A model generated the notes under the pieces. It did not search any database. It worked only from the letters and a program-made list of their open reading frames with translations, and was not told where the DNA came from. Below are positions 1 to 64,000 of a DNA stretch of 64,000 nt, piece after piece. Numbering within the stretch: position 1 is the first letter of the stretch; the number at the start of each line of letters is the position of its first letter. The stretch comes from Shinella zoogloeoides (GTDB lineage Bacteria; Pseudomonadota; Alphaproteobacteria; Rhizobiales; Rhizobiaceae). The stretch covers positions 1-64,000 of the forward strand of contig NZ_QNUJ01000011.1 in the NCBI RefSeq assembly GCF_003574625.1. Reading direction: 5' to 3'. The position numbers were made by a program, and so were the translations under genes.

Positions 1-417
<417 letters not shown>

Positions 418-434
418 GATCGGCAGCGAGACAG

Positions 435-463
435 AAAAGGCGGGCCTCAGGCCCGCCTTTTTG
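435..463 (+). terminator. Rho-independent terminator after aapP
   Basis: A GC-rich hairpin with arms GGCGGGCC and GGCCCGCC around a TCA loop is followed by a run of T. It lies 18 bases after the aapP stop codon. Confidence 0.85.
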
Positions 464-489
464 TTTGGAGTGAGTGCGCGCCGCGGCGT

Positions 490-630
490 GGATCCTCGGG
501 TCGAACCCGAGGATGACGACAGAAGAGAAGATGCGCGCGGTGGAAGAGTACTGCATTCCGCACCGTTGAACGGGTGGGAAACTATCGCCTCCCTTCCGTC
601 ATCCTCGGATTCGACCCGAGAATCCGCGCG
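490..630. repeat. Pair of inverted RPE-like palindromes
   Basis: Two related palindromic units lie between aapP and the convergent regulator gene: about 490-520 (GGATCCTCGGGTCGAACCCG core, ending GATGACG) and about 597-630 (CGTCATCC...TCGACCCGAG...). The second is close to the reverse complement of the first, so the two could also pair with each other. A diverged copy sits at about 12834-12858. Short palindromes of this kind are common intergenic repeats in Rhizobiales genomes. Confidence 0.6.
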
Positions 631-657
631 ACAAACACTTCCGTACCGGCATCACCC

Positions 658-1629
658 CTACACCCGCATCTCCGCCCGCAGCTTCAGCGGGCTCGCGCCG
701 AAATGATTGCGGAAGGCGCGGGAAAAGGCGGAGAGGCTGTCGAAGCCGCTGCGCAGCGCCACATCCTGCATCGACAGCGGCGTGTCGCGCACGAGGCGCT
801 GTGCGGCGGTCAGCCGTAGGCGCAGGTAATATTTCCCCGGCCCGATGCCGAGCCCGCCCGCAAACAGCGTCTCCAGCTTGCGCGTCGAGAAGCCGAGCCG
901 GCGCGCCAGCGCCGCGATGGTCAGCGGACGGTCGATGGTGCGCTCCATCAGGCGGATGGCGGCGGCGAGGTCCGGCTGGTGTTCGGCAAGCCGGCCGAGC
1001 GAGACGAGCGGCTGGGCGTCCGTCGCCGCATGGGTCTCGTCATAGACGAAGACGCTCGCCACATCGAGCGCGACGGCCGAGCCGAAGCGCTCGCGCACCA
1101 GATGCAGCATCATGTCGAAGGTCGGCGAGGCGCCGCCCGAGGTCCAGAGCGGCCCGTCGGTGACGAAGCGGTCCGCCCGCACGTTGAGGGCCGGAAAGGC
1201 GGCGGCGAAATCCTCCAGCTCCTCCCAATGCGCCGTCGCGTCGCGCCCGTCCAGGAGGCCCGAACGCGCCAGCAGCCAGCAGCCCGATTCGATACCCGCG
1301 ACGATACCGAACCGGCGCGTCACTTTCTTGAGCCGACTAATGAAGCTGCGATTCGCGTGGCGATCCTGGTTGAAGCCGGCTATGACGAGCAGCGCGTCAC
1401 CGCTCATGGCGTCGTCGAAGCTGCCGTCGACGCGGATTTCCACGCCGCAGGTCAGCACCACGGGCTTGCCGCCGGGCGACAGGATCGTCCAGCGGAACAC
1501 CGGTTCCGGCATCACGCGGTTGGCCGCGCGCATGGGATCGAGCACGGAGGCGAGCGACATGATCGACGACTCCGGCAAAAGAAGGATGGTCACGTCGAGC
1601 GGCCCCTGCCGCGGCGCTTGCCTGATCAT
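658..1629 (-). CDS. GlxA-family AraC-type transcriptional regulator
   Basis: The 323-residue protein has an N-terminal DJ-1/PfpI (class I glutamine amidotransferase-like) domain, roughly residues 10-180, and a C-terminal AraC helix-turn-helix domain (from about [17 protein letters not shown] to the end, with the second helix-turn-helix around [20 protein letters not shown]). This is the GlxA/CdhR/GbdR architecture, whose characterised members regulate quaternary-amine or amino-acid catabolism; the ligand cannot be read here. ATG at 1629 was chosen. A TTG 14 codons upstream (1671) is in frame but would put a basic, aromatic stretch ahead of the conserved domain start. It is transcribed alone, convergent to aapP. 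Confidence 0.85.
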
Positions 1630-1912
1630 GTGGAAATTGTCAAAAAAGCTGCGCCTTATGTCAATCGGCAAAAAGGCGTTCGGGCATGATCGGCCTTACA
1701 GGAGATCTGGAGATGCAGCCGGATTGCGGCGAAAGCCCCTGTACCCCGAACACCCTGATCCGCAAACTTACCGGAACGGGTTGGCGAGCCGAAAGGCGGA
1801 CCAGCCCGTTTTTTTTGACATTTCGCGCAAAACCATCTGCGTGTGCGGCGGAAATGGAACCGAATCCGGCCTGAGGACGTTCTGGCGCCAAACAAGCAGG
1901 AAAGGTTATCCC

Positions 1913-2317
1913 ATGCTGAAGATGAAGTCCGGCCTTGCCGCCGGCGCCCTTTCGGTCGCCGTTGCCCTCACCTCCTTCGTGCCTGCCCAGGCGGTCACTT
2001 TTCCTCAGGTTCCCGTCCCCTCGGCCTCCGCGGTGGAACAGGTACAGTACCGTCACCAGCGCCGCTGGCATGGCCATCGCGGGTATAACCATTATCGCCC
2101 GGGCTACCGCCGCCATTCGGACGGCTGGTGGTATCCGCTGGCCGCCTTCGGCCTCGGTGCTGCCATCGGCGGGGCGGTCGCCAACCAGCCGCGCGCCAGC
2201 GGAAGCGCTCATGTGAACTGGTGCGCCAACCGCTACCGCTCGTACCGGGCCTATGACAACACGTTCCAGCCGAACAACGGCCCGCGCAAGCAGTGCTTCT
2301 CGCCCTATTCGCGCTGA
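1913..2317 (+). CDS. BA14K-family exported protein
   Basis: The product has 134 residues with a signal peptide (basic MLKMK, hydrophobic core, likely cleavage near VPAQA). The mature part is rich in His, Arg and Tyr ([21 protein letters not shown]), then has a Gly/Ala hydrophobic segment, and ends in the conserved WCANRYRSY...PRKQC region of the BA14K (lectin-like immunoreactive protein) family known from Brucella and other Rhizobiales. The role is not established; surface or periplasmic location is inferred. The start ATG follows an AGGAAAGG ribosome-binding site. It is convergent with pyrG and shares a bidirectional terminator with it. Confidence 0.85.
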
Positions 2318-2332
2318 GTGCCCTGAAATGCA

Positions 2333-2361
2333 AAAAGCCCGGCGGAAATGCCGGGCTTTTC
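2333..2361. terminator. Bidirectional terminator between BA14K gene and pyrG
   Basis: The hairpin AAAAGCCCGGC / GCCGGGCTTTT has A-rich and T-rich flanks on both strands, 15 bases after the BA14K stop codon and 16 before the pyrG stop codon. Confidence 0.85.
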
Positions 2362-2376
2362 GTTTGAACGCTGTTC

Positions 2377-4089
<1,713 letters not shown>

Positions 4090-4102
4090 TTACACAGAAG
4101 AA

Positions 4103-4128
4103 GGCCGGTTGGTTTGCGCCAACCGGCC
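4103..4128. terminator. Hairpin between secG and pyrG
   Basis: The inverted repeat GGCCGGTTGG / CCAACCGGCC lies just after the secG stop codon. The T-rich tract on the minus strand is short (TTCTTCT), so termination may be partial and allow some read-through into pyrG. Confidence 0.55.
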
Positions 4129-4150
4129 GGTTTGTTTTCGCTTTTGCGGC

Positions 4151-4630
4151 TTACTGGCCGCTCGGGACGCCGGCGTTGCCGCCCTCGCCCGTAGCGGCAC
4201 CCGTGCCGGTGCCCGTCGTCGTTGTCGACGAGTTGCCCGTGCCGGTGGCCGCGCCGCCTTCGCTCGGAACGGTTTGCGTGCCGGTCGTCGCGGGGGTCTG
4301 GTTCGTGTTGTTCTGGGTGCCCTGGTTCTGCTGGGCGCCACCGAGCGCGTCGAGAACGCCGCCCGTGCCGGTCGTGCCCGGAATGCGGTCGAGAATGTCG
4401 GTCGGCTGCGTCTCGTAGCGGGCGAGGATGCCCATGCCGATCGCCAGAACGAAGAACAGCGTCGCGAGGATCGCGGTCGTGCGCGTCAGCGCATTGGCCG
4501 TGCCACGGGCGGACATGAAACCGGAGCCGCCGCCGATGCCGAGGCCACCGCCTTCAGACCGCTGGATCAGCACGACGCCGATCAGCGCGACGACGACCAT
4601 GAGATAGATGACGAGCAAGATGGTCTGCAT
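4151..4630 (-). CDS. secG: Preprotein translocase subunit SecG
   Basis: SecG assists the SecYEG channel in protein export across the inner membrane. The 159-residue product has two membrane segments (about residues 3-22 and 52-70) around the conserved RSEGGGLGIGGG loop. A C-terminal tail of about 85 residues follows, made almost only of Gly, Thr, Asn, Gln, Ala and Ser; such low-complexity extensions are usual in alphaproteobacterial SecG but absent from the 110-residue Escherichia coli protein. ATG 4630, preceded by TTGGAAAAC, was preferred over an in-frame TTG at 4639. It lies between tpiA and pyrG, the usual rhizobial order. Confidence 0.93.
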   Translation of the reverse strand: MQTILLVIYLMVVVALIGVVLIQRSEGGGLGIGGGSGFMSARGTANALTRTTAILATLFFVLAIGMGILARYETQPTDILDRIPGTTGTGGVLDALGGAQQNQGTQNNTNQTPATTGTQTVPSEGGAATGTGNSSTTTTGTGTGAATGEGGNAGVPSGQ

Positions 4631-4752
4631 GTTTTCCAAGATCCCGGCCAGACGGCCAAATTTCAGGTTTGCGGCTCAATATACCAAGCCGCGCGGCATT
4701 CCAAGCCCTTCCCGTCGTTCCGCCCGCCCTTTTGCGGGCCGGCGGACGGGCC

Positions 4753-5523
4753 TCAGGCCGTCAGCGCTTCATATGCGCGGTAGATGGCAAGGAAGTCGTC
4801 CGATTTCAAGCTCGCCCCGCCGATCAGCGCGCCGTCGACATTGGCGACGCCCATCAGTTCCTTCGCATTGCCCGGCTTGACCGAGCCGCCATAGAGAATG
4901 CGCATCTTCGCGCCCTCGCCGGCAAAGCGCGCGGTCAGCTCGGCGCGCATGAAGGCATGGGCCTCCTCCACGTCCGCCGCCGTCGGCGTCAGGCCCGTGC
5001 CGATGGCCCAGACCGGCTCATAGGCGATCACGGTGTTTGTCGCCGTCGCGCCGTCCGGCACGGAGGCGGCAAGCTGAGTCTTGAGCACGTCCAGCGTCTT
5101 GCCGGCCTTGCGCTCATCGCCCGTCTCGCCGATGCAGACGATGGCGACGAGTTCGTTCTGGTGGGCGATCTCGGCCTTGGCGCGCACCAGCGCGTCGCTC
5201 TCCTCGTGGTCCGTGCGGCGTTCGGAATGGCCGACGATGACGTGGGTGCCGAAGCAGTCGGCGATCATCTCGGCCGAGATGTCGCCGGTATGCGCGCCGG
5301 ACGCCTTCTCGTGGCAATCCTGCGCACCGATCTGGAGCGGGCTGTCGTCGCAGAGCGCGGTCGCGACGTAGAGCAGGGTCGCCGGCGGGCAGATCAGCGT
5401 CTCCACCCTCTGCGAGAGCGACCCCTTCACGCCTTCGGCCATCGCCTTGATCTGGTCGAGCGATGCGCGCGTGCCGTTCATCTTCCAGTTTCCGGCGACG
5501 AGCGGTGTAACGTCCGGTGTCAT
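4753..5523 (-). CDS. tpiA: Triosephosphate isomerase
   Basis: The 256-residue enzyme interconverts dihydroxyacetone phosphate and glyceraldehyde 3-phosphate in glycolysis and gluconeogenesis. The substrate-binding GNWKMNG, the catalytic histidine in VGHSERR, the catalytic glutamate in [11 protein letters not shown] and the phosphate-binding YGGSVKP are all intact. ATG 5523 follows a good GGAGGGG site; longer in-frame versions lack family similarity. It is divergent from the caspase-like gene. Confidence 0.97.
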
Positions 5524-5676
5524 GAGCATCCCCTCCATAAAGCGTTGGCATGGGGCGTAGCAAATCGGGGCCGCCAAGAAAAGGTGCGTTCTGCCGCGCG
5601 CGGGCTTGAATATTCCGCGTTCGTGAAACGTAATGGAGCAAGGCCGAGATCGATCGATGCAGGATGGACGGGGCGC

Positions 5677-7254
5677 ATGCTTCCCTCACGACGCCGCATA
5701 GCCGTCGCTATGGCCGTGCTCCTGCTTGCCGGCGGCGTGGCGGCACAGGACGGCCCGGCGCAGACGCGCGGCCTGATGCCGATAAAATCCCCCGTCGGCC
5801 GCGTGACGGCCGAGGAGACACTGGCTTCGCGCGAAGTCAGCGCCCGGCGCGTCGCGCTCGTCGTCGGCATGTCCGCCTATACCTCCATCTCGCCGCTGCG
5901 CAACACCGAGGCCGATGCCCGCGCGGTCGGCGCCATGCTCGAAAAGCTCGGCTTCACGGTCGACCTTGCGATCGACGTGCCGCTCGCGCAGATGAAGGAG
6001 ACGATCGCCGCCTTCTCGCGCAAGTCCGAAACGGCGGATATCGCCATGGTCTACTATGCCGGCCATGGCGTCGAGGCGGCGGGCGAGAACTACCTCATTC
6101 CCGTCGACATCCATGTCGACGATCCCGGAAAGATTCCCGAGCAGGCGGTCAGCCTGCGCTCGGTTCTCGGCAGCGTCGCCAGGGCCCGCAAGCTGCGCAT
6201 CGTCATTCTCGATTCCTGCCGCAACAATCCCTTCCCCGCCTCCTACGACCTCGCCGCGACGGCCGGCATGGCCGGCGCCTCGGCGACGGGCGACGGGCTC
6301 GCCGCACCCGATCCCGCGCAGGGCATGCTCGTCGTCTATGCCGCGGAGGGCGGCAAGGTGGCGCTCGACGGCGAAGGCGAGCACAGCCCCTTCACCAGCG
6401 CCATCCTCGAAAGCCTGCCGCGTCCCGATGTCGAGATCGGCCTCGTCTTCCGACAGGTCCGCGACCGGGTGATGAGCCTGACGGCCAATCGCCAGCAGCC
6501 GCATTTCTACGGCTCGCTCTCGGGCGCGCCCTTTTTCCTCGCCGGCGGGGACGCGAAGGTCGCCGATATCGCCGACAAGGCCGGCCAGTGGCAGGCGCTG
6601 AAACCCGATCAGGCGGCACAGCTCGCAAGCCTTGCCGAGGAAGGCAACACCCGCGCGATGATCGGCCTCGGCTATATGGCGCTCTCGCCGGATTCGGCCA
6701 AGTTCCAGCCGTCCGAGGCCTTCAGGCTCTTCGGCAAGGCGGCGGAGGCCGGCGATGCGGAGGCCATGTTCGAGCTCGGCAAGCTCCATGAAAAGGGCAT
6801 CGGCACGCCGCAGAACGTGCCCGAGGTGCTGAAGCTCTACCGCAGGTCCGCCGATCTCGGCTTTGCCGATGCCATCAACGATCTCGGCTTCCTCTATTAC
6901 CAGGGAACGGAGGGCCTGCCGCGCGATCCGAAGAAGGCGGTCGAGCTCTTCATCAGGGCGGCGGACCTGCGCCATCCGCAGGCCATGTTCAACGTCGCCG
7001 CCCTCATCGACGACGGCGTCATTCCCGGCAAGACGCCCGAGGATGCCGCGGCCTATCTCTACCAGGCGCTGCGCGCCGGCGTCGACGACGTGCTGGCTCA
7101 ACTCACCAATCGCCCGACCATGTTCAAGCCGGAAACACGGCGCGCCCTGCAGGCCGAACTCCGGCGCAACAGGTTCTATACCGGCGCGATAGACGGCGAT
7201 CTCGGCGCGGGCACCCAGCGCAGCATGCGCATGGCCTTCGGGCAGACACAGTAG
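5677..7254 (+). CDS. Exported caspase-like protein with Sel1 repeats and C-terminal PG-binding-like segment
   Basis: The 525-residue protein starts with a signal peptide ([19 protein letters not shown]). A caspase/metacaspase p20-like domain covers about residues 55-290 with the catalytic pair visible: His130 in YYAGHGVE and Cys181 in ILDSCRNNP. It is followed by Sel1-like repeats (about 320-470, for example [20 protein letters not shown]) and ends in about 40 residues ([25 protein letters not shown]) that resemble a peptidoglycan_binding_1 helix bundle. Caspase-HetF-like peptidases are known as regulators or effectors in bacteria; the substrate here is unknown. The next gene begins 17 bases downstream, so the two are probably co-transcribed. 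Confidence 0.85.
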
Positions 7255-7271
7255 CGGGAGGCGGAAGGACG

Positions 7272-7889
7272 ATGGGAAAGCCTGAAACAGTGCGCCCGCT
7301 CGCAGCGGCCTTCCTTGCAACGGCGCTCGCCCTCGGCTCCATGCCGGAGGCCTACGGACAGGCAGCCCCGGCGCCGGGCGGCGGCACGACCACGGGAATC
7401 GCCACAGGATCGGGCGGCGGCCTCATGGATACGCCGACACCGACCGACTACCTCACCCGTTCCATCGTCAGGAACATCAACGCCGCCAGCGCCGAATGCG
7501 CGGCCTACGAGCCGGTCTACCGTATCGATTGCCTGCGCCAGCGCCTCCTCGACATCGCCCGGCGCATCCCGAAGGGCAAGGCCTATGACGAGGCCCGGCA
7601 GATCGTCCAGCGCGCCGCCGGCCGGCTCGGGCGCATCCAGGCCGCCAATCTCGACGCAAAGGCCCCGCGCATGCGCTCGCGCGGCAATGCGCGCATGAAA
7701 GAGACCAAGACCTATACGGCCGTCCGCAAGCGCAATCTCGAAAAGGCGATGGAGGCGGCCCGGCAGGTCATCGAGGAGGCGCAGACGCAGCTCCTGCGCG
7801 CCTCGGAAAATTCGGAGAAGCGCGCCAGCCACTACCGCGACATCGCCGCCGCCGTCGGTTCGACCAAGGTCCTGCTGCGCTCGATCTGA
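7272..7889 (+). CDS. Hypothetical exported protein next to caspase-like gene
   Basis: The 205-residue protein is not assigned to a family. It has a signal peptide (about residues 8-30, MPEAYGQA), a Gly/Thr-rich linker, and a mature helical part with two Cys (AECAAYEPVYRIDCLRQRL) and a long basic, coiled-coil-prone stretch (KTYTAVRKRNLEKAMEAARQ). The start has a good GGCGGAAGGACG ribosome site. Its position 17 bases after the caspase-like gene suggests a joint envelope function, which is inference. Confidence 0.7.
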   Translation: MGKPETVRPLAAAFLATALALGSMPEAYGQAAPAPGGGTTTGIATGSGGGLMDTPTPTDYLTRSIVRNINAASAECAAYEPVYRIDCLRQRLLDIARRIPKGKAYDEARQIVQRAAGRLGRIQAANLDAKAPRMRSRGNARMKETKTYTAVRKRNLEKAMEAARQVIEEAQTQLLRASENSEKRASHYRDIAAAVGSTKVLLRSI

Positions 7890-7898
7890 GCGGAACGC

Positions 7899-8783
7899 TT
7901 ACTGCGCGAAGATCCAGTTCAGCGTCTCGCGCCAGTCGGTCATGCGCACCGGCGTGCCGTGGCCGCCCGTCTGGAACAGCACGAAGCGCGTTGGAATGCC
8001 GGCCTTCAGCAATTTGCGGAAGACGGCGATCTGGTCGTTGGCTGCATAGACGCTGTCGCTGTCGCCATGGGTGAAGAAGACCGGCAGCTTCGCCTTGAAG
8101 GCCGGGGTCTTGGCATAGTCGCCATCCGCCGCCCCGCCCATCAGCACCATGCCGGAAAGGCTCCTGACCGCCGTCGCATCGCGCACGACGCGGGCGCAGA
8201 TGAAGCTGCCCATCGAGGCGCAGGCGAGGATGACGGGCCTGTCCGGCGAAAGCGCCTTGGCGCGCAGGATCAGGCCGGAGATGCGCGCCGCGCCCGCATC
8301 GTCGAAGGAGGGCGCGCTCGGCGCGTAGTAGACGCCGCCGTTCTGCACGGCGAGGTTCTTGATGCGGTTGAAATTGCCGCCGAAGTTCCAGTCGTTGTTG
8401 CCGAGCCGACGGTCGCCGCCCCGGCCGTGGATGAAGATGACGGTGAAGGAGGCGCCTTCGCCCTTTCCGGTCATCGCCACGTCGATCGGCCCGGCGGGCG
8501 TATCCACCGTCAGGTTCTGCTGCGCCTTCTTCACCGCCGTCGAGACATAGGCCGATCTGACGCGCCGCTCGGGCACCTGGTCGCGGCCGTTGATGTCGCG
8601 CATCTCCTGGTAATCGACGACGCGGAGCGCGCCGTTATCCGTCGTCTCGACCACGGCGGGATAGCCGAAGAGCTCGTCCTTCCAGGGCTTGAGCGTCAGC
8701 GCGGCGGCACTGTCGGCCGTAAAACCGGCGAAGAGCGCGGCCAGAATCAGCCGGCGGAGAGAATGAACTGTGGACTGACGCAT
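7899..8783 (-). CDS. Exported alpha/beta hydrolase
   Basis: The 294-residue product has a signal peptide (RRLILAALFAGFTADSAAA). The alpha/beta-hydrolase core shows an oxyanion region FIHGRGG, a nucleophile elbow of unusual form (ACASMGSF, Ser in the GxSxG-like position with Ala/Cys before it), an acid in FFTHGDSDSVY and a histidine in QTGGHGTPV. Substrate is unknown. ATG 8783 places the signal peptide at the N terminus, with GGGAGCC upstream. It is convergent with the preceding gene (10 bases apart) and divergent from parE. Confidence 0.75.
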   Translation of the reverse strand: MRQSTVHSLRRLILAALFAGFTADSAAALTLKPWKDELFGYPAVVETTDNGALRVVDYQEMRDINGRDQVPERRVRSAYVSTAVKKAQQNLTVDTPAGPIDVAMTGKGEGASFTVIFIHGRGGDRRLGNNDWNFGGNFNRIKNLAVQNGGVYYAPSAPSFDDAGAARISGLILRAKALSPDRPVILACASMGSFICARVVRDATAVRSLSGMVLMGGAADGDYAKTPAFKAKLPVFFTHGDSDSVYAANDQIAVFRKLLKAGIPTRFVLFQTGGHGTPVRMTDWRETLNWIFAQ

Positions 8784-8991
8784 GAAGTGAGGCTCCCCTG
8801 GGCTGGCGATACTTGCCATCCGTCCGCGCGCAAAGCAATCCTCGCCCGGCGGTTGGCGCGTCCGGACATCGCGAAAACCCACGGAATCTGGCAGAGTCGC
8901 CAGTGATTCGCTGACGACCTCATCCTTGCCGGCCCCGATCCCCATGGATCGGCGGGAAGAACCGGCAAACGGAACAAACTCTGAACGGCCC

Positions 8992-11070
8992 ATGCAAGAC
9001 GACAATAACGACCTTTTCGCCAACATGCCTTCCGAGCCTGCCCGGCAGCCCGCCGCGGCGGAGGAAAAGCCCGTGCCCACGCCCGCTCCGGCCCCCGCCG
9101 CCGAAAGCGCGCCGGCGCCCGCCGCCCCGACCGAAGGCTCCGGCGGCTACGACGCCTCTGCCATCCGCGTGCTGGAGGGCCTCGAGCCCGTGCGCATGCG
9201 CCCCGGCATGTATATCGGCGGCACGGACGAGAAGGCGCTGCACCATCTCTTCGCCGAAGTCATCGACAACTCGATGGACGAGGCCGTCGCGGGCCATGCC
9301 AATTTCATCGAGGTCAATCTCGATGCGGACGGCTGCCTGACCGTCACCGACAACGGCCGCGGCATCCCTGTCGAGAACCATCCGCAGATGCCCGGCAAGT
9401 CGACGCTGGAGGTCATCCTCACCGTGCTCCATGCCGGCGGCAAGTTCGACGGCAAGGCCTACGAGACCTCGGGCGGCCTGCACGGCGTCGGCGTCTCGGT
9501 GGTCAATGCGCTGTCCGACCTCCTCGAAGTCGAGGTCGCGCGCAACCGCAAGCTCTACCGCCAGCGCTTTTCGCGCGGCAAGCCGCTCGGGCCGCTGGAA
9601 GATCTCGGCGACGTGCACAACCGTCGCGGCACGCGGGTGCGCTTCCATCCCGACCCGGAGATCTTCGGCGCGCATGCCCGTTTCGATCCCGGCCGCGTCT
9701 TCCGCATGGCCCGCTCCAAGGCCTATCTCTTCGGCGGCGTGGAAATCCGCTGGAGCTGCGATCCCTCGCTGCTGCCCGAAGGCTCCGAGACGCCGGAAAA
9801 GGCCGTCTTCCACTTCCCCGGCGGCCTGAAGGACTACCTGCAGGCGACGCTCGGCAAGGACTATACCGTCACCCGCGAGATATTCGCCGGCAAGAGCGAG
9901 AAGTCGGGCGGCCACGGCTCGCTGGAATGGGCCGTCACCTGGTATGGCGGCGATTCGCTGATCCATTCCTACTGCAACACCATCCCGACGGCCGACGGCG
10001 GCACGCACGAGGCGGGCCTGCGCATCGCGCTCACCAAGGGCCTGAAGAACTACGCCGAGCTGACGCAGAACAAGCGCGCGGCCGCCATCACCACCGATGA
10101 CGTGATGATCTCGGCGGTCGGCATGCTCTCGGTCTTCATCCGCGAGCCGGAATTCGTCGGCCAGACCAAGGACAAGCTCGCCACCGTCGAGGCCCAGCGC
10201 ATCGTCGAGAACGCGCTGCGCGACCCCTTCGACCATTACCTTGCCGACAACCCCGCCGAAGCGGCCAAGCTGCTCGAATGGGTGATCGAGCGGGCGGAAG
10301 AGCGCATGCGCCGCCGCAAGGAAAAGGAAGTGAGCCGCAAGACGGCCGTGCGCAAGCTGCGCCTTCCCGGCAAGCTCGCCGACTGCTCGCAGAGCTCGGC
10401 CGACGGTGCCGAACTCTTCATCGTCGAGGGCGATTCGGCCGGCGGCTCGGCCAAGCAGGCGCGCAACCGCGCCAACCAGGCCATCCTTCCGCTGCGCGGC
10501 AAGATTCTCAACGTCGCCAGCGCCGGGCGGGAAAAGCTCGGCGCCAACCAGCAGATTTCCGATCTGGTGCAGGCGCTCGGCTGCGGCACACGCTCGAAAT
10601 ACCGCGACGAGGACCTGCGCTACGAACGCGTCATCGTCATGACCGACGCCGACGTCGATGGCGCGCATATCGCCTCGCTGCTCATCACCTTCTTCTACCA
10701 GGAGATGCCGGATCTCATCCGCGGCGGGCACCTCTACCTCGCCGTGCCGCCGCTCTACCGCATCAGCCAGGGCGGCAAGACGCTCTATGCGCGCGACGAC
10801 GCGCACCGCGAGGAGCTGATGCGCACCGAGTTCAACGGGCGCGGCAAGGTGGAGATCGGCCGCTTCAAGGGCCTCGGCGAGATGCTGCCGGCGCAGCTCA
10901 AGGAAACGACGATGGACCCTTCCAAGCGCACGCTCCTGAAGGTGGCGATCGACGACGTCGATTTCGAGGGCACGCGCACGGCGGTGGACGACCTGATGGG
11001 CACCAAGCCGGAGGCCCGGTTCCGCTTCATCCAGGAGCGCGCCGTCTTCGCCGACAACCTCGATATCTGA
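8992..11070 (+). CDS. parE: DNA topoisomerase IV subunit B
   Basis: The 692-residue ATPase subunit acts with ParC to decatenate daughter chromosomes. A Pro/Ala-rich N-terminal extension (about residues 16-50) precedes the GHKL ATPase domain (EVIDNSMDEAVAGH, DNGRGIPVE, GLHGVGVSVVNALS). The TOPRIM domain follows with EGDSAGGSAKQARNR and DADVDGAHI, and then the C-terminal gyrase-B domain. The QTKDKL segment and the absence of the roughly 170-residue insert typical of Gram-negative GyrB favour ParE. MQDDNNDLF (ATG 8992) was taken as start; an in-frame ATG at 8944 and a TTG at 8926 are alternatives. Confidence 0.93.
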   Translation: MQDDNNDLFANMPSEPARQPAAAEEKPVPTPAPAPAAESAPAPAAPTEGSGGYDASAIRVLEGLEPVRMRPGMYIGGTDEKALHHLFAEVIDNSMDEAVAGHANFIEVNLDADGCLTVTDNGRGIPVENHPQMPGKSTLEVILTVLHAGGKFDGKAYETSGGLHGVGVSVVNALSDLLEVEVARNRKLYRQRFSRGKPLGPLEDLGDVHNRRGTRVRFHPDPEIFGAHARFDPGRVFRMARSKAYLFGGVEIRWSCDPSLLPEGSETPEKAVFHFPGGLKDYLQATLGKDYTVTREIFAGKSEKSGGHGSLEWAVTWYGGDSLIHSYCNTIPTADGGTHEAGLRIALTKGLKNYAELTQNKRAAAITTDDVMISAVGMLSVFIREPEFVGQTKDKLATVEAQRIVENALRDPFDHYLADNPAEAAKLLEWVIERAEERMRRRKEKEVSRKTAVRKLRLPGKLADCSQSSADGAELFIVEGDSAGGSAKQARNRANQAILPLRGKILNVASAGREKLGANQQISDLVQALGCGTRSKYRDEDLRYERVIVMTDADVDGAHIASLLITFFYQEMPDLIRGGHLYLAVPPLYRISQGGKTLYARDDAHREELMRTEFNGRGKVEIGRFKGLGEMLPAQLKETTMDPSKRTLLKVAIDDVDFEGTRTAVDDLMGTKPEARFRFIQERAVFADNLDI

Positions 11071-11140
11071 GGCCTTGCCGCCATATTTTCGCGGCAATGC
11101 CGGCCTCTAACCGGGGCCATCCAACGCGGAAAGGACGGCC

Positions 11141-11566
11141 ATGAAAGCTGCGCTCATCGTCATGACGATCATGGGCTGCGACGACAGCGCGACCCAGTGC
11201 CACTATATCGATACGGTAGACCGGAGCTGGCAGACCGTGGCGCTTTGCGACGCGCAGGCCGAGACCTATATCAACCGGCACCAGGACAAGAACTATCCCG
11301 TCATCGTCGCCGTCTGCGAAACTTCCGGCGACCGCATGACGGCCGAGGTGACAGCGCCCGATCCGAAGCCGGCCGAGCCGGCGACGGGCATGGAAGCCCC
11401 TGCCCCCGTCGAAACCGAACAGGCGCGGCAGGGCCTTGCCGCCCGCACGCTCGCCTTCGTGAAAAAGGCCATCCCCGACGCCGCCTCCCTGAAGGCCGCC
11501 GTCACCACGCCGGTCCGCTATGCGGAAGGCGGTTATTCCTGGGTCGTGAAGCGCTTCGCCGATTGA
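11141..11566 (+). CDS. Hypothetical protein
   Basis: The 141-residue protein has no recognised domain. The N terminus (MKAALIVMTIMGCDDSATQCHYID) is weakly hydrophobic with a Cys at position 13, but it is not a clean lipobox. The centre is Pro/Ala/Glu-rich and the C terminus is basic and amphipathic. The start follows GGAAAGGAC. It lies 70 bases after parE and may be transcribed with it. Confidence 0.65.
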   Translation: MKAALIVMTIMGCDDSATQCHYIDTVDRSWQTVALCDAQAETYINRHQDKNYPVIVAVCETSGDRMTAEVTAPDPKPAEPATGMEAPAPVETEQARQGLAARTLAFVKKAIPDAASLKAAVTTPVRYAEGGYSWVVKRFAD

Positions 11567-11590
11567 TCGGAAGTATAGTCGGAGGCGTCC

Positions 11591-12718
11591 TTACGCCGCT
11601 TCCCGCGTCGCGATGAGCGCGTAGCTTCGCGCCGTCTGGCGCTGCTCGGCGATGGCAAGCCGCTCGACAAGTTCAAGCATGGATTGGCAGGAGGCGTTGC
11701 CCGTGGCGCGGGCGCGGGTGAGCAACCGTTCGCAGACAGAGAGCAGGCCGTCGCCACCCTTGGCCTCGCTACGCCAGAGCATCGTCGCCTCGGCGAAGAG
11801 CGCGCTGATATCGCGGCCGAGGCCGGCCGTTTCGTAGAGCGCGCGCACTGCCGCCTCGCGGCCGTCGGAAAGGATCGAGCGGACGCGCCGTTCCGCCTGC
11901 CCCGAAAGATTGGTGATGGCCGCCGCGAAGAACTCGACGCGGCCGGTGCACAGCGCATGCATGAGGAAGACCGGTGTCAGGCGGCCGGCAATGCGCAGAT
12001 GCTCGACGAGCGCCGGCATTTCGCCCGCTCCCACTTCAGCGGCCATGCCGATCGTCGCGACGTCGCAGGCCTCGCGCGTGATGCGCTCCACCCGGCTCGT
12101 GCCGACGGCGGCCTGGATCAGACCGAAGCCGGCAAGCGCCGAGCCGATCTTCTCGACCAGCGCATGGCGGGCATCGCTCGGCAGGTCCGTCCGGTCGAGC
12201 AGGAGCGCGCGGATTTCCGCGTCGTGCCCGAGCCGGTCGGCAATACGCGTCAGACTGCGGCGGGAGATCGCCGCGCCCTCGTTTTCGAGAAGCGCCAGTA
12301 TGTCCGGCGCCGCGCCGACTTCCGCAAGCGCCGCCGAGACCGGACGCGAGACGAAGGCGCGGTGCGCGATCAGCGTGCGCGTCATGTCGCCGCCTTTAGC
12401 GGCAAGATCGACCAGATCGGCATCCGTCAGCACGGGCGAACAAAGAATGACATGCGCGGCGATTTCCGGCTGGTCTTCCGCCAGCGACAGCACGACGGCG
12501 CGCGGCGCGTCCTCGCTCTCGGCAAGGGCCTCCGCCAGTGCGAGCCGCACCTTCGGCGCCGGGTCGTCGAGCAGGAAGATCATCGCCATCTCCGCCGCAT
12601 GCCGGTCGTCCGGCGCGATGCGCGAGCGGCTATAGGCCCGCGCCAGCACGCTGGCGGCCTTCGCCCTGTCGGCTGCCCGCGCGGTCTCGACCCAACGGAG
12701 AAATGCATGAACGATCAA
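11591..12718 (-). CDS. DUF2336 domain protein
   Basis: The roughly 375-residue, almost wholly helical protein has HEAT-like repeated motifs (for example DDPAPKVRLALAEALAESEDAPR, ITREACDVATIGMAAEVG), as in DUF2336 proteins of alphaproteobacteria, whose function is unknown. No ATG precedes the conserved start; TTG at 12718 (IVHAFLRWVETARAADRAKA) with GGGG eight bases upstream is preferred, with TTG 12730 as the alternative. It is convergent with the gene at 11141 and stands alone. Confidence 0.8.
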   Translation of the reverse strand: MIVHAFLRWVETARAADRAKAASVLARAYSRSRIAPDDRHAAEMAMIFLLDDPAPKVRLALAEALAESEDAPRAVVLSLAEDQPEIAAHVILCSPVLTDADLVDLAAKGGDMTRTLIAHRAFVSRPVSAALAEVGAAPDILALLENEGAAISRRSLTRIADRLGHDAEIRALLLDRTDLPSDARHALVEKIGSALAGFGLIQAAVGTSRVERITREACDVATIGMAAEVGAGEMPALVEHLRIAGRLTPVFLMHALCTGRVEFFAAAITNLSGQAERRVRSILSDGREAAVRALYETAGLGRDISALFAEATMLWRSEAKGGDGLLSVCERLLTRARATGNASCQSMLELVERLAIAEQRQTARSYALIATREAA

Positions 12719-12833
12719 TGGACGCCCCAAACGCCTGTATACGCTACGGAGGCCAAGGTATCGCCAAAGTGTTTAAGATTGGTTCACCATATCCATTAAC
12801 CGAACGGTGAGGCGACGAATGTCGCCCGGCGAT

Positions 12834-12858
12834 GGATTCTCGGGCTCGCCCTGAGGAT
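12834..12858. repeat. Diverged RPE-like palindrome
   Basis: GGATTCTCGGG-CTCG-CCCTGAGGAT is an imperfect palindrome related to the two units at 490-630. It lies just before the stop codon end of the flavin reductase gene. Confidence 0.45.
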
Positions 12859-12865
12859 TTCTGCC

Positions 12866-13489
12866 TCACCCGGCTTTCGGCCGCGTCATGGCGAAGACAT
12901 CCGCTCCGCCGTCGCAATAGTCCATGTAGCCCATCCGCCCGAGCGGCCGGGCGACGGCCATGTCGATCATGCCGTCTTTCAGGATTTCCCGGCTTATATG
13001 GATGCCGACGACCTCACCGAATACCACCCAGTTGTCCGATTCACGCCCGTCGAGGCCGAGCGGCCGCAGGATCTGCGTCGCCCGGCATTCGAGCGCCGCA
13101 TGGGCCTCGCCGACATAGGGCGCATCGACGAGCCGGCCGGCCACCGGCGTCAGTTTCGCGATATCGAATTCGTCGACGCCGTAGGGCACGGCAACCGAGC
13201 TTGCATTCATCTCCTCGGCGAGATGCCGGCTGGCCAGCGAGCAGGTGAAGACGCCGGTCGCCTCGATGTTCGTCACGCTGTCCTTGTGGCCGCTGGAGGA
13301 GAACATGACGAGCTTCGGCCTGTCGCTCACCGCGTTGAAGAACGAATAGGGCGACAGGTTGAGCCGCCCGTCCGCCGCCTTCGTGCCGATCCAGCCGATC
13401 GGGCGCGGCGCGACGATGGCCTTGAAGGGATCGTGCTTCAGGCCGTGGGCGTTTTCCGCCGTCTCGTAGAACAGCGCGTCAGGCGTCAT
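12866..13489 (-). CDS. Flavin reductase-family protein
   Basis: The 207-residue protein matches the flavin reductase-like (FMN-binding split barrel) family: [12 protein letters not shown] near the N terminus, [14 protein letters not shown] and GVFTCSLAS in the FMN-binding region. Characterised relatives reduce flavins with NAD(P)H or are FMN-containing oxidoreductases of unknown substrate. The start codon overlaps the stop of the upstream nitroreductase gene by 11 bases, indicating an operon and translational coupling of two flavoproteins. Confidence 0.85.
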
Positions 13490-14063
13490 CGCCGACCCAT
13501 GTGACGATTTCGGCAAGCTCCGGCCGCGGCCGCTCGGTCGGCGGAACGGTGGGCGTGCCGACATGGATGAAGCCGGCGACCTTCTCGCCCGGCTCGACGC
13601 CGAGGATGGGATAGGCGCGCTCGTCGAAGGCATACCATTCCGTCAGCCAGTTCGAGGCGAAGCCATGGGCGTTGGCCGCCATCACGAGGTTGAGGCAGAC
13701 GGCGCCGGCCGACATGACCTGCTCCCATTCCGGGATCTTGAAATGCGGCGCCGCGCGGCTGACGACGGCGATCACCACCGGCGCGCGGGTGAGCCGCGTG
13801 TTCTCCACCTTCACCATTTCTTCCGAAAGGTCGGGCTTGTCGGCGAGCGCGATCCTGGCCAGCGCCTCGCTGATCCGCTGGCGTTCCTCGCCGCGATAGA
13901 CGATGAAGCGCCAGGGCGCGAGCTTGCCGTGGTCCGGCACGCGCGAGGCGAGCTTCAGCATCTCCTCCACCTCGCTTTTCGAGGGGCCGGGCGCACTCAT
14001 CTGGAAGGCGGGGATCGACCGGCGGGTCGAAAGATAATCGATCAGCTTTATTTCGGTTTTCAT
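13479..14063 (-). CDS. Nitroreductase-family protein
   Basis: The 194-residue protein has the FMN-binding start of nitroreductases ([13 protein letters not shown]), the [19 protein letters not shown] segment typical of the YdjA-like subgroup, and a C-terminal GFIHVGTP motif. Members use NAD(P)H and FMN to reduce nitro groups or quinones; the natural substrate is unknown. It overlaps the downstream flavin reductase gene by 11 bases. Confidence 0.88.
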
Positions 14064-14162
14064 CGCGAGGGAGTTCCAATATCGTGCCGCCGGCGCGGCC
14101 TTGAAAATGCCATTAGCCGGGCCTTCAAGTGGAGCCTTACAGTCAGGAAGTCAACCGTTCCC

Positions 14163-15155
14163 ATGCGCATGCGTATCCATCCCGTCGCCGCCGCAGGCCT
14201 CGCCGTCGCGAGCCTTGCCACCTCTTTCGTGCCGGCGCGCGCGCAGGATTCGCTCGAGAGCTTTTCGCAGATCACGACGCCGCTGAAGGGCAGCAAGGTG
14301 ATGTCCTTCAACCCCATCGTCACCGGCGAGGCGACGCCGGCGAACCTGCGCGACGTCACCTGCGAGGCGCTGCTGACCAAGGACGGCCAGCCGATGCAGC
14401 ATGGCCTGACCTGGCGCGTCTTCTCGCCCATTCCGGCCGCCGACGGCAAGCTGCCACTACTCGCCACCTCCGAGGGCGGCACGGCCGCCTTTCACCTCGT
14501 TCCCGGGGAATATTTCGTCAATGTCGCCTTCGGCCGGGCCGGCGCGACGAAGAAGCTCGTCGTGCCCGAACAGGGCTCCGTCGACAAGCAGGTCATGGTG
14601 CTCGATGCCGGCGGCATCATGCTGAACGCCGTTTCCGGCGCGGATGTGCGCATTCCCCCGAAGGAGCTGAGCTTTGCGATCTATTCCGCCGAAGTGCGCG
14701 AGGATGGCGAGCGCAACCTCGTGATGGACGACGTGAAGCCGAATTCCGTCGTGCGGCTCAATGCCGGCACCTATCACGTCGTTTCCGACTATGGCGACGT
14801 CAACGCCGTCATCCGCGCGGATATCCAGGTAGAGGCCGGCAAGCTGACGCGCGCCACCATCCAGCACCGCGCCGCCAAGCTGACGCTGAAGCTCGTCTCC
14901 GAGCCCGGCGGCGAGGCCATCGCGGATACCGCCTGGTCGATCCTCACCTCCTCCGGCGACACGGTCTCCGAAAGCGTCGGCGCGTTTCCGACGCTCGTTC
15001 TGGCGGAAGGCAGCTACATCGCCGTCGCCCGCAACAAGAACAGGATCTACCAGCGCGATTTCCAGGTGAAAGCCGGCGTGAACACCGATGTCGAGGTGCT
15101 GCTCGACGAAAAGGCGAACGACCAGAAGGCCGCCGCCGAGGACGTGGTGGACTAG
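14163..15155 (+). CDS. Hypothetical exported protein
   Basis: The 330-residue protein has a signal peptide (RIHPVAAAGLAVASLATSFVPARAQ, cleavage near ARA-Q). The mature part is rich in beta-strand patterns with repeated sandwich-like units (PGEYFVNVAFGRAGATKKL, LNAGTYHVVSDYGDVNAVI, LAEGSYIAVARNKNRIYQ), each ending in a GxY(F/H/I)V strand. It ends acidic. No named family was recognised; a periplasmic or surface beta-sandwich repeat protein is inferred. Followed by a RIME-like repeat. Confidence 0.75.
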   Translation: MRMRIHPVAAAGLAVASLATSFVPARAQDSLESFSQITTPLKGSKVMSFNPIVTGEATPANLRDVTCEALLTKDGQPMQHGLTWRVFSPIPAADGKLPLLATSEGGTAAFHLVPGEYFVNVAFGRAGATKKLVVPEQGSVDKQVMVLDAGGIMLNAVSGADVRIPPKELSFAIYSAEVREDGERNLVMDDVKPNSVVRLNAGTYHVVSDYGDVNAVIRADIQVEAGKLTRATIQHRAAKLTLKLVSEPGGEAIADTAWSILTSSGDTVSESVGAFPTLVLAEGSYIAVARNKNRIYQRDFQVKAGVNTDVEVLLDEKANDQKAAAEDVVD

Positions 15156-15164
15156 GCGGAAAAG

Positions 15165-15286
15165 CCCCTCATCCCGCTGCCGCGACCTCCTCCCCGCAAG
15201 CGGGGAGAAGGAAGATGTTACACCGCCTTGCCACAAGTCCCTTCTCCCCGCTTGCGGGGAAAAGGTGCCGGCAGGCGGATGAGGGG
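15165..15286. repeat. RIME-like intergenic mosaic element
   Basis: The element is bounded by CCCCTCATCC and its inverse GGATGAGGGG, with two internal palindromes around CTCCCCGCAAGCGGGGAG and CTCCCCGCTTGCGGGGA. A second copy with the same ends and internal hairpins lies at 20278-20436. This matches the general pattern of rhizobial intergenic mosaic elements. Confidence 0.75.
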
Positions 15287-15301
15287 CAAGCGCCCCTCGC
15301 C

Positions 15302-17272
15302 TCAAGCCTTGCCGAGCTTGCGCTTCAGGTCCGGCGGCATCGCTTCCAGCGACAGGGCTTCGATCGCCTCGTCGAGCGACATCGCCGTCTGGTTCTGCGA
15401 ACCGAGGCGGCGGATGTTGACGGAGCGTTCCTCCGCCTCGCGCTTGCCGCAGACGATGATGACCGGAACCTTGGTCACCGAATGCTCGCGGACCTTGTAG
15501 TTGATCTTCTCGTTGCGAAGATCGGTCTCGACGGTCAGGCCCGCCTCGCGCAGCTTGTCGGCCACCTCGCGGGCATAATCGTCCGCCTCCGAGGTGATCG
15601 TCGCCACGACCACCTGCATCGGCGCGATCCACAGCGGCATATGCCCTGCGAAGTTCTCGATGAGGATGCCGAGGAAGCGCTCCATCGAGCCGCAGATGGC
15701 GCGGTGGATCATCACCGGCTGGCGCTTTTCCGAGGCCTGGTCGATGTAGAAGGCGCCGAAGCGTTCCGGCAGGTTGAAGTCGACCTGCGTGGTGCCGCAC
15801 TGCCATTCGCGGCCGATGGCGTCCTTCAGCGTATATTCGAACTTCGGCCCGTAGAACGCGCCCTCGCCGGGCAGGATGCCGGTCTTGATGTTGTTCGACT
15901 GCTGCTGGATCGTATCGAGCACCTGCTTCATCACGCTCTCGGCGCGATCCCAGAGCTCATCCGAGCCGACGCGCTTGTCCGGCCGGGTGGAGAGCTTGAT
16001 GGTGATCTCCTCGAAGCCGAAGTCCTTGTAGACCGAGAGGATCAGGTCGTTGATGCGCAGGCATTCGGCCGCCATCTGCTCGTCGGTGCAGAAGACATGC
16101 GCGTCGTCCTGCGTGAAGCCGCGCACGCGCATCAGCCCGTGCAGCGCGCCCGAGGGCTCATAGCGATGCACGTTGCCGAATTCCGCAAGGCGGACGGGCA
16201 GTTCGCGATAGGACTTCAAGCCATGCTTGAAGATCTGCACATGGCCCGGGCAGTTCATCGGCTTCAGCGCGAAGACGCGCTCGTCGTCCGTCTCGTCGCC
16301 GGCGACCGTCACCTTGAACATGTTGTCGCGGTACCAGCCCCAGTGTCCCGAGGTCTCCCACAGCGACTTGTCGAGCACCTGCGGCGCGTTCACCTCTTCA
16401 TAGGTGCCGGCGAGACGACGGCGCATATAGGCGACGAGCGTCTGGAACATGCGCCAGCCCTTGCCGTGCCAGAAGACGACGCCCGGTCCTTCCTCCTGGA
16501 AATGGAACAGGTCCATTTCGCGGCCGAGGCGGCGATGGTCGCGCTTCTCGGCTTCGGCGAGGATGTTGAGATAGGTGTCGAGTTCCTCCTGCGTGCGCCA
16601 GGCGGTGCCGTAGATGCGCGTCAGCATCGGATTGTTCGAATCGCCGCGCCAATAGGCGCCCGCGACCTTCATCAGCTTGAAGGCCGTGCCGATCTGGCCG
16701 GTCGCGGCCATATGCGGGCCGCGACACAGGTCGAACCAGTCGCCCTGGTAGTAGATCTTGAGGTCCTGCCCCTCGGGGATCGCATCGACCAGCTCGACCT
16801 TGTACTTCTCGCCCTTGGCGGAGAAGACCTCCTTGGCCTTGTCGCGCGACCAGACTTCCTTGGTGAAAGGCTTGTTGCGCTGGATGATCTCCTTCATGCG
16901 CTTTTCGATCTTCGGCAGATCGTCGGGCGTGAAGGGCTCGTCCTTGGCGAAGTCGTAGTAGAAGCCGTTGTCGATGACCGGGCCGATCGTCACCTGCGTG
17001 CCGGGCCAAAGCTCCTGCACGGCCTCGGCCATCACATGGGCGGCGTCGTGGCGGATCAGTTCCAGCGCGCGGTCGTCCTCGCGGGTGACGATCTCGATCC
17101 GCCCGTTGGAAACGGGATCGGAGAGATCGCGCAGCTCGCCATCGAGCGCAATCGCGACCGCCTTCTTGGCCAGCGACTTGGAAATCGCCTCGGCCACGTC
17201 ACGCCCGGTCGAGCCCGCGGGATATTCGCGAACGGAACCATCGGGAAAAGTCAGGGAAACAGGTGCAGACAT
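15302..17272 (-). CDS. thrS: Threonyl-tRNA synthetase
   Basis: The 656-residue class II synthetase charges tRNA-Thr. Domains in order are TGS (about 1-62), the editing domain with [11 protein letters not shown], the catalytic core with the zinc-binding Cys in [10 protein letters not shown] and motif 2 ([21 protein letters not shown]), motif 3 near the [15 protein letters not shown] helix, and the C-terminal anticodon-binding domain. Length is normal. ATG 17272 follows TAGGAG. The AT-rich islet begins about 130 bases upstream of it. Confidence 0.97.
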
Positions 17273-17521
17273 TCAAAAATCTCCTATCCAGTCCCGCCAA
17301 CGAATGCGGGTGGTATGCGAGGGTAAAGGCCGGGAATCCGGCATGTAGCGTGTGCGATATAGGGGGAAAACGGGGGAATTGGAAGAGACGCGGCAATGAC
17401 GGCCGCCTAAAATTGCATTGACAATTCACCACAACCAGTTGCAAAAATTACTTTAATTCACAATGAAAGCTTAGCCGTTTATCACCCTAAACCTTGAAGC
17501 CACGGGGACGCTCTAGCGACT

Positions 17522-18025
17522 ATGGACATTGAATTTCTGAAGGCCGGCAACCCAAATAGAATCGCTACGGTATACACAAGCTTTCTGCTCCCTAGCGAAA
17601 TAGCCAAAATTCGAGAACAATCAAAAACCCATACGGCCGCCATGTATAACCTTGGATTGCAACACTACAGGTTTGCCATCTCTCTCGGAAGACCACATTG
17701 GAGGCAAAAAATATCGCGATTATACTATGCTAGCTACAATGTTTCAAAATCTATACGATTTAACCATGACGGAAATCATTCTACAGACGTAAAAGATCAT
17801 ACAAAAGTTGGGTCTTTGCCAAACGGATTTCCCAATAAGTCAACATATGAAAATGAATTGACAACATTGAGAGAAGATAGAAATTCGTGCGACTATGATC
17901 ATATCATAAAATCTAAAGACCTCGTGAAAAGTACGGCAGAGTATGTCTCCATCGTTACCTCTTTCATGCGAGATGCTCACGACTACCTTTCTAATCGCGG
18001 AATTACTTTAGGAAAAAAAATATGA
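17522..18025 (+). CDS. HEPN-like protein of AT-rich islet
   Basis: The 167-residue protein was not matched to a named family, but the pattern is HEPN-like. A helix RQKISRLYYASYNVSKSIRF (about 61-80) is followed by a loop with DHTKVG. A second conserved helix LTTLREDRNSCDYDH ends in Arg120-x6-His127, which fits the R-x4-6-H motif of HEPN ribonucleases. HEPN proteins are common toxins, immunity effectors or nucleotidyltransferase partners. The gene's stop overlaps the next gene's start as ATGA, so the pair is translationally coupled. A TTGACA hexamer at 17418 may be its promoter -35. Codon use is AT-rich, unlike the neighbours. The HEPN assignment is inference from motif and helix pattern. Confidence 0.6.
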   Translation: MDIEFLKAGNPNRIATVYTSFLLPSEIAKIREQSKTHTAAMYNLGLQHYRFAISLGRPHWRQKISRLYYASYNVSKSIRFNHDGNHSTDVKDHTKVGSLPNGFPNKSTYENELTTLREDRNSCDYDHIIKSKDLVKSTAEYVSIVTSFMRDAHDYLSNRGITLGKKI

Positions 18026-19515
18026 ACGCTCAAACGGCGGTAAGAGATGTTCATGCCCGATTTGAAGGCCGTACAGGGCTTTCAGGACTTGAATTTGACG
18101 ACATTGAAAAAGGAAACCGTCTCGTAAGGATAATATATGTCTCGTCAGTGACGGATCGCCTTTATACAATTTTAAACCAATGTATTTCCGAAATTAATAG
18201 TGAAGAAGAATACCACGTCACATTAAAACAGAGAGCCAGAGACTTTATCATTAACGGCCCCGAGTCTAGACTTTTATTAAAAGTTTTGAGCGAAAGCCAA
18301 AACATTAATCAACATAGCTTTTCAGATGATTTTTTTGATAGATATACGCCATCGGTGACGGGCGCGGAAGCACAAATTATTTCGGCCGCCAACCATATAG
18401 TCACCGGAAGGCGTGGGGCCGGAAAATCCATGCTTCTCCTCTATTGCTTCAGGAGGAGACAGAGAGAAAACCTCCCCAACGCTTGGATTGATTTGCAAAT
18501 GTTTTCCGGAAGGATAGATGAGCAAGCGGTATCAGACGCCATAACAGAAATTCTTTATAGGATAGACTTCCCGGCTAACGCTTCAGACGAAGTTGTGGAA
18601 TTGCGACATCGTTTTGAATCCGGCAATTTAACAATTTCTGAACTAAGAAAATTTACACCGAAGTTGCGCCGTCTATTCGAAAAAGTCTCATCTAATACAA
18701 ATCTATTCATCTACCTTGACGATCTTCATGTCTTTCCTGCTGCCTATCAGCATTCATTGATGGACATTCTATACTCGATTGCTCGCGGAAATCGCGTATA
18801 TCTGAAAATTTCAGCAATCGAAAACCTTGTCAAAACATACGACAATGCCACACAATCTGGTTTGCAAATTCCCCAAGATGCGCAAAAACTCGGACTAGAC
18901 TATAATCTGACAAATCCGGATAAAGCTGCAAAGCACATAGAGGCGATTCTCGACTCGCATGCTGCATATTCGGGCCTTCCATCCATTCGTCGCTTATGCT
19001 CAAGCGCCGATGTCCTTCCCCGTTTGACGTGGGTAAGCGCAGGGGTGCCACGAGATGGCATGAACCTCTTTTCGCAATCGATGCTTAAAGCAGCATCAGA
19101 AAATAAGAAACGCGTGACAGTTTCGAATGTAAACATGGCCGCCTCTGACAATCTTAGTATAAAGATAAGAGACTTACAAACAGATGCGAGCGAATCAGCT
19201 ATACGCCTTAATGACCTTCTCGAAAAGATAAGGAATTTTTGCGTTATAGAAAACAAAACTAATGCTTTTCTCGTAGAAATAAAATCCGGAGAGGACCATT
19301 TCAAGGACATCATGAGTCTTGTTCAATTAAGACTTCTCCATGTAATATCCGAAGGAATTACCCCAAAAGAAGCCGGAACGAAATTTATGGCATTTATTCT
19401 TGATTACGGCCTCTATACGGGCGTGAGAGCTGCGGCGAGTGTTGAGCTATTCAACAAGCAAACGGCACCTGTTTCGGCGAAGGATCTAAGAAAACTGAAA
19501 ATATTGAGGGCCTAA
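18022..19515 (+). CDS. P-loop ATPase of AT-rich islet
   Basis: The 497-residue protein has a helical N-terminal region (1-110), then a P-loop NTPase domain with Walker A GRRGAGKS at residues 129-136 and Walker B LFIYLDD at 228-234. A possible sensor strand (RVYLKISAIE) and a helical lid follow, and the C-terminal 120 residues look like winged-helix or other helical domains. This is the layout of AAA/STAND-type ATPases found in defence and regulatory modules; the exact family was not recognised. It begins inside the stop codon of the HEPN-like gene. It could regulate, sense for, or be neutralised by that protein; which of these holds cannot be told from sequence. Confidence 0.7.
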   Translation: MNAQTAVRDVHARFEGRTGLSGLEFDDIEKGNRLVRIIYVSSVTDRLYTILNQCISEINSEEEYHVTLKQRARDFIINGPESRLLLKVLSESQNINQHSFSDDFFDRYTPSVTGAEAQIISAANHIVTGRRGAGKSMLLLYCFRRRQRENLPNAWIDLQMFSGRIDEQAVSDAITEILYRIDFPANASDEVVELRHRFESGNLTISELRKFTPKLRRLFEKVSSNTNLFIYLDDLHVFPAAYQHSLMDILYSIARGNRVYLKISAIENLVKTYDNATQSGLQIPQDAQKLGLDYNLTNPDKAAKHIEAILDSHAAYSGLPSIRRLCSSADVLPRLTWVSAGVPRDGMNLFSQSMLKAASENKKRVTVSNVNMAASDNLSIKIRDLQTDASESAIRLNDLLEKIRNFCVIENKTNAFLVEIKSGEDHFKDIMSLVQLRLLHVISEGITPKEAGTKFMAFILDYGLYTGVRAAASVELFNKQTAPVSAKDLRKLKILRA

Positions 19516-19516
19516 A

Positions 19517-19879
19517 TCAGAAATTCAATTCAGCGTTGCTTATCGGAAGTGCTGACCGTCGTAGCATAACGCGCACCACGACGTCGGCGCCATTGCCTTC
19601 AGGGAAGGGATTGCCGGCGGCAAGGCGCTTCCAGCCTTCGGCGGTGCGGGCGATGATGTCGACATGCTTGCCGAAGCGGGCGCGAAACCCCGCTTCCAGC
19701 CGCGCCTCGATTTCGGCGAGCGGCGCGGCCTCGCCGTCGAAGACGAGATTGCCGGTGGCGGCCAGCGTGCGGGCGTTGCGGAAGCCGAGGCCTTCGGCCA
19801 TCGCCTTCAGGTCCGCCATCACCACCCTTTTCCCGGGCGAAAGCACGATGGAATGCAGGAGGGCGACATAGGTTTCCAC
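19517..19879 (-). pseudogene. DUF1697 protein, 3'-truncated
   Basis: The 120-residue reading frame begins like a DUF1697 protein (VALLHSIVLSPGKRVVMADLKAMAEGLGFRNARTLAATGNLVF) and follows the family to about ADVVVRVML. The last 14 residues (RRSALPISNAELNF) come from DNA with different composition next to the islet. DUF1697 proteins are usually about 170-180 residues, so the C-terminal third is missing. It may still be translated, but function is doubtful. It starts 3 bases after the yidD stop codon, so it was part of that operon before truncation. Confidence 0.75.
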
Positions 19880-19882
19880 CGC

Positions 19883-20251
19883 TCAGCCGCGCTCCGCCTT
19901 CGAGACGCGCCACAGCCGCCACGGCGCCCACCAGGCAAGGCGCGCTTCCAGTGCCTCCGGCACGGGATCGAAGCCATGCGTGCCGCCGGGACCACAGCGG
20001 GCGACGCGGAAGAGCGTCATGAACCCGCCGCGCCACAGGCCATGGCGCGCGACGGCCTCGTAGCCGTATTCCGAGCAGGTCGGCAGGTGGCGGCAGGAAT
20101 TGCCGATGAAACCGGAGAGTGTGAGCTGGTAAAGGCGAATGAAGGCCATGCCGAAGAGGCGCCCCGGCGTCTTGCGGAACGGGCCGTTCCAGTTTCGGCC
20201 CTTGGGGCGCGGCCGTTCGGGAGCGTGGTGGCAGTCCGGGGCGTTACACAT
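19883..20251 (-). CDS. yidD: Membrane protein insertion efficiency factor YidD
   Basis: The 122-residue protein carries the YidD core: amphipathic IRLYQLTLSGFIGNSCRHLPTCSEYGYEAVARHG with the three conserved Cys, then RVARCGPGGTHGFDPVP. YidD aids insertion of inner-membrane proteins by YidC/Sec. A basic, Cys/His-containing N-terminal extension of about 34 residues is present; a shorter start at MAFIRLYQ is possible. It sits between the IscU-like gene and the truncated DUF1697 gene. Confidence 0.9.
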   Translation of the reverse strand: MCNAPDCHHAPERPRPKGRNWNGPFRKTPGRLFGMAFIRLYQLTLSGFIGNSCRHLPTCSEYGYEAVARHGLWRGGFMTLFRVARCGPGGTHGFDPVPEALEARLAWWAPWRLWRVSKAERG

Positions 20252-20277
20252 GGGCTTTGCGGCCCGGGGGAAGGATG

Positions 20278-20436
20278 CCCCTCATCCGCCTGCCGGCACC
20301 TTCTCCCCGCAAGCGGAGAGAAGGGACTCGCGGGAGCGTCCGGTGCCCCATCGACCGTGCGGCTTGAGGGGAAAACGGCGCGGCATTTCCCTTCTCCCCG
20401 CTCGCGGGGAGAAGGTCGCGGCACCGGGATGAGGGG
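20278..20436. repeat. RIME-like intergenic mosaic element, second copy
   Basis: The element has the same ends as the copy at 15165 (CCCCTCATCC / GGATGAGGGG) and the same internal CTTCTCCCCGC hairpins, with a longer centre. It fills the space between the yidD and IscU-like genes. Confidence 0.75.
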
Positions 20437-20455
20437 CAGGCGGCAAACACCGCCC

Positions 20456-20902
20456 TCACCCGGCCTTTTCCAGCCGCTTCGCCTCGATCTGGCCGATGGC
20501 GTCGACCACGGCATCGAAGGTCAGCATGGTCGAGGCGTGGCGGGCCTTGTAATCCTTGACGGGCTTGAGGAAACGCATGTCCTCGAAGCGGCCGGCCGGT
20601 CCCTCGCCGTCGGCCTTCAGCATGGCGAGCATGTCCTCGCGCGCCTTGCGGATTTCCGCCACCGTCGCGCCGATCACGTGGCGCGCCATGACCGAGGACG
20701 ACGCCTGGCCGAGCGCGCAGGCCTTCACCTCGTGGGCGAAATCGCTGACGGTATCGCCGTCGAGTTTCAGATAGACCTTCACGCGCGAGCCGCAGAGCTT
20801 GGAATGGGCGCCAGCTTCGGCGTCCGCATCCGGCAGGGTGCCGATGCGCGGGATGTTGCCGGCGAATTCGAGGATACGGCTGTTATAGATATCGTCCATC
20901 AT
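20456..20902 (-). CDS. IscU/SufU-like iron-sulfur scaffold protein
   Basis: The 148-residue protein resembles NifU N-terminal/IscU scaffolds: LCGSRVKVYLKLDGD with Cys37, VKACALGQASSSVMA with Cys62, and a C-terminal helix. The third cluster-ligand Cys expected near RxKCATL appears as His122 (KARHASTML), a notable departure from IscU and SufU. It may bind zinc or an altered cluster, or work in sulfur transfer. Adjacent ATGs at 20899 and 20902 give either MDD or MMDD. It lies divergent from folE, away from the SUF operon at 60-64 kb. Confidence 0.8.
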   Translation of the reverse strand: MMDDIYNSRILEFAGNIPRIGTLPDADAEAGAHSKLCGSRVKVYLKLDGDTVSDFAHEVKACALGQASSSVMARHVIGATVAEIRKAREDMLAMLKADGEGPAGRFEDMRFLKPVKDYKARHASTMLTFDAVVDAIGQIEAKRLEKAG

Positions 20903-21234
20903 GGCCCTGTTTTCCGCGCTTTTTGCGGAATCTTCAATGATCCGAGGAGATTATTCCGGCCTCGTCGGGAAAAAAGCACGGCGTGTCGCCTCAGGCCTCT
21001 TTCGCAGTGGTTGTTCGATACTATATGATAACTCGTATTGGGGTGAGGGTTTTACAAGTGTCGAACCATCACCTGTTGTTTGGGAAACCGTGCCGGACGG
21101 TCGATCGCACTGATGAGCGATGACCCGAAAGCCCCGGAGCCCGCCAACGGAACCCAAGCCTGCAGGGTTAGGCGAATGGCCAGTGGCGAGTCCGATAAAC
21201 ACGTCAGGTAACCTGCAGAAAGGTCAATGGGTCC
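20903..21234 (+). promoter_or_regulatory. Structured intergenic leader upstream of folE
   Basis: The 332-base gap between the IscU-like gene and folE holds a putative structured RNA. GGG (21082) and CCC (21124) enclose two perfect 5-bp hairpins, ACCGT-GCCGG-ACGGT and ATCGC-ACTGATGA-GCGAT, as in a three-way junction. Next come an AACCC/GGGTT stem (21151-21169) and the dyad CAGGTAACCTG (21205). The alphaproteobacterial folE (THF-II) riboswitch is known upstream of folE, but I could not match its consensus with confidence. Confidence 0.3.
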
Positions 21235-21846
21235 ATGGACGCCATAGTCACCAATTTTCCGCGCATCGAGGATGAAGCCGGCCGCCCCACGCAGAAAGAG
21301 GCGGAAGACGCCGTTCGCGTTCTGCTTCGCTGGGCCGGCGATGATCCGCAGCGCGAGGGCCTGCTCGACACGCCCAAGCGCGTCGCGAAAGCCTATCGCG
21401 AGCTCTTTTCCGGCTACGACCTCGCCGCCGAGGATGTGCTCGGCCGCACCTTCGAGGAGGTCGCCGGCTACGACGACATGGTGCTGGTGAAGGACATTCC
21501 GTTCTTCTCGCATTGCGAGCACCATATGGTGCCGATCATCGGCAAGGCGCATGTCGCCTATCTGCCGAACGGCCGGGTACTGGGCCTTTCCAAGATCGCC
21601 CGCGTGGTGGAGATCTTCGGCCGCCGCCTGCAGACGCAGGAGACGATGACGGCGCAGATCGCCAAATCCATCGACGAAACGCTGAACCCGCGGGGCGTCG
21701 CCGTGATGATCGAGGCCGAGCATATGTGCATGGCCATGCGCGGCATCCAGAAACAGGGCTCGACAACGCTCACCACCACCTTTACCGGTGCCTTCAAGAC
21801 CGAGCCGGCCGAACAGGTCCGGTTCATGACGATGATCCGGAGCTAG
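21235..21846 (+). CDS. folE: GTP cyclohydrolase I
   Basis: The 203-residue enzyme converts GTP to dihydroneopterin triphosphate, the first step of tetrahydrofolate synthesis. Zinc ligands Cys94 and His97 ([20 protein letters not shown]) and Cys165 ([10 protein letters not shown]) are intact, and the catalytic loop is normal. The N-terminal part (about 1-40) is variable. An AAAGG ribosome site precedes the ATG. hisI follows 36 bases later, probably in the same transcript. Confidence 0.97.
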
Positions 21847-21882
21847 GCCGAAGGCCGGCTCCGCCCGACGGAGCCGACCGCC

Positions 21883-22335
21883 ATGCCGATCACCTTCCAA
21901 GCCCCCTCCAGGGACAAGGCCGAGCTGGAGACAGGCCCGGCCTTCACCCCCCGCTTCGACGGCAACGGTCTCGTGACCGCCGTCGTGACGGATGCGAGGG
22001 ACGGCGAACTGCTGATGGTCGCCCACATGAATGCCGAAGCGCTGGCGCTCACCATCGAGACCGGCATCGCGCATTACTGGAGCCGCTCGCGCAATTCACT
22101 CTGGAAGAAGGGCGAGACCTCCGGCAACCTTCAGACCGTCGTGGAACTCAGGACCGACTGCGACCAGGACGCCGTCTGGCTGAAGGTCTCCGTCGCCGGC
22201 CACGACGCCACCTGCCATACCGGCCGCCGCTCCTGCTTCTACCGCACGGTCTCGGGCGGCCCGGACGGCGCGGTACTGACGATCACCGGCGGCGAGCCGC
22301 AATTCGACCCGGCGGCCGTCTACAGCAAAAATTAA
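21883..22335 (+). CDS. hisI: Phosphoribosyl-AMP cyclohydrolase
   Basis: The 150-residue enzyme opens the adenine ring of phosphoribosyl-AMP, the third step of histidine synthesis. Family motifs include [36 protein letters not shown], the metal-binding DCDQDAVWL and the zinc-binding [11 protein letters not shown]. There is no fused HisE domain, as is usual in alphaproteobacteria. It sits 36 bases after folE. Confidence 0.96.
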
Positions 22336-22688
22336 GCATCTCGACGAATAGCGTCCCGTTCCGGCACGGATTTACCATTTGGCAACCTGTCGGGTCGCCT
22401 AATCCAAGCATGGCGGACCTTATCCCCGCCATGCGGATCAGGATATGGAACCCCATCGCTCGCATGCGCTTCGAAAGGTTTCCGACGCCACCCCCAAAGG
22501 GGTAGCGGTATCCGGGGCAGGCCCCCGTCTTCCGCCTCGAGAAAAGTGCTCTTTCCGGGATTTTTTGTCCCGAAAGTTCCCCGCGTCACAGATTGCAACT
22601 ATTCTGCCATTTATTGTGCTCCCGAGGGCAGCCAATTGGCGGAACCGTTTGCTTTACCGCGAATTCCTTTAGGGAACGGAGGTCCGGA
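22336..22688. other. Gene-free stretch between hisI and patatin gene
   Basis: I see no credible gene in these 353 bases. A perfect dyad CATGGCGG / CCGCCATG spans about 22408-22433, and a CTTTCCGGGA / TCCCGAAAG dyad with a T-rich loop lies at about 22552-22576. Either could be a weak terminator or operator. The AT-richer segment at 22580-22620 may hold the patatin gene's promoter. Confidence 0.4.
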
Positions 22689-23651
22689 ATGTTGAACTGG
22701 AGTTTCAATCGTAGCCTCGTAACGGCGGATGCCTCGGATCCCGGCGGACCTTCCATGAACGACGTTTCCCACATTCCCGCGCCGGCCCCGCCGCGCAAGC
22801 CGAAGATCGCCCTTGCCCTCGGCGGCGGCGCCGCCCGCGGCTGGGCCCATATCGGTGTGCTCCGGGCGCTGGAGGAAGAAGGTATCGAGGTGGGCATGAT
22901 CGCCGGTACCTCCATCGGCGCCCTCGTCGGCGGCTGTTATCTGGCCGGCAAGCTCGACGAACTGGAGGCCTTCGCCCGCTCGCTCACCATGCGCCGCATT
23001 GCGAGCCTCCTCGATTTCACCATTCGCGGCTCCGGCCTCTTCGGCGGCATGCGGCTGACCAGGCGCATGCAGGAGCATATAGAGAACCTGTCGATCGAGG
23101 ATCTCGACCGGCCCTTCGTCGCGGTGGCGACGGAGGTCAACAGCGGCCACGAAGTCTGGATCAACAGCGGCTCGCTGATCACGGCGCTGCGCGCGTCCTA
23201 TGCCCTGCCCGGCATCTTCGAGCCGATCAAGTGCAACAACCGCACGCTGGTGGATGGCGCCCTGGTGAACCCGGTGCCCGTTTCCGTCTGCCGGGCGCAT
23301 GAGGAGCTTCTGGTCGTCGCCGTCAACCTCAACTACGACCTCTACGGCCGCTCGGCCGTGATCAAGCACAGCGCGGGCCCGCAGAAGATCGAAGAACAGA
23401 AGCAGGAGGACAGCGCCGCCCGGCTCGGGCTGACGAGCGTCATGGTGCAGTCCTTCAACATCATCCAGGACCGGATTTCCCGCGCGCGCCTTGCCGGTGA
23501 TCCGCCGGACCTCGCGCTGCATCCGAAGCTGGCTGATATCGGCCTTTCGGAATTCCATCGCGCCGGTGAATCCATCGAACGCGGCTACCTCGAGGGCAAG
23601 GCGCGGATTTTCGAGATCAAGCGGATGCTGGAAGTGGTGATGGCCCGCTGA
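22689..23651 (+). CDS. Patatin-like phospholipase family protein
   Basis: The 320-residue protein has the patatin fold motifs: glycine-rich oxyanion loop GGGAARGWAHIG, nucleophile Ser in GTSIGALVGG and the catalytic Asp in DGALVNPVP, matching the RssA/YchK-like bacterial group. These act on acyl-ester lipids; the substrate is unknown. There is no signal peptide, so it is cytosolic or membrane-peripheral. The start has a strong GGAGG site. A hairpin GCCCGC-TGAAT-GCGGGC-TTT overlaps its stop codon and probably terminates transcription. Confidence 0.88.
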   Translation: MLNWSFNRSLVTADASDPGGPSMNDVSHIPAPAPPRKPKIALALGGGAARGWAHIGVLRALEEEGIEVGMIAGTSIGALVGGCYLAGKLDELEAFARSLTMRRIASLLDFTIRGSGLFGGMRLTRRMQEHIENLSIEDLDRPFVAVATEVNSGHEVWINSGSLITALRASYALPGIFEPIKCNNRTLVDGALVNPVPVSVCRAHEELLVVAVNLNYDLYGRSAVIKHSAGPQKIEEQKQEDSAARLGLTSVMVQSFNIIQDRISRARLAGDPPDLALHPKLADIGLSEFHRAGESIERGYLEGKARIFEIKRMLEVVMAR

Positions 23652-23663
23652 ATGCGGGCTTTC
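23643..23663 (+). terminator. Hairpin overlapping the patatin gene stop
   Basis: GCCCGC and GCGGGC enclose TGAAT, which includes the stop codon, and a short T-run follows. Confidence 0.5.
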
Positions 23664-23756
23664 CGGAAGAAGCGACCGGTTCTTACACGGGAAAGACGAA
23701 ATGGGCGGCGGGCGGAGCGATGGAAATCGTTCCGCCCAAACCCGTTCGGTGCCGTA

Positions 23757-24185
23757 TCAGCTTGCGATATAGGCCTTGATGGCTTCGGCTTCGTGCTGGA
23801 TCGCGCGGATGTGGGATTTCACCACGTCGCCGATCGAGATGATGCCCACCAGGCGGCCGTCCTTTTCCACGGGGATGTGGCGGGCGCGCAGCGTGCTCAT
23901 CATTTCCATGAGCTCCTCGACCGTCTGGTTTTCGCCACAACGATGGACATTGCCCCACATGATGGAGGAAATGGGCTTGTCCAGGCATTCGCCGCCGCTG
24001 CGGGCGATGGCGGCCACGATATCGCGCTCGGTCAGAATGCCCGCGATGCGGTCATTTCGATCCACGATGACGATGGCGCCGATATGATTTTCATGCAGAT
24101 AGACGGCAGCCTGCCTTACGGTGAGCTGCGGGCCGCCGGTTACGACGTTGCGGCCTTTTTCGTCCAGTATAGTCCTTACATACAT
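23757..24185 (-). CDS. CBS-pair domain protein
   Basis: The 142-residue protein consists of two CBS motifs (about 15-65 and 80-135): LHENHIGAIVIVDRNDRIAGILTERDI and STLRARHIPVEKDGRLVGIISIGDVV. Stand-alone CBS pairs bind adenine nucleotides and regulate partner proteins. The partner here is not evident; the upstream gene encodes a rhomboid protease but 185 bases separate them. Confidence 0.88.
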   Translation of the reverse strand: MYVRTILDEKGRNVVTGGPQLTVRQAAVYLHENHIGAIVIVDRNDRIAGILTERDIVAAIARSGGECLDKPISSIMWGNVHRCGENQTVEELMEMMSTLRARHIPVEKDGRLVGIISIGDVVKSHIRAIQHEAEAIKAYIAS

Positions 24186-24370
24186 GCGTACCTCCCGTGT
24201 GCATCATGACGCTGAGAGGCGGGACATCCGCGCAGGGATGCCCTGCCAGTACGGGGCGGCATCCCTTCCTCCTTGCGGATGCTACCCTGTTCCGGTGTGC
24301 ATGTGCGAACCGGAACGATGTCATGGTGCGCCACGAAAGAGGCGATTGCAAGACGGCTAATAGACTATCG

Positions 24371-25114
24371 TTAATCCCGCCGGCTCTCGGCCACGGAAAC
24401 GTCGAAGATCGGGAAGAACAGGAAGCCGAACAGGAAGCCGCCGATATGCGCTTCCCACGCCACCGCCCCGCCGGCGGCCACCGAACCGAAGATCTGGCCG
24501 AAGCCGATCAGGAAGTTCGTGAGGAACCAGATACCGGAAAAGACCAGCACGGACCGGTTGGAGAGTGCTTCGGGGATGGTGAGTCGGCGGTTGAGATGGG
24601 CAAACTGCCGGCTGACGCGCCCGCTCGGCGAAAAGACGAAGCGTGCCGCTGCGCCCATCAGGCCCGACACGACGCCGGAGGCACCGACGACGAGGATCAT
24701 CGCGCCCCAGTGCAGGGCCGTGTGGAAGGCGACGGCCGCGATGGCCGAAAGGCACCAGAAGAGAAAGAACCGCACGGTGCCGATGCGCCGCACGACGGGC
24801 GCCCCGAAGGCGACCATCCAGAACGCATTGAAGATCAGATGCTCCCAGCCGCCATGCAGCAGCGAATAGGTGACCGGGCTCCACAGCCAGCTCAGGTCCC
24901 ATTCGGAGAACGGAACGGCATAGCGTCCCGGGATGAAGGCGAATTCCAGCAGCACGTATTCGTCGGCCGACGGCGACAGGACATAGGTGCGCACCAGATG
25001 GACGAGCGTCAGCAGCCCGAGAACGAAGACGAGGCTTCCGGGCAGGTTGAACGCCGGCTCCCGCTTGCGGGCCTCGAACCCGTCACCCTGCACTTCGATG
25101 CCGTCGTTACTCAT
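24371..25114 (-). CDS. Rhomboid-family intramembrane serine protease
   Basis: The 247-residue protein has about six membrane segments. The rhomboid dyad is visible: Ser146 in GASG and His223 in EAHIGGFLFGF, plus the conserved HGGWEHLIFN motif (His87, Asn96) in the second segment. It should cleave transmembrane substrates in the inner membrane; the target is unknown. ATG 25114 was chosen at the start of the hydrophilic N-terminal tail. It is divergent from the PAS gene. Confidence 0.88.
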   Translation of the reverse strand: MSNDGIEVQGDGFEARKREPAFNLPGSLVFVLGLLTLVHLVRTYVLSPSADEYVLLEFAFIPGRYAVPFSEWDLSWLWSPVTYSLLHGGWEHLIFNAFWMVAFGAPVVRRIGTVRFFLFWCLSAIAAVAFHTALHWGAMILVVGASGVVSGLMGAAARFVFSPSGRVSRQFAHLNRRLTIPEALSNRSVLVFSGIWFLTNFLIGFGQIFGSVAAGGAVAWEAHIGGFLFGFLFFPIFDVSVAESRRD

Positions 25115-25404
25115 GACCGAACCACCCAACTCAAAAATCGATTCGTGCTTATATCGAGAAAAGAAAGGCCGTGCAGCTTTCGCCGACGGCCGGTGCCCCC
25201 AATCCCCGGGGCGAAACAGATGTGCAGTAAACCATTCCCTCGTGAAGGGATGCCGGATGTTCTCCCAAGCCGGTCGGCCGCGCAATGGAAACCAATCGTT
25301 AACCTTAATATCCGTCTGGCACGAAACTCGCACAGTCTCTCACAAATGCCCCCTGCACCGCCTCCGGCGTGCCGTAGCGGGACAGAGCAGACGGAAGAAC
25401 GAGC

Positions 25405-26073
25405 ATGCATACCAGAGCCGCAACCACGCTTTACGATTACTGGACGCGCCAGCGCGGCGAACGCGCCGTGCCATTGCGGAGCACCATCGAACCCGCCGAC
25501 ATCGCGGCGATCCTGCCGGATGTCTTCATGCTGGAGTATGGACGACTGCATGCGCCGCGCTTTCGCCTCGCCGGCACGCGCATGTGCGCCCAGTTCGCCC
25601 GCGAGCTGAAGGGCATGGATTTCGATGCGCTGTTTGCCCCGGACCAACGCAGCCGCGTGGCCCGCATGGCGGAAAACGTCATGGCCGAGGCCATGCCCGC
25701 GGTCATGCGGATCCGGCTCGTCGACGGCGCGCTGGAAAATACCGAGGCGGAAATCGTGCTGCTGCCGCTTGCGACCGCCGGCCGGACGGCCGACCGCATC
25801 ATCGGCACCTTCGCCCCCCTGCCCGGCCAGCGCCAGCCGCTCTCGGCCTTCCGCTATGCCACGCTCGATGCGCTTTCGGTGATCGACCCGGCGCGCAAGG
25901 ACGATCTGGCCGGCAACCGCCCGCCGATCCCCATGCCGACATCCGTCATGGCCATGCGTCCGGCCGGCTTCGGCCAGAAGATCAGCCGGGTCATGCACCT
26001 GCGCATTTTCGAAGGCGGGCGGAAGGACGGCGGATTGGCGGAAACGCAACCAATATCGCCCAAAGGTTGTTGA
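25405..26073 (+). CDS. PAS domain protein (PAS_5-type)
   Basis: The 222-residue protein fits the short alphaproteobacterial PAS_5 family: TLYDYWTRQRGER, PADIAAILPDVFMLEYG and FRLAGTRMCAQFARELKGMDF. It has no output domain, so it is likely a sensory or adaptor protein; ligand and partner are unknown. It is followed 101 bases later by a PilZ gene, a pairing that suggests a motility or cell-surface signalling role (inference). Confidence 0.8.
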   Translation: MHTRAATTLYDYWTRQRGERAVPLRSTIEPADIAAILPDVFMLEYGRLHAPRFRLAGTRMCAQFARELKGMDFDALFAPDQRSRVARMAENVMAEAMPAVMRIRLVDGALENTEAEIVLLPLATAGRTADRIIGTFAPLPGQRQPLSAFRYATLDALSVIDPARKDDLAGNRPPIPMPTSVMAMRPAGFGQKISRVMHLRIFEGGRKDGGLAETQPISPKGC

Positions 26074-26118
26074 AACCACAACCCGAGGCGACATTTTCCC
26101 GCTCCGGCAAACCTTCTG

Positions 26119-26136
26119 TTAACCCCGAAAGGTTAA
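26119..26136. promoter_or_regulatory. Inverted repeat upstream of PilZ gene
   Basis: TTAACC-N6-GGTTAA is a perfect 6-bp dyad 39 bases before the PilZ start codon. It may be an operator; the regulator is unknown. Confidence 0.35.
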
Positions 26137-26174
26137 GGGTTGGAAAGAGATAGGACGATCAGGCACGCGCGCTC

Positions 26175-26786
26175 ATGTACTCTTTCCAGCAAGCATCGCC
26201 GGCAACCAGAGCAGCGCAACCCGACCAGCGCAACTTCCAGCGCGTCTCGGTGAACCTGCCCGGCCGCCTGATGCTCGCCAGCCATGACGAATTCGACTGC
26301 ACCGCCCTCGACATGTCGCCGGGCGACGCCAGCTTCGTCTGCAGCGCGCGCCCGCGGATGGGCGAGCGCATCATCGCCTATATCGACCATGTCGGCCGCA
26401 TCGAGGGCTCCGTCGCGATCCTTCGCGAAGACGGCTTCGTCATCCAGTTGAACGCGACGGACCGCAAGCGGGAAAAGCTCGCGGCCCAGCTCACCTGGAT
26501 CGCCAACCGGCACGAGCTCGGCCTGCCGGAAGACCGCCGCCACGACCGCCTCACGCCGCGCAACACGCGCACGGACCTGACGCTCGACGACGGCCGGCGC
26601 TATCCCTGCCGCATCATCGACCTTTCGCTTTCGGGCGCCGCCGTCGATATCGACGTCCGCCCCGCCCTCGGCACGCCGGTCCAGCTCGGCAACATGAAGG
26701 GGCGAGTCGTGCGCCACTTCCAGGAAGGCGTCGCCATCGAGTTCTCGTCCGTCCAGTCGCGGGAAGCCCTCACGGCATTCCTGTAG
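26175..26786 (+). CDS. Tandem PilZ domain protein
   Basis: The 203-residue protein contains two PilZ-like barrels (about 22-95 and 120-200). Each begins with an Arg-rich segment (QRNFQRVSVNLPGRL and RRHDRLTPRNTRTDL), and the second has the (D/N)xSxxG-like DLSLSGAAVDI. The second domain keeps the RxxxR-like and DxSxxG motifs associated with cyclic-di-GMP binding; the first (DMSPGDASF) is degenerate. It is probably a c-di-GMP effector for motility or polysaccharide. A terminator follows. Confidence 0.85.
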   Translation: MYSFQQASPATRAAQPDQRNFQRVSVNLPGRLMLASHDEFDCTALDMSPGDASFVCSARPRMGERIIAYIDHVGRIEGSVAILREDGFVIQLNATDRKREKLAAQLTWIANRHELGLPEDRRHDRLTPRNTRTDLTLDDGRRYPCRIIDLSLSGAAVDIDVRPALGTPVQLGNMKGRVVRHFQEGVAIEFSSVQSREALTAFL

Positions 26787-26821
26787 CATTCCGGCACAGC
26801 CGAAAGCCGATATTGTTTCAA

Positions 26822-26846
26822 AAAGGGCCCCGTGGGGCCCTTTGCT
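26822..26846 (+). terminator. Terminator after PilZ gene
   Basis: The hairpin AAAGGGCCCC / GGGGCCCTTT is followed by a T-containing tract 35 bases after the PilZ stop codon. Confidence 0.75.
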
Positions 26847-27115
26847 GTTTCAGCCCGGATCGAGGCACATTCTCGAAAAAGAAAATCAAAAAAAATTCTG
26901 CCGCGCGCGTCCATCATCGGGAAAAACGCAGCGATGCAAGTACGCATTATGCCCGACGACCATGTGGTACCAGCGCTCATCCGCGTGGAAATTCCGGCTT
27001 CCAATAAGCCGAACCCAGCCCAATATCACCTGCTTAAATCGAAAAACGATTATGAATCAGCAGCATGGCGGAAGATGAAAGCCCGCAACCGCGAGGGTAT
27101 TCGCTACAATTTTAA
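26847..27115. other. Gene-free stretch before BTLCP gene
   Basis: The gap between the PilZ and BTLCP genes (26787-27268) has no convincing gene. A frame from ATG 26934 to 27191 is open for 85 codons, but it lacks a ribosome site and ends in low-complexity Asn/Gln/Phe residues translated from an AT-rich repeat. The part after 27050 is unusually AT-rich and holds the phased repeats described separately. Confidence 0.4.
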
Positions 27116-27154
27116 TCAAATTCGCTTCAAATACAGTTCAAATCAATCTCAAAT
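27116..27154 (+). promoter_or_regulatory. Four TCAAAT boxes with exact 11-bp period
   Basis: TCAAAT begins at 27116, 27127, 27138 and 27149, exactly one helical turn apart; TACAAT at 27105 may be a degenerate fifth. The block ends about 20 bases before possible -10 hexamers TATGCT (27174) or TATCTT (27179) and 114 bases before the BTLCP start codon. Direct repeats at 11 bp are typical of OmpR/PhoB-family response regulators, so an activator site is inferred. Confidence 0.6.
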
Positions 27155-27268
27155 TCTATTCTTGTTTTATGCTTATGCTATCTTGATTTGAACTAAGTTC
27201 TACTTCGGCTTTTCGCGCAAGCTCAAAACATAGCTGTCATTGTCGCCTCATCGAACGGGGACATAGCA

Positions 27269-27868
27269 ATGACAAAAATCATCAAGACAGGGACGTTTGC
27301 ATTCCTCCTTTCCCTGGTTGCGGCGCAGGCCGCCATGGCGCTGCCGGCCAATACGCCGCTTGCAGGCGCGACCAACCAGCCGATCGGCCACTATGAATTC
27401 TGCAAGGTCAATGCCAGCGAATGCGGCCCGAACGGCCGTGACGACGGCCCGCTCAAGCTGACGCAGGAAAACTGGAAGACGATCCTCAACGTCAACTACG
27501 CCGCCAACACCGAATTCGCGCCGATGACCGACATGGAAATCTACGGCGTCGAGGAGAAGTGGGCCTATCCGGAATATGCCGCCGACTGCGAGGACTATGT
27601 CCTCGTCAAGCGCAAGCGCCTGATGGAAGCCGGCATCTCGCCCGCGAACCTCCTGATCACCGTCGTCCTCCAGCCGAACGGCGAAGGCCACGCGGTCCTG
27701 ACCGTGCGCACCGACCGCGGCGACTTCGTGCTCGACAACATGCGCAACAAGGTCCTGCTCTGGTCGGAGACCGAATACCGCTTCCTCAAGCGCCAGTCGT
27801 CGGCCAATGCCGGCAAGTGGGTCAAGCTGCAGGATGGCCGCGCCGAAGCTGTCGGTAGCGTCAGGTAA
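27269..27868 (+). CDS. Transglutaminase-like cysteine peptidase (BTLCP)
   Basis: The 199-residue exported protein has a signal peptide (about 1-24, AAMA-LP) and the bacterial transglutaminase-like cysteine peptidase fold. The triad Cys107 (ADCEDYV), His141 (GEGHAVLTV) and Asp156 (VLDNM) is intact. LapG, a relative, cleaves surface adhesins in a c-di-GMP circuit, but stand-alone rhizobial members are uncharacterised; the nearby PilZ gene is suggestive only. The phased TCAAAT repeats upstream suggest response-regulator control. Confidence 0.88.
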   Translation: MTKIIKTGTFAFLLSLVAAQAAMALPANTPLAGATNQPIGHYEFCKVNASECGPNGRDDGPLKLTQENWKTILNVNYAANTEFAPMTDMEIYGVEEKWAYPEYAADCEDYVLVKRKRLMEAGISPANLLITVVLQPNGEGHAVLTVRTDRGDFVLDNMRNKVLLWSETEYRFLKRQSSANAGKWVKLQDGRAEAVGSVR

Positions 27869-28112
27869 GGACCGGCGCCCGAGGGCGCGCGAAGAGACTG
27901 CCCGGCGGCTTTGCCGGGCAACAGAAAGGGCCCGGTCAGTCCCCCAACCCCCGTCCCCGACCTTGGCCCTGCGGCCGGTTCTCCTGTCCCGGAACCGGCC
28001 GCTCCCTTTTTGAGGGCATGCCCAGCCAAATCCTCAACCGAAAATTAACCATGTTGGCAGACCCTCCGCCCAGGTATCCCGCAATGGACGGGTCGAAAAA
28101 GCGCGAGGCGAC

Positions 28113-28874
28113 ATGGCTGCGATGGCAACCGGCAACGAGGACCATGCCCCGCTCATCTCCAATCGCCTGCTGACGCGCCTGACCGTCGGCGTCGCGGTTC
28201 TCGCCGGGCTGACGCTCGCCATCAGCGTCGCCGGCCGCGCATTGGGCGAGCGCATCGCGCTTGCCGGCCATACCGAAAGCGCTGAGGCCGTGGATGTCGT
28301 GATCGGCCAGGACCAGATCCGCCTTCCCGCCAATACGATCCGCTTCGAGGAGCAGCGCCGGCCGGGCCGCACGGAGCGCGTCGATCTCTACCTCACCTGG
28401 CCGGAGATGAATGGCTATTCCAACGGCGAGCGCATCCGCTTCAACGATGCGACGCGGCCCGAGAGCCTGATTTTCCTCAATCTTTCGCAAAGCACCATGT
28501 CGCGCGACATGTCCGGCCGGCTGGCGCCGATCTACAGCCACCTGTTCGACGACCGGACGGAATCCGGTCCGGCCGGCCTGACGATGCAGCCGCTGCGGGA
28601 GAATTCCGGCTATGGCGGCGAGGTGTTCTTCACCGGGACGCTGCCCGACGGCTCCGACTATGCGGTGCGCTGCATGATGCCGGCGGACGAATCGCAATCG
28701 ACCAGCGCGGATTGCCAGCGCGATATCCACATCGGCCGCGATCTTTCTGTGCTTTACCGTTTTTCGAGCAGACTTTTGCCGCAGTGGCAGGCGATGGAGG
28801 CGCGCGTACGCGATTATCTCGCCGCATCCCTCGTCGAAAACGGCCGCCCTGCCTCGACCACCCGCACCCGATAA
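28113..28874 (+). CDS. Hypothetical membrane-anchored protein
   Basis: The 253-residue protein has a single N-terminal membrane segment (about 22-43, LTVGVAVLAGLTLAISVAG) after a short cytoplasmic tail, so the rest is probably periplasmic. The mature part includes RLPANTIRFEEQRRPGRTERVDLYLTWPEM and two Cys (VRCMMP, ADCQRD) that could form a disulfide. No family recognised. A TTAACCAT sequence near 28046, resembling a CtrA half-site, precedes the gene. The D-Ala-D-Ala carboxypeptidase gene follows 120 bases later. Confidence 0.7.
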   Translation: MAAMATGNEDHAPLISNRLLTRLTVGVAVLAGLTLAISVAGRALGERIALAGHTESAEAVDVVIGQDQIRLPANTIRFEEQRRPGRTERVDLYLTWPEMNGYSNGERIRFNDATRPESLIFLNLSQSTMSRDMSGRLAPIYSHLFDDRTESGPAGLTMQPLRENSGYGGEVFFTGTLPDGSDYAVRCMMPADESQSTSADCQRDIHIGRDLSVLYRFSSRLLPQWQAMEARVRDYLAASLVENGRPASTTRTR

Positions 28875-28994
28875 AACACGGCCAACCTGTGAAACCAATA
28901 ATTCATCATAAACCGATTGGTAACGCTGTGTGGCTATTGTGCCTCAAACGGTCGTCGCGGCAGCTTGCAAGCGGACGGCATATGCAATCCGAGA

Positions 28995-30443
28995 ATGAAG
29001 AGTAACGTAGTGTCCCGTTCCGTATTCCTCGATTTTCTCCCCCGCTCTTTCCAGGCGATTGCCAATGCGGCGAAAGGTCTGGTGATGATCGGCACGGTCG
29101 CCACCCTCGCCTTCGCGACCCCGGCCGCCGCAAATCCGAAATACTCGGGCATCGTCATCGACGCCAAGACGGGCAAGGTACTCTATAGCGAGGACGCGGA
29201 CGAGCTGCGTTATCCGGCATCGCTCACCAAGATGATGACGCTCTACCTCACCTTCGAGGCGCTGGAAGCCGGCAAGATCCGCCTCGATTCGCGCGTCCCC
29301 TTCTCCAAGAATGCCGCCAGCGAGCCGCCGACAAAGCTCGGCGTCGGGACCGGCAAGTCCATCACCGTCGAACAGGCCATCCTCGGCCTCATCACGCGCT
29401 CGGCGAACGACGCTTCGACGGCGCTGGCCGAATTCCTCGGCGGCTCGGAAGAGCGCTTCACCCGCATCATGACGCAGAAGGCCCGCGCGCTCGGCATGAC
29501 GCGCACCGTCTATCGCAATGCCAACGGCCTTCCGAATACGGCGCAGGTCACCACCGCGCGTGACCAGGCCCGTCTCGGCATCGCGCTGCGCCAGCACTTC
29601 CCGCAGTATTATTCCTATTTCTCCGTTCGCAGCTTCCGCCTCGGCAAGCAGGTCATCAACGGTCACAACCGCCTGCTAGGCAGCGTTCGCGGCGTTGACG
29701 GCATCAAGACCGGCTATACCCGCGCTTCCGGCTACAACCTCGTGACCTCGGCCGTCGCCGATGGCCGCAGCGTGGTCGGCGTCGTCATGGGTGGCCGCTC
29801 GGGCGGTGCCCGCGATCAGCAGATGCGCAAGCTGATCGCCACCTACATGCCGAAGGCCTCGCGCCGCGGCAGCGGCGATCTGATCGCCCAGACCAAGGAT
29901 GCCCCGACGCTCAGCGCCGAAGTCGCAAGCAATGCGGCCGCCGCATCCGTCTCCGGCCGCGGCCTCGACCTGCCGGAAAACGGCCCGGTCCCGTCCTATC
30001 GCTACACCGAAAGCCATCTCGAAACGGCCTATGCCGCATCGGCCGACAGCTCGCAGGTCGTCGGCAAGCGTGCGCTCGCCGCAACCCTGAAGCTGCAGCG
30101 CGACGCCGCCGTTCCGCAGGAAGACCTGACGGAACAGGGCGACACCGGCGGCAATGTCGATAATCTGACCACCTCCGCCGTCGCCGAAACCACGCCTTCG
30201 GGCTGGGTGATCCAGATCGGTGCGACGCCGGACCGCGGCCAGGCGCAGAAGCTTCTGTCCAAGGCCCAGGACCAGGGCGGCAAGGCACTCTCCAGCGCAA
30301 AGCCCTTCACGGTCGCCGTCAATAGTGGCAGCGAACAGCTCTACCGCGCCCGCTTCGGCGGCTTCGACAACCAGGACCGCGCGACGGCCGCCTGCAAGGT
30401 CCTGAAGCGCAAGGGCTTCGCCTGCTGGGCAAGCCAGCAGTAA
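28995..30443 (+). CDS. D-alanyl-D-alanine carboxypeptidase with SPOR domain
   Basis: The 482-residue penicillin-binding protein trims peptidoglycan stem peptides. A signal peptide (about 25-47, TPAAA) is followed by the S11 peptidase domain: SxxK as Ser76-Lys79 (PASLTKMM), SxN as Ser136-Asn138 (RSANDAS) and KTG in DGIKTGYT. A low-complexity linker then leads to a C-terminal SPOR domain (about 400-482, GWVIQIGATPDRGQAQKLL), which binds denuded glycan at division sites. The DacC/DacF-like layout with SPOR is usual in Rhizobiales. ATG 28995 is preferred over upstream in-frame positions. Confidence 0.92.
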   Translation: MKSNVVSRSVFLDFLPRSFQAIANAAKGLVMIGTVATLAFATPAAANPKYSGIVIDAKTGKVLYSEDADELRYPASLTKMMTLYLTFEALEAGKIRLDSRVPFSKNAASEPPTKLGVGTGKSITVEQAILGLITRSANDASTALAEFLGGSEERFTRIMTQKARALGMTRTVYRNANGLPNTAQVTTARDQARLGIALRQHFPQYYSYFSVRSFRLGKQVINGHNRLLGSVRGVDGIKTGYTRASGYNLVTSAVADGRSVVGVVMGGRSGGARDQQMRKLIATYMPKASRRGSGDLIAQTKDAPTLSAEVASNAAAASVSGRGLDLPENGPVPSYRYTESHLETAYAASADSSQVVGKRALAATLKLQRDAAVPQEDLTEQGDTGGNVDNLTTSAVAETTPSGWVIQIGATPDRGQAQKLLSKAQDQGGKALSSAKPFTVAVNSGSEQLYRARFGGFDNQDRATAACKVLKRKGFACWASQQ

Positions 30444-30606
30444 CGCGATCGGACTGCGCCAAATGCGGCGCAGTCCCTGAAATACCGCCTTGCACCCGCA
30501 ACGGCCACCGGAAAGGTATTGCGTACCAGAGGCTGCGGGGGGAAGGCAGGCAGGCCGTCACGACGGCTATGCCATCCTCGATAAGGTAATGCGTACGAGG
30601 CAGATC

Positions 30607-30879
30607 ATGGCGATGAACGAGAACCTCTTCGATGTCCCACTCGCAGCGCGCGACGAAAAGCGCCGCTCGCTGAAGGGAACGCTCCATCCGCTGCACGAGG
30701 CGGCGATGCGGATCGCGGATATCGGGCTCGGCCGTTCACGCAACCGGACGAAGGATCTCGTCGGCATGCTGCTCGCCCACGGCGCCCGCGCCTGGCGCTC
30801 GGGCCAGCCGGTTGCCGGGATCCATCTCCATGTCGGCGTCAGCGAGCACCGCCACCCGGTTCGCCTGCGCCTTCGCTGA
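30607..30879 (+). CDS. Small hypothetical protein
   Basis: The 90-residue basic protein starts MAMNENLFDVPLAARDEKRR after a GAGGCAG ribosome site. It is Arg/His-rich at the C terminus and has an amphipathic central helix (LHEAAMRIADIGLGRSRNR). No family recognised. Longer in-frame starts exist upstream. It is convergent with the DUF1489 gene, 6 bases apart. Confidence 0.55.
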   Translation: MAMNENLFDVPLAARDEKRRSLKGTLHPLHEAAMRIADIGLGRSRNRTKDLVGMLLAHGARAWRSGQPVAGIHLHVGVSEHRHPVRLRLR

Positions 30880-30885
30880 GGATCG

Positions 30886-31323
30886 TCAGAGAAGGCCGAG
30901 TTCGGCAAGCTCCCGGCGAAGTTCCATCGGCAGGTCGGCAGTGCCCTCGCCCATGTTCGTCAGGTCGCGCGGGGCATCCTCTTCGGTAAGGTAGCGCCAC
31001 CCCTGAAAGGCGCGGCGCGGCTGGAGCGCGGTTTCGATGACCTCCGGCCCGAGCACGAGCTCGCAGCGCGAAATCCCGTCGACATCCGTGAAGGTCTTGA
31101 TGTCCAGCAATTGCTGGCGCGCCTGCACCTGTCCCTTGATCACCCAGTAGAGCGAACCGCCATCGAGCAGTTCCCGGTCACGCTTGGGGATCATGCGGGT
31201 GATATGGCTGGAATGGGGCTCCATGCCCGCCGCCATCGCGATCAGCGAACGTTCGGACACCCATTCGCGCAGGTCCTCGATCGAGTCCGCGCCGACACAG
31301 AGTTTGATGAGATGAAGGGCCAT
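30886..31323 (-). CDS. DUF1489 family protein
   Basis: The 145-residue protein matches the alphaproteobacterial DUF1489 family from its first residues (MALHLIKLCVGADSIEDLREW), with IPKRDRELLDGGSLYWVIKG in the middle. Function unknown. It lies downstream of sdaA on the same strand, 74 bases away, and may share its transcript. Confidence 0.85.
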   Translation of the reverse strand: MALHLIKLCVGADSIEDLREWVSERSLIAMAAGMEPHSSHITRMIPKRDRELLDGGSLYWVIKGQVQARQQLLDIKTFTDVDGISRCELVLGPEVIETALQPRRAFQGWRYLTEEDAPRDLTNMGEGTADLPMELRRELAELGLL

Positions 31324-31397
31324 GCCCCTTTGAACGCCCTTGCGGCGGCCCGGTCAAGGGGCCGCCGTGTCGCACTCCACAGGCAAGGGGCCTTCGC

Positions 31398-32798
31398 TCA
31401 GCACTCCACCACGTTGACGGCGAGGCCGCCGGTGGAGGTTTCCTTGTACTTCTCGTTCATGTCGACGCCGGTCTGGCGCATCGTCTCGATGCAGGCGTCG
31501 AGCGGCACGAAATGCTGGCCGTCGCCCTTGATGGCGAGCGAGGCGGCCGTCACCGCCTTGACCGCGCCGAGCGCGTTGCGCTCGATGCAGGGCACCTGGA
31601 CGAGACCGGCAATGGGATCACAGGTCATGCCGAGATGGTGCTCCAGCGCGATTTCGGCGGCATTCTCCACCTGCTCGGGCGTGCCGCCCATCACGGCGGC
31701 AAGACCGGCGGCGGCCATGGCGGAAGCAGAGCCCACTTCACCCTGACAGCCGACTTCGGCGCCGGAGATCGAGGCATTGTGCTTGATGATGCCGCCGACG
31801 GCGGCCGCCGTCAGCAGGTAGTCGCGGATGCCGTCCTGGTCGGCGTCCTCATGGAAATGCAGGTAGTAGCGGATCGTGGCGGGCACGACGCCGGCAGCGC
31901 CGTTGGTCGGCGAGGTGACGACGCGGCCGCCCGCGGCATTCTCCTCGTTGACGGCCATGGCGTAGACCGAGAGCCAGTCGTTGGCGAGCAGCGGATTGGC
32001 CTTGTTGGAGCGCCACTCCTCCTGCAGCTTGTCATGGATCGAGCGGGCGCGGCGGCGGACTTTCAGCCCGCCCGGCATGATGCCCTCGTTCTTGAGGCCG
32101 CGGTCGATGCAGCGCTTCATCGCCTCCCAGATACGGTCGAGGCCGGCATTCAGCTCCTCGCGCGACATGGTGGCTTCCTCGTTCGCGCGCTTCATCTGCG
32201 CGATCGTCATGCCGGAGCGCTCGGCCATTTCCAGCATCTGCTTCGCCGAGGCGAAGGGGAACGGCACCTTCCTGTCGCTGGAACGCGCCTTGGCGGTGCG
32301 CATCTGTTCGAGCTCGGTATCGGTGACGACGAAACCGCCGCCGACGGAATAGTAGATGCGTTTCAGGAGCAGCCGGTCGTCGCGGTCATAGGCGGAGAAG
32401 GTCATGCCGTTGGCATGGCCGGGCAGCGGGTTCTTCTTGTCGAAGATCAGATCGTTCTTCGGCTGGAAGGCATAGCCGGGATGGCCGGGCGGCGTGATGC
32501 GCCCGGTGCGCTCAACTTCCTCGACGATCGCATCCATCCGGTCGGGATCGACGGAATCGGGCCGCTCGCCCATCAGGCCGAGGATCACCGCGCGATCCGA
32601 ACCGTGGCCGACGCCGGTATAGGCGAGCGAACCGTGCAGGCTCATGCGGATGGCGGCGACATGCGCGCCGGTGGGGCGCGGCCAGTCGTTCGACAGGATC
32701 AGGTCGAGAAAACGGTTCGCCGCAGACATCGGCCCCATCGTGTGCGAGCTCGACGGACCGATACCGATCTTGAAGACATCAAAAACCGAAAGAAACAT
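31398..32798 (-). CDS. sdaA: L-serine ammonia-lyase (iron-sulfur)
   Basis: The 466-residue enzyme deaminates L-serine to pyruvate. The N-terminal beta domain ([24 protein letters not shown]) and C-terminal alpha domain are fused in one chain. Cysteines for the 4Fe-4S cluster appear in [28 protein letters not shown] and QVPCIERNA. Length is normal for single-chain Sda[10 protein letters not shown] (ATG 32798) was chosen, with GGAGAAG upstream. Confidence 0.95.
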
Positions 32799-32922
32799 TC
32801 CCGGACTTCTCCTTGCCGCGGCAGGCTGCATGCTTTGATCCGCAAAGCTACGTTATCACGGACCGCGCCCATGGCGATCTCCCGACATCGGGTTTTACCA
32901 ACGCGACATGGCGGGAAACAAA

Positions 32923-32952
32923 AACAGCGCGTCCCGAGGGAACGCGCTGTTA
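32923..32952 (-). terminator. Terminator of the 33-codon small gene
   Basis: On the minus strand AACAGCGCGT / ACGCGCTGTT forms a 10-bp stem followed by TTTGTTT, 26 bases after the small gene's stop codon. Confidence 0.8.
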
Positions 32953-32977
32953 ATGTAAGGGCTGTGGCCGGGTATTT

Positions 32978-33079
32978 TCAGATGCCGCCGAAAAGATAGG
33001 CGATGACCAGAACCGCGCCAAAACCGAGAACTGCCCGGGCGGTCACGCCCCAGCAGGATTTCTGAACTGTGCTTTCCAT
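32978..33079 (-). CDS. 33-residue membrane peptide
   Basis: A short reading frame encodes MESTVQKSCWGVTARAVLGF and a hydrophobic stretch (GAVLVIAYLFGGI) long enough to span the membrane once. A good GGGGAAAT ribosome site precedes the ATG and a strong terminator follows, so it is likely a real monocistronic gene. Function unknown; it is below the usual annotation cut-off. Confidence 0.6.
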   Translation of the reverse strand: MESTVQKSCWGVTARAVLGFGAVLVIAYLFGGI

Positions 33080-33360
33080 GATTTCCCCGATGGAACATGC
33101 CGGCGCAGCAGCCGTGATCGGCGCTGCATGGGCCCTGTTTAATGAAGAATTCATGAAACCGCAATCGCGAAAAATGGCGAAACCAAGGCGAATGCTTCAT
33201 GGGTGACCTGCACGGCGCGCATGACCTGTCGCAAAATCAGACAGTTGCGGGCGGCAAGCCCGGCGCGCTTGTCGCCGCCTTTCCGCCGCAAGTCTGAACG
33301 GGTTTCGGGCAGCGGCGCCAGCCCCTTGCAAAATGCCGAATCCATGGCACAAACCTAGGC

Positions 33361-34050
33361 ATGACCAGTCCGGATATCGCCGCCCTTGCCGTCTTCATCG
33401 TCCTGTGGGTCGGGTATTCCTGGCTTACCGACCGGGCGAAGCTGTTCGACCGCGTGAGCCTGACACGGGCGATGAGCTCGCAGCGCGCGATCTGGATTCG
33501 CAACGCCATGCACCGCGACCTGCGCATGATCGACACGCAGATCATGGCCGGGCTGCAGAACGGCACGGCCTTCTTCGCCTCCACCTCGCTTCTGGCGCTC
33601 GGCAGCTGCTTCGCGCTGCTCGGGGCGACGGACAAGGTTTTCAGCCTTTTCAACGACCTGCCGGAAGTATTCCGAGGCAGCCGCTCCGGCTTCGAGATGA
33701 AGGTCGGGGGGCTTGCCATCATCTTCGGCTATGCCTTCTTCAAGTTCGGCTGGTCCTATCGCCTCTTCAACTACTGCACCATCCTGCTCGGCGCGATGCC
33801 GATGAGCGGCGACATCCACAAGGATCCGGCCGCCGCCGACCTTGCCGCCGACAAGGTCATCCGCATGAATATCCTGGCCGCCAAGCACTTCAACAAGGGG
33901 CTGCGGGCGATCTTCCTGTCGATCGGCTATCTCGGCTGGTTCGTCAGCCCCTATCTCTTCATCCTGACGACGATGGGCATCATCGTCGTGCTCGTCCGCC
34001 GGCAGTTCTACTCCGAGGCACGCCTCGGCGTGCTCGAACGCCTCGACTGA
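33361..34050 (+). CDS. DUF599 family membrane protein
   Basis: The 229-residue protein has about four membrane segments (near 5-20, 70-92, 115-135, 185-215) and the DUF599 pattern RAIWIRNAMHRDLRMIDTQIMAGLQNGTAFFASTSLL. Function unknown. It may be co-transcribed with the acyltransferase gene 73 bases downstream. Confidence 0.85.
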   Translation: MTSPDIAALAVFIVLWVGYSWLTDRAKLFDRVSLTRAMSSQRAIWIRNAMHRDLRMIDTQIMAGLQNGTAFFASTSLLALGSCFALLGATDKVFSLFNDLPEVFRGSRSGFEMKVGGLAIIFGYAFFKFGWSYRLFNYCTILLGAMPMSGDIHKDPAAADLAADKVIRMNILAAKHFNKGLRAIFLSIGYLGWFVSPYLFILTTMGIIVVLVRRQFYSEARLGVLERLD

Positions 34051-34123
34051 TCCCTTCCCCGGCCTCCTTTCGGCCATCCGCCCGGCGCAAGCTTGGCGTG
34101 GCATATTCCCATGGACCAAAGCA

Positions 34124-35158
34124 ATGCAGCGACCCCGAACCATGACGACGACGGTGATTGACGGCAATGTGGAAGGAGACGGCGGCGCCACGCGCCGCCT
34201 GCCGCGCATTCCTTTGATCGACCAGGCCCGCGGCGTCGCGCTGATCGCCATGGCGAGCTACCATTTCACCTGGGACCTCGGCTTCTTCGGCTATATCGAG
34301 CCGGAAACGGCCACGACCGGCGGCTGGCGCCTCTATGCGCGGCTGATCGCCGGCAGCTTCCTCTTCCTCGTCGGCTTCAGCCTCGTCCTCGGCCACCAGC
34401 GTGGCTTCCGGCCGAAGCCTTACTTCATGCGGCTCGGCAAGATCGTGCTGGCGGCGGCGGCGATCACGGTCGCCACGTGGTTTGCCTTCCCGCAGACCTT
34501 CATCTTCTTCGGCATCCTGCACGCCATCGCGGCGGCAAGCCTGATAGGGCTTCTCTTCCTGCGCCTGCCGGTCGCCATAACCCTGCTGGCCGCCGCGGCC
34601 GTCGCCGCCGCGCCGCTTTATCTTCGCGCACCCATCTTCGATCATCCGGCGCTCTGGTGGGTCGGCCTTTCCGTCACGCCGCCGCGCTCCAACGACTATG
34701 TGCCGCTGCTGCCCTGGCTCGCCCCCGTGCTACTCGGCATCGCGGCCGCCCGGCTCTTCGTCGCAAGCGCGCTGCCCCAGCGGCTGGCCGGTTTCGGCAA
34801 TGCGTCCAGAAGCCGGTGGAAAACCCTGCTGGAGCAGGCCGGCCGCCACAGTCTCGCCATCTACCTTATCCATCAGCCGGTGCTGATCGCGCTGGTCTAC
34901 GGCTTCTCGCTGGTCATGCCTGCTCCCGCGGCCGACCCGACCGTCAGCTACACGAAGAGCTGCATGCGCGCCTGCATCAACGAGCGCGACGCCGGCTTCT
35001 GCCAGAGCTTCTGCGGCTGCACGCTGGACAGGCTGATGGGCGAGAACCTCTTCGCCGACCTGAACCGCGGCGCAATCGATATTACGGACCAACGCATTGC
35101 AACGATCTCCTCGCAATGCACGGCGGATGCCGACGCGAGGAGCGAGCCCCAGGAGTAG
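34124..35158 (+). CDS. DUF1624 acyltransferase-like membrane protein with Cys-rich tail
   Basis: The 344-residue protein has about seven membrane segments and the N-terminal signature of the heparan-alpha-glucosaminide N-acetyltransferase/DUF1624 family (IDQARGVALIAMASYHFTWDL, with the conserved His). It probably transfers acyl groups at the membrane; the acceptor is unknown. After the last segment an unusual tail (about 280-344) has the Cys pattern C-x3-C-x8-C-x3-C-x-C and a further Cys near the end. A start at ATG 34142 is possible. The next gene begins 4 bases after its stop codon. Confidence 0.82.
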   Translation: MQRPRTMTTTVIDGNVEGDGGATRRLPRIPLIDQARGVALIAMASYHFTWDLGFFGYIEPETATTGGWRLYARLIAGSFLFLVGFSLVLGHQRGFRPKPYFMRLGKIVLAAAAITVATWFAFPQTFIFFGILHAIAAASLIGLLFLRLPVAITLLAAAAVAAAPLYLRAPIFDHPALWWVGLSVTPPRSNDYVPLLPWLAPVLLGIAAARLFVASALPQRLAGFGNASRSRWKTLLEQAGRHSLAIYLIHQPVLIALVYGFSLVMPAPAADPTVSYTKSCMRACINERDAGFCQSFCGCTLDRLMGENLFADLNRGAIDITDQRIATISSQCTADADARSEPQE

Positions 35159-35162
35159 GATC

Positions 35163-35636
35163 ATGAACGCCTATCGCATGAAGCCACTCGCCTTTCCCTG
35201 GCCGCCGCTGATCTACGGCGCGGCCATAGCGGCGGCCTTCCTGCTCCAGGCGTATTTTCCGCTGGAGGTCGCGGAGACGAACATGTGGTACGCGTGGGTG
35301 GGCGGCGGTCTGTTCGTGGTGGCGGCCGTGGTGCTGGACGTGTGGGCGATGCGCACGCTGCTCGACTGCCACACGACCATCCTGCCGAACCGCTGCTCGA
35401 CCTATCTGGTCACGTCCGGGCCCTATCGCTTCACGCGCAACCCCATCTATCTCGGCTATACGCTGACGACCGCCGGAATCGGCCTCGCCCTGCTCAATCC
35501 GTGGTGCATCGTGACGGCCATCGTCGCCGCGGCCGTGACGAGCCTCGTCGCGATCCGCCGGGAGGAGCTGCATCTCCTCTCGCGCTTCGGCATCGATTTC
35601 GAACGTTATTGCAACGGCACGGCGCGCTGGATCTGA
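35163..35636 (+). CDS. Isoprenylcysteine carboxyl methyltransferase-family protein
   Basis: The 157-residue membrane protein has four predicted membrane segments and the SAM-binding C-terminal motif of ICMT/phospholipid methyltransferase-like proteins (TSGPYRFTRNPIYLGYTL and EELHLLSRFGIDFERYC). Bacterial members are largely uncharacterised. AGGAGTAGG precedes its ATG, 4 bases after the upstream acyltransferase stop codon: a two-gene unit. Confidence 0.88.
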   Translation: MNAYRMKPLAFPWPPLIYGAAIAAAFLLQAYFPLEVAETNMWYAWVGGGLFVVAAVVLDVWAMRTLLDCHTTILPNRCSTYLVTSGPYRFTRNPIYLGYTLTTAGIGLALLNPWCIVTAIVAAAVTSLVAIRREELHLLSRFGIDFERYCNGTARWI

Positions 35637-35648
35637 GCGGCAGGCCCT

Positions 35649-36035
35649 TCAGGTGCCGACGCCGATCTCGGCAAGGCGCGTGAGACAGGCTTCCTCGACA
35701 TTGTCGAGCTCGGCCAGCGTCTCCTCGATGTCGCGGCGCTTCTGGCGCAACTCGTCGCGCTTCTCGTTGACCTTGTTCATCAGCATCTCGAGCTGGCCGA
35801 CTTCGCCCGGCGGGTCCTTGTAGACGCGGATGATGTCGCGGATTTCCGCGATGGTGAAACCGATGCGGCGCCCGCGCAGGATTTCCTGGATGAGGCGGCG
35901 GTCCGCGGGGCGGAAAAGACGCGTGCGGCCCCGGCGCTCGGGGTTGATCAGCCCCTCGTCCTCGTAGAAGCGCAGGGTGCGGGTGGAAACCCCGAATTCG
36001 CGCGTCAGCTCGGTTATGCTATAAAACTTGTCCAC
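35649..36035 (-). CDS. MerR-family transcriptional regulator
   Basis: The 128-residue protein has a MerR N-terminal winged helix (YSITELTREFGVSTRTLRFYEDEGLINPERRGRTRLF) and a coiled-coil dimerisation helix (about 80-115), but no obvious metal-binding Cys cluster: the only Cys is in EEACLTR. This group resembles LiuR-like regulators of branched-chain amino-acid or fatty-acid breakdown, an assignment made only from family resemblance. A palindromic operator lies in its own promoter region. Confidence 0.88.
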   Translation of the reverse strand: MDKFYSITELTREFGVSTRTLRFYEDEGLINPERRGRTRLFRPADRRLIQEILRGRRIGFTIAEIRDIIRVYKDPPGEVGQLEMLMNKVNEKRDELRQKRRDIEETLAELDNVEEACLTRLAEIGVGT

Positions 36036-36068
36036 GCCTGCTCCGATCTCTTCTACCGGCGCATTCTA

Positions 36069-36090
36069 TTGACTTTTACGTATAAGTCAA
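36069..36090. promoter_or_regulatory. Probable MerR operator
   Basis: The dyad TTGACTT-N8-AAGTCAA (centre ACG/CGT) is 34 bases upstream of the merR-type start codon. Long palindromes in a stretched spacer are typical MerR sites, so autoregulation is inferred. Confidence 0.55.
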
Positions 36091-36097
36091 TTTTTCC

Positions 36098-37528
36098 CTA
36101 GCGGATGGCGAACCACCAGGTCGCAAGGCCGAGAAATGCGAGGAAGCCGACGATGTCGGTGACGGCCGTGACGAAGACGGCCGACGACACCGCGGGGTCG
36201 GCCCCTGCCCGGTCGAGAAAGAGCGGAATGGCGATGCCGGCGAGCGCCGCCGCCGTCATGTTGATCAGCATGGCCGCCGCGATCACGCCGCCGATATTGG
36301 CGTCGTGGAACCAGACACCGGCGACGAGGCCGATCATCAGGCCGAAGGCGATGCCGTGCAGCAGGCCGACGCCGGCCTCGCGGCGCACGACGCGCCAGGC
36401 GTTGTGAATATCGAGATTGCGGGTGGCAAGCGCCCGCACCGTCACGGTCATGGTCTGCGAGCCGGCGTTGCCGCCCATGCCGGCGACGATCGGCATCAGC
36501 ACGGCGAGTGCCACGATCTCCTCGATCGTCGCCTCGAACACCGAGATGACGGAAGCGGCAAGGAAGGCGGTCAGGAGGTTGACGAGCAGCCACGGCGCAC
36601 GCGAACGGACCGTCTCGATGGTGGTGTCGGAGAGCTCCTCGTCGCCGACGCCGCCGAGGCGCATAAGGTCCTCCTCCGCTTCCTCCTGGATGACGTCGAC
36701 CACGTCGTCGATGGTGAGCACGCCGACGAGCCGGCCGTTCTCGTCGACGACGGCGGCGGAGAGAAGGTCGTACTGCTCGAAGAGCTGGGCGGCCTCTTCC
36801 TGGTCCATCTCCGCCGGGATCGGATGGTTCGTCTCCCGCATGATGGCCTCGATCTTCGTGCCGCGCGGCATGCGCAGGATGCGGTCGAGATCGATGGCGC
36901 CGAGCAGCCGGAAGGTCGGGTCGATAACGAAGATCTGCGAGAAGCTTTCCGGCAGGTCGGCATCCTCGCGCAGGTAGTCTATCGTCTGCCCGACTGTCCA
37001 GAACGGCGGCACGGCGACGAATTCGGTCTGCATGCGCCGGCCGGCCGTGCTTTCCGGATAGTCCAGCGAGCGGCGCAGGCGGATCCGTTCGGTGAACGGC
37101 AGCTTGGCGAGGATCTCGTCCTGGTCCTCCTGGTCGAGGTCTTCCAGGATGTAGACGGCGTCGTCCGAATCCATCTCGCCGAGGGCGGCGGCGATCTGCT
37201 CGTTCGGCAGGTGCTCGACGATGTCGAGGCGGATCGCCTCGTCGACTTCCGTCAGCGCGGCGAGGTCGAAGTCGGCGCCGAGCAGCGAGACGAGCTGGCG
37301 GCGCTGCTCCGGCTGGATCGCCTCCAGAAGGTCGCCCATTTCCGATTCGTGCAGCCGAGCGACATGCCGGCGCAGGAACAGGAGATCGCGGTCGGCGATG
37401 GCCGCGCCGACATGCATGAGGAAATCCGAGCGGACGGAGCCGTCCTCGGCATAGATGTCCTCGCCGTCGAAGGTACTGTGCTCTGCCTTGCCCTCATGGA
37501 TACGGTCGTCGTCGCCGGTGTCTTCCAT
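36098..37528 (-). CDS. mgtE: Magnesium transporter MgtE
   Basis: The 476-residue protein has the full MgtE layout: N-terminal helical superfamily domain (about 40-145), two CBS motifs (about 150-275) and five C-terminal membrane helices with the selectivity segment PIVAGMGGNAGSQT. It is a Mg2+-gated channel for Mg2+ uptake at the inner membrane. The CBS pair and acidic N domain sense cytosolic Mg2+. The start follows AAGGAGCG; a longer in-frame extension to 38485 is not part of it. Confidence 0.95.
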   Translation of the reverse strand: MEDTGDDDRIHEGKAEHSTFDGEDIYAEDGSVRSDFLMHVGAAIADRDLLFLRRHVARLHESEMGDLLEAIQPEQRRQLVSLLGADFDLAALTEVDEAIRLDIVEHLPNEQIAAALGEMDSDDAVYILEDLDQEDQDEILAKLPFTERIRLRRSLDYPESTAGRRMQTEFVAVPPFWTVGQTIDYLREDADLPESFSQIFVIDPTFRLLGAIDLDRILRMPRGTKIEAIMRETNHPIPAEMDQEEAAQLFEQYDLLSAAVVDENGRLVGVLTIDDVVDVIQEEAEEDLMRLGGVGDEELSDTTIETVRSRAPWLLVNLLTAFLAASVISVFEATIEEIVALAVLMPIVAGMGGNAGSQTMTVTVRALATRNLDIHNAWRVVRREAGVGLLHGIAFGLMIGLVAGVWFHDANIGGVIAAAMLINMTAAALAGIAIPLFLDRAGADPAVSSAVFVTAVTDIVGFLAFLGLATWWFAIR

Positions 37529-37702
37529 CGGGCCGCTCCTTGTATCGGGCTCGTCAGGCCCGGCACGCGGCGCGGGCGGATAACGACAGGGATTGCTTGC
37601 AGGGTTCCTCGCAAGACGCCGTCTTTCAGGGCCTTGCCTGTTTTCTGCTAGCCCAAAGCGCGCGGCCGGTCCATCGCCGAGAGGCGGCAAAAGCGGGGTC
37701 GA

Positions 37703-37745
37703 TGCGAAAAATTCGCAACCTGTTGCAATTTCACGCAAATCGAAC
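37703..37745. promoter_or_regulatory. Dyads between mgtE and deformylase-like gene
   Basis: TGCGAA-AAA-TTCGCA and the overlapping GCAA-CCTG-TTGC lie in the 294-base gap between these divergent genes. They may be operators; no regulator was recognised. Confidence 0.3.
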
Positions 37746-37822
37746 GGTTTGGCTCGGCGGCGTTTTCCGCCCGCTGCAAACGCGCTAGGAAAGCCTGTCC
37801 GATCCACCAGCCGGAGCCGTCC

Positions 37823-38317
37823 ATGGCGATCCTTCCCATCCTGCGCTTTCCCGATCCGCGGCTGCGCCTTCCCTGCAAGCCGGTGGAAGCCTTCGACGCG
37901 CGCCTTGCCGAATGCGCGGCCGATCTGGCGGCGACGATGCGCGCGGCGCCCGGCATCGGCATCACGGCGGCGCATGTCGGCATCCTCGAGCGGCTGACGG
38001 TCATCGAGCTGGACGGCCCCGCTTCGCAGCGCGTCTATGTGAACCCCGCCGTGACGTGGTTCTCGCCCGAACTGCAGCGCCATGCGGAAGGCAGCGTCTC
38101 GATGCCGGGCGTCACGGACGAGGTGGAGCGCCCTGCCCGCATCCGCTTCACCTACCAGGACCTCACGGGGAAGACGCATTCGGAGGAAGCCGACGGCCTT
38201 CTCGCCGTCTGTCTCCAGCATGAGATCGACCAGCTCGACGGCATTTTCTGGATCGACCGCCTGTCGCGCCTCAAGCGGGAGCGGATCGTCAAGAAATTCC
38301 GCAAGGCAGGCGAATAG
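37823..38317 (+). CDS. Peptide deformylase-like protein, degenerate active site
   Basis: The 164-residue protein has the polypeptide deformylase fold but altered motifs. Motif I is GIGITAAH (44-51) instead of GxGxAAxQ, so Gln is His. Motif II is EGSVS (89-93), with the metal-ligand Cys replaced by Ser91. Motif III is QHEIDQLDG, where the HExxH second His is Gln137. Two of the three metal ligands are thus lost, and deformylase activity is unlikely. A true def gene would be elsewhere. It is transcribed toward a small DUF2171 gene. Confidence 0.85.
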   Translation: MAILPILRFPDPRLRLPCKPVEAFDARLAECAADLAATMRAAPGIGITAAHVGILERLTVIELDGPASQRVYVNPAVTWFSPELQRHAEGSVSMPGVTDEVERPARIRFTYQDLTGKTHSEEADGLLAVCLQHEIDQLDGIFWIDRLSRLKRERIVKKFRKAGE

Positions 38318-38375
38318 GGAACCAGCCGCGGCCTTCGGCGTTGAGGAAGCACCCCAACCCGAAAGGAGAAACCCG

Positions 38376-38609
38376 ATGGTCGCAGCAACCCAGATTCGCG
38401 AACATATGGAAGTCAAGGCAGCCGACGGCGGCCATGTCGGCACGGTCGACCACATGGAAGGCGACAGCCGCATCAAGCTCACCAAGAGCGATTCCAGCGA
38501 TGGTCAGCACCACCTCATTCCGCTCGACTGGGTGGACCATGTCGACGCCCATGTTCACCTGAACAAGGATGCCGACGAAGTCCGCCAGCAGTGGTCGTCG
38601 ATGAACTGA
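38376..38609 (+). CDS. DUF2171 family protein
   Basis: The 77-residue acidic protein matches DUF2171 (IREHMEVKAADGGHVGTVDHMEG, LIPLDWVDHVDAHVHLNKD), a short PRC-barrel-like family of unknown function. A textbook AAAGGAGAA ribosome site precedes the ATG, and a strong terminator follows. Confidence 0.88.
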   Translation: MVAATQIREHMEVKAADGGHVGTVDHMEGDSRIKLTKSDSSDGQHHLIPLDWVDHVDAHVHLNKDADEVRQQWSSMN

Positions 38610-38632
38610 TCGCGAACGGCTTGAACAAGGGG

Positions 38633-38657
38633 CCCGCCGAAAGGCGGGTTTCTTTTT
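38633..38657 (+). terminator. Terminator after DUF2171 gene
   Basis: CCCGCC-GAAA-GGCGGG followed by TTTCTTTTT, 23 bases after the stop codon. Confidence 0.85.
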
Positions 38658-38675
38658 GGAAAAATGCTTCCGCGG

Positions 38676-38879
38676 TCAGTCGCCGCGCGCGGCGGCCGCA
38701 AGCTTTGCCTCGCAATGATGCTTCTTCATGGCGGTCGAGAGGTTTCGCCGTCCCCGCTCGTCGGCATCGGCCTTCGCCGCCTCCATGTTCCGGCACCATT
38801 CGGCATCGAGAACATGCTCGGGAATGTGCGGCATGCAGGACGCCAGCAGAAGCAGCGGGCAAAGGACAAGAAAGCGCAT
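38676..38879 (-). CDS. Small lipoprotein
   Basis: The 67-residue product has a lipoprotein signal (MRFLVLCPLLLLASC) with lipobox LLAS-C, so it should be acylated at Cys15. The mature part is 53 residues, hydrophilic, with two further Cys. GGAGG precedes the start codon. Function unknown. Downstream of tRNA-Leu on the same strand but separated by a terminator. Confidence 0.7.
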   Translation of the reverse strand: MRFLVLCPLLLLASCMPHIPEHVLDAEWCRNMEAAKADADERGRRNLSTAMKKHHCEAKLAAAARGD

Positions 38880-38923
38880 TCCCCAAACCTCCCCGGCCGT
38901 CTTCAGGCACCGCAAAAACAAAA

Positions 38924-38944
38924 AACCCGGCACTAGGCCGGGTT
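38924..38944 (-). terminator. Terminator of tRNA-Leu
   Basis: On the minus strand AACCCGGC-CTAGT-GCCGGGTT is followed by TTTTG, directly after the tRNA 3' end. Confidence 0.85.
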
Positions 38945-38948
38945 CTTT

Positions 38949-39033
38949 TGGTGCGGTCGAGAAGACTCGAACTTCCACGGGTTGCCCCACAGCGACCTCA
39001 ACGCTGCGCGTCTACCAATTCCGCCACGACCGC
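38949..39033 (-). tRNA. tRNA-Leu (anticodon GAG)
   Basis: The 85-base gene folds as a class II tRNA: acceptor GCGGTCG / CGACCGC, D-arm with GGCGGAATTGGTAGACGC, anticodon stem CAGCG / CGCTG with loop TTGAGGT (anticodon GAG, for CUC and CUU), a long variable arm (GTGGGGCAACCCGTG), and T-arm with GTTCGAGTC. CCA is encoded. Confidence 0.95.
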
Positions 39034-39229
39034 ATCGTGGTAGGTGTCGTCTTGCGGCGACGGGGGTGCATGTAGCAAAAGGTTTTGGGGTGCACAAGGC
39101 CGCGCGACAAGAAAAATGACGGAAAGCGAAACAATTTCAACACGACCTGTGGGAAAGCCCGGAAACCCCTGAAATCCTTGCATGATCGCCCCTATATCTG
39201 GCACAACGGAAAGCAAAAGGACGGCCATC

Positions 39230-39976
39230 ATGCAGCGTCAGGACATTTCCATCTCCCTTCTCGCGCTCCCCGGCTCGCCGCCGGTGCGCTGGCGCATCGC
39301 GCGGGATCTCGTTCCCTATGACGTGGCCGTCGAGACCATGGAAAACGAGGCCGCGGCCATCGCCCGCGGCGAGGCAGACGAGCTCGTCTGGCTGGTCGAG
39401 CACCCACCGCTCTATACGGCCGGCACCAGCGCCGTTGCGGACGACCTTGTGGCGCCGGACCGGTTCCCGGTGTTTTCCACGGGCCGCGGCGGCGAATATA
39501 CCTATCATGGCCCCGGCCAGCGGGTCGTCTATGTGATGCTCGACCTGAAGCGCCGCCGGCAGGACGTGCGCGCCTTCGTGGCGGCGCTGGAGGCGGTGGT
39601 GATCGATGCGCTCGTTTCCATGAACATCCGCGGCGAGCGGCGCGAGGATCGCGTCGGCGTCTGGGTGCGCCGGCCGGAGCGGCCGCCGCTGCCGGACGGC
39701 TCGCCCGCCGAGGACAAGATCGCCGCCATCGGCATCCGCCTGCGCCGCTGGGTAAGCTTCCACGGCTTCTCGCTCAACGTCGATCCCGATCTCGAGCATT
39801 TCTCCGGCATCGTGCCCTGCGGCATCCGCGGCTACGGGGTCACGAGCCTCGTGGATCTCGGCCTTCCGGTGATGATGAGCGATGTGGATGTCCGCATCCG
39901 CGACTCCTTCGAGCGCGTCTTCGGCCCCACCGCCAACGAGGCGGACTGTCCGTCCGAAAGCCGTCCGCAGGCCTGA
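39230..39976 (+). CDS. lipB: Octanoyl-[ACP]:protein octanoyltransferase
   Basis: The 248-residue enzyme moves octanoyl groups from acyl-carrier protein to lipoyl-dependent proteins such as GcvH in this window. Conserved motifs are [22 protein letters not shown], the catalytic Lys in DKIAAIGIR, and the catalytic Cys in [15 protein letters not shown]. The start ATG 39230 follows AAAAGGACGG. It is convergent with the carboxylase alpha-subunit gene. Confidence 0.95.
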
Positions 39977-39988
39977 CCAGTCCCGGCC

Positions 39989-41941
<1,953 letters not shown>

Positions 41942-42017
41942 GCTTTCCTCCCGGCAGTCTGCATCGGAGTTTTAGCCATAAACGGCACGCCCGTACAACG
42001 GCAGGATGGAGCGCACT

Positions 42018-42971
42018 TTAGTCGAAGGCGATGTCGGCGTTCGCCTTGCGGTTCTTGTGCTCGCGCCAGATGATGAAGAGGCCCGAGGCGACGATGATGC
42101 CGATGCCGAGCCATTTGGACGGCGTCGGGAAATCCCCGAAGATCGCATAGCCGAGAATGGTCGCCGAAATGATCTCGAAATACTGGAACGGCGCCAGCAG
42201 CGAGAGCGGTGCCATGCGGAAGGCGCGCACCACCAGAATATGCGCATAGCCGGAAAGCGCGCCGAGGATGAGGAGCAGCACGAGGGTGAAGAGCGACTGC
42301 GGCAGCGAGGGCGCGAAATCGGCAATGCCGGCCATATCGCCGGCGAACACCGCCGCCCCCATGAACACCATGCCGCCAAAGCCGGCGATCGTCTGCATGG
42401 TGACGGGAGAATCGGCATTGCCGATGGCGCGGTTCATGAAGAGGTAGACGGAATAGAGGAAGGCGCAGGCAACCGGCAGCAGCGCCGTCCAGCCGAAGAG
42501 AATGAAGCTCGGCTGGATGACGATCAGCGCGCCGCCGAAGCCGACGATGATGGCGAGCCATCGCCGCCAGCCCACCCGCTCGCCGAGGAACGCGGCCGAC
42601 ATCGCCGTCAGGATGAAGGGCTCGACGAAATAGATCGCGAAGACGTCTGCCAGCGGCATGTATTTGACCGCCGCGAAGAAGAACAGGCTCGCTGCGCCGT
42701 GGATCGCGCCGCGCAGGAGGTTCAGCCACGGGCGCTTCGGCCGCAGCATGGCGCTGCCCTGCGCGGTGAAGATCAGCGGGATCGTGCAGACGACCTGGAA
42801 GAAGAACCGGTAGAACGTCACCTGCCCCGGCGACATGCCGGCAAAGGTCGCCATGTATTTGGCGATGGCGTCCATGCATGGCAGCATCAGCATGGCGACG
42901 GCCATCAGCACGACGCCCTGCATGGTGCTGCCGCCCTCTTGATCGGTGGTGCTGCCGGCTGTGGCGTTCAT
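42018..42971 (-). CDS. EamA/DMT-family transporter
   Basis: The 317-residue protein has ten hydrophobic segments in two EamA repeats (GVVLMAVAMLMLPCMDAIAKY and ALLPVACAFLYSVYLFMNRA). Such proteins export small metabolites or nucleosides; substrate is unknown. ATG 42971 has AAGGGAG at correct spacing, whereas ATG 42977 is too close to it. The carboxylase alpha gene is 76 bases downstream on the same strand, and an XRE regulator is divergent. Confidence 0.88.
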   Translation of the reverse strand: MNATAGSTTDQEGGSTMQGVVLMAVAMLMLPCMDAIAKYMATFAGMSPGQVTFYRFFFQVVCTIPLIFTAQGSAMLRPKRPWLNLLRGAIHGAASLFFFAAVKYMPLADVFAIYFVEPFILTAMSAAFLGERVGWRRWLAIIVGFGGALIVIQPSFILFGWTALLPVACAFLYSVYLFMNRAIGNADSPVTMQTIAGFGGMVFMGAAVFAGDMAGIADFAPSLPQSLFTLVLLLILGALSGYAHILVVRAFRMAPLSLLAPFQYFEIISATILGYAIFGDFPTPSKWLGIGIIVASGLFIIWREHKNRKANADIAFD

Positions 42972-43124
42972 GCGCATCTCCCTTGCTCGCCTCTGCATAG
43001 CGGTTTTCGGCCGGCTGGCAATGCGGAAATCTCTCTTCGCGCGGGCGGCGCAAAGCGGCGCAATTGAGGTAGAGGGCCATCCCCTCTTGCCTGTAAGCTC
43101 ACGGGCGAGACAATGGAGGCCGTG

Positions 43125-43529
43125 ATGACCTTTCCCGGCGAAAACAATACGATCCCCTTCCCTCTCGTCCGCAACGACAGCGATACGCTCGGCGGGCGCC
43201 TCTGGCGAGCGCGCGATGCGCTCGGCCTTTCCATCGAGATCATCGCGGCGCGGCTCGGCCTGCCGGAAGAGACGGTCACCGGCTGGGAGCGCGACCGGTC
43301 GGAGCCGGATAGCCGGGCGCTTTCCATGCTGGCCGGCCTGCTTGCCGTCTCCCCCGCCTGGCTCGTCGCCGGTGTCGGCACGGCGCCGGCCGTCCCCATG
43401 GACGATAATCCCGTCGAACAGCTCATGCACCAGCTCGGCGAGGTGCGTCAGCTTTTCGACAGGACGGGCAAGGCTCTCGCCGCGCTCGAAACCGAGGTCG
43501 CAAGATTGATCAAAAAAGATCAAGGCTGA
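43125..43529 (+). CDS. XRE-family transcriptional regulator
   Basis: The 134-residue protein has a Cro/C1-type helix-turn-helix (LGGRLWRARDALGLSIEIIAARLGLPEETVTGWERDRSEPD) and a C-terminal coiled-coil-prone helix. Such rhizobial proteins are often encoded ahead of frmA; the target is not known. ATG 43125 has GGAGG at good spacing and is preferred over ATG 43113. Confidence 0.85.
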   Translation: MTFPGENNTIPFPLVRNDSDTLGGRLWRARDALGLSIEIIAARLGLPEETVTGWERDRSEPDSRALSMLAGLLAVSPAWLVAGVGTAPAVPMDDNPVEQLMHQLGEVRQLFDRTGKALAALETEVARLIKKDQG

Positions 43530-43613
43530 CTTTTTTACATTCGCCGCACTTGAGACGCCGGACCGGCTCTGCAATGGTCGGCCCGACACAGAATCCGCAT
43601 AAGGGAGACGAAC

Positions 43614-44740
<1,127 letters not shown>

Positions 44741-44741
<1 letters not shown>

Positions 44742-45214
44742 TGCCGGCAGCCGCCTATAGCGTCGACGTGCGGAGAATGGAAACGTTCTCCGCCGCCGAG
44801 CTTTATGCCCTGCTGAAACTGCGCGTCGATGTCTTCGTCGTCGAGCAGGCCTGCCCCTATCCGGAGCTGGACGGCAAGGATGCGGACGCCCTCCATCTTC
44901 GCCTGCTGATCGACGGCGAAACCGCCGCCTATGCCCGGATCTGGCGTCCCGAGAACGCCGCGCCACGCATCGGCCGCGTCCTCGTTTCGCCGGACCATCG
45001 CGGCAAAAGGCTCGGCGAGGCCCTCATGCAGGAAGCGATCCGCGCCTGCGAGGCCCATTTCCCCGGCACGCCGATCGAGCTGTCCGCGCAGAGCTATCTG
45101 CAGCAGTTCTACCGTTCCCTCGGCTTTTCTCCGACATCGGAGGAATATGTCGAGGACGGCATCCCGCATATCGACATGCGCCGGGCCGGCGCAGGCGTTG
45201 CGCAACGCGCCTGA
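44741..45214 (+). CDS. GNAT-family N-acetyltransferase (ElaA-like)
   Basis: The 157-residue protein resembles ElaA: ELYALLKLRVDVFVVEQACPYPELDGKDAD at the N terminus and an acetyl-CoA binding VLVSPDHRGKRLGEALM. Acceptor unknown. Its ATG shares a base with the frmA stop codon, so translation is coupled and it may belong to a formaldehyde-stress operon. Confidence 0.88.
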
Positions 45215-45253
45215 CCGACGGCGGAGCCCCGTGTCCAAGGAAAGAACGATCGC

Positions 45254-45733
45254 ATGAGCGAGGATCTGCCCACCATCTATGTCGACGCGGATGCCTGCCC
45301 GGTGAAGCCGGAGATTCTCAAGGTGGCGGAGCGGCATGGGTTGCCGGTGACCTTCGTCGCCAATTCGGGGCTGCGGCCGTCGCGCGATCCGATGGTGCGC
45401 AACGTCATCGTTTCGGGCGCCTTCGACGCGGCGGACGACTGGATCGCGGAGAATGTGCAGGAAGGCGATATCGTAATCACGGCCGACGTGCCGCTGGCGG
45501 GGCGCACCGTCGCCAAGGGCGCGCATGTCACCGGCCCGACCGGCCGGCTGTTCGACAAATCGAACATAGGCATGGCGAGCGCGATGCGTGACCTCGGCGC
45601 GCATCTTCGCGAGACCGGTGAGAGCAAGGGCTACAACGCCGCCTTTTCGCCGCGCGACCGCTCCGCCTTCCTCGAAACGCTCGACCGTCTCTGCCGCCGG
45701 GCGAAGAACGCGCGCACGGGGTCGCCATCATGA
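45254..45733 (+). CDS. YaiI/YqxD family (DUF188) protein
   Basis: The 159-residue protein has the family's opening (IYVDADACPVKPEILKVA) and GDIVITADVPLAGRTVAKGA motif, resembling PIN-like nuclease folds with conserved Asp residues; function is unproven. It overlaps the next gene by ATGA. Confidence 0.9.
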   Translation: MSEDLPTIYVDADACPVKPEILKVAERHGLPVTFVANSGLRPSRDPMVRNVIVSGAFDAADDWIAENVQEGDIVITADVPLAGRTVAKGAHVTGPTGRLFDKSNIGMASAMRDLGAHLRETGESKGYNAAFSPRDRSAFLETLDRLCRRAKNARTGSPS

Positions 45734-46386
45734 CGGCAAAACCCGGACCCAAGGTCTATGGCCGTCACGTGCCCTTCTATGCCGGCATCGGCGCTGCCGC
45801 GCTCGGCCTTGCGGCGGCCCTCTGGCTGAAGCCGGATTTCGCCATCGCCGCCGCGGCGACGTGCTTCTTCCTCTGCTATCTCCTGCTCACGGCCTGGCGT
45901 CTGCCGCGCCTGACGGCGCGCTATCTCGAGCACTATGCGACGGATGCCGACGAGCCGGTCGCCATCATCTTCGCCGTGACCTTCGCCACGGTCGCCGTCT
46001 CGATCGGCTCGCTCTTCGTCGTCCTCAACCGCAAGCCGGCCACCGGCACCGAACTGGCACTGGCCTTCGCCTCGGTCGCGCTCGGCTGGCTCACCATCCA
46101 CACCATGGCAGCCCTTCATTACGCCCATGTGTACTGGCGGCCGGGCAGTGCCAAGACGGGCGGGGAGACCGGGCGCGGCCTCGATTTTCCCGGCGACAGC
46201 GAGCCCGGCGCCTATGATTTCCTCTATTTCGCCTTCGTCATCGGCATGACGGCGCAGACCTCGGATACCGCGATCACCTCCACGGCGATGCGCAAGGTCA
46301 ATCTGCTGCATGCCGTCGTCTCGTTCTTCTTCAACACGGTGCTGGTCGCCGCCGCCGTCAACGCGGCCGTGGCGCTCGCCTCCTGA
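45730..46386 (+). CDS. DUF1345 family membrane protein
   Basis: The 218-residue protein has about five membrane segments and the DUF1345 motifs DADEPVAIIFAVTFATVAVSIGSL and YDFLYFAFVIGMTAQTSDTAIT. Function unknown. It overlaps the DUF188 gene by 4 bases and precedes fghA by 18. Confidence 0.88.
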   Translation: MTAKPGPKVYGRHVPFYAGIGAAALGLAAALWLKPDFAIAAAATCFFLCYLLLTAWRLPRLTARYLEHYATDADEPVAIIFAVTFATVAVSIGSLFVVLNRKPATGTELALAFASVALGWLTIHTMAALHYAHVYWRPGSAKTGGETGRGLDFPGDSEPGAYDFLYFAFVIGMTAQTSDTAITSTAMRKVNLLHAVVSFFFNTVLVAAAVNAAVALAS

Positions 46387-46404
46387 AACCGATCGGAGTT
46401 TTCC

Positions 46405-47238
46405 ATGAAAGTGCTTTCCCAGAACACGGCCTTCGGCGGCATGCAGGGCGTCTTCACCCATGATTCGGAAGCCTGCAAAGGCGAGATGACCTTTGCCGTC
46501 TTCGTGCCACCGCAGGCGATCCGCGAGCCGCGCCCGGTGCTCTGGTATCTCTCCGGCCTCACCTGCACCCATGCCAATGTGATGGAAAAGGGCGAATATC
46601 GCCGCATGGCCGCCGAGCTCGGCCTCATCATCGTCTGCCCCGACACCAGCCCGCGCGGCAACGACGTGCCGGACGAGATGACCAACTGGCAGATGGGCAA
46701 GGGCGCAGGCTTCTATCTCGACGCCACCGAGGAGCCTTGGGCCGAGAACTTCCAGATGTACAGCTACGTCACGGAGGAGCTGCCGAACTTCCTCAGCCAG
46801 CACTTCCGCATGGACATGAGCCGGCAGGGCATCTTCGGCCATTCGATGGGCGGGCACGGCGCCATGACGATCGCGCTGAAGCACCCCGACCGCTTCAGGA
46901 GCTGCTCGGCCTTCGCGCCGATCGTCGAGCCCTCCACCGCCGACTGGTCGGCCCCGGCCTTCGAGAAGTATCTCGGCGCCGACAAGGCGAAATGGCGGGA
47001 GTACGACGCCTGCGCGCTGGTGGCCGACGGCGCCCGCTTCCCGGAATTCCTGATCGACCAGGGCAAGGCGGACGGCTTCCTGGAAAACGGCCTGCGGCCC
47101 TGGCTCTTCGAGGAAGCGGTCAAGGATACGGACATCAAGCTGACGCTGCGCATGCACGAGCGCTACGACCATTCCTACTACTTCATCTCGACCTTCATGG
47201 ACGATCACCTGAAGTGGCACGCCGAGCGGCTCGGCTGA
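46405..47238 (+). CDS. fghA: S-formylglutathione hydrolase
   Basis: The 277-residue esterase D-family protein hydrolyses S-formylglutathione to formate and glutathione, the step after FrmA. The nucleophile is Ser147 in GHSMGGHG; the oxyanion region is YLSGLTCTHAN; the histidine lies in YDHSYYFIST. Length is typical. The gene order frmA-GNAT-DUF188-DUF1345-fghA on one strand suggests one operon. Confidence 0.96.
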   Translation: MKVLSQNTAFGGMQGVFTHDSEACKGEMTFAVFVPPQAIREPRPVLWYLSGLTCTHANVMEKGEYRRMAAELGLIIVCPDTSPRGNDVPDEMTNWQMGKGAGFYLDATEEPWAENFQMYSYVTEELPNFLSQHFRMDMSRQGIFGHSMGGHGAMTIALKHPDRFRSCSAFAPIVEPSTADWSAPAFEKYLGADKAKWREYDACALVADGARFPEFLIDQGKADGFLENGLRPWLFEEAVKDTDIKLTLRMHERYDHSYYFISTFMDDHLKWHAERLG

Positions 47239-47315
47239 CACAGACATGGCGGGGGCGCATGGCTGACATGCCGCCGCTGCCCTTGCCCTCCCCGCATCGA
47301 TAGGCAATATTCCGC

Positions 47316-47386
47316 GCCGGTAGACGGCTACCGCCGGAAAGATTCGGTCACAAACGCGGGGACGGCCTCGCTCCTTTGAAACGGAG
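47316..47386 (+). promoter_or_regulatory. Guanidine-II (mini-ykkC) riboswitch
   Basis: Two hairpins carry ACGG tetraloops: CGGTAG-ACGG-CTACCG (47318-47333) and GCGGGG-ACGG-CCTCGC (47356-47371). They are separated by about 22 bases and placed just before sugE. Paired stems with ACGR loops are the defining feature of guanidine-II riboswitches, and SugE/Gdx guanidinium exporters are their usual targets. The following CTCC could pair with the GGAG ribosome site, giving an on-switch for translation (inference). Confidence 0.8.
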
Positions 47387-47394
47387 TAGGCACA

Positions 47395-47709
47395 ATGCCC
47401 TGGATCCTTCTTACCCTTGCAGGTCTCTTCGAAATCGGCTGGGCCATCGGTCTCAAATACACCGACGGCTTCACGCGGTTCGTCCCCACCGTCCTGACCG
47501 CCGCTTCCATGCTCGTCAGCATCGTACTGCTCGGCCTTGCCGTGAAGACGCTGCCCATGGGCACGGCCTATGCCATCTGGACCGGCATCGGCACGGTCGG
47601 CACGGTCATTCTCGGCATCGTCCTCTTTGCCGAACCGGCAACGGCCATGCGCCTCGGCTGCATCGCCCTCATCATTACCGGCATCCTCGGCCTGAAGTTC
47701 GTCGCCTAA
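47395..47709 (+). CDS. sugE: SMR-family guanidinium exporter SugE/Gdx
   Basis: The 104-residue protein has four membrane helices and the SMR core, with the essential Glu13 in FEIGWAIGLKYTDGF. The KTLPMGTAYAIWTGIGTVG motif is the Gdx/SugE signature rather than EmrE. Characterised members export guanidinium in exchange for protons. The guanidine-II-type leader upstream supports this function. Its stop codon overlaps that of the convergent DoxX gene by 4 bases. Confidence 0.93.
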   Translation: MPWILLTLAGLFEIGWAIGLKYTDGFTRFVPTVLTAASMLVSIVLLGLAVKTLPMGTAYAIWTGIGTVGTVILGIVLFAEPATAMRLGCIALIITGILGLKFVA

Positions 47710-48092
47710 CCCCGGCGATTGTCGAGCGCGAAGGCCCCAGGTCCCGCGACCGTCAGGTAGAGGAAGACGAAGCAGAAGAGGATCGCGGCATCGCCGCGAT
47801 TGTTCACCGGGAAGAAGCTCTGCGGCGCATGGGCCATGAAATAGGCGACCGCCGTGAAGCCGCAGAGCACGAAGGCCACCGGCCGGGTAAAGAGCCCCAC
47901 CAGGATCAGCAGGCCGCCGACCACCTCGAGAACACCGGCAAGGCCGATCAGGTTCATGAGATCGCCGAACGGCTGCTCGGCGGGCGGAAAATTGAAGAAC
48001 TTCTGCGTGCCGTGCTCGATGAGGAGCAGAGCGGTCATGATGCGAAGCGCGGCCAGCGCCTGCGGCCGCCAGGCGGACAAACGGTCGAACAT
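47706..48092 (-). CDS. DoxX-family membrane protein
   Basis: The 128-residue protein has four membrane segments and the DoxX pattern ALRIMTALLLIEHGTQKFFNFP. DoxX-like proteins associate with oxidoreductases in redox homeostasis; the role here is unknown. MFDRLSAWRP (ATG 48092) is preferred. It lies just downstream of the carboxylase beta-subunit gene on the same strand (20 bases), so the two may be co-transcribed. Confidence 0.88.
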   Translation of the reverse strand: MFDRLSAWRPQALAALRIMTALLLIEHGTQKFFNFPPAEQPFGDLMNLIGLAGVLEVVGGLLILVGLFTRPVAFVLCGFTAVAYFMAHAPQSFFPVNNRGDAAILFCFVFLYLTVAGPGAFALDNRRG

Positions 48093-48112
48093 GCGATGCA
48101 CTCCCTTTCGGT

Positions 48113-49645
<1,533 letters not shown>

Positions 49646-49739
49646 GATCCCTCGGTTCCTCCCGTTTGTGACAACGGATTAGCATGCGGAACCGGGGGCT
49701 TGAAGGGGATCGCCCTACATAGATGGTCTTAGGGAAGGA

Positions 49740-50525
49740 TCAGCGCGGGATATCGGCAAGCACGGCGGCGGCGACGTCCATCTCCCCGCGCCGCAATTCG
49801 CGGCGGCGGAAGGCCTCCTCGTCGGTGCCCCATTGCTCGATCTGCCAGTCCTCGTCGACATGGGCGAGCGACCATACCCGGTCGGCATCGATCACGCCTT
49901 CGGCGTGCGCCAGCGCCAGCAGCGCCGAGCCCGTCAGCGTCGTCACGGTATGCAGGCAGGCGAGCGCCAGCGGGTCGCGCCAGGCGGACAGAGCGTCCGA
50001 GAAGGCGGCGATGGCCGGGGCCGGCTGTTCCTGGTGCATCACGCCTTCGACGAGGATGAAGCGCGCGCCCCTGGCGTCCGCCGCCCAGCGGATGATCGGG
50101 TCCCATCCGTCGCGCTGACGCTCGACGAGGCCGGTCGGCGAATCCGCGCGGTAGCAGAGCATGTCCGTGCCGGCGAAGCGCACGATCTCCTCGAAGACGG
50201 CGTCGAGATTGTCCGCGACGCCGTCGACGGCCGTGTTGATAAGGCGCGTCACCGGCATCTTCGCGGGATCGATCTCCTCACCCTGCCCGTCCCATTCGGC
50301 GCGCAGGCGCTCGGCGATGGCGGGGGCCGGCACGGCGAGCAGCTTCTTGCCGGGCGTGCGCACGGGGCGGCCGTCGAGCAGGATGCGGTGGCCCTCGTCC
50401 GTGCTGTCGGTCGAGACCTCCTTGTAGAACCGCTTCGGCAGCGGCCGCTTCATCTGGATCTGCGCGCGGCGAACCGGATCGGGATCGCTCATCGCATCGG
50501 AAAGATCGCTCAGAATGTCACGCAT
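49740..50525 (-). CDS. ATP12-family chaperone
   Basis: The 261-residue protein matches the ATP12 family (MKRPLPKRFYKEVSTDSTDEGHRILLDGRPVRTPGKKLL, and DWQIEQWGTDEEA). ATP12 assists F1-ATPase alpha-subunit assembly in mitochondria; alphaproteobacterial homologues are presumed to do the same. Its start overlaps the HAD gene stop by 8 bases, coupling it to the two upstream genes. Confidence 0.9.
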   Translation of the reverse strand: MRDILSDLSDAMSDPDPVRRAQIQMKRPLPKRFYKEVSTDSTDEGHRILLDGRPVRTPGKKLLAVPAPAIAERLRAEWDGQGEEIDPAKMPVTRLINTAVDGVADNLDAVFEEIVRFAGTDMLCYRADSPTGLVERQRDGWDPIIRWAADARGARFILVEGVMHQEQPAPAIAAFSDALSAWRDPLALACLHTVTTLTGSALLALAHAEGVIDADRVWSLAHVDEDWQIEQWGTDEEAFRRRELRRGEMDVAAAVLADIPR

Positions 50526-51183
50526 CGGAAATCTCCAGCCATTCGAGAAGGTCTGCGGGCGTACGCAGGATGTAATCCGCGCCGGCCTCGACCAGTTCGG
50601 GCACGGAGGCATAGCCCCAGGAAACGCCGATCGCCCTGGCGCCGGCCGCCTTCGCCATCTGCATATCGTAAATCGCATCGCCGATGACAACCGTATCGGC
50701 CGCATCAATGCCCGCTTCGCTGCAGCATTCCGTCACCATGGCGGGGTGCGGCTTGGAGGGGCAGTCATCCGCCGTGCGCGAGACGAAGAAGGTCTTTTCG
50801 AAGCCATGCGTGGCGCGGATGAGGTCGAGGCCGCGGCGCGACTTGCCGGTGACGGCGCCGAGGAGAAGCGCGTCCTCCCGCTCCAGCCGCGCCATCATCT
50901 CGGCTATGCCGGGAAACAGCGGCTCCTGGAAGCCCGCCTCGGCGCGCACGCCGGTAAAGATCGCCTTGTAATGCGCGGTCATCGCCAGCGCCTCGTCGTC
51001 GACATGCGGCTTGCCCTGCATGCGGGCGATCGCGATATCAAGCGTCAGGCCGATGATCGCCTTGGTCTCGGAGACGTCCGGCCGGGCATGGCCGAAATCG
51101 ACGAAGGTGCGCGCCATCACCTCGTGGATCAGCTTCACGCTGTCGACCAGCGTGCCGTCGCAATCGAAAAGAACGAGCCGCAT
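50518..51183 (-). CDS. HAD-IA family hydrolase
   Basis: The 221-residue protein has HAD motif I FDCDGTLVDS, motif II GAVTGKS (Thr), Lys in KPHP and motif IV VIGDAIYDMQMA. This subgroup resembles phosphoglycolate phosphatase-like enzymes; the substrate is unknown. It overlaps RluA-type and ATP12 genes at both ends (1 and 8 bases). Confidence 0.9.
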   Translation of the reverse strand: MRLVLFDCDGTLVDSVKLIHEVMARTFVDFGHARPDVSETKAIIGLTLDIAIARMQGKPHVDDEALAMTAHYKAIFTGVRAEAGFQEPLFPGIAEMMARLEREDALLLGAVTGKSRRGLDLIRATHGFEKTFFVSRTADDCPSKPHPAMVTECCSEAGIDAADTVVIGDAIYDMQMAKAAGARAIGVSWGYASVPELVEAGADYILRTPADLLEWLEISDA

Positions 51184-52178
51184 CAGTCGTCTTCCCCGTC
51201 CGCCGCGCTCTGGTCGAAGCCGAAGAGGTTCCAGGTCTGCACCATGTGCGGCGGCAGCGGCGCGGTGACGCGCAGGCGCCCCCCGGAGGGATGCGGAATG
51301 TCGATGTGGCGGGCATGGAGGTGCAGGCGGTTCTGCACGCCGCCGGGGAAGCTCCAATTGGTGTCCGCATCGAAATATTTCGGATCGCCGAGGATCGGGT
51401 GGCCGATATGAGCCGCGTGGACGCGAAGCTGGTGGGTGCGGCCGGTATAGGGCTCCATCTCCAGCCAGGCGAAATTCTGCCCGGCCTGCTCGACCACGCG
51501 GTAGAAGGAAACGGCGTGGTCCGCGCCGTCCTCGCCGTGCCTGGCGATGCGCATACGGTCGCCGTCCGGCGTCTGCTCCTTGACGAGCCAGGTGGAGATC
51601 TTGTCCTCCCGCTTCTTCGGCACGCCCTTGACCACGGACCAGTAGGTCTTCTTGGTGTCGCGCTCGCGAAAGGCAGCGGTCAGCTTCTGCGCCGCGCCGC
51701 GCGTGCGGGCGATGACGAGGACGCCCGACGTGTCGCGGTCGAGGCGGTGCACGAGGCGCGGCTTCTCGCCCTTCTGGCTCGTCCAGGCCTCCAGCATCTT
51801 GTCGATGTGCCGGGTGACGCCCGAGCCGCCCTGCACGGCGATGCCGGCCGGCTTGTTGAGCACGAAGACCTTGTCGTCCTCATGCAGCAGCATGCGGGCG
51901 AGCAGCTCGCCATCGGGGGAATGTTTCAGGTCGCGGCCGGCGATGGGACCGGCCTTGACGCCCTTGGCATCGATGTCCATCGGCGGGATGCGCACGGTCT
52001 GGCCCGGCTGCAGGCGCGTATCGCTCTTGGCGCGGCCGCCGTCGACGCGCACCTGGCCGGAGCGCAGCAACTTCTGGAGCGGGCCGAAGCCGAGGCCCGG
52101 ATAGTGGACCTTGAACCACCGGTCGAGGCGCATGCCCGCCTCGTCGTTGTCCACCTGCTTGTGTTCGATGCCTGCCAT
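51183..52178 (-). CDS. RluA/RluC-family pseudouridine synthase
   Basis: The 331-residue protein has an N-terminal S4 RNA-binding domain (RLDRWFKVHYPGLGFGPLQKLLRSGQVRVDGGR) and an RluA catalytic domain with the Asp in HRLDRDTSGVLV. It probably modifies 23S rRNA, as RluC does; RluA/RluD specificity cannot be excluded. First gene of a tightly overlapping trio with the HAD and ATP12 genes. Confidence 0.92.
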   Translation of the reverse strand: MAGIEHKQVDNDEAGMRLDRWFKVHYPGLGFGPLQKLLRSGQVRVDGGRAKSDTRLQPGQTVRIPPMDIDAKGVKAGPIAGRDLKHSPDGELLARMLLHEDDKVFVLNKPAGIAVQGGSGVTRHIDKMLEAWTSQKGEKPRLVHRLDRDTSGVLVIARTRGAAQKLTAAFRERDTKKTYWSVVKGVPKKREDKISTWLVKEQTPDGDRMRIARHGEDGADHAVSFYRVVEQAGQNFAWLEMEPYTGRTHQLRVHAAHIGHPILGDPKYFDADTNWSFPGGVQNRLHLHARHIDIPHPSGGRLRVTAPLPPHMVQTWNLFGFDQSAADGEDD

Positions 52179-52234
52179 CTTCGCCTTCTTTCGTTGCGCC
52201 GCTCTTAGCGCAAGAAGGCCCGAAGGGAAACAGC

Positions 52235-52471
52235 CTAGAAAGCGCGGAAGGTCAGCGTCGTCAGCGAACGCACGATGCCGGGAATGGAGGCGACGTGGTC
52301 GTTGATGAACTTGCCGATGTCCTCCTCGCTGTCGACATAGATCTTCAGGAGGAGATCGTAGTCGCCGCTGGTGGAATAGAGCTCCGAGATGAGTTCCGTA
52401 GCGTAAAGCGCATCGGCGACCTCGTAAGTCTTGCCCGGAGCGCATTGCAATTGCACGAAAATCGGCTTCAT
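52235..52471 (-). CDS. Stand-alone Lrp/AsnC ligand-binding domain protein
   Basis: The 78-residue protein consists only of the RAM/AsnC effector domain (IFVQLQCAPGKTYEVADAL, SGDYDLLLKIYVDS, IPGIVRSLTTLTF) and lacks the DNA-binding part of Lrp. It may bind amino acids and form decamers or modulate full-length Lrp proteins. GGGAGGACC precedes the ATG. Confidence 0.85.
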   Translation of the reverse strand: MKPIFVQLQCAPGKTYEVADALYATELISELYSTSGDYDLLLKIYVDSEEDIGKFINDHVASIPGIVRSLTTLTFRAF

Positions 52472-52725
52472 CGGTCCTCCCGCGCCATCGGCGGCATGCT
52501 TGTCGTCCTGGTGCCGTGTCGGGCACGCCTGCGCCCGGACCACGCGAGCCGCCCGATTCCGGCGGCATCCTAGGCTCCTTATGACGGAATTTTCACGGCA
52601 AAGGCAAGGCCGCCCGAATTTCGTACAGATCGTTAAAACTCGATGAAAATGCAACCATTGCGTTTTACGCATGAGAAAGGCGCAACTGCTAGATTCGGTC
52701 AATCGACCAACCACGTTGAAACGCC

Positions 52726-53013
52726 ATGACCCAGATCGTGACAGTCTCGCCAACCACCGCCGCCTACGCCTCGCAGGGCATGAAGATGCAGACCCGCACG
52801 GGCACGCTCTTCGAGCAGCGCATCCATCACTGGAGCGAAGATGCCAAGGTCCACGGCGATGCGCGCACGCTCGCCATGCTCAACGTCATCCAGCCTCCGG
52901 CGCTTGCCCTCGCCCTCCTCACCGCCCCGGTCAGCACGCCGCAGCTCACGGTCGCCGAGGCGCAGCGCCACTACGACGAGAATGGCGAGCCGCTGCCGGC
53001 CGAAGCGGTCTGA
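52726..53013 (+). CDS. Small hypothetical protein
   Basis: The 95-residue protein begins MTQIVTVSPTTAAYASQGMK and ends in an acidic tail (HYDENGEPLPAEAV). No family was recognised and no strong ribosome site is visible, though the composition is consistent with coding. A strong terminator separates it from the glycine riboswitch. Confidence 0.5.
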   Translation: MTQIVTVSPTTAAYASQGMKMQTRTGTLFEQRIHHWSEDAKVHGDARTLAMLNVIQPPALALALLTAPVSTPQLTVAEAQRHYDENGEPLPAEAV

Positions 53014-53044
53014 TCTCTCCGGGAACATATTCTCCATCCTCTCA

Positions 53045-53067
53045 GGCCCCGCCCCGGGGCCTTTTTC
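53045..53067 (+). terminator. Terminator before the glycine riboswitch
   Basis: GGCCCCG / CGGGGCC stem followed by TTTTTC, 30 bases after the stop codon of the upstream small gene. Confidence 0.8.
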
Positions 53068-53154
53068 TTGCCCGCCGGGGCCTACGACAAAAATTTGCTC
53101 GGCAGCGACGCCGCCTCTTGCCAAAGCGCGGGCAAGGTCGTTATCTGGAGCCGA

Positions 53155-53325
53155 CCTCGCTGGGAGAAACCGGCCGCCCCTCAGGGGATGGCCGGTGCCG
53201 AAGGAGCAACCGCCCCGGAAACTCTCAGGCAAAAGGACCAGCAAGGTGCCGTCGGAACTCTGGAGAGAAGCGCGAGAGCGCTCGCCGAAGGGATAACAAT
53301 CTCAGGCGAAGGGACAGAGGGGGCT
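53155..53325 (+). promoter_or_regulatory. Tandem glycine riboswitch
   Basis: Two glycine aptamers are visible. The first (about 53158-53242) contains CTGGGAGAAA, GCCGAAGGAGCAA and CTCTCAGGCAAAAGGACCAG; the second (about 53258-53325) contains TCTGGAGAGA, GCCGAAGGGATAACAA and TCTCAGGCGAAGGGACAGAG. They lie directly upstream of gcvTHP, whose product degrades glycine. The expression platform is listed separately. Confidence 0.95.
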
Positions 53326-53380
53326 CAGGAGAACGGCGCATATGCGCCTGGATTTATGAGCCGGCGCCCGACGCAACAGG

Positions 53381-53408
53381 GGCGCCCAAGGACTGGAGGG
53401 CGCCTTTT
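53381..53408 (+). promoter_or_regulatory. Expression platform hairpin of the glycine riboswitch
   Basis: GGCGCCC (53381) and GGGCGCC (53398) form a stem followed by TTTT, with the GGAGG ribosome site at 53395-53399 inside the loop and stem. The hairpin could act as an intrinsic terminator and also hide the ribosome site of gcvT when glycine is low. Confidence 0.65.
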
Positions 53409-54546
53409 GGACGGAACGTCTGAACTCAAGAAAACCCCGCTTCACGCGCTGAACCTTTCGCTCGGCGCCCGCATGGTGCCGTTCGCCGGCTACGAAATGC
53501 CGGTGCAATATGCGGCTGGCGTGATGAAGGAACACCTGCACACCCGCACCGCCGCCGGCCTTTTCGACGTGTCCCATATGGGACAGGTCACCGTGCGCGC
53601 CCGCTCCGGCGACAATGCCGATGCGGCCCGGGCGCTCGAAACGCTGGTGCCGGTCGATATCGTCGGCCTTGGCGAAGGCCGCCAGCGCTATGCGCTCTTC
53701 ACCAATGACGAAGGCGGCATCCTCGACGACCTGATGATCGCCAACCGCGGCGACCATTTCTACGTCGTCGTCAACGCGGCCTGCAAGGATGCGGATTTCG
53801 CCCATATGCAGGCGAAGATCGGCGAGGCTTGCGAATTGACGCTGCACGACGACCGCGCGCTGGTTGCGCTTCAAGGCCCCCATGCCGAGGCAGTGCTTGC
53901 GGAACTGTGGGCCGATGTCTCTTCCATGCGCTTCATGGACGTGCGCGCCTGCGACCTGCACGATGCCGACTGCATCGTCTCGCGCTCCGGCTATACCGGC
54001 GAGGACGGCTTCGAGATCTCCATCCCGGCCGACCTTGCGGAATCTGTCTGTCGCCGCCTGCTCGACCATCCGGACGTGCTGCCGATCGGCCTTGGCGCCC
54101 GCGATTCGCTGCGCCTCGAGGCCGGGCTCTGCCTTTATGGTAACGACATCGACACCGGCACGACGCCGGTGGAGGCCGGGCTCGAATGGGCCATGCAGAA
54201 GGTTCGCCGCAAGGGCGGCGAGCGCGAAGGCGGCTTCCCCGGCGCTTCCGTCATTCTCGACCAGCTCGAAAACGGCGCCGGCCGCCGTCGTGTCGGCCTG
54301 AAGCCCGAAGGCCGTGCGCCCGTGCGCGCCGGCGCGGTGCTGGCGACAGACCCCGAGGGCACGGACGTCGTCGGTACGGTCACCTCGGGCGGCTTCGGCC
54401 CGAATGTCGATGGCCCGATCGCCATGGGCTACGTCACCAAATCCGCCATCGCCCCCGGCACGCAACTTTATGCAGGCGTGCGCGGAAAATTCCTGCCGGT
54501 CACCGTAGCGACCATGCCCTTCGTCAAGAACACCTTCAAACGCTGA
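53407..54546 (+). CDS. gcvT: Glycine cleavage system T protein
   Basis: The 379-residue aminomethyltransferase passes the methylene of glycine from GcvH to tetrahydrofolate. Motifs include TPLHALNLSLGARMVPFAGYEMPVQY, SHMGQVTV and SGYTGEDGFEIS. TTG at 53407 was chosen: a GGAGG site lies 7 bases upstream and the residues (MDGTSELKKTPLHAL) fit the family start. The ATG at 53356 would translate through the regulatory hairpin. Confidence 0.93.
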   Translation: MDGTSELKKTPLHALNLSLGARMVPFAGYEMPVQYAAGVMKEHLHTRTAAGLFDVSHMGQVTVRARSGDNADAARALETLVPVDIVGLGEGRQRYALFTNDEGGILDDLMIANRGDHFYVVVNAACKDADFAHMQAKIGEACELTLHDDRALVALQGPHAEAVLAELWADVSSMRFMDVRACDLHDADCIVSRSGYTGEDGFEISIPADLAESVCRRLLDHPDVLPIGLGARDSLRLEAGLCLYGNDIDTGTTPVEAGLEWAMQKVRRKGGEREGGFPGASVILDQLENGAGRRRVGLKPEGRAPVRAGAVLATDPEGTDVVGTVTSGGFGPNVDGPIAMGYVTKSAIAPGTQLYAGVRGKFLPVTVATMPFVKNTFKR

Positions 54547-54585
54547 CAACAGCCGCCAACTACAACTTCATTGAGAGGAACACAC

Positions 54586-54948
54586 ATGCTGAAATTCACC
54601 GAAGAACACGAGTGGCTGAAGATCGAAGGCGGCGTTGCCACCGTCGGCATCACGACGCATGCGGCCGAACAGCTCGGCGACCTCGTCTTCGTCGAACTGC
54701 CGGAAGTCGGCGCGACCTTCTCCAAGGGCGGCGATGCATCCACGGTCGAATCCGTGAAGGCTGCTTCCGACGTCTATTGTCCGCTCGACGGCGAGATCGT
54801 CGAAGTCAACGAGGCCATCACGGCCGATCCTTCCCTCGTCAACAGCGACCCGCAGGGCGCCGGCTGGTTCTTCAAGCTGAAGCTCGCCAACCCGGCCGAT
54901 GCGGATGCGCTGATGGATGAAGCCGCCTACAAGGAGCTTGTCGGCTGA
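54586..54948 (+). CDS. gcvH: Glycine cleavage system H protein
   Basis: The 120-residue lipoyl carrier protein shuttles the aminomethyl group between GcvP and GcvT. The lipoyl lysine is in [10 protein letters not shown]. It depends on the LipB pathway (lipB at 39230). ATG 54586 has GAGAGGAA upstream. Its stop shares one base with the gcvP start codon. Confidence 0.97.
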
Positions 54949-57809
54949 TGAACCTGCCCAAGGATTTCGCCTTTACCGATTACCAGCCCTACGACTTCGC
55001 CAACCGTCGCCATATCGGCCCTTCGCCGAAGGAGATGGAGGCGATGCTGAAGGTGATCGGCTATCCGAGCCTCGACGCGCTGATCGACGACACCGTGCCG
55101 AAATCGATCCGCCAGACCAAGCCGCTCGAATGGGGCGCGCCGATGACCGAGCGCGAGGCGCTCGACAAGCTGCGCGAGACCGCGAACCGCAACAAGAAGC
55201 TCGTCTCGCTGATCGGCCAGGGCTATTACGGCACGATCACGCCGCCGGTCATCCAGCGCAATATCCTGGAAAACCCCGCCTGGTACACGGCCTATACGCC
55301 CTACCAGCCGGAAATCAGCCAGGGGCGTCTCGAAGCGCTCATCAATTACCAGACCATGGTCTGCGACCTGACGGGCCTCGACGTCGCCAATGCCTCGCTG
55401 CTCGACGAAGCGACCGCCGCCGCCGAGGCGATGGCCATGGCGCAACGCGTGGCGAAATCCAAGGCGACCACCTTCTTCGTCGACGAGAACTGCCATCCGC
55501 AGACGATCGCGTTGCTGAAGACCCGTTCCGAGCCGCTCGGCTGGAGCATTGTCGTCGGTGATCCCTTCACCGATCTCGATCCGGTCGACGTCTTCGGCGC
55601 GATCTTCCAGTATCCCGGCACCTACGGCCATGTCCGTGACTTCACCGGCCTCATCGCCCGGCTGCACCAGACCGGCGCCATCGCCGTCATGGCGGCCGAT
55701 CCGCTGGCGCTCGCGCTCCTCAAGTCACCCGGCGACATGGATGCGGATATCGCCATCGGCTGCACCCAGCGCTTCGGCGTGCCGGTCGGCTATGGCGGCC
55801 CGCATGCGGCCTATATGGCCGTCAAGGACGCCTACAAGCGCTCCATGCCCGGCCGCCTCGTCGGCGTCTCCATCGACGCGCGCGGCAACCGCGCCTATCG
55901 CCTGTCGCTCCAGACGCGCGAGCAGCACATCCGCCGCGAGAAGGCGACGTCGAACATCTGCACCGCGCAGGTTCTGCTCGCCGTCATGGCCTCGATGTAT
56001 GCCGTCTTCCACGGTCCGCAGGGCCTGAAGGCGATTGCCCAGAGCGTGCACCAGAAGACCGTGCTTCTTGCCAAGGGCCTCGAAAAGCTCGGCTATACCG
56101 TCGAGCCGGCGGTGTTCTTCGACACGATCACCGTCCATGTCGGCAAGCTGCAGGGCATCATCCTGAAGACGGCCGTCGCGGAAGGCGTGAACCTGCGCAG
56201 GATCGGCGACGACCGCATCGGCATCAGCCTCGACGAGCGCTCGCGGCCGATCACGCTGGAATCCGTCTGGCGCGCCTTCGGCGGCGATTTCGAAGTGTCG
56301 GCCTTCGAGCCGGACTACCGCCTGCCGAGCGACCTGCTGCGCACCAGCGAATACCTGACGCATCCGATCTTCCACATGAACCGCGCCGAAAGCGAGATGG
56401 TGCGCTACATCCGCCGGCTCTCCGACCGGGACCTCGCGCTCGACCGCGCCATGATCCCGCTCGGCTCCTGCACGATGAAGCTCAACGCCACGGCGGAGAT
56501 GCTGCCGATCACCTGGCCGGAATTCTCGGAGATCCATCCCTTCGTTCCCGCCGACCAGGCGCTGGGCTACCGGCACCTCATCGAGGACCTATCGCAGAAG
56601 CTCTGCGACATTACCGGCTATGACTCGGTCTCCATGCAGCCGAATTCCGGCGCGCAGGGCGAATATGCCGGCCTCCTGACGATTCGCGCCTACCACCTCG
56701 CCAACGGCGATACGCACCGCGACGTCTGCCTCATCCCGACCTCCGCGCACGGCACCAACCCCGCCTCCGCACAGATGGCCGGCATGCGGGTCGTCGTCGT
56801 AAAAGTGTCGGACAACGGCGACATCGACATGGAGGATTTCCGCGCGAAAGCAGAGCAGTACGCGGAAAGCCTCTCGTGCTGCATGATCACCTACCCCTCC
56901 ACGCACGGCGTCTTCGAGGAGAACGTGCGCGAGGTCTGCGAGATCGTGCACAGGCACGGCGGACAGGTCTACATCGACGGCGCCAATATGAACGCCATGG
57001 TCGGCCTTGCCCGTCCCGGCGATATCGGCGGTGACGTCTCGCACCTGAACCTCCACAAGACGTTCTGCATCCCGCATGGCGGCGGTGGTCCCGGCATGGG
57101 ACCGATCGGCGTCAAGGCGCATCTTGCGCCCTTCCTGCCGGCAAACCCGATAACCGGCGAGGCCGGCGCGGTCTCGGCGGCGCCCTTCGGCTCGGCCTCC
57201 ATCCTGCCGATCTCCTGGAGCTATTGCCTGATGATGGGCGGCGAAGGGCTGACGCAGGCGACGAAGGTGGCGATCCTCAACGCCAACTACATCGCCGCCC
57301 GGCTCAAGGGCGCCTATGACGTGCTCTACAAGTCCGCGAAGGGCCGCGTGGCGCATGAATGCATCATCGACACGCGCCCGCTCGCCGAGAGCGCCGGCGT
57401 CACCGTCGACGACGTCGCCAAGCGCCTGATCGACAGCGGCTTCCACGCCCCGACCATGAGCTGGCCGGTCGCCGGCACGCTGATGATCGAGCCGACGGAA
57501 TCGGAGACCAAGGCCGAGATCGACCGCTTCTGCGAGGCGATGCTGGCGATCCGCGAGGAAGCGCGCGCCATCGAGGAAGGCCGGATGGACCCGGTCAACA
57601 ACCCGCTGAAGAACGCGCCGCACACGGTGGAAGACCTCGTCGGCGAATGGGATCGCCCCTATTCGCGCGAACAGGCCTGCTACCCGCCGGGCGCCTTCCG
57701 GGTCGACAAGTACTGGTCGCCGGTCAACCGCGTGGACAATGTCTACGGCGACCGCAACCTCGTCTGCTCCTGCCCGCCGCTGGAGGATTACGCGGAAGCG
57801 GCTGAGTAA
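54948..57809 (+). CDS. gcvP: Glycine decarboxylase P protein
   Basis: The 953-residue PLP enzyme decarboxylates glycine. It is the long single-chain form with two AAT-like halves. The PLP lysine lies in [21 protein letters not shown] and the glycine-rich loop is complete. Length is typical. It overlaps gcvH by one base, so gcvTHP form one operon under the glycine riboswitch. Confidence 0.97.
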
Positions 57810-57844
57810 ATCCCGGCCTGTCTCAGGTCCGCTCACGTCTCCTT

Positions 57845-57875
57845 CGTCATGGTCGGGCCTGATCCGACCATGACG
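57845..57875. repeat. Palindromic repeat after gcvP
   Basis: CGTCATGGTCGG-N7-CCGACCATGACG is a perfect 12-bp palindrome without a T-tract. It resembles the repeat class at 490-630 and may be another Rhizobiales intergenic palindrome. Confidence 0.6.
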
Positions 57876-57906
57876 CCAGAAAAGGAAGCGGCGTCGACAT
57901 CGAACG

Positions 57907-57936
57907 AACCCCGGCCGATGCCATCGGCCGGGGTTT
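57907..57936. terminator. Bidirectional terminator between gcvP and response regulator genes
   Basis: AACCCCGGCCGAT / ATCGGCCGGGGTT forms a 13-bp stem with A/T-rich flanks usable from both sides. Confidence 0.8.
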
Positions 57937-57958
57937 TCCATTGCGGGCAGGGATTGGA

Positions 57959-58366
57959 TCAGGGTGCGACGGCGACGTCGACCCAGAAGCGAGTGAAGCC
58001 CTCGGCGAACTCGCGGTAGCCGCTCAGCGTCGAGGGTTTGACGGCATAGGCGTTCGCGCCGTTCTCATAGGCGCGGCTGACGTCCGCGGTGTTCGACGAC
58101 GAGGAAAGCATGATGACAGGCGTCACCGCCGTGCGCGGCCGGCCGCGCAGGCGCTTGAGAAGCTCCATGCCGCTGATGCCGGGCATGTTGATGTCGAGCA
58201 GGATATAGTCGAAGGCTTCCGCATCGAGCCGGTCGCTGGCGGCCTCGGCATCGGCGGCATGGGTGATCTCGATCGGGCTTCCGGTATCGCTGAAGGCGCG
58301 CATGACGAAGCGCACGTCCACCGGATCGTCATCGACGACGATCAGCTTTCTGGCCGAACCTCCCAC
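57959..58366 (-). CDS. Single-domain response regulator
   Basis: The 135-residue protein is a receiver domain only: acidic pocket VDDDP, phospho-acceptor Asp58 in LLDINMPG, Ser/Thr switch in VIMLSSS and Lys in AVKPS. The GTG start at 58366 lies inside the histidine kinase gene, overlapping by 25 bases, so the two are co-translated. Output is likely through a partner protein, as in Rcp1-type phytochrome regulators. Confidence 0.9.
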   Translation of the reverse strand: MGGSARKLIVVDDDPVDVRFVMRAFSDTGSPIEITHAADAEAASDRLDAEAFDYILLDINMPGISGMELLKRLRGRPRTAVTPVIMLSSSSNTADVSRAYENGANAYAVKPSTLSGYREFAEGFTRFWVDVAVAP

Positions 58367-60216
58367 TGTTCGCTCCCCTTCGATTTCACGGGTTGCGGAA
58401 ACGTCACGATGAAGCGTGCGCCGGGAGCATAGCTCGTGTCAAGCGCTATGACGCCGTTGTGACTCTCGACGATCCGCCGCGCCAGTGCGAGCCCGACGCC
58501 GGTGCCCTGATAGACCGTCTCGTCGCGGTGAAGCCTCTGGAAAACTTCGAAAATGCGTCCGACATGCTGCGGGTCGATGCCGATCCCGTCATCCTCCACA
58601 ACAAGGTCGATGCCATCGGGCCGCTGCCTTGCATAAATGCGGACGGACGGCGCCTTGTCGGGACGGCGGTATTTCAGCGCGTTGCCGATGAGATTCTGCG
58701 CAAGGCGCTTCAGGAGCTCGGGATCCCCCATGATCTCCGGCAGCGGCTCGACCTCCACCCGTCCGCCGGTCTCCTCCACATGGCCCTCCAGCAGCGCCAG
58801 CGCATCGCCCACCACGCCGGAGAGCGAGACCGGCTTCGGCGTGGCGATGCGGTAGGCGATCTGCGAGAATTCCAGCAGGCTGTCGATGATGCGCCGCATG
58901 CGCGCGGAGCTCTTGCGCACATGATCGGCATAGGCCGGCAGTTCGGCGAACTCGCCGCGATGCACGTCCTCCGAGATCATCTCGGCGAACATCGAGAGAT
59001 GACGCAGCGGCGCCTTCAGGTCGTGCGAGACGGTGGCGGTGAACTGGTCGAGCGCCTCGTTCTTGCGGCGCAGCTCGTTCGTCTGCGCCTCCACCCGCTG
59101 CTGCTGGCGCTTGGCCTCGGTGATGTCGCGGCCGACGCTGACAACCTCGCTGACGCCTTCCCCATCGAAGATCGCGACGGCCGTCCACAGCATCCACATC
59201 GGCTGGCCTTCGTGATCGATGCAGATTTCCAGCGTCTTCACAGGAGCGTCCCGCGTATAGGCGGCGATATCCATCAGCACGGCTGTCTGTTCCGGCGCGC
59301 AGGCGACCTCGGGAAGATACCGGCCGATCAGCGCGTCGGTGGTCGAGCCCATATGGGCGGCATATTTGTCGTTGGCGAAGCGGACGGTCAGGTTCCTGTC
59401 GAAGCGCAGGATCATGTCGGGCAGGATCTGCAGCAGGGAGAGATATTCGCGCCGCTTTTCCTCCAGCGCCGCCTCGGTGCGCTTCAGCTCCGATATGTCG
59501 ATGCGCATGGCGACGATATCGCCCGTCTCGGCGACATGGCTTTCGCCGCGGATCCAGCGCCCCTTGCCGAATTCGAAGACGGCGCCGCCACCGCCGGCAT
59601 CCCGGTGTTTTTCAAGGCGCTCACGCACCAGGGCCTCGGCCCCCGATGTTCCCTCCTCGATGCCGGGGTACATTCCGGCGCGGATATTGGCGCGCACGAT
59701 GCTTTCCATCGTCGCGCCGACACGCACGGCATCCCGCGCGCCCGCGCAGCGCTCCTTGTAGGAGCGGTTGAACATCACAAGCCGCTCCGCCGGATCGAAG
59801 ATCGCAAAGCCCTCGGTCATGGTGTCGAGCGCGGCAGCGATGCGCTGGCCGAGCAGGACCTGCTCGCCATGGCTGCCGCCGCTGAGGAGGCTGCGAAGGA
59901 GGAGCGCGTAGCGCGCCGCGCCGTCCGCTTCGTCCGGCAAAGGAATGACATGGGCCGTCGCTTCGAACAGCGAGCCGTTCTCGTGGCGGAAGGCGAAGGC
60001 ATGGGTGTTCTCGCGACCTTCCGCGGCATGACGGGCAAGCAGCGTGGCGGGGTTCGCCCCGTCGATAACGGCGGCAGCATCGGGCCTGCGGCCGTCGCGA
60101 TTCCAGCCGAAGGCGCGGGCCGCGGCCTCGTTGTGCGAGACGACGCAGGCCCCGGCATCCACGATCAGGACGGGAAACGGCAGGTTTTCGTAAAGTGCCG
60201 CGGCAAAGCCGGTCAT
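58342..60216 (-). CDS. PAS-domain histidine kinase
   Basis: The 624-residue protein has three PAS-like domains (about 5-110, 125-245, 258-370), a coiled linker, and a HisKA domain with His398 in ATVSHDLKAPLRHL. The ATPase domain has N-box NLIGNALKYR, G1 VEDDGIGID and G2 GTGVGLALARRIVE. No membrane segment was seen, so it is cytosolic. The H-box and paired Rcp1-like regulator resemble bacteriophytochrome-type kinases, but no bilin-binding GAF/PHY domain is present. Signal unknown. Confidence 0.9.
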   Translation of the reverse strand: MTGFAAALYENLPFPVLIVDAGACVVSHNEAAARAFGWNRDGRRPDAAAVIDGANPATLLARHAAEGRENTHAFAFRHENGSLFEATAHVIPLPDEADGAARYALLLRSLLSGGSHGEQVLLGQRIAAALDTMTEGFAIFDPAERLVMFNRSYKERCAGARDAVRVGATMESIVRANIRAGMYPGIEEGTSGAEALVRERLEKHRDAGGGGAVFEFGKGRWIRGESHVAETGDIVAMRIDISELKRTEAALEEKRREYLSLLQILPDMILRFDRNLTVRFANDKYAAHMGSTTDALIGRYLPEVACAPEQTAVLMDIAAYTRDAPVKTLEICIDHEGQPMWMLWTAVAIFDGEGVSEVVSVGRDITEAKRQQQRVEAQTNELRRKNEALDQFTATVSHDLKAPLRHLSMFAEMISEDVHRGEFAELPAYADHVRKSSARMRRIIDSLLEFSQIAYRIATPKPVSLSGVVGDALALLEGHVEETGGRVEVEPLPEIMGDPELLKRLAQNLIGNALKYRRPDKAPSVRIYARQRPDGIDLVVEDDGIGIDPQHVGRIFEVFQRLHRDETVYQGTGVGLALARRIVESHNGVIALDTSYAPGARFIVTFPQPVKSKGSEQWEVRPES

Positions 60217-60333
60217 CGCTCGCGCCCCTCCTGGCGATCACGGCGGCACGAGCCTCTCATGCCGCGCGTCGGAGACTAGGCAAAACCGTCCGTGAAGGGA
60301 AGCTGCAAGGATTCGCAGTCGTCGGCCAGCCAG

Positions 60334-60723
60334 TCAGGCGCGGACGGTCGGCTGGCCGGCGGCGGCAAGGGCTGCGAGATCGGCAGGCTTCAACTCGACC
60401 GATTCTCCGCAGCCGCAGGCGGATGTCTGGTTGGGATTGTGGAAGGTGAAGCCCGAACGCAGGGTCGTCACCTCGAAATCCATCTGCGTGCCGAGAAGAT
60501 AGAGCACGGCCTCCGGCGCGACCCAGACGCGGGCGCCGTTCAGCTCGATCAGGTCGTCCTTGGCATTGGGTTCGGTCACGAGGTCGACGGAATATTCCAT
60601 TCCGGCGCAACCGCCCTTCTTGATGCCGACGCGGATACCCCTGGCATCGCCACCGGCATTGTCGACGATCGCCTTGACGCGGTTTGCCGCCGCGTCGGTC
60701 AGTGTCATGACTGCAAAGGCCAT
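60334..60723 (-). CDS. sufA: SufA iron-sulfur carrier
   Basis: The 129-residue A-type carrier has the three cluster cysteines: Cys39 (KKGGCAGMEY) and Cys103/Cys105 (SACGCGES). It is the last gene of the SUF operon and delivers clusters to apo-proteins. Adjacent in-frame ATGs at 60729 and 60723 are possible; 60723 has better spacing from AAGGAG. Confidence 0.93.
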   Translation of the reverse strand: MAFAVMTLTDAAANRVKAIVDNAGGDARGIRVGIKKGGCAGMEYSVDLVTEPNAKDDLIELNGARVWVAPEAVLYLLGTQMDFEVTTLRSGFTFHNPNQTSACGCGESVELKPADLAALAAAGQPTVRA

Positions 60724-60802
60724 GGGCATAATCTCCTTCGACCTAACGGGTTCAAGGCCCGATGGTTTCCGAATCTGAATCTAGTGATCGGCGGTTAAGC
60801 GA

Positions 60803-61183
60803 TCAATACCAGCCAACCGCAACCTGCGCTTCTTCCGACATGCGGTCCGGCGTCCACGGCGGATCGAAGGTCATCTTGACCTCGACGCCGGACACGCCTT
60901 CCACGGCGCCGACGGCGTTCTCGACCCAGCCCGGCATCTCGCCGGCCACGGGGCAGCCGGGCGCTGTCAGCGTCATGTCGATCTTGACCATGCGGTCGTC
61001 CTCGATGTCGATCTTGTAGATCAGACCGAGCTCGAAGATATCGGCCGGGATTTCCGGGTCATAGACCGTCTTCAGGGCGGAAATGACGTCGTCGCTGAGA
61101 CGGGCCAGTTCGTCGGCCGGGATCGCCGAGTGAACGATGCCGTCGCGGACGTCGATCTTGTCTTCCGTTGCGTCGAGGGACAT
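60803..61183 (-). CDS. sufT: SufT (DUF59) iron-sulfur assembly protein
   Basis: The 126-residue protein has the MIP18/DUF59 motifs (ISALKTVYDPEIPADIFELGLIYKI, LTAPGCPVAGEM). SufT assists Fe-S maturation, mainly when demand is high. It lies between sufS and sufA with 10- and 79-base gaps, in the usual rhizobial order. ATG 61183 follows AGGAGC. Confidence 0.92.
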   Translation of the reverse strand: MSLDATEDKIDVRDGIVHSAIPADELARLSDDVISALKTVYDPEIPADIFELGLIYKIDIEDDRMVKIDMTLTAPGCPVAGEMPGWVENAVGAVEGVSGVEVKMTFDPPWTPDRMSEEAQVAVGWY

Positions 61184-61193
61184 GGGCCTGCTC

Positions 61194-62432
61194 CTAGGCA
61201 AAGAACTTGCGGGCATGGTCGAGCGCATCGGCCAATGCATCGACTTCGGCACGCGTATTGTAGAGGCCGAACGATGCCCGGCATGTGGAGGTGACGCCGA
61301 AGCGTTTCAAGAGCGGCTGGGCGCAATGGGTGCCAGCGCGCACCGCAACCCCTGCCCGGTCGATCACCATCGACACATCATGGGCATGGATGCCTTCCAG
61401 CTCGAAGGAGAAGATCGACCCCTTGCCCGGCGCCGTGCCGAAGATGCGCAGCGAATTGATCGCCGAAAGCCGCTCATGGGCATAGTCGCGCAGATCGGCT
61501 TCATGGGCGGAGATCGCCGCGCGGCCGATCTTCTCCATGTAATCAAGCGCATAGCCGAGACCGATCGCCTGCACGATGGGCGGCGTGCCGGCCTCGAAGC
61601 GGTGCGGCGGATCGTTATAGGTGACGATATCCTCGCTCACGTCGACGATCATTTCGCCGCCACCCTGGAACGGGCGCATCTCTTTCAGGCGATCCATCTT
61701 GCCGTAGAGCACGCCGATGCCCGAGGGGCCGTAGAGCTTGTGGCCGGTCATCACGTACCAGTCGCAATCGATATCGCGCACGTCGACCGGCATGTGCACT
61801 GCGCCCTGCGACCCGTCCACCAGAACCGGAATGCCGCGCTCGCGGGCGATGCGGCAGACTTCCTTGACCGGAACGATGGTGCCGAGCGCATTCGACATAT
61901 GCGTGATGGCGATGAGCTTCGTGCGCTCCGTCAGGCACTTCTCGAACTCTTCGATCTGGAACGCGCCCGTCTCATCGACCGGCGCCCAGACGAGCTTCGC
62001 ACCCTGCCGCTCGCGGATGAAATGCCACGGCACGATGTTGGAATGGTGCTCCATGATCGAAAGGACGATCTCGTCGCCCTCGCCGATCCTGGGCATGCCG
62101 TAGCCATAGGCGACCGTGTTGATCGCCTCGGTCGAGGATTTCGTGAAGACGATCTCGTCGACCGAAGACGCATTCAGGAAACGGCGCACTTTTTCGCGCG
62201 CCGCCTCATAGGCGTCCGTGGCGGCATTCGACAGGAAATGGAGGCCGCGGTGCACGTTTGCATATTCGTTGGAATAGGCATGTGCGACCGCGTCGATCAC
62301 CACCTGCGGCTTCTGCGCCGAAGCACCGTTGTCGAGATAGACCAGCGGCTTGCCATAGACCGTTTTCGACAGGATGGGAAAATCCTTGCGGATCGCCTCG
62401 ACGTCGTAGGCCAGTGCGGGTGCTTGTTCCAT
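61194..62432 (-). CDS. sufS: Cysteine desulfurase SufS
   Basis: The 412-residue PLP enzyme removes sulfur from cysteine to supply Fe-S cluster assembly. The PLP lysine is Lys232 (MTGHKLYGPSG), the active Cys is Cys370 (RAGTHCAQPLL), and the PLP-binding EHHSNIVPW is normal. Length is typical. The neighbour upstream is sufD, 15 bases away. Confidence 0.96.
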   Translation of the reverse strand: MEQAPALAYDVEAIRKDFPILSKTVYGKPLVYLDNGASAQKPQVVIDAVAHAYSNEYANVHRGLHFLSNAATDAYEAAREKVRRFLNASSVDEIVFTKSSTEAINTVAYGYGMPRIGEGDEIVLSIMEHHSNIVPWHFIRERQGAKLVWAPVDETGAFQIEEFEKCLTERTKLIAITHMSNALGTIVPVKEVCRIARERGIPVLVDGSQGAVHMPVDVRDIDCDWYVMTGHKLYGPSGIGVLYGKMDRLKEMRPFQGGGEMIVDVSEDIVTYNDPPHRFEAGTPPIVQAIGLGYALDYMEKIGRAAISAHEADLRDYAHERLSAINSLRIFGTAPGKGSIFSFELEGIHAHDVSMVIDRAGVAVRAGTHCAQPLLKRFGVTSTCRASFGLYNTRAEVDALADALDHARKFFA

Positions 62433-62447
62433 CTCGATCGTCCTAAA

Positions 62448-63722
62448 CTAGGCGTGCTTTTCCAGCCAGGCGGCGATGATGCCTTCCAGCGCTTCGACCA
62501 GCGGCTCGTCTTCCAGCTCCTCGACGATCTCGGCGACGAAGGCGTTGACCAGCATGGCGCGCGCCTTGTTTTCCGGAATGCCGCGCGCCATCAGGTAGTA
62601 GAGCTGCGTGTGGTCGATATCGATCACGGTCGCGCCGTGGCCGCACTGCACGTCGTCGGCGAAGATTTCCAGCTCCGGCTTGGCGGAGAAATCGGCTTCG
62701 TCGGAGAGCAGCAGCGTGTTGCACGACATCTTGGCGTCGGTCTTCTGGGCATCCGGCGCAACGCGGATCTGGCCCTGGAAGACGCCGCGCGCGCGATCGA
62801 AGATCACGTTGCGGATAACTTCGCTCGACGTCGTGTTCGGCACGTCATGACCGACCGTGAAGGTCACGTCGTTGTGCGTCTCGCCGCCGAGAAGATTGAT
62901 GCCGCGCAGCGTCAGGTCCGAGCCCTCACCCGAAACGACCACATGGATTTCCTGCCGGACGAGTTTGCCGCCGGCATTGACTACGTAAAGACGCAGCTTC
63001 GCGTCGGTGCCGAGCGTGATGCGGATCTGGCCGAGATGGGTATCCGCAGCGCCCTGCGTCTGCAGGATGATCCAGGTGATCTCCGCACCGTCGGCAAGCG
63101 TGATGTCGCTGACCGTCGTCACGAAGGCAGCGTTCTCGCCGCCGGCCACATGGCGCTCGATGACAGTCGCCTTCGTATTGGCGCCGAAGGTCGCCGGGAA
63201 GCGCGTATGCGTCTGGCCGGCGTTCTGGATCGTCTGGATCTCGAGCGGAGCTTCCAGCTCGGTACCGTCAGCCAGATCGAGCACGAAACCATCGCGCACG
63301 AAGGCGCCGTTGATGCGGCCGATGGCATCGTCGCCGTCACGGGCGGCAAGCCCTGCGGCGGCGGTGCCGTCCACCAGCGCGTCCTTGAAAGTCCGCACCG
63401 TCACACCCTCGGCCGTCGCGCGGGCGTCGGCGAGGCCGTTTGCGACCGAAACCACGGCCGACCCCTCGACCAGCGAGCCGACCTTGGCGACCGAAGCCGC
63501 CGGGTCGAACGCCGGAACGGCGCGCAGGAGCGCCTTGAGGTCCGTATAGTGCCAGGCTTCCACGCGGCGCGTCGGAAGACCGGCGGCCTTGAAGTCGCTG
63601 ATCAGCGTATCACGTGCGGCCAGAACCGCGCCGTCGCCCGGCAGTTCGCCGATGGCGTTGTCATAGGCTTCGCAAAGCGCGGTCTCGGCGACCGAAAGCT
63701 TCATGCCTGTCTGCATGTTCAT
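62448..63722 (-). CDS. sufD: SUF complex subunit SufD
   Basis: The 424-residue scaffold protein shows the SufBD core (VSGEGSDLTLRGINLLGGETHND, QGQIRVAPDAQKTDAKMSCNTLLLSDEADFSAKPELEI, QCGHGATVID). It works with SufB and the ATPase SufC. It sits between sufC and sufS on the same strand. Confidence 0.95.
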   Translation of the reverse strand: MNMQTGMKLSVAETALCEAYDNAIGELPGDGAVLAARDTLISDFKAAGLPTRRVEAWHYTDLKALLRAVPAFDPAASVAKVGSLVEGSAVVSVANGLADARATAEGVTVRTFKDALVDGTAAAGLAARDGDDAIGRINGAFVRDGFVLDLADGTELEAPLEIQTIQNAGQTHTRFPATFGANTKATVIERHVAGGENAAFVTTVSDITLADGAEITWIILQTQGAADTHLGQIRITLGTDAKLRLYVVNAGGKLVRQEIHVVVSGEGSDLTLRGINLLGGETHNDVTFTVGHDVPNTTSSEVIRNVIFDRARGVFQGQIRVAPDAQKTDAKMSCNTLLLSDEADFSAKPELEIFADDVQCGHGATVIDIDHTQLYYLMARGIPENKARAMLVNAFVAEIVEELEDEPLVEALEGIIAAWLEKHA

Positions 63723-63745
63723 GGGATCACTCCTTCACCGTGCCG

Positions 63746-64000
63746 TCAGGCGGCAGCACCGATGATGTCGGCATAGCCGTTCGCTTCCAGCTCGTGCGCC
63801 AGCGTCTTGTCGCCGGACTTGATGACCTGGCCCTTGTAGAGAACGTGGACCGTATCCGGCACGATGTAGTCGAGCAGGCGCTGATAGTGCGTGATGACGA
63901 TAACGGCGCGATCCGGCGAACGGAGCGCGTTGACGCCGTCGGCGACGATCTTCAGGGCATCGATGTCGAGGCCGGAATCGGTCTCGTCGAGAACGCACAG
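63746..64000 (-). CDS. sufC: SufC ATPase, 3' part
   Basis: This is the last 84 codons of SufC; the 5' part lies beyond the window. It includes Walker [22 protein letters not shown], the switch His in [12 protein letters not shown], and the family C terminus ([18 protein letters not shown]). It powers the SufBCD scaffold. The stop lies 23 bases before the sufD start codon. Confidence 0.93.

Follow-up and report, generated by a model that had tools for sequence, protein, structure and literature searches.

An 11-bp phased, AT-rich array in the promoter of an HvyA/SMc00998-type protease gene of Shinella and its relatives: a possible docking platform for MucR

The protease HvyA of Caulobacter sets when cells carry a capsule, and with it their phage sensitivity, and hvyA is reported to be under translational control by an unnamed factor (PMC4241560). 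The S. meliloti gene SMc00998 partly substitutes for hvyA in Caulobacter. It is repressed by MucR, has a CtrA-binding site in its promoter and peaks in G1; loss of mucR brought promoter activity to 314% in S. meliloti, and in Caulobacter lacking mucR1/2 it reached 568% (PMC4241560). A CtrA ChIP signal was also reported at the hvyA-like gene NGR_c12490 of S. fredii (PMC4241560). The available part of that paper mentions neither an array nor a leader hairpin.

MucR and its relative Ros are associated with AT-rich, T-repeated DNA. MucR1 has many targets, which are AT-rich, and in S. fredii more of it is recruited where a motif with T repeats of 10-11 bp is present in more copies; Ros requires two Ts 11 bp apart and an internal G (PMC8857273). 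Oligomers of MucR-family proteins have been proposed to wrap AT-rich DNA (PMC11662661). The Ml/MucR proteins use an AAATA core in which the T-A step is needed, and A-tracts are not bound by the Ml proteins (PMC5693944).

The array described here resembles several known kinds of site without coinciding with any of them. With MucR/Ros targets it shares AT-rich DNA in a GC-rich genome, a periodicity of about 11 bp and a promoter location, but it is far more regular and longer, is depleted in the flexible MucR/Ros motif and has fewer TpA steps. With the tandem sites of the OmpR/PhoB family (CtrA, CenR) it shares the 11-bp start-to-start spacing and the position upstream of the core promoter, but the half-site is another one, there are 4-11 units, and the genome is without a second tandem site. 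Phased A-tract DNA upstream of promoters has in common with it in-phase AnTn tracts and a predicted bend, whereas the period of the array is 10.9-11 rather than 10.5 and each unit has a conserved C. In the literature that we searched, largely open-access, we found no description of such an array.

We analyzed a stretch of 64,000 nucleotides of Shinella zoogloeoides DNA (the window). The features that matter here are as follows.

25405-26073, plus strand: MopJ-like PAS_5 gene, SMc01000-like
26175-26786, plus strand: PilZ gene, SMc00999-like
27104-27202, plus strand: 11-bp phased array of nine consecutive units, from EM fit, profile match and autocorrelation
27105-27110, plus strand: degenerate box TACAAT, which is TCAAAT in several relatives
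27116-27154, plus strand: four exact TCAAAT boxes inside the array, starting at 27116, 27127, 27138 and 27149
27183-27192, minus strand: inverted copy TTGATTTGAA of 27137-27146, within the array and kept in 18 of 23 genus promoters
27199-27204, plus strand: putative -35, TCTACT (TATACT, TTTTAC or TTGACT in relatives), from alignments
27223-27228, plus strand: tentative putative -10, TCAAAA (ATAAAA in some relatives), from alignments
27235-27274, plus strand: conserved 5' leader hairpin (predicted fold) in which TGTCATTG pairs with CAATGACA across the start codon
27257-27261, plus strand: GGGGA ribosome site, at which the inner stem of the leader hairpin lies
27269-27868, plus strand: BTLCP gene (Peptidase_C93, PF06035), 199 aa, SMc00998 orthologue as judged by synteny

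The gene downstream of the array appears to be the counterpart of SMc00998. An initial annotation of this DNA had named it a BTLCP peptidase gene, and its match to PF06035 agrees. SMc01000 is the S. meliloti MopJ (PMC4432633) and SMc00999 is PilZ-like (PMC4414408); because the neighbors of the BTLCP gene are MopJ and PilZ, we take it, via locus-tag order, as the orthologue of SMc00998. A Peptidase_C93 domain next to MopJ and PilZ is what marks the HvyA/SMc00998 type: hvyA and SMc00998 are like the present gene in family, and SMc00998 also in neighborhood. MopJ and PilZ lie upstream of the BTLCP gene in 68 of 80 named loci, including the S. meliloti locus, in which the array has six units. The next gene downstream (28113-28874 of the window) has a weak match to the type IV secretion inhibitor model NF050129, which at 38.7 bits against a cut-off of 500 is probably not meaningful.

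The array is larger than the four boxes by which it was recognized. The initial annotation had described four identical TCAAAT hexamers with an 11-bp period, plus a TACAAT at 27105, and all are exactly where it placed them; the interval that it gave, 27116-27154, is too small, as the EM fit returned nine units spanning 27104-27202. Chance does not explain the TCAAAT array: a search for a run of three boxes in phase, with a tolerance of up to 3 mismatches, gave four overlapping matches in the window and none in 100 dinucleotide shuffles. GC content is 26% in the array and 64% in the window, and among 5809 segments of 110 bp taken in 11-bp steps, no other was as AT-rich or as 11-periodic as the one at 27105. 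Fitted to 66 promoters, the repeating 11-bp unit reads nTCAAATTTTA in consensus, which is nearly the palindrome TCRAATTYGA; its third position is C in 62%, and there are 4-11 fitted units per promoter (mean 8.6). We infer that the array is a cis-regulatory element in the promoter of the HvyA/SMc00998-type BTLCP protease gene.

The phase and composition of the array were conserved in relatives, and the exact hexamer was not. All 21 genomes of the genus carry an orthologue of the gene, and from the genome collection we retained the best 80 of 228 relatives (Shinella, Rhizobium, Agrobacterium, Sinorhizobium and kin, with one labelled Arenimonas MAG). An 80% identity cut reduced 102 promoters to 66 that were non-redundant. 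One locus with only 83 upstream bases (L071) was excluded from every promoter set, and one with a misplaced start codon (L073) was excluded from the leader sets and kept in the array sets. Four exact in-phase boxes were found in 4 of 23 genus promoters, the own and same-species promoters counted (two of these four had five boxes), at least three in 7, and at least two in 13. The majority fraction of array columns was 0.82-0.89, compared to 0.49 in the flank directly upstream (22 genus promoters), and the alignment contains an 11-column gap in one relative (L026). The initial annotation would have given up its proposal if the repeats were lost while the flank was conserved, or if a reading frame ran through them. 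On the second point, no open frame crosses the array in 21 of 23 genus promoters. Across all 102 promoters there was no such frame in 56, one in 36, two in 9 and three in 1, and we rejected a reading frame through the array.

The 11-bp periodicity extended over several turns. In the 66 promoters, base identity peaked at lags 11, 22, 33 and 44 (z of 29, 23, 19 and 14) and was weaker at lags 21, 32 and 43 (z of 9.7, 6.2 and 3.8), with secondary peaks at lags 5 and 6 (z of 12) and 10 and 12 (z of 8); the shared ancestry of the sequences means that these values, like the register test below, overstate independence. For a control stretch 330-205 bp before the gene, z was 1.0 at lag 11, with 3.2 at lag 10. 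The best Fourier period of the arrays was 10.9.

The array occurs once in its own genome. In 5.38 Mb (27 contigs), the exact pair TCAAAT-N5-TCAAAT was present as three overlapping pairs, all in the array, and looser three-box patterns found one or seven weaker places elsewhere, depending on the pattern. Using a 55-bp sequence profile (R1), we found a single strong match, the array itself (E of 1.3e-8), the best other place having an E of 0.5; a match with an E of 1.3 (C2:223850) lies upstream of a DUF5330 gene. A regulon would have several sites per genome, and here there is one strong site in 5.38 Mb. The initial annotation proposed that the peptidase is induced by a two-component system through a high-occupancy site; with a tandem pair and a strong profile match that are both unique, a dedicated two-component regulon for the array is unsupported and unlikely.

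Within the genus, 20 of 21 genomes matched the profile at an E of 0.1, and every one of the 30 matches was at a BTLCP gene, including second copies in two genomes; in the remaining genome (G003) the array is visible by eye. The two second copies are 76% identical, lie on a smaller contig and have kept both the array and the leader hairpin. Across the order, at least 54 of 199 genomes matched at an E of 0.01, with 28 candidates per genome scored. Of twenty among the best order-wide places, 8 precede a BTLCP gene (by tblastn), 9 precede a DUF5330-type gene and 3 (L149, L167, L168) have another gene or nothing recognized. Of the nine DUF5330-type genes, five were scanned and all hit PF17264, four of them above the cut-off; the other four were assigned from the N-terminus only. 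Every one of the 21 genus genomes has a DUF5330 gene, which in the own genome (C2:223433-223903) lies about 3 kb from mucR. The DUF5330 promoters of the genus are weakly periodic (z of 4.6 at lag 10 and 3.7 at lag 11). No paper on DUF5330 turned up in our search of the largely open-access literature. Two further elements were seen at these genes. A paralogous BTLCP gene (about 52% identical; L029-L035) has TTAA-N7-TTAA 31-32 bp before the start codon at 7 of 7 loci, and a TTAACGG-type element, which resembles a CtrA half-site, precedes the array by some tens of bases in several BTLCP (L055, L061 and similar) and DUF5330 (L169-L189) promoters.

The array adjoins the core promoter and is in register with it. 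A scan of the region for consensus promoters found none, and the likely -35 and -10 come from the alignments of relatives. The array extends to the likely -35, and its phase relative to the core was constant in 43 of 56 promoters with a recognizable core, using a core pattern that was picked after the sequences were seen. The four TCAAAT boxes do not cover the likely -35 but are 45-83 bp upstream of it. The broader idea in the initial annotation, a regulatory element with direct repeats spaced as in OmpR-family sites, is in good standing: the element is conserved, adjoins the core promoter and keeps register with it.

We tentatively favor a reading, from sequence and the published genetics, in which the array is a docking or wrapping platform for MucR on curved, phased DNA and CtrA counteracts it, and we hold it at somewhat below even confidence. 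The nine AT-rich units of 11 bp, whose DNA is predicted to curve, keep helical register with a weak core promoter and would offer MucR, an H-NS-like zinc-finger silencer, a polyvalent site for docking or wrapping. CtrA would be the activator that opposes MucR, and the protease would in this way be produced in G1. The conserved hairpin that encloses the ribosome site and start codon at the 5' end of the mRNA would likely be a second, translational lock. The array, its conservation, periodicity, register and scarcity in the genome, the predicted curvature and the predicted hairpin were computed here; the binding of MucR and the role of the hairpin are what we propose from them. One MucR gene was found in the own genome, and the array has what is described for MucR/Ros targets, AT-rich promoter DNA with 10-11-bp repeats. 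We counted in favor of MucR the genetics of SMc00998, the 10-11-bp T periodicity, the proposed wrapping of AT-rich DNA, the register, the predicted curvature and a modest excess of the core AAATA/TATTT (109 in the arrays vs 82 expected, z of 3.0). We counted against it a depletion of the flexible motif TTxxxGxxxTx10TT (5 vs 17.5 expected in 66 arrays) and, given the needed T-A step and the failure of Ml proteins to bind A-tracts, a deficit of TpA (664 steps vs 936 expected from composition). Strict spacing can be no general need of MucR, because the regular array is alone in its genome despite the many targets of MucR1.

The spacing near 11 (period 10.9; lags 11-44) suits an OmpR-type lattice at least as well as it suits MucR, and the array may instead be a multi-unit, head-to-tail activator site of the OmpR/PhoB family, with degenerate half-sites for CtrA or for a regulator with few targets. 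We regard this as rather unlikely. It draws on the 11-bp lattice, the register with the core promoter and the 64 occurrences of TCA-N8-TCA in the arrays (3.3 expected), a pattern that, read on the opposite strand, formally gives the CenR motif TGA-N8-TGA. The units, however, are near-palindromic and enriched on both strands (TCRAA, 153 vs 48; TTYGA, 118 vs 54), and the tandem TCAAAT pair is nowhere else in the own genome. CenR is a doubtful candidate: its spacing fits on the minus strand, but the 31 Rhodobacter CenR sites listed in the available part of PMC9275681 have no tandem TCAAAT or ATTTGA, and a single ATTTGA in one. The involvement of some response regulator, as the initial annotation had it, has support, CtrA being reported at the orthologue SMc00998, as at the S. 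fredii hvyA-like gene (PMC4241560). None of the 66 promoters has a consensus CtrA box. Exact TTAA-N7-TTAA occurred in 0 of 66 within 500 bp and one-mismatch versions were below expectation (12 vs 20.7), so that an array of consensus CtrA boxes was rejected; the paralogous BTLCP loci, unlike the array promoters, had a perfect box in 7 of 7 examined. With two mismatches allowed, the pattern is matched by all 23 genus arrays. The exact and one-mismatch patterns also found no alternative site in the S. meliloti locus (L060), and the CtrA site reported there is therefore degenerate or elsewhere. Because the pattern misses a reported site, CtrA stays among the candidates, and for the same reason we raised the response-regulator reading and lowered that of MucR.

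Intrinsically curved DNA acting by shape alone, as an aid to RNA polymerase or to a nucleoid protein such as IHF, seems to us improbable. The arrays are enriched in AAATTT (58 vs 30 expected) and depleted in TTTAAA (6 vs 21), and in a wedge model the predicted end-to-end ratio was 0.815, compared to 0.927 for shuffles, and predicted curvature went beyond one standard deviation in 57 of 66 arrays. Against shape alone stand the conservation of a base other than A or T, the C in each unit, and a fitted period of 10.9 rather than 10.5, with lags 22, 33 and 44 exceeding 21, 32 and 43. The IHF consensus was found 5 times (1.4 expected), too few for 66 arrays, and IHF was rejected as the binder. The junctions TTYGA-N-TCRAA can form GANTC, and MucR keeps GANTC sites from being methylated in both Caulobacter and S. 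meliloti (PMC5172544), so the array might belong to the GcrA/CcrM system with MucR as a shield. GANTC is present in 34 of 66 arrays, but its enrichment is weak (44 vs 31 expected, z of 2.4) and it is absent from the own array and from 9 of 13 Shinella arrays listed; we rejected a GANTC array and think this account very improbable. Simple short repeats can originate by slippage. That the array is a functionless product of slippage or chance is hardly credible, given the conservation of its columns over the flank and a periodicity that spans 66 promoters.

The leader of the BTLCP gene is predicted to form a conserved hairpin over the ribosome site and start codon. In 32 non-redundant leaders the mean z relative to shuffles was -3.2, with 31 below -1 and 29 for which at most 5% of shuffles were as stable; shuffling was confined to the sequence before the ribosome site and kept base counts, not dinucleotides. 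Mean z for control leaders was +0.32 for the downstream gene (1 of 26 below -1), -0.13 for MopJ (2 of 13), -0.71 for PilZ (3 of 6) and -2.21 for DacS11 (n=1). The own leader taken as 116 nt was no more stable than shuffles (z of 0.37). Pairing probability was 0.79 at the ribosome site, compared to 0.68 in shuffles, and 0.66 at the start codon, compared to 0.34. In the predicted folds, the start codon pairs upstream with all three of its bases in 16 of 31 leaders and with no base in 7; one locus (L062) was omitted from the pair table.

At an E of 0.5 a covariance model detected the hairpin in the window and, among loci of the genus and kin, in 71 of 81, of which 16 had gone into building the model; it detected none in 7 BTLCP loci of other families. 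Its one hit in the own genome was this leader (E of 1.7e-4; the next at 6.9). The model came from a stem given by hand, so the pair counts lean towards that stem: on the alignment fitted to it, which includes one false minus-strand row (L061), 6 pairs had changes on both sides, compared to 2.0 in shuffles (none of 500 reaching 6), and 14 further pair types were seen, compared to 11.9 (48 of 500 as high). RNAalifold on a plain MAFFT alignment gave no pairs; we think that MAFFT misplaced the stem. Like the leader hairpins that sequester Shine-Dalgarno sequences, for instance RNA thermometers, the leader has predicted, conserved pairing of the ribosome site and, in many of the relatives, of the start codon. 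It differs from them in having no Rfam match near a gathering score, the matches at the leader being far below. The predicted hairpin is a candidate for the translational control reported without a mechanism at hvyA.

A more far-reaching possibility, to which we give a low probability, is an order-wide promoter architecture dedicated to HvyA-type protease and DUF5330 genes, in which some 100 bp of curved DNA, offering a contact in every 11-bp turn and in register with RNA polymerase, is spooled on a circular MucR oligomer and backed by the leader hairpin. If the spool reading were true, the hairpin would account for the unsolved translational control of hvyA-type genes. DUF5330 becomes a candidate member of the same circuit as the protease. 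With a lattice-like silencer site, the statement that MucR binds AT-rich DNA would become a geometry open to test, as units can be removed or moved by half a helical turn.

Elsewhere in the window, positions 17522-19515 hold two AT-rich open reading frames of 167 and 497 aa amid GC-rich sequence. PADLOC models gave no match to either, and the 497-aa frame matches an ORC-CDC6-like ATPase (PF24389, E of 6.9e-13). The two look like an acquired gene pair.
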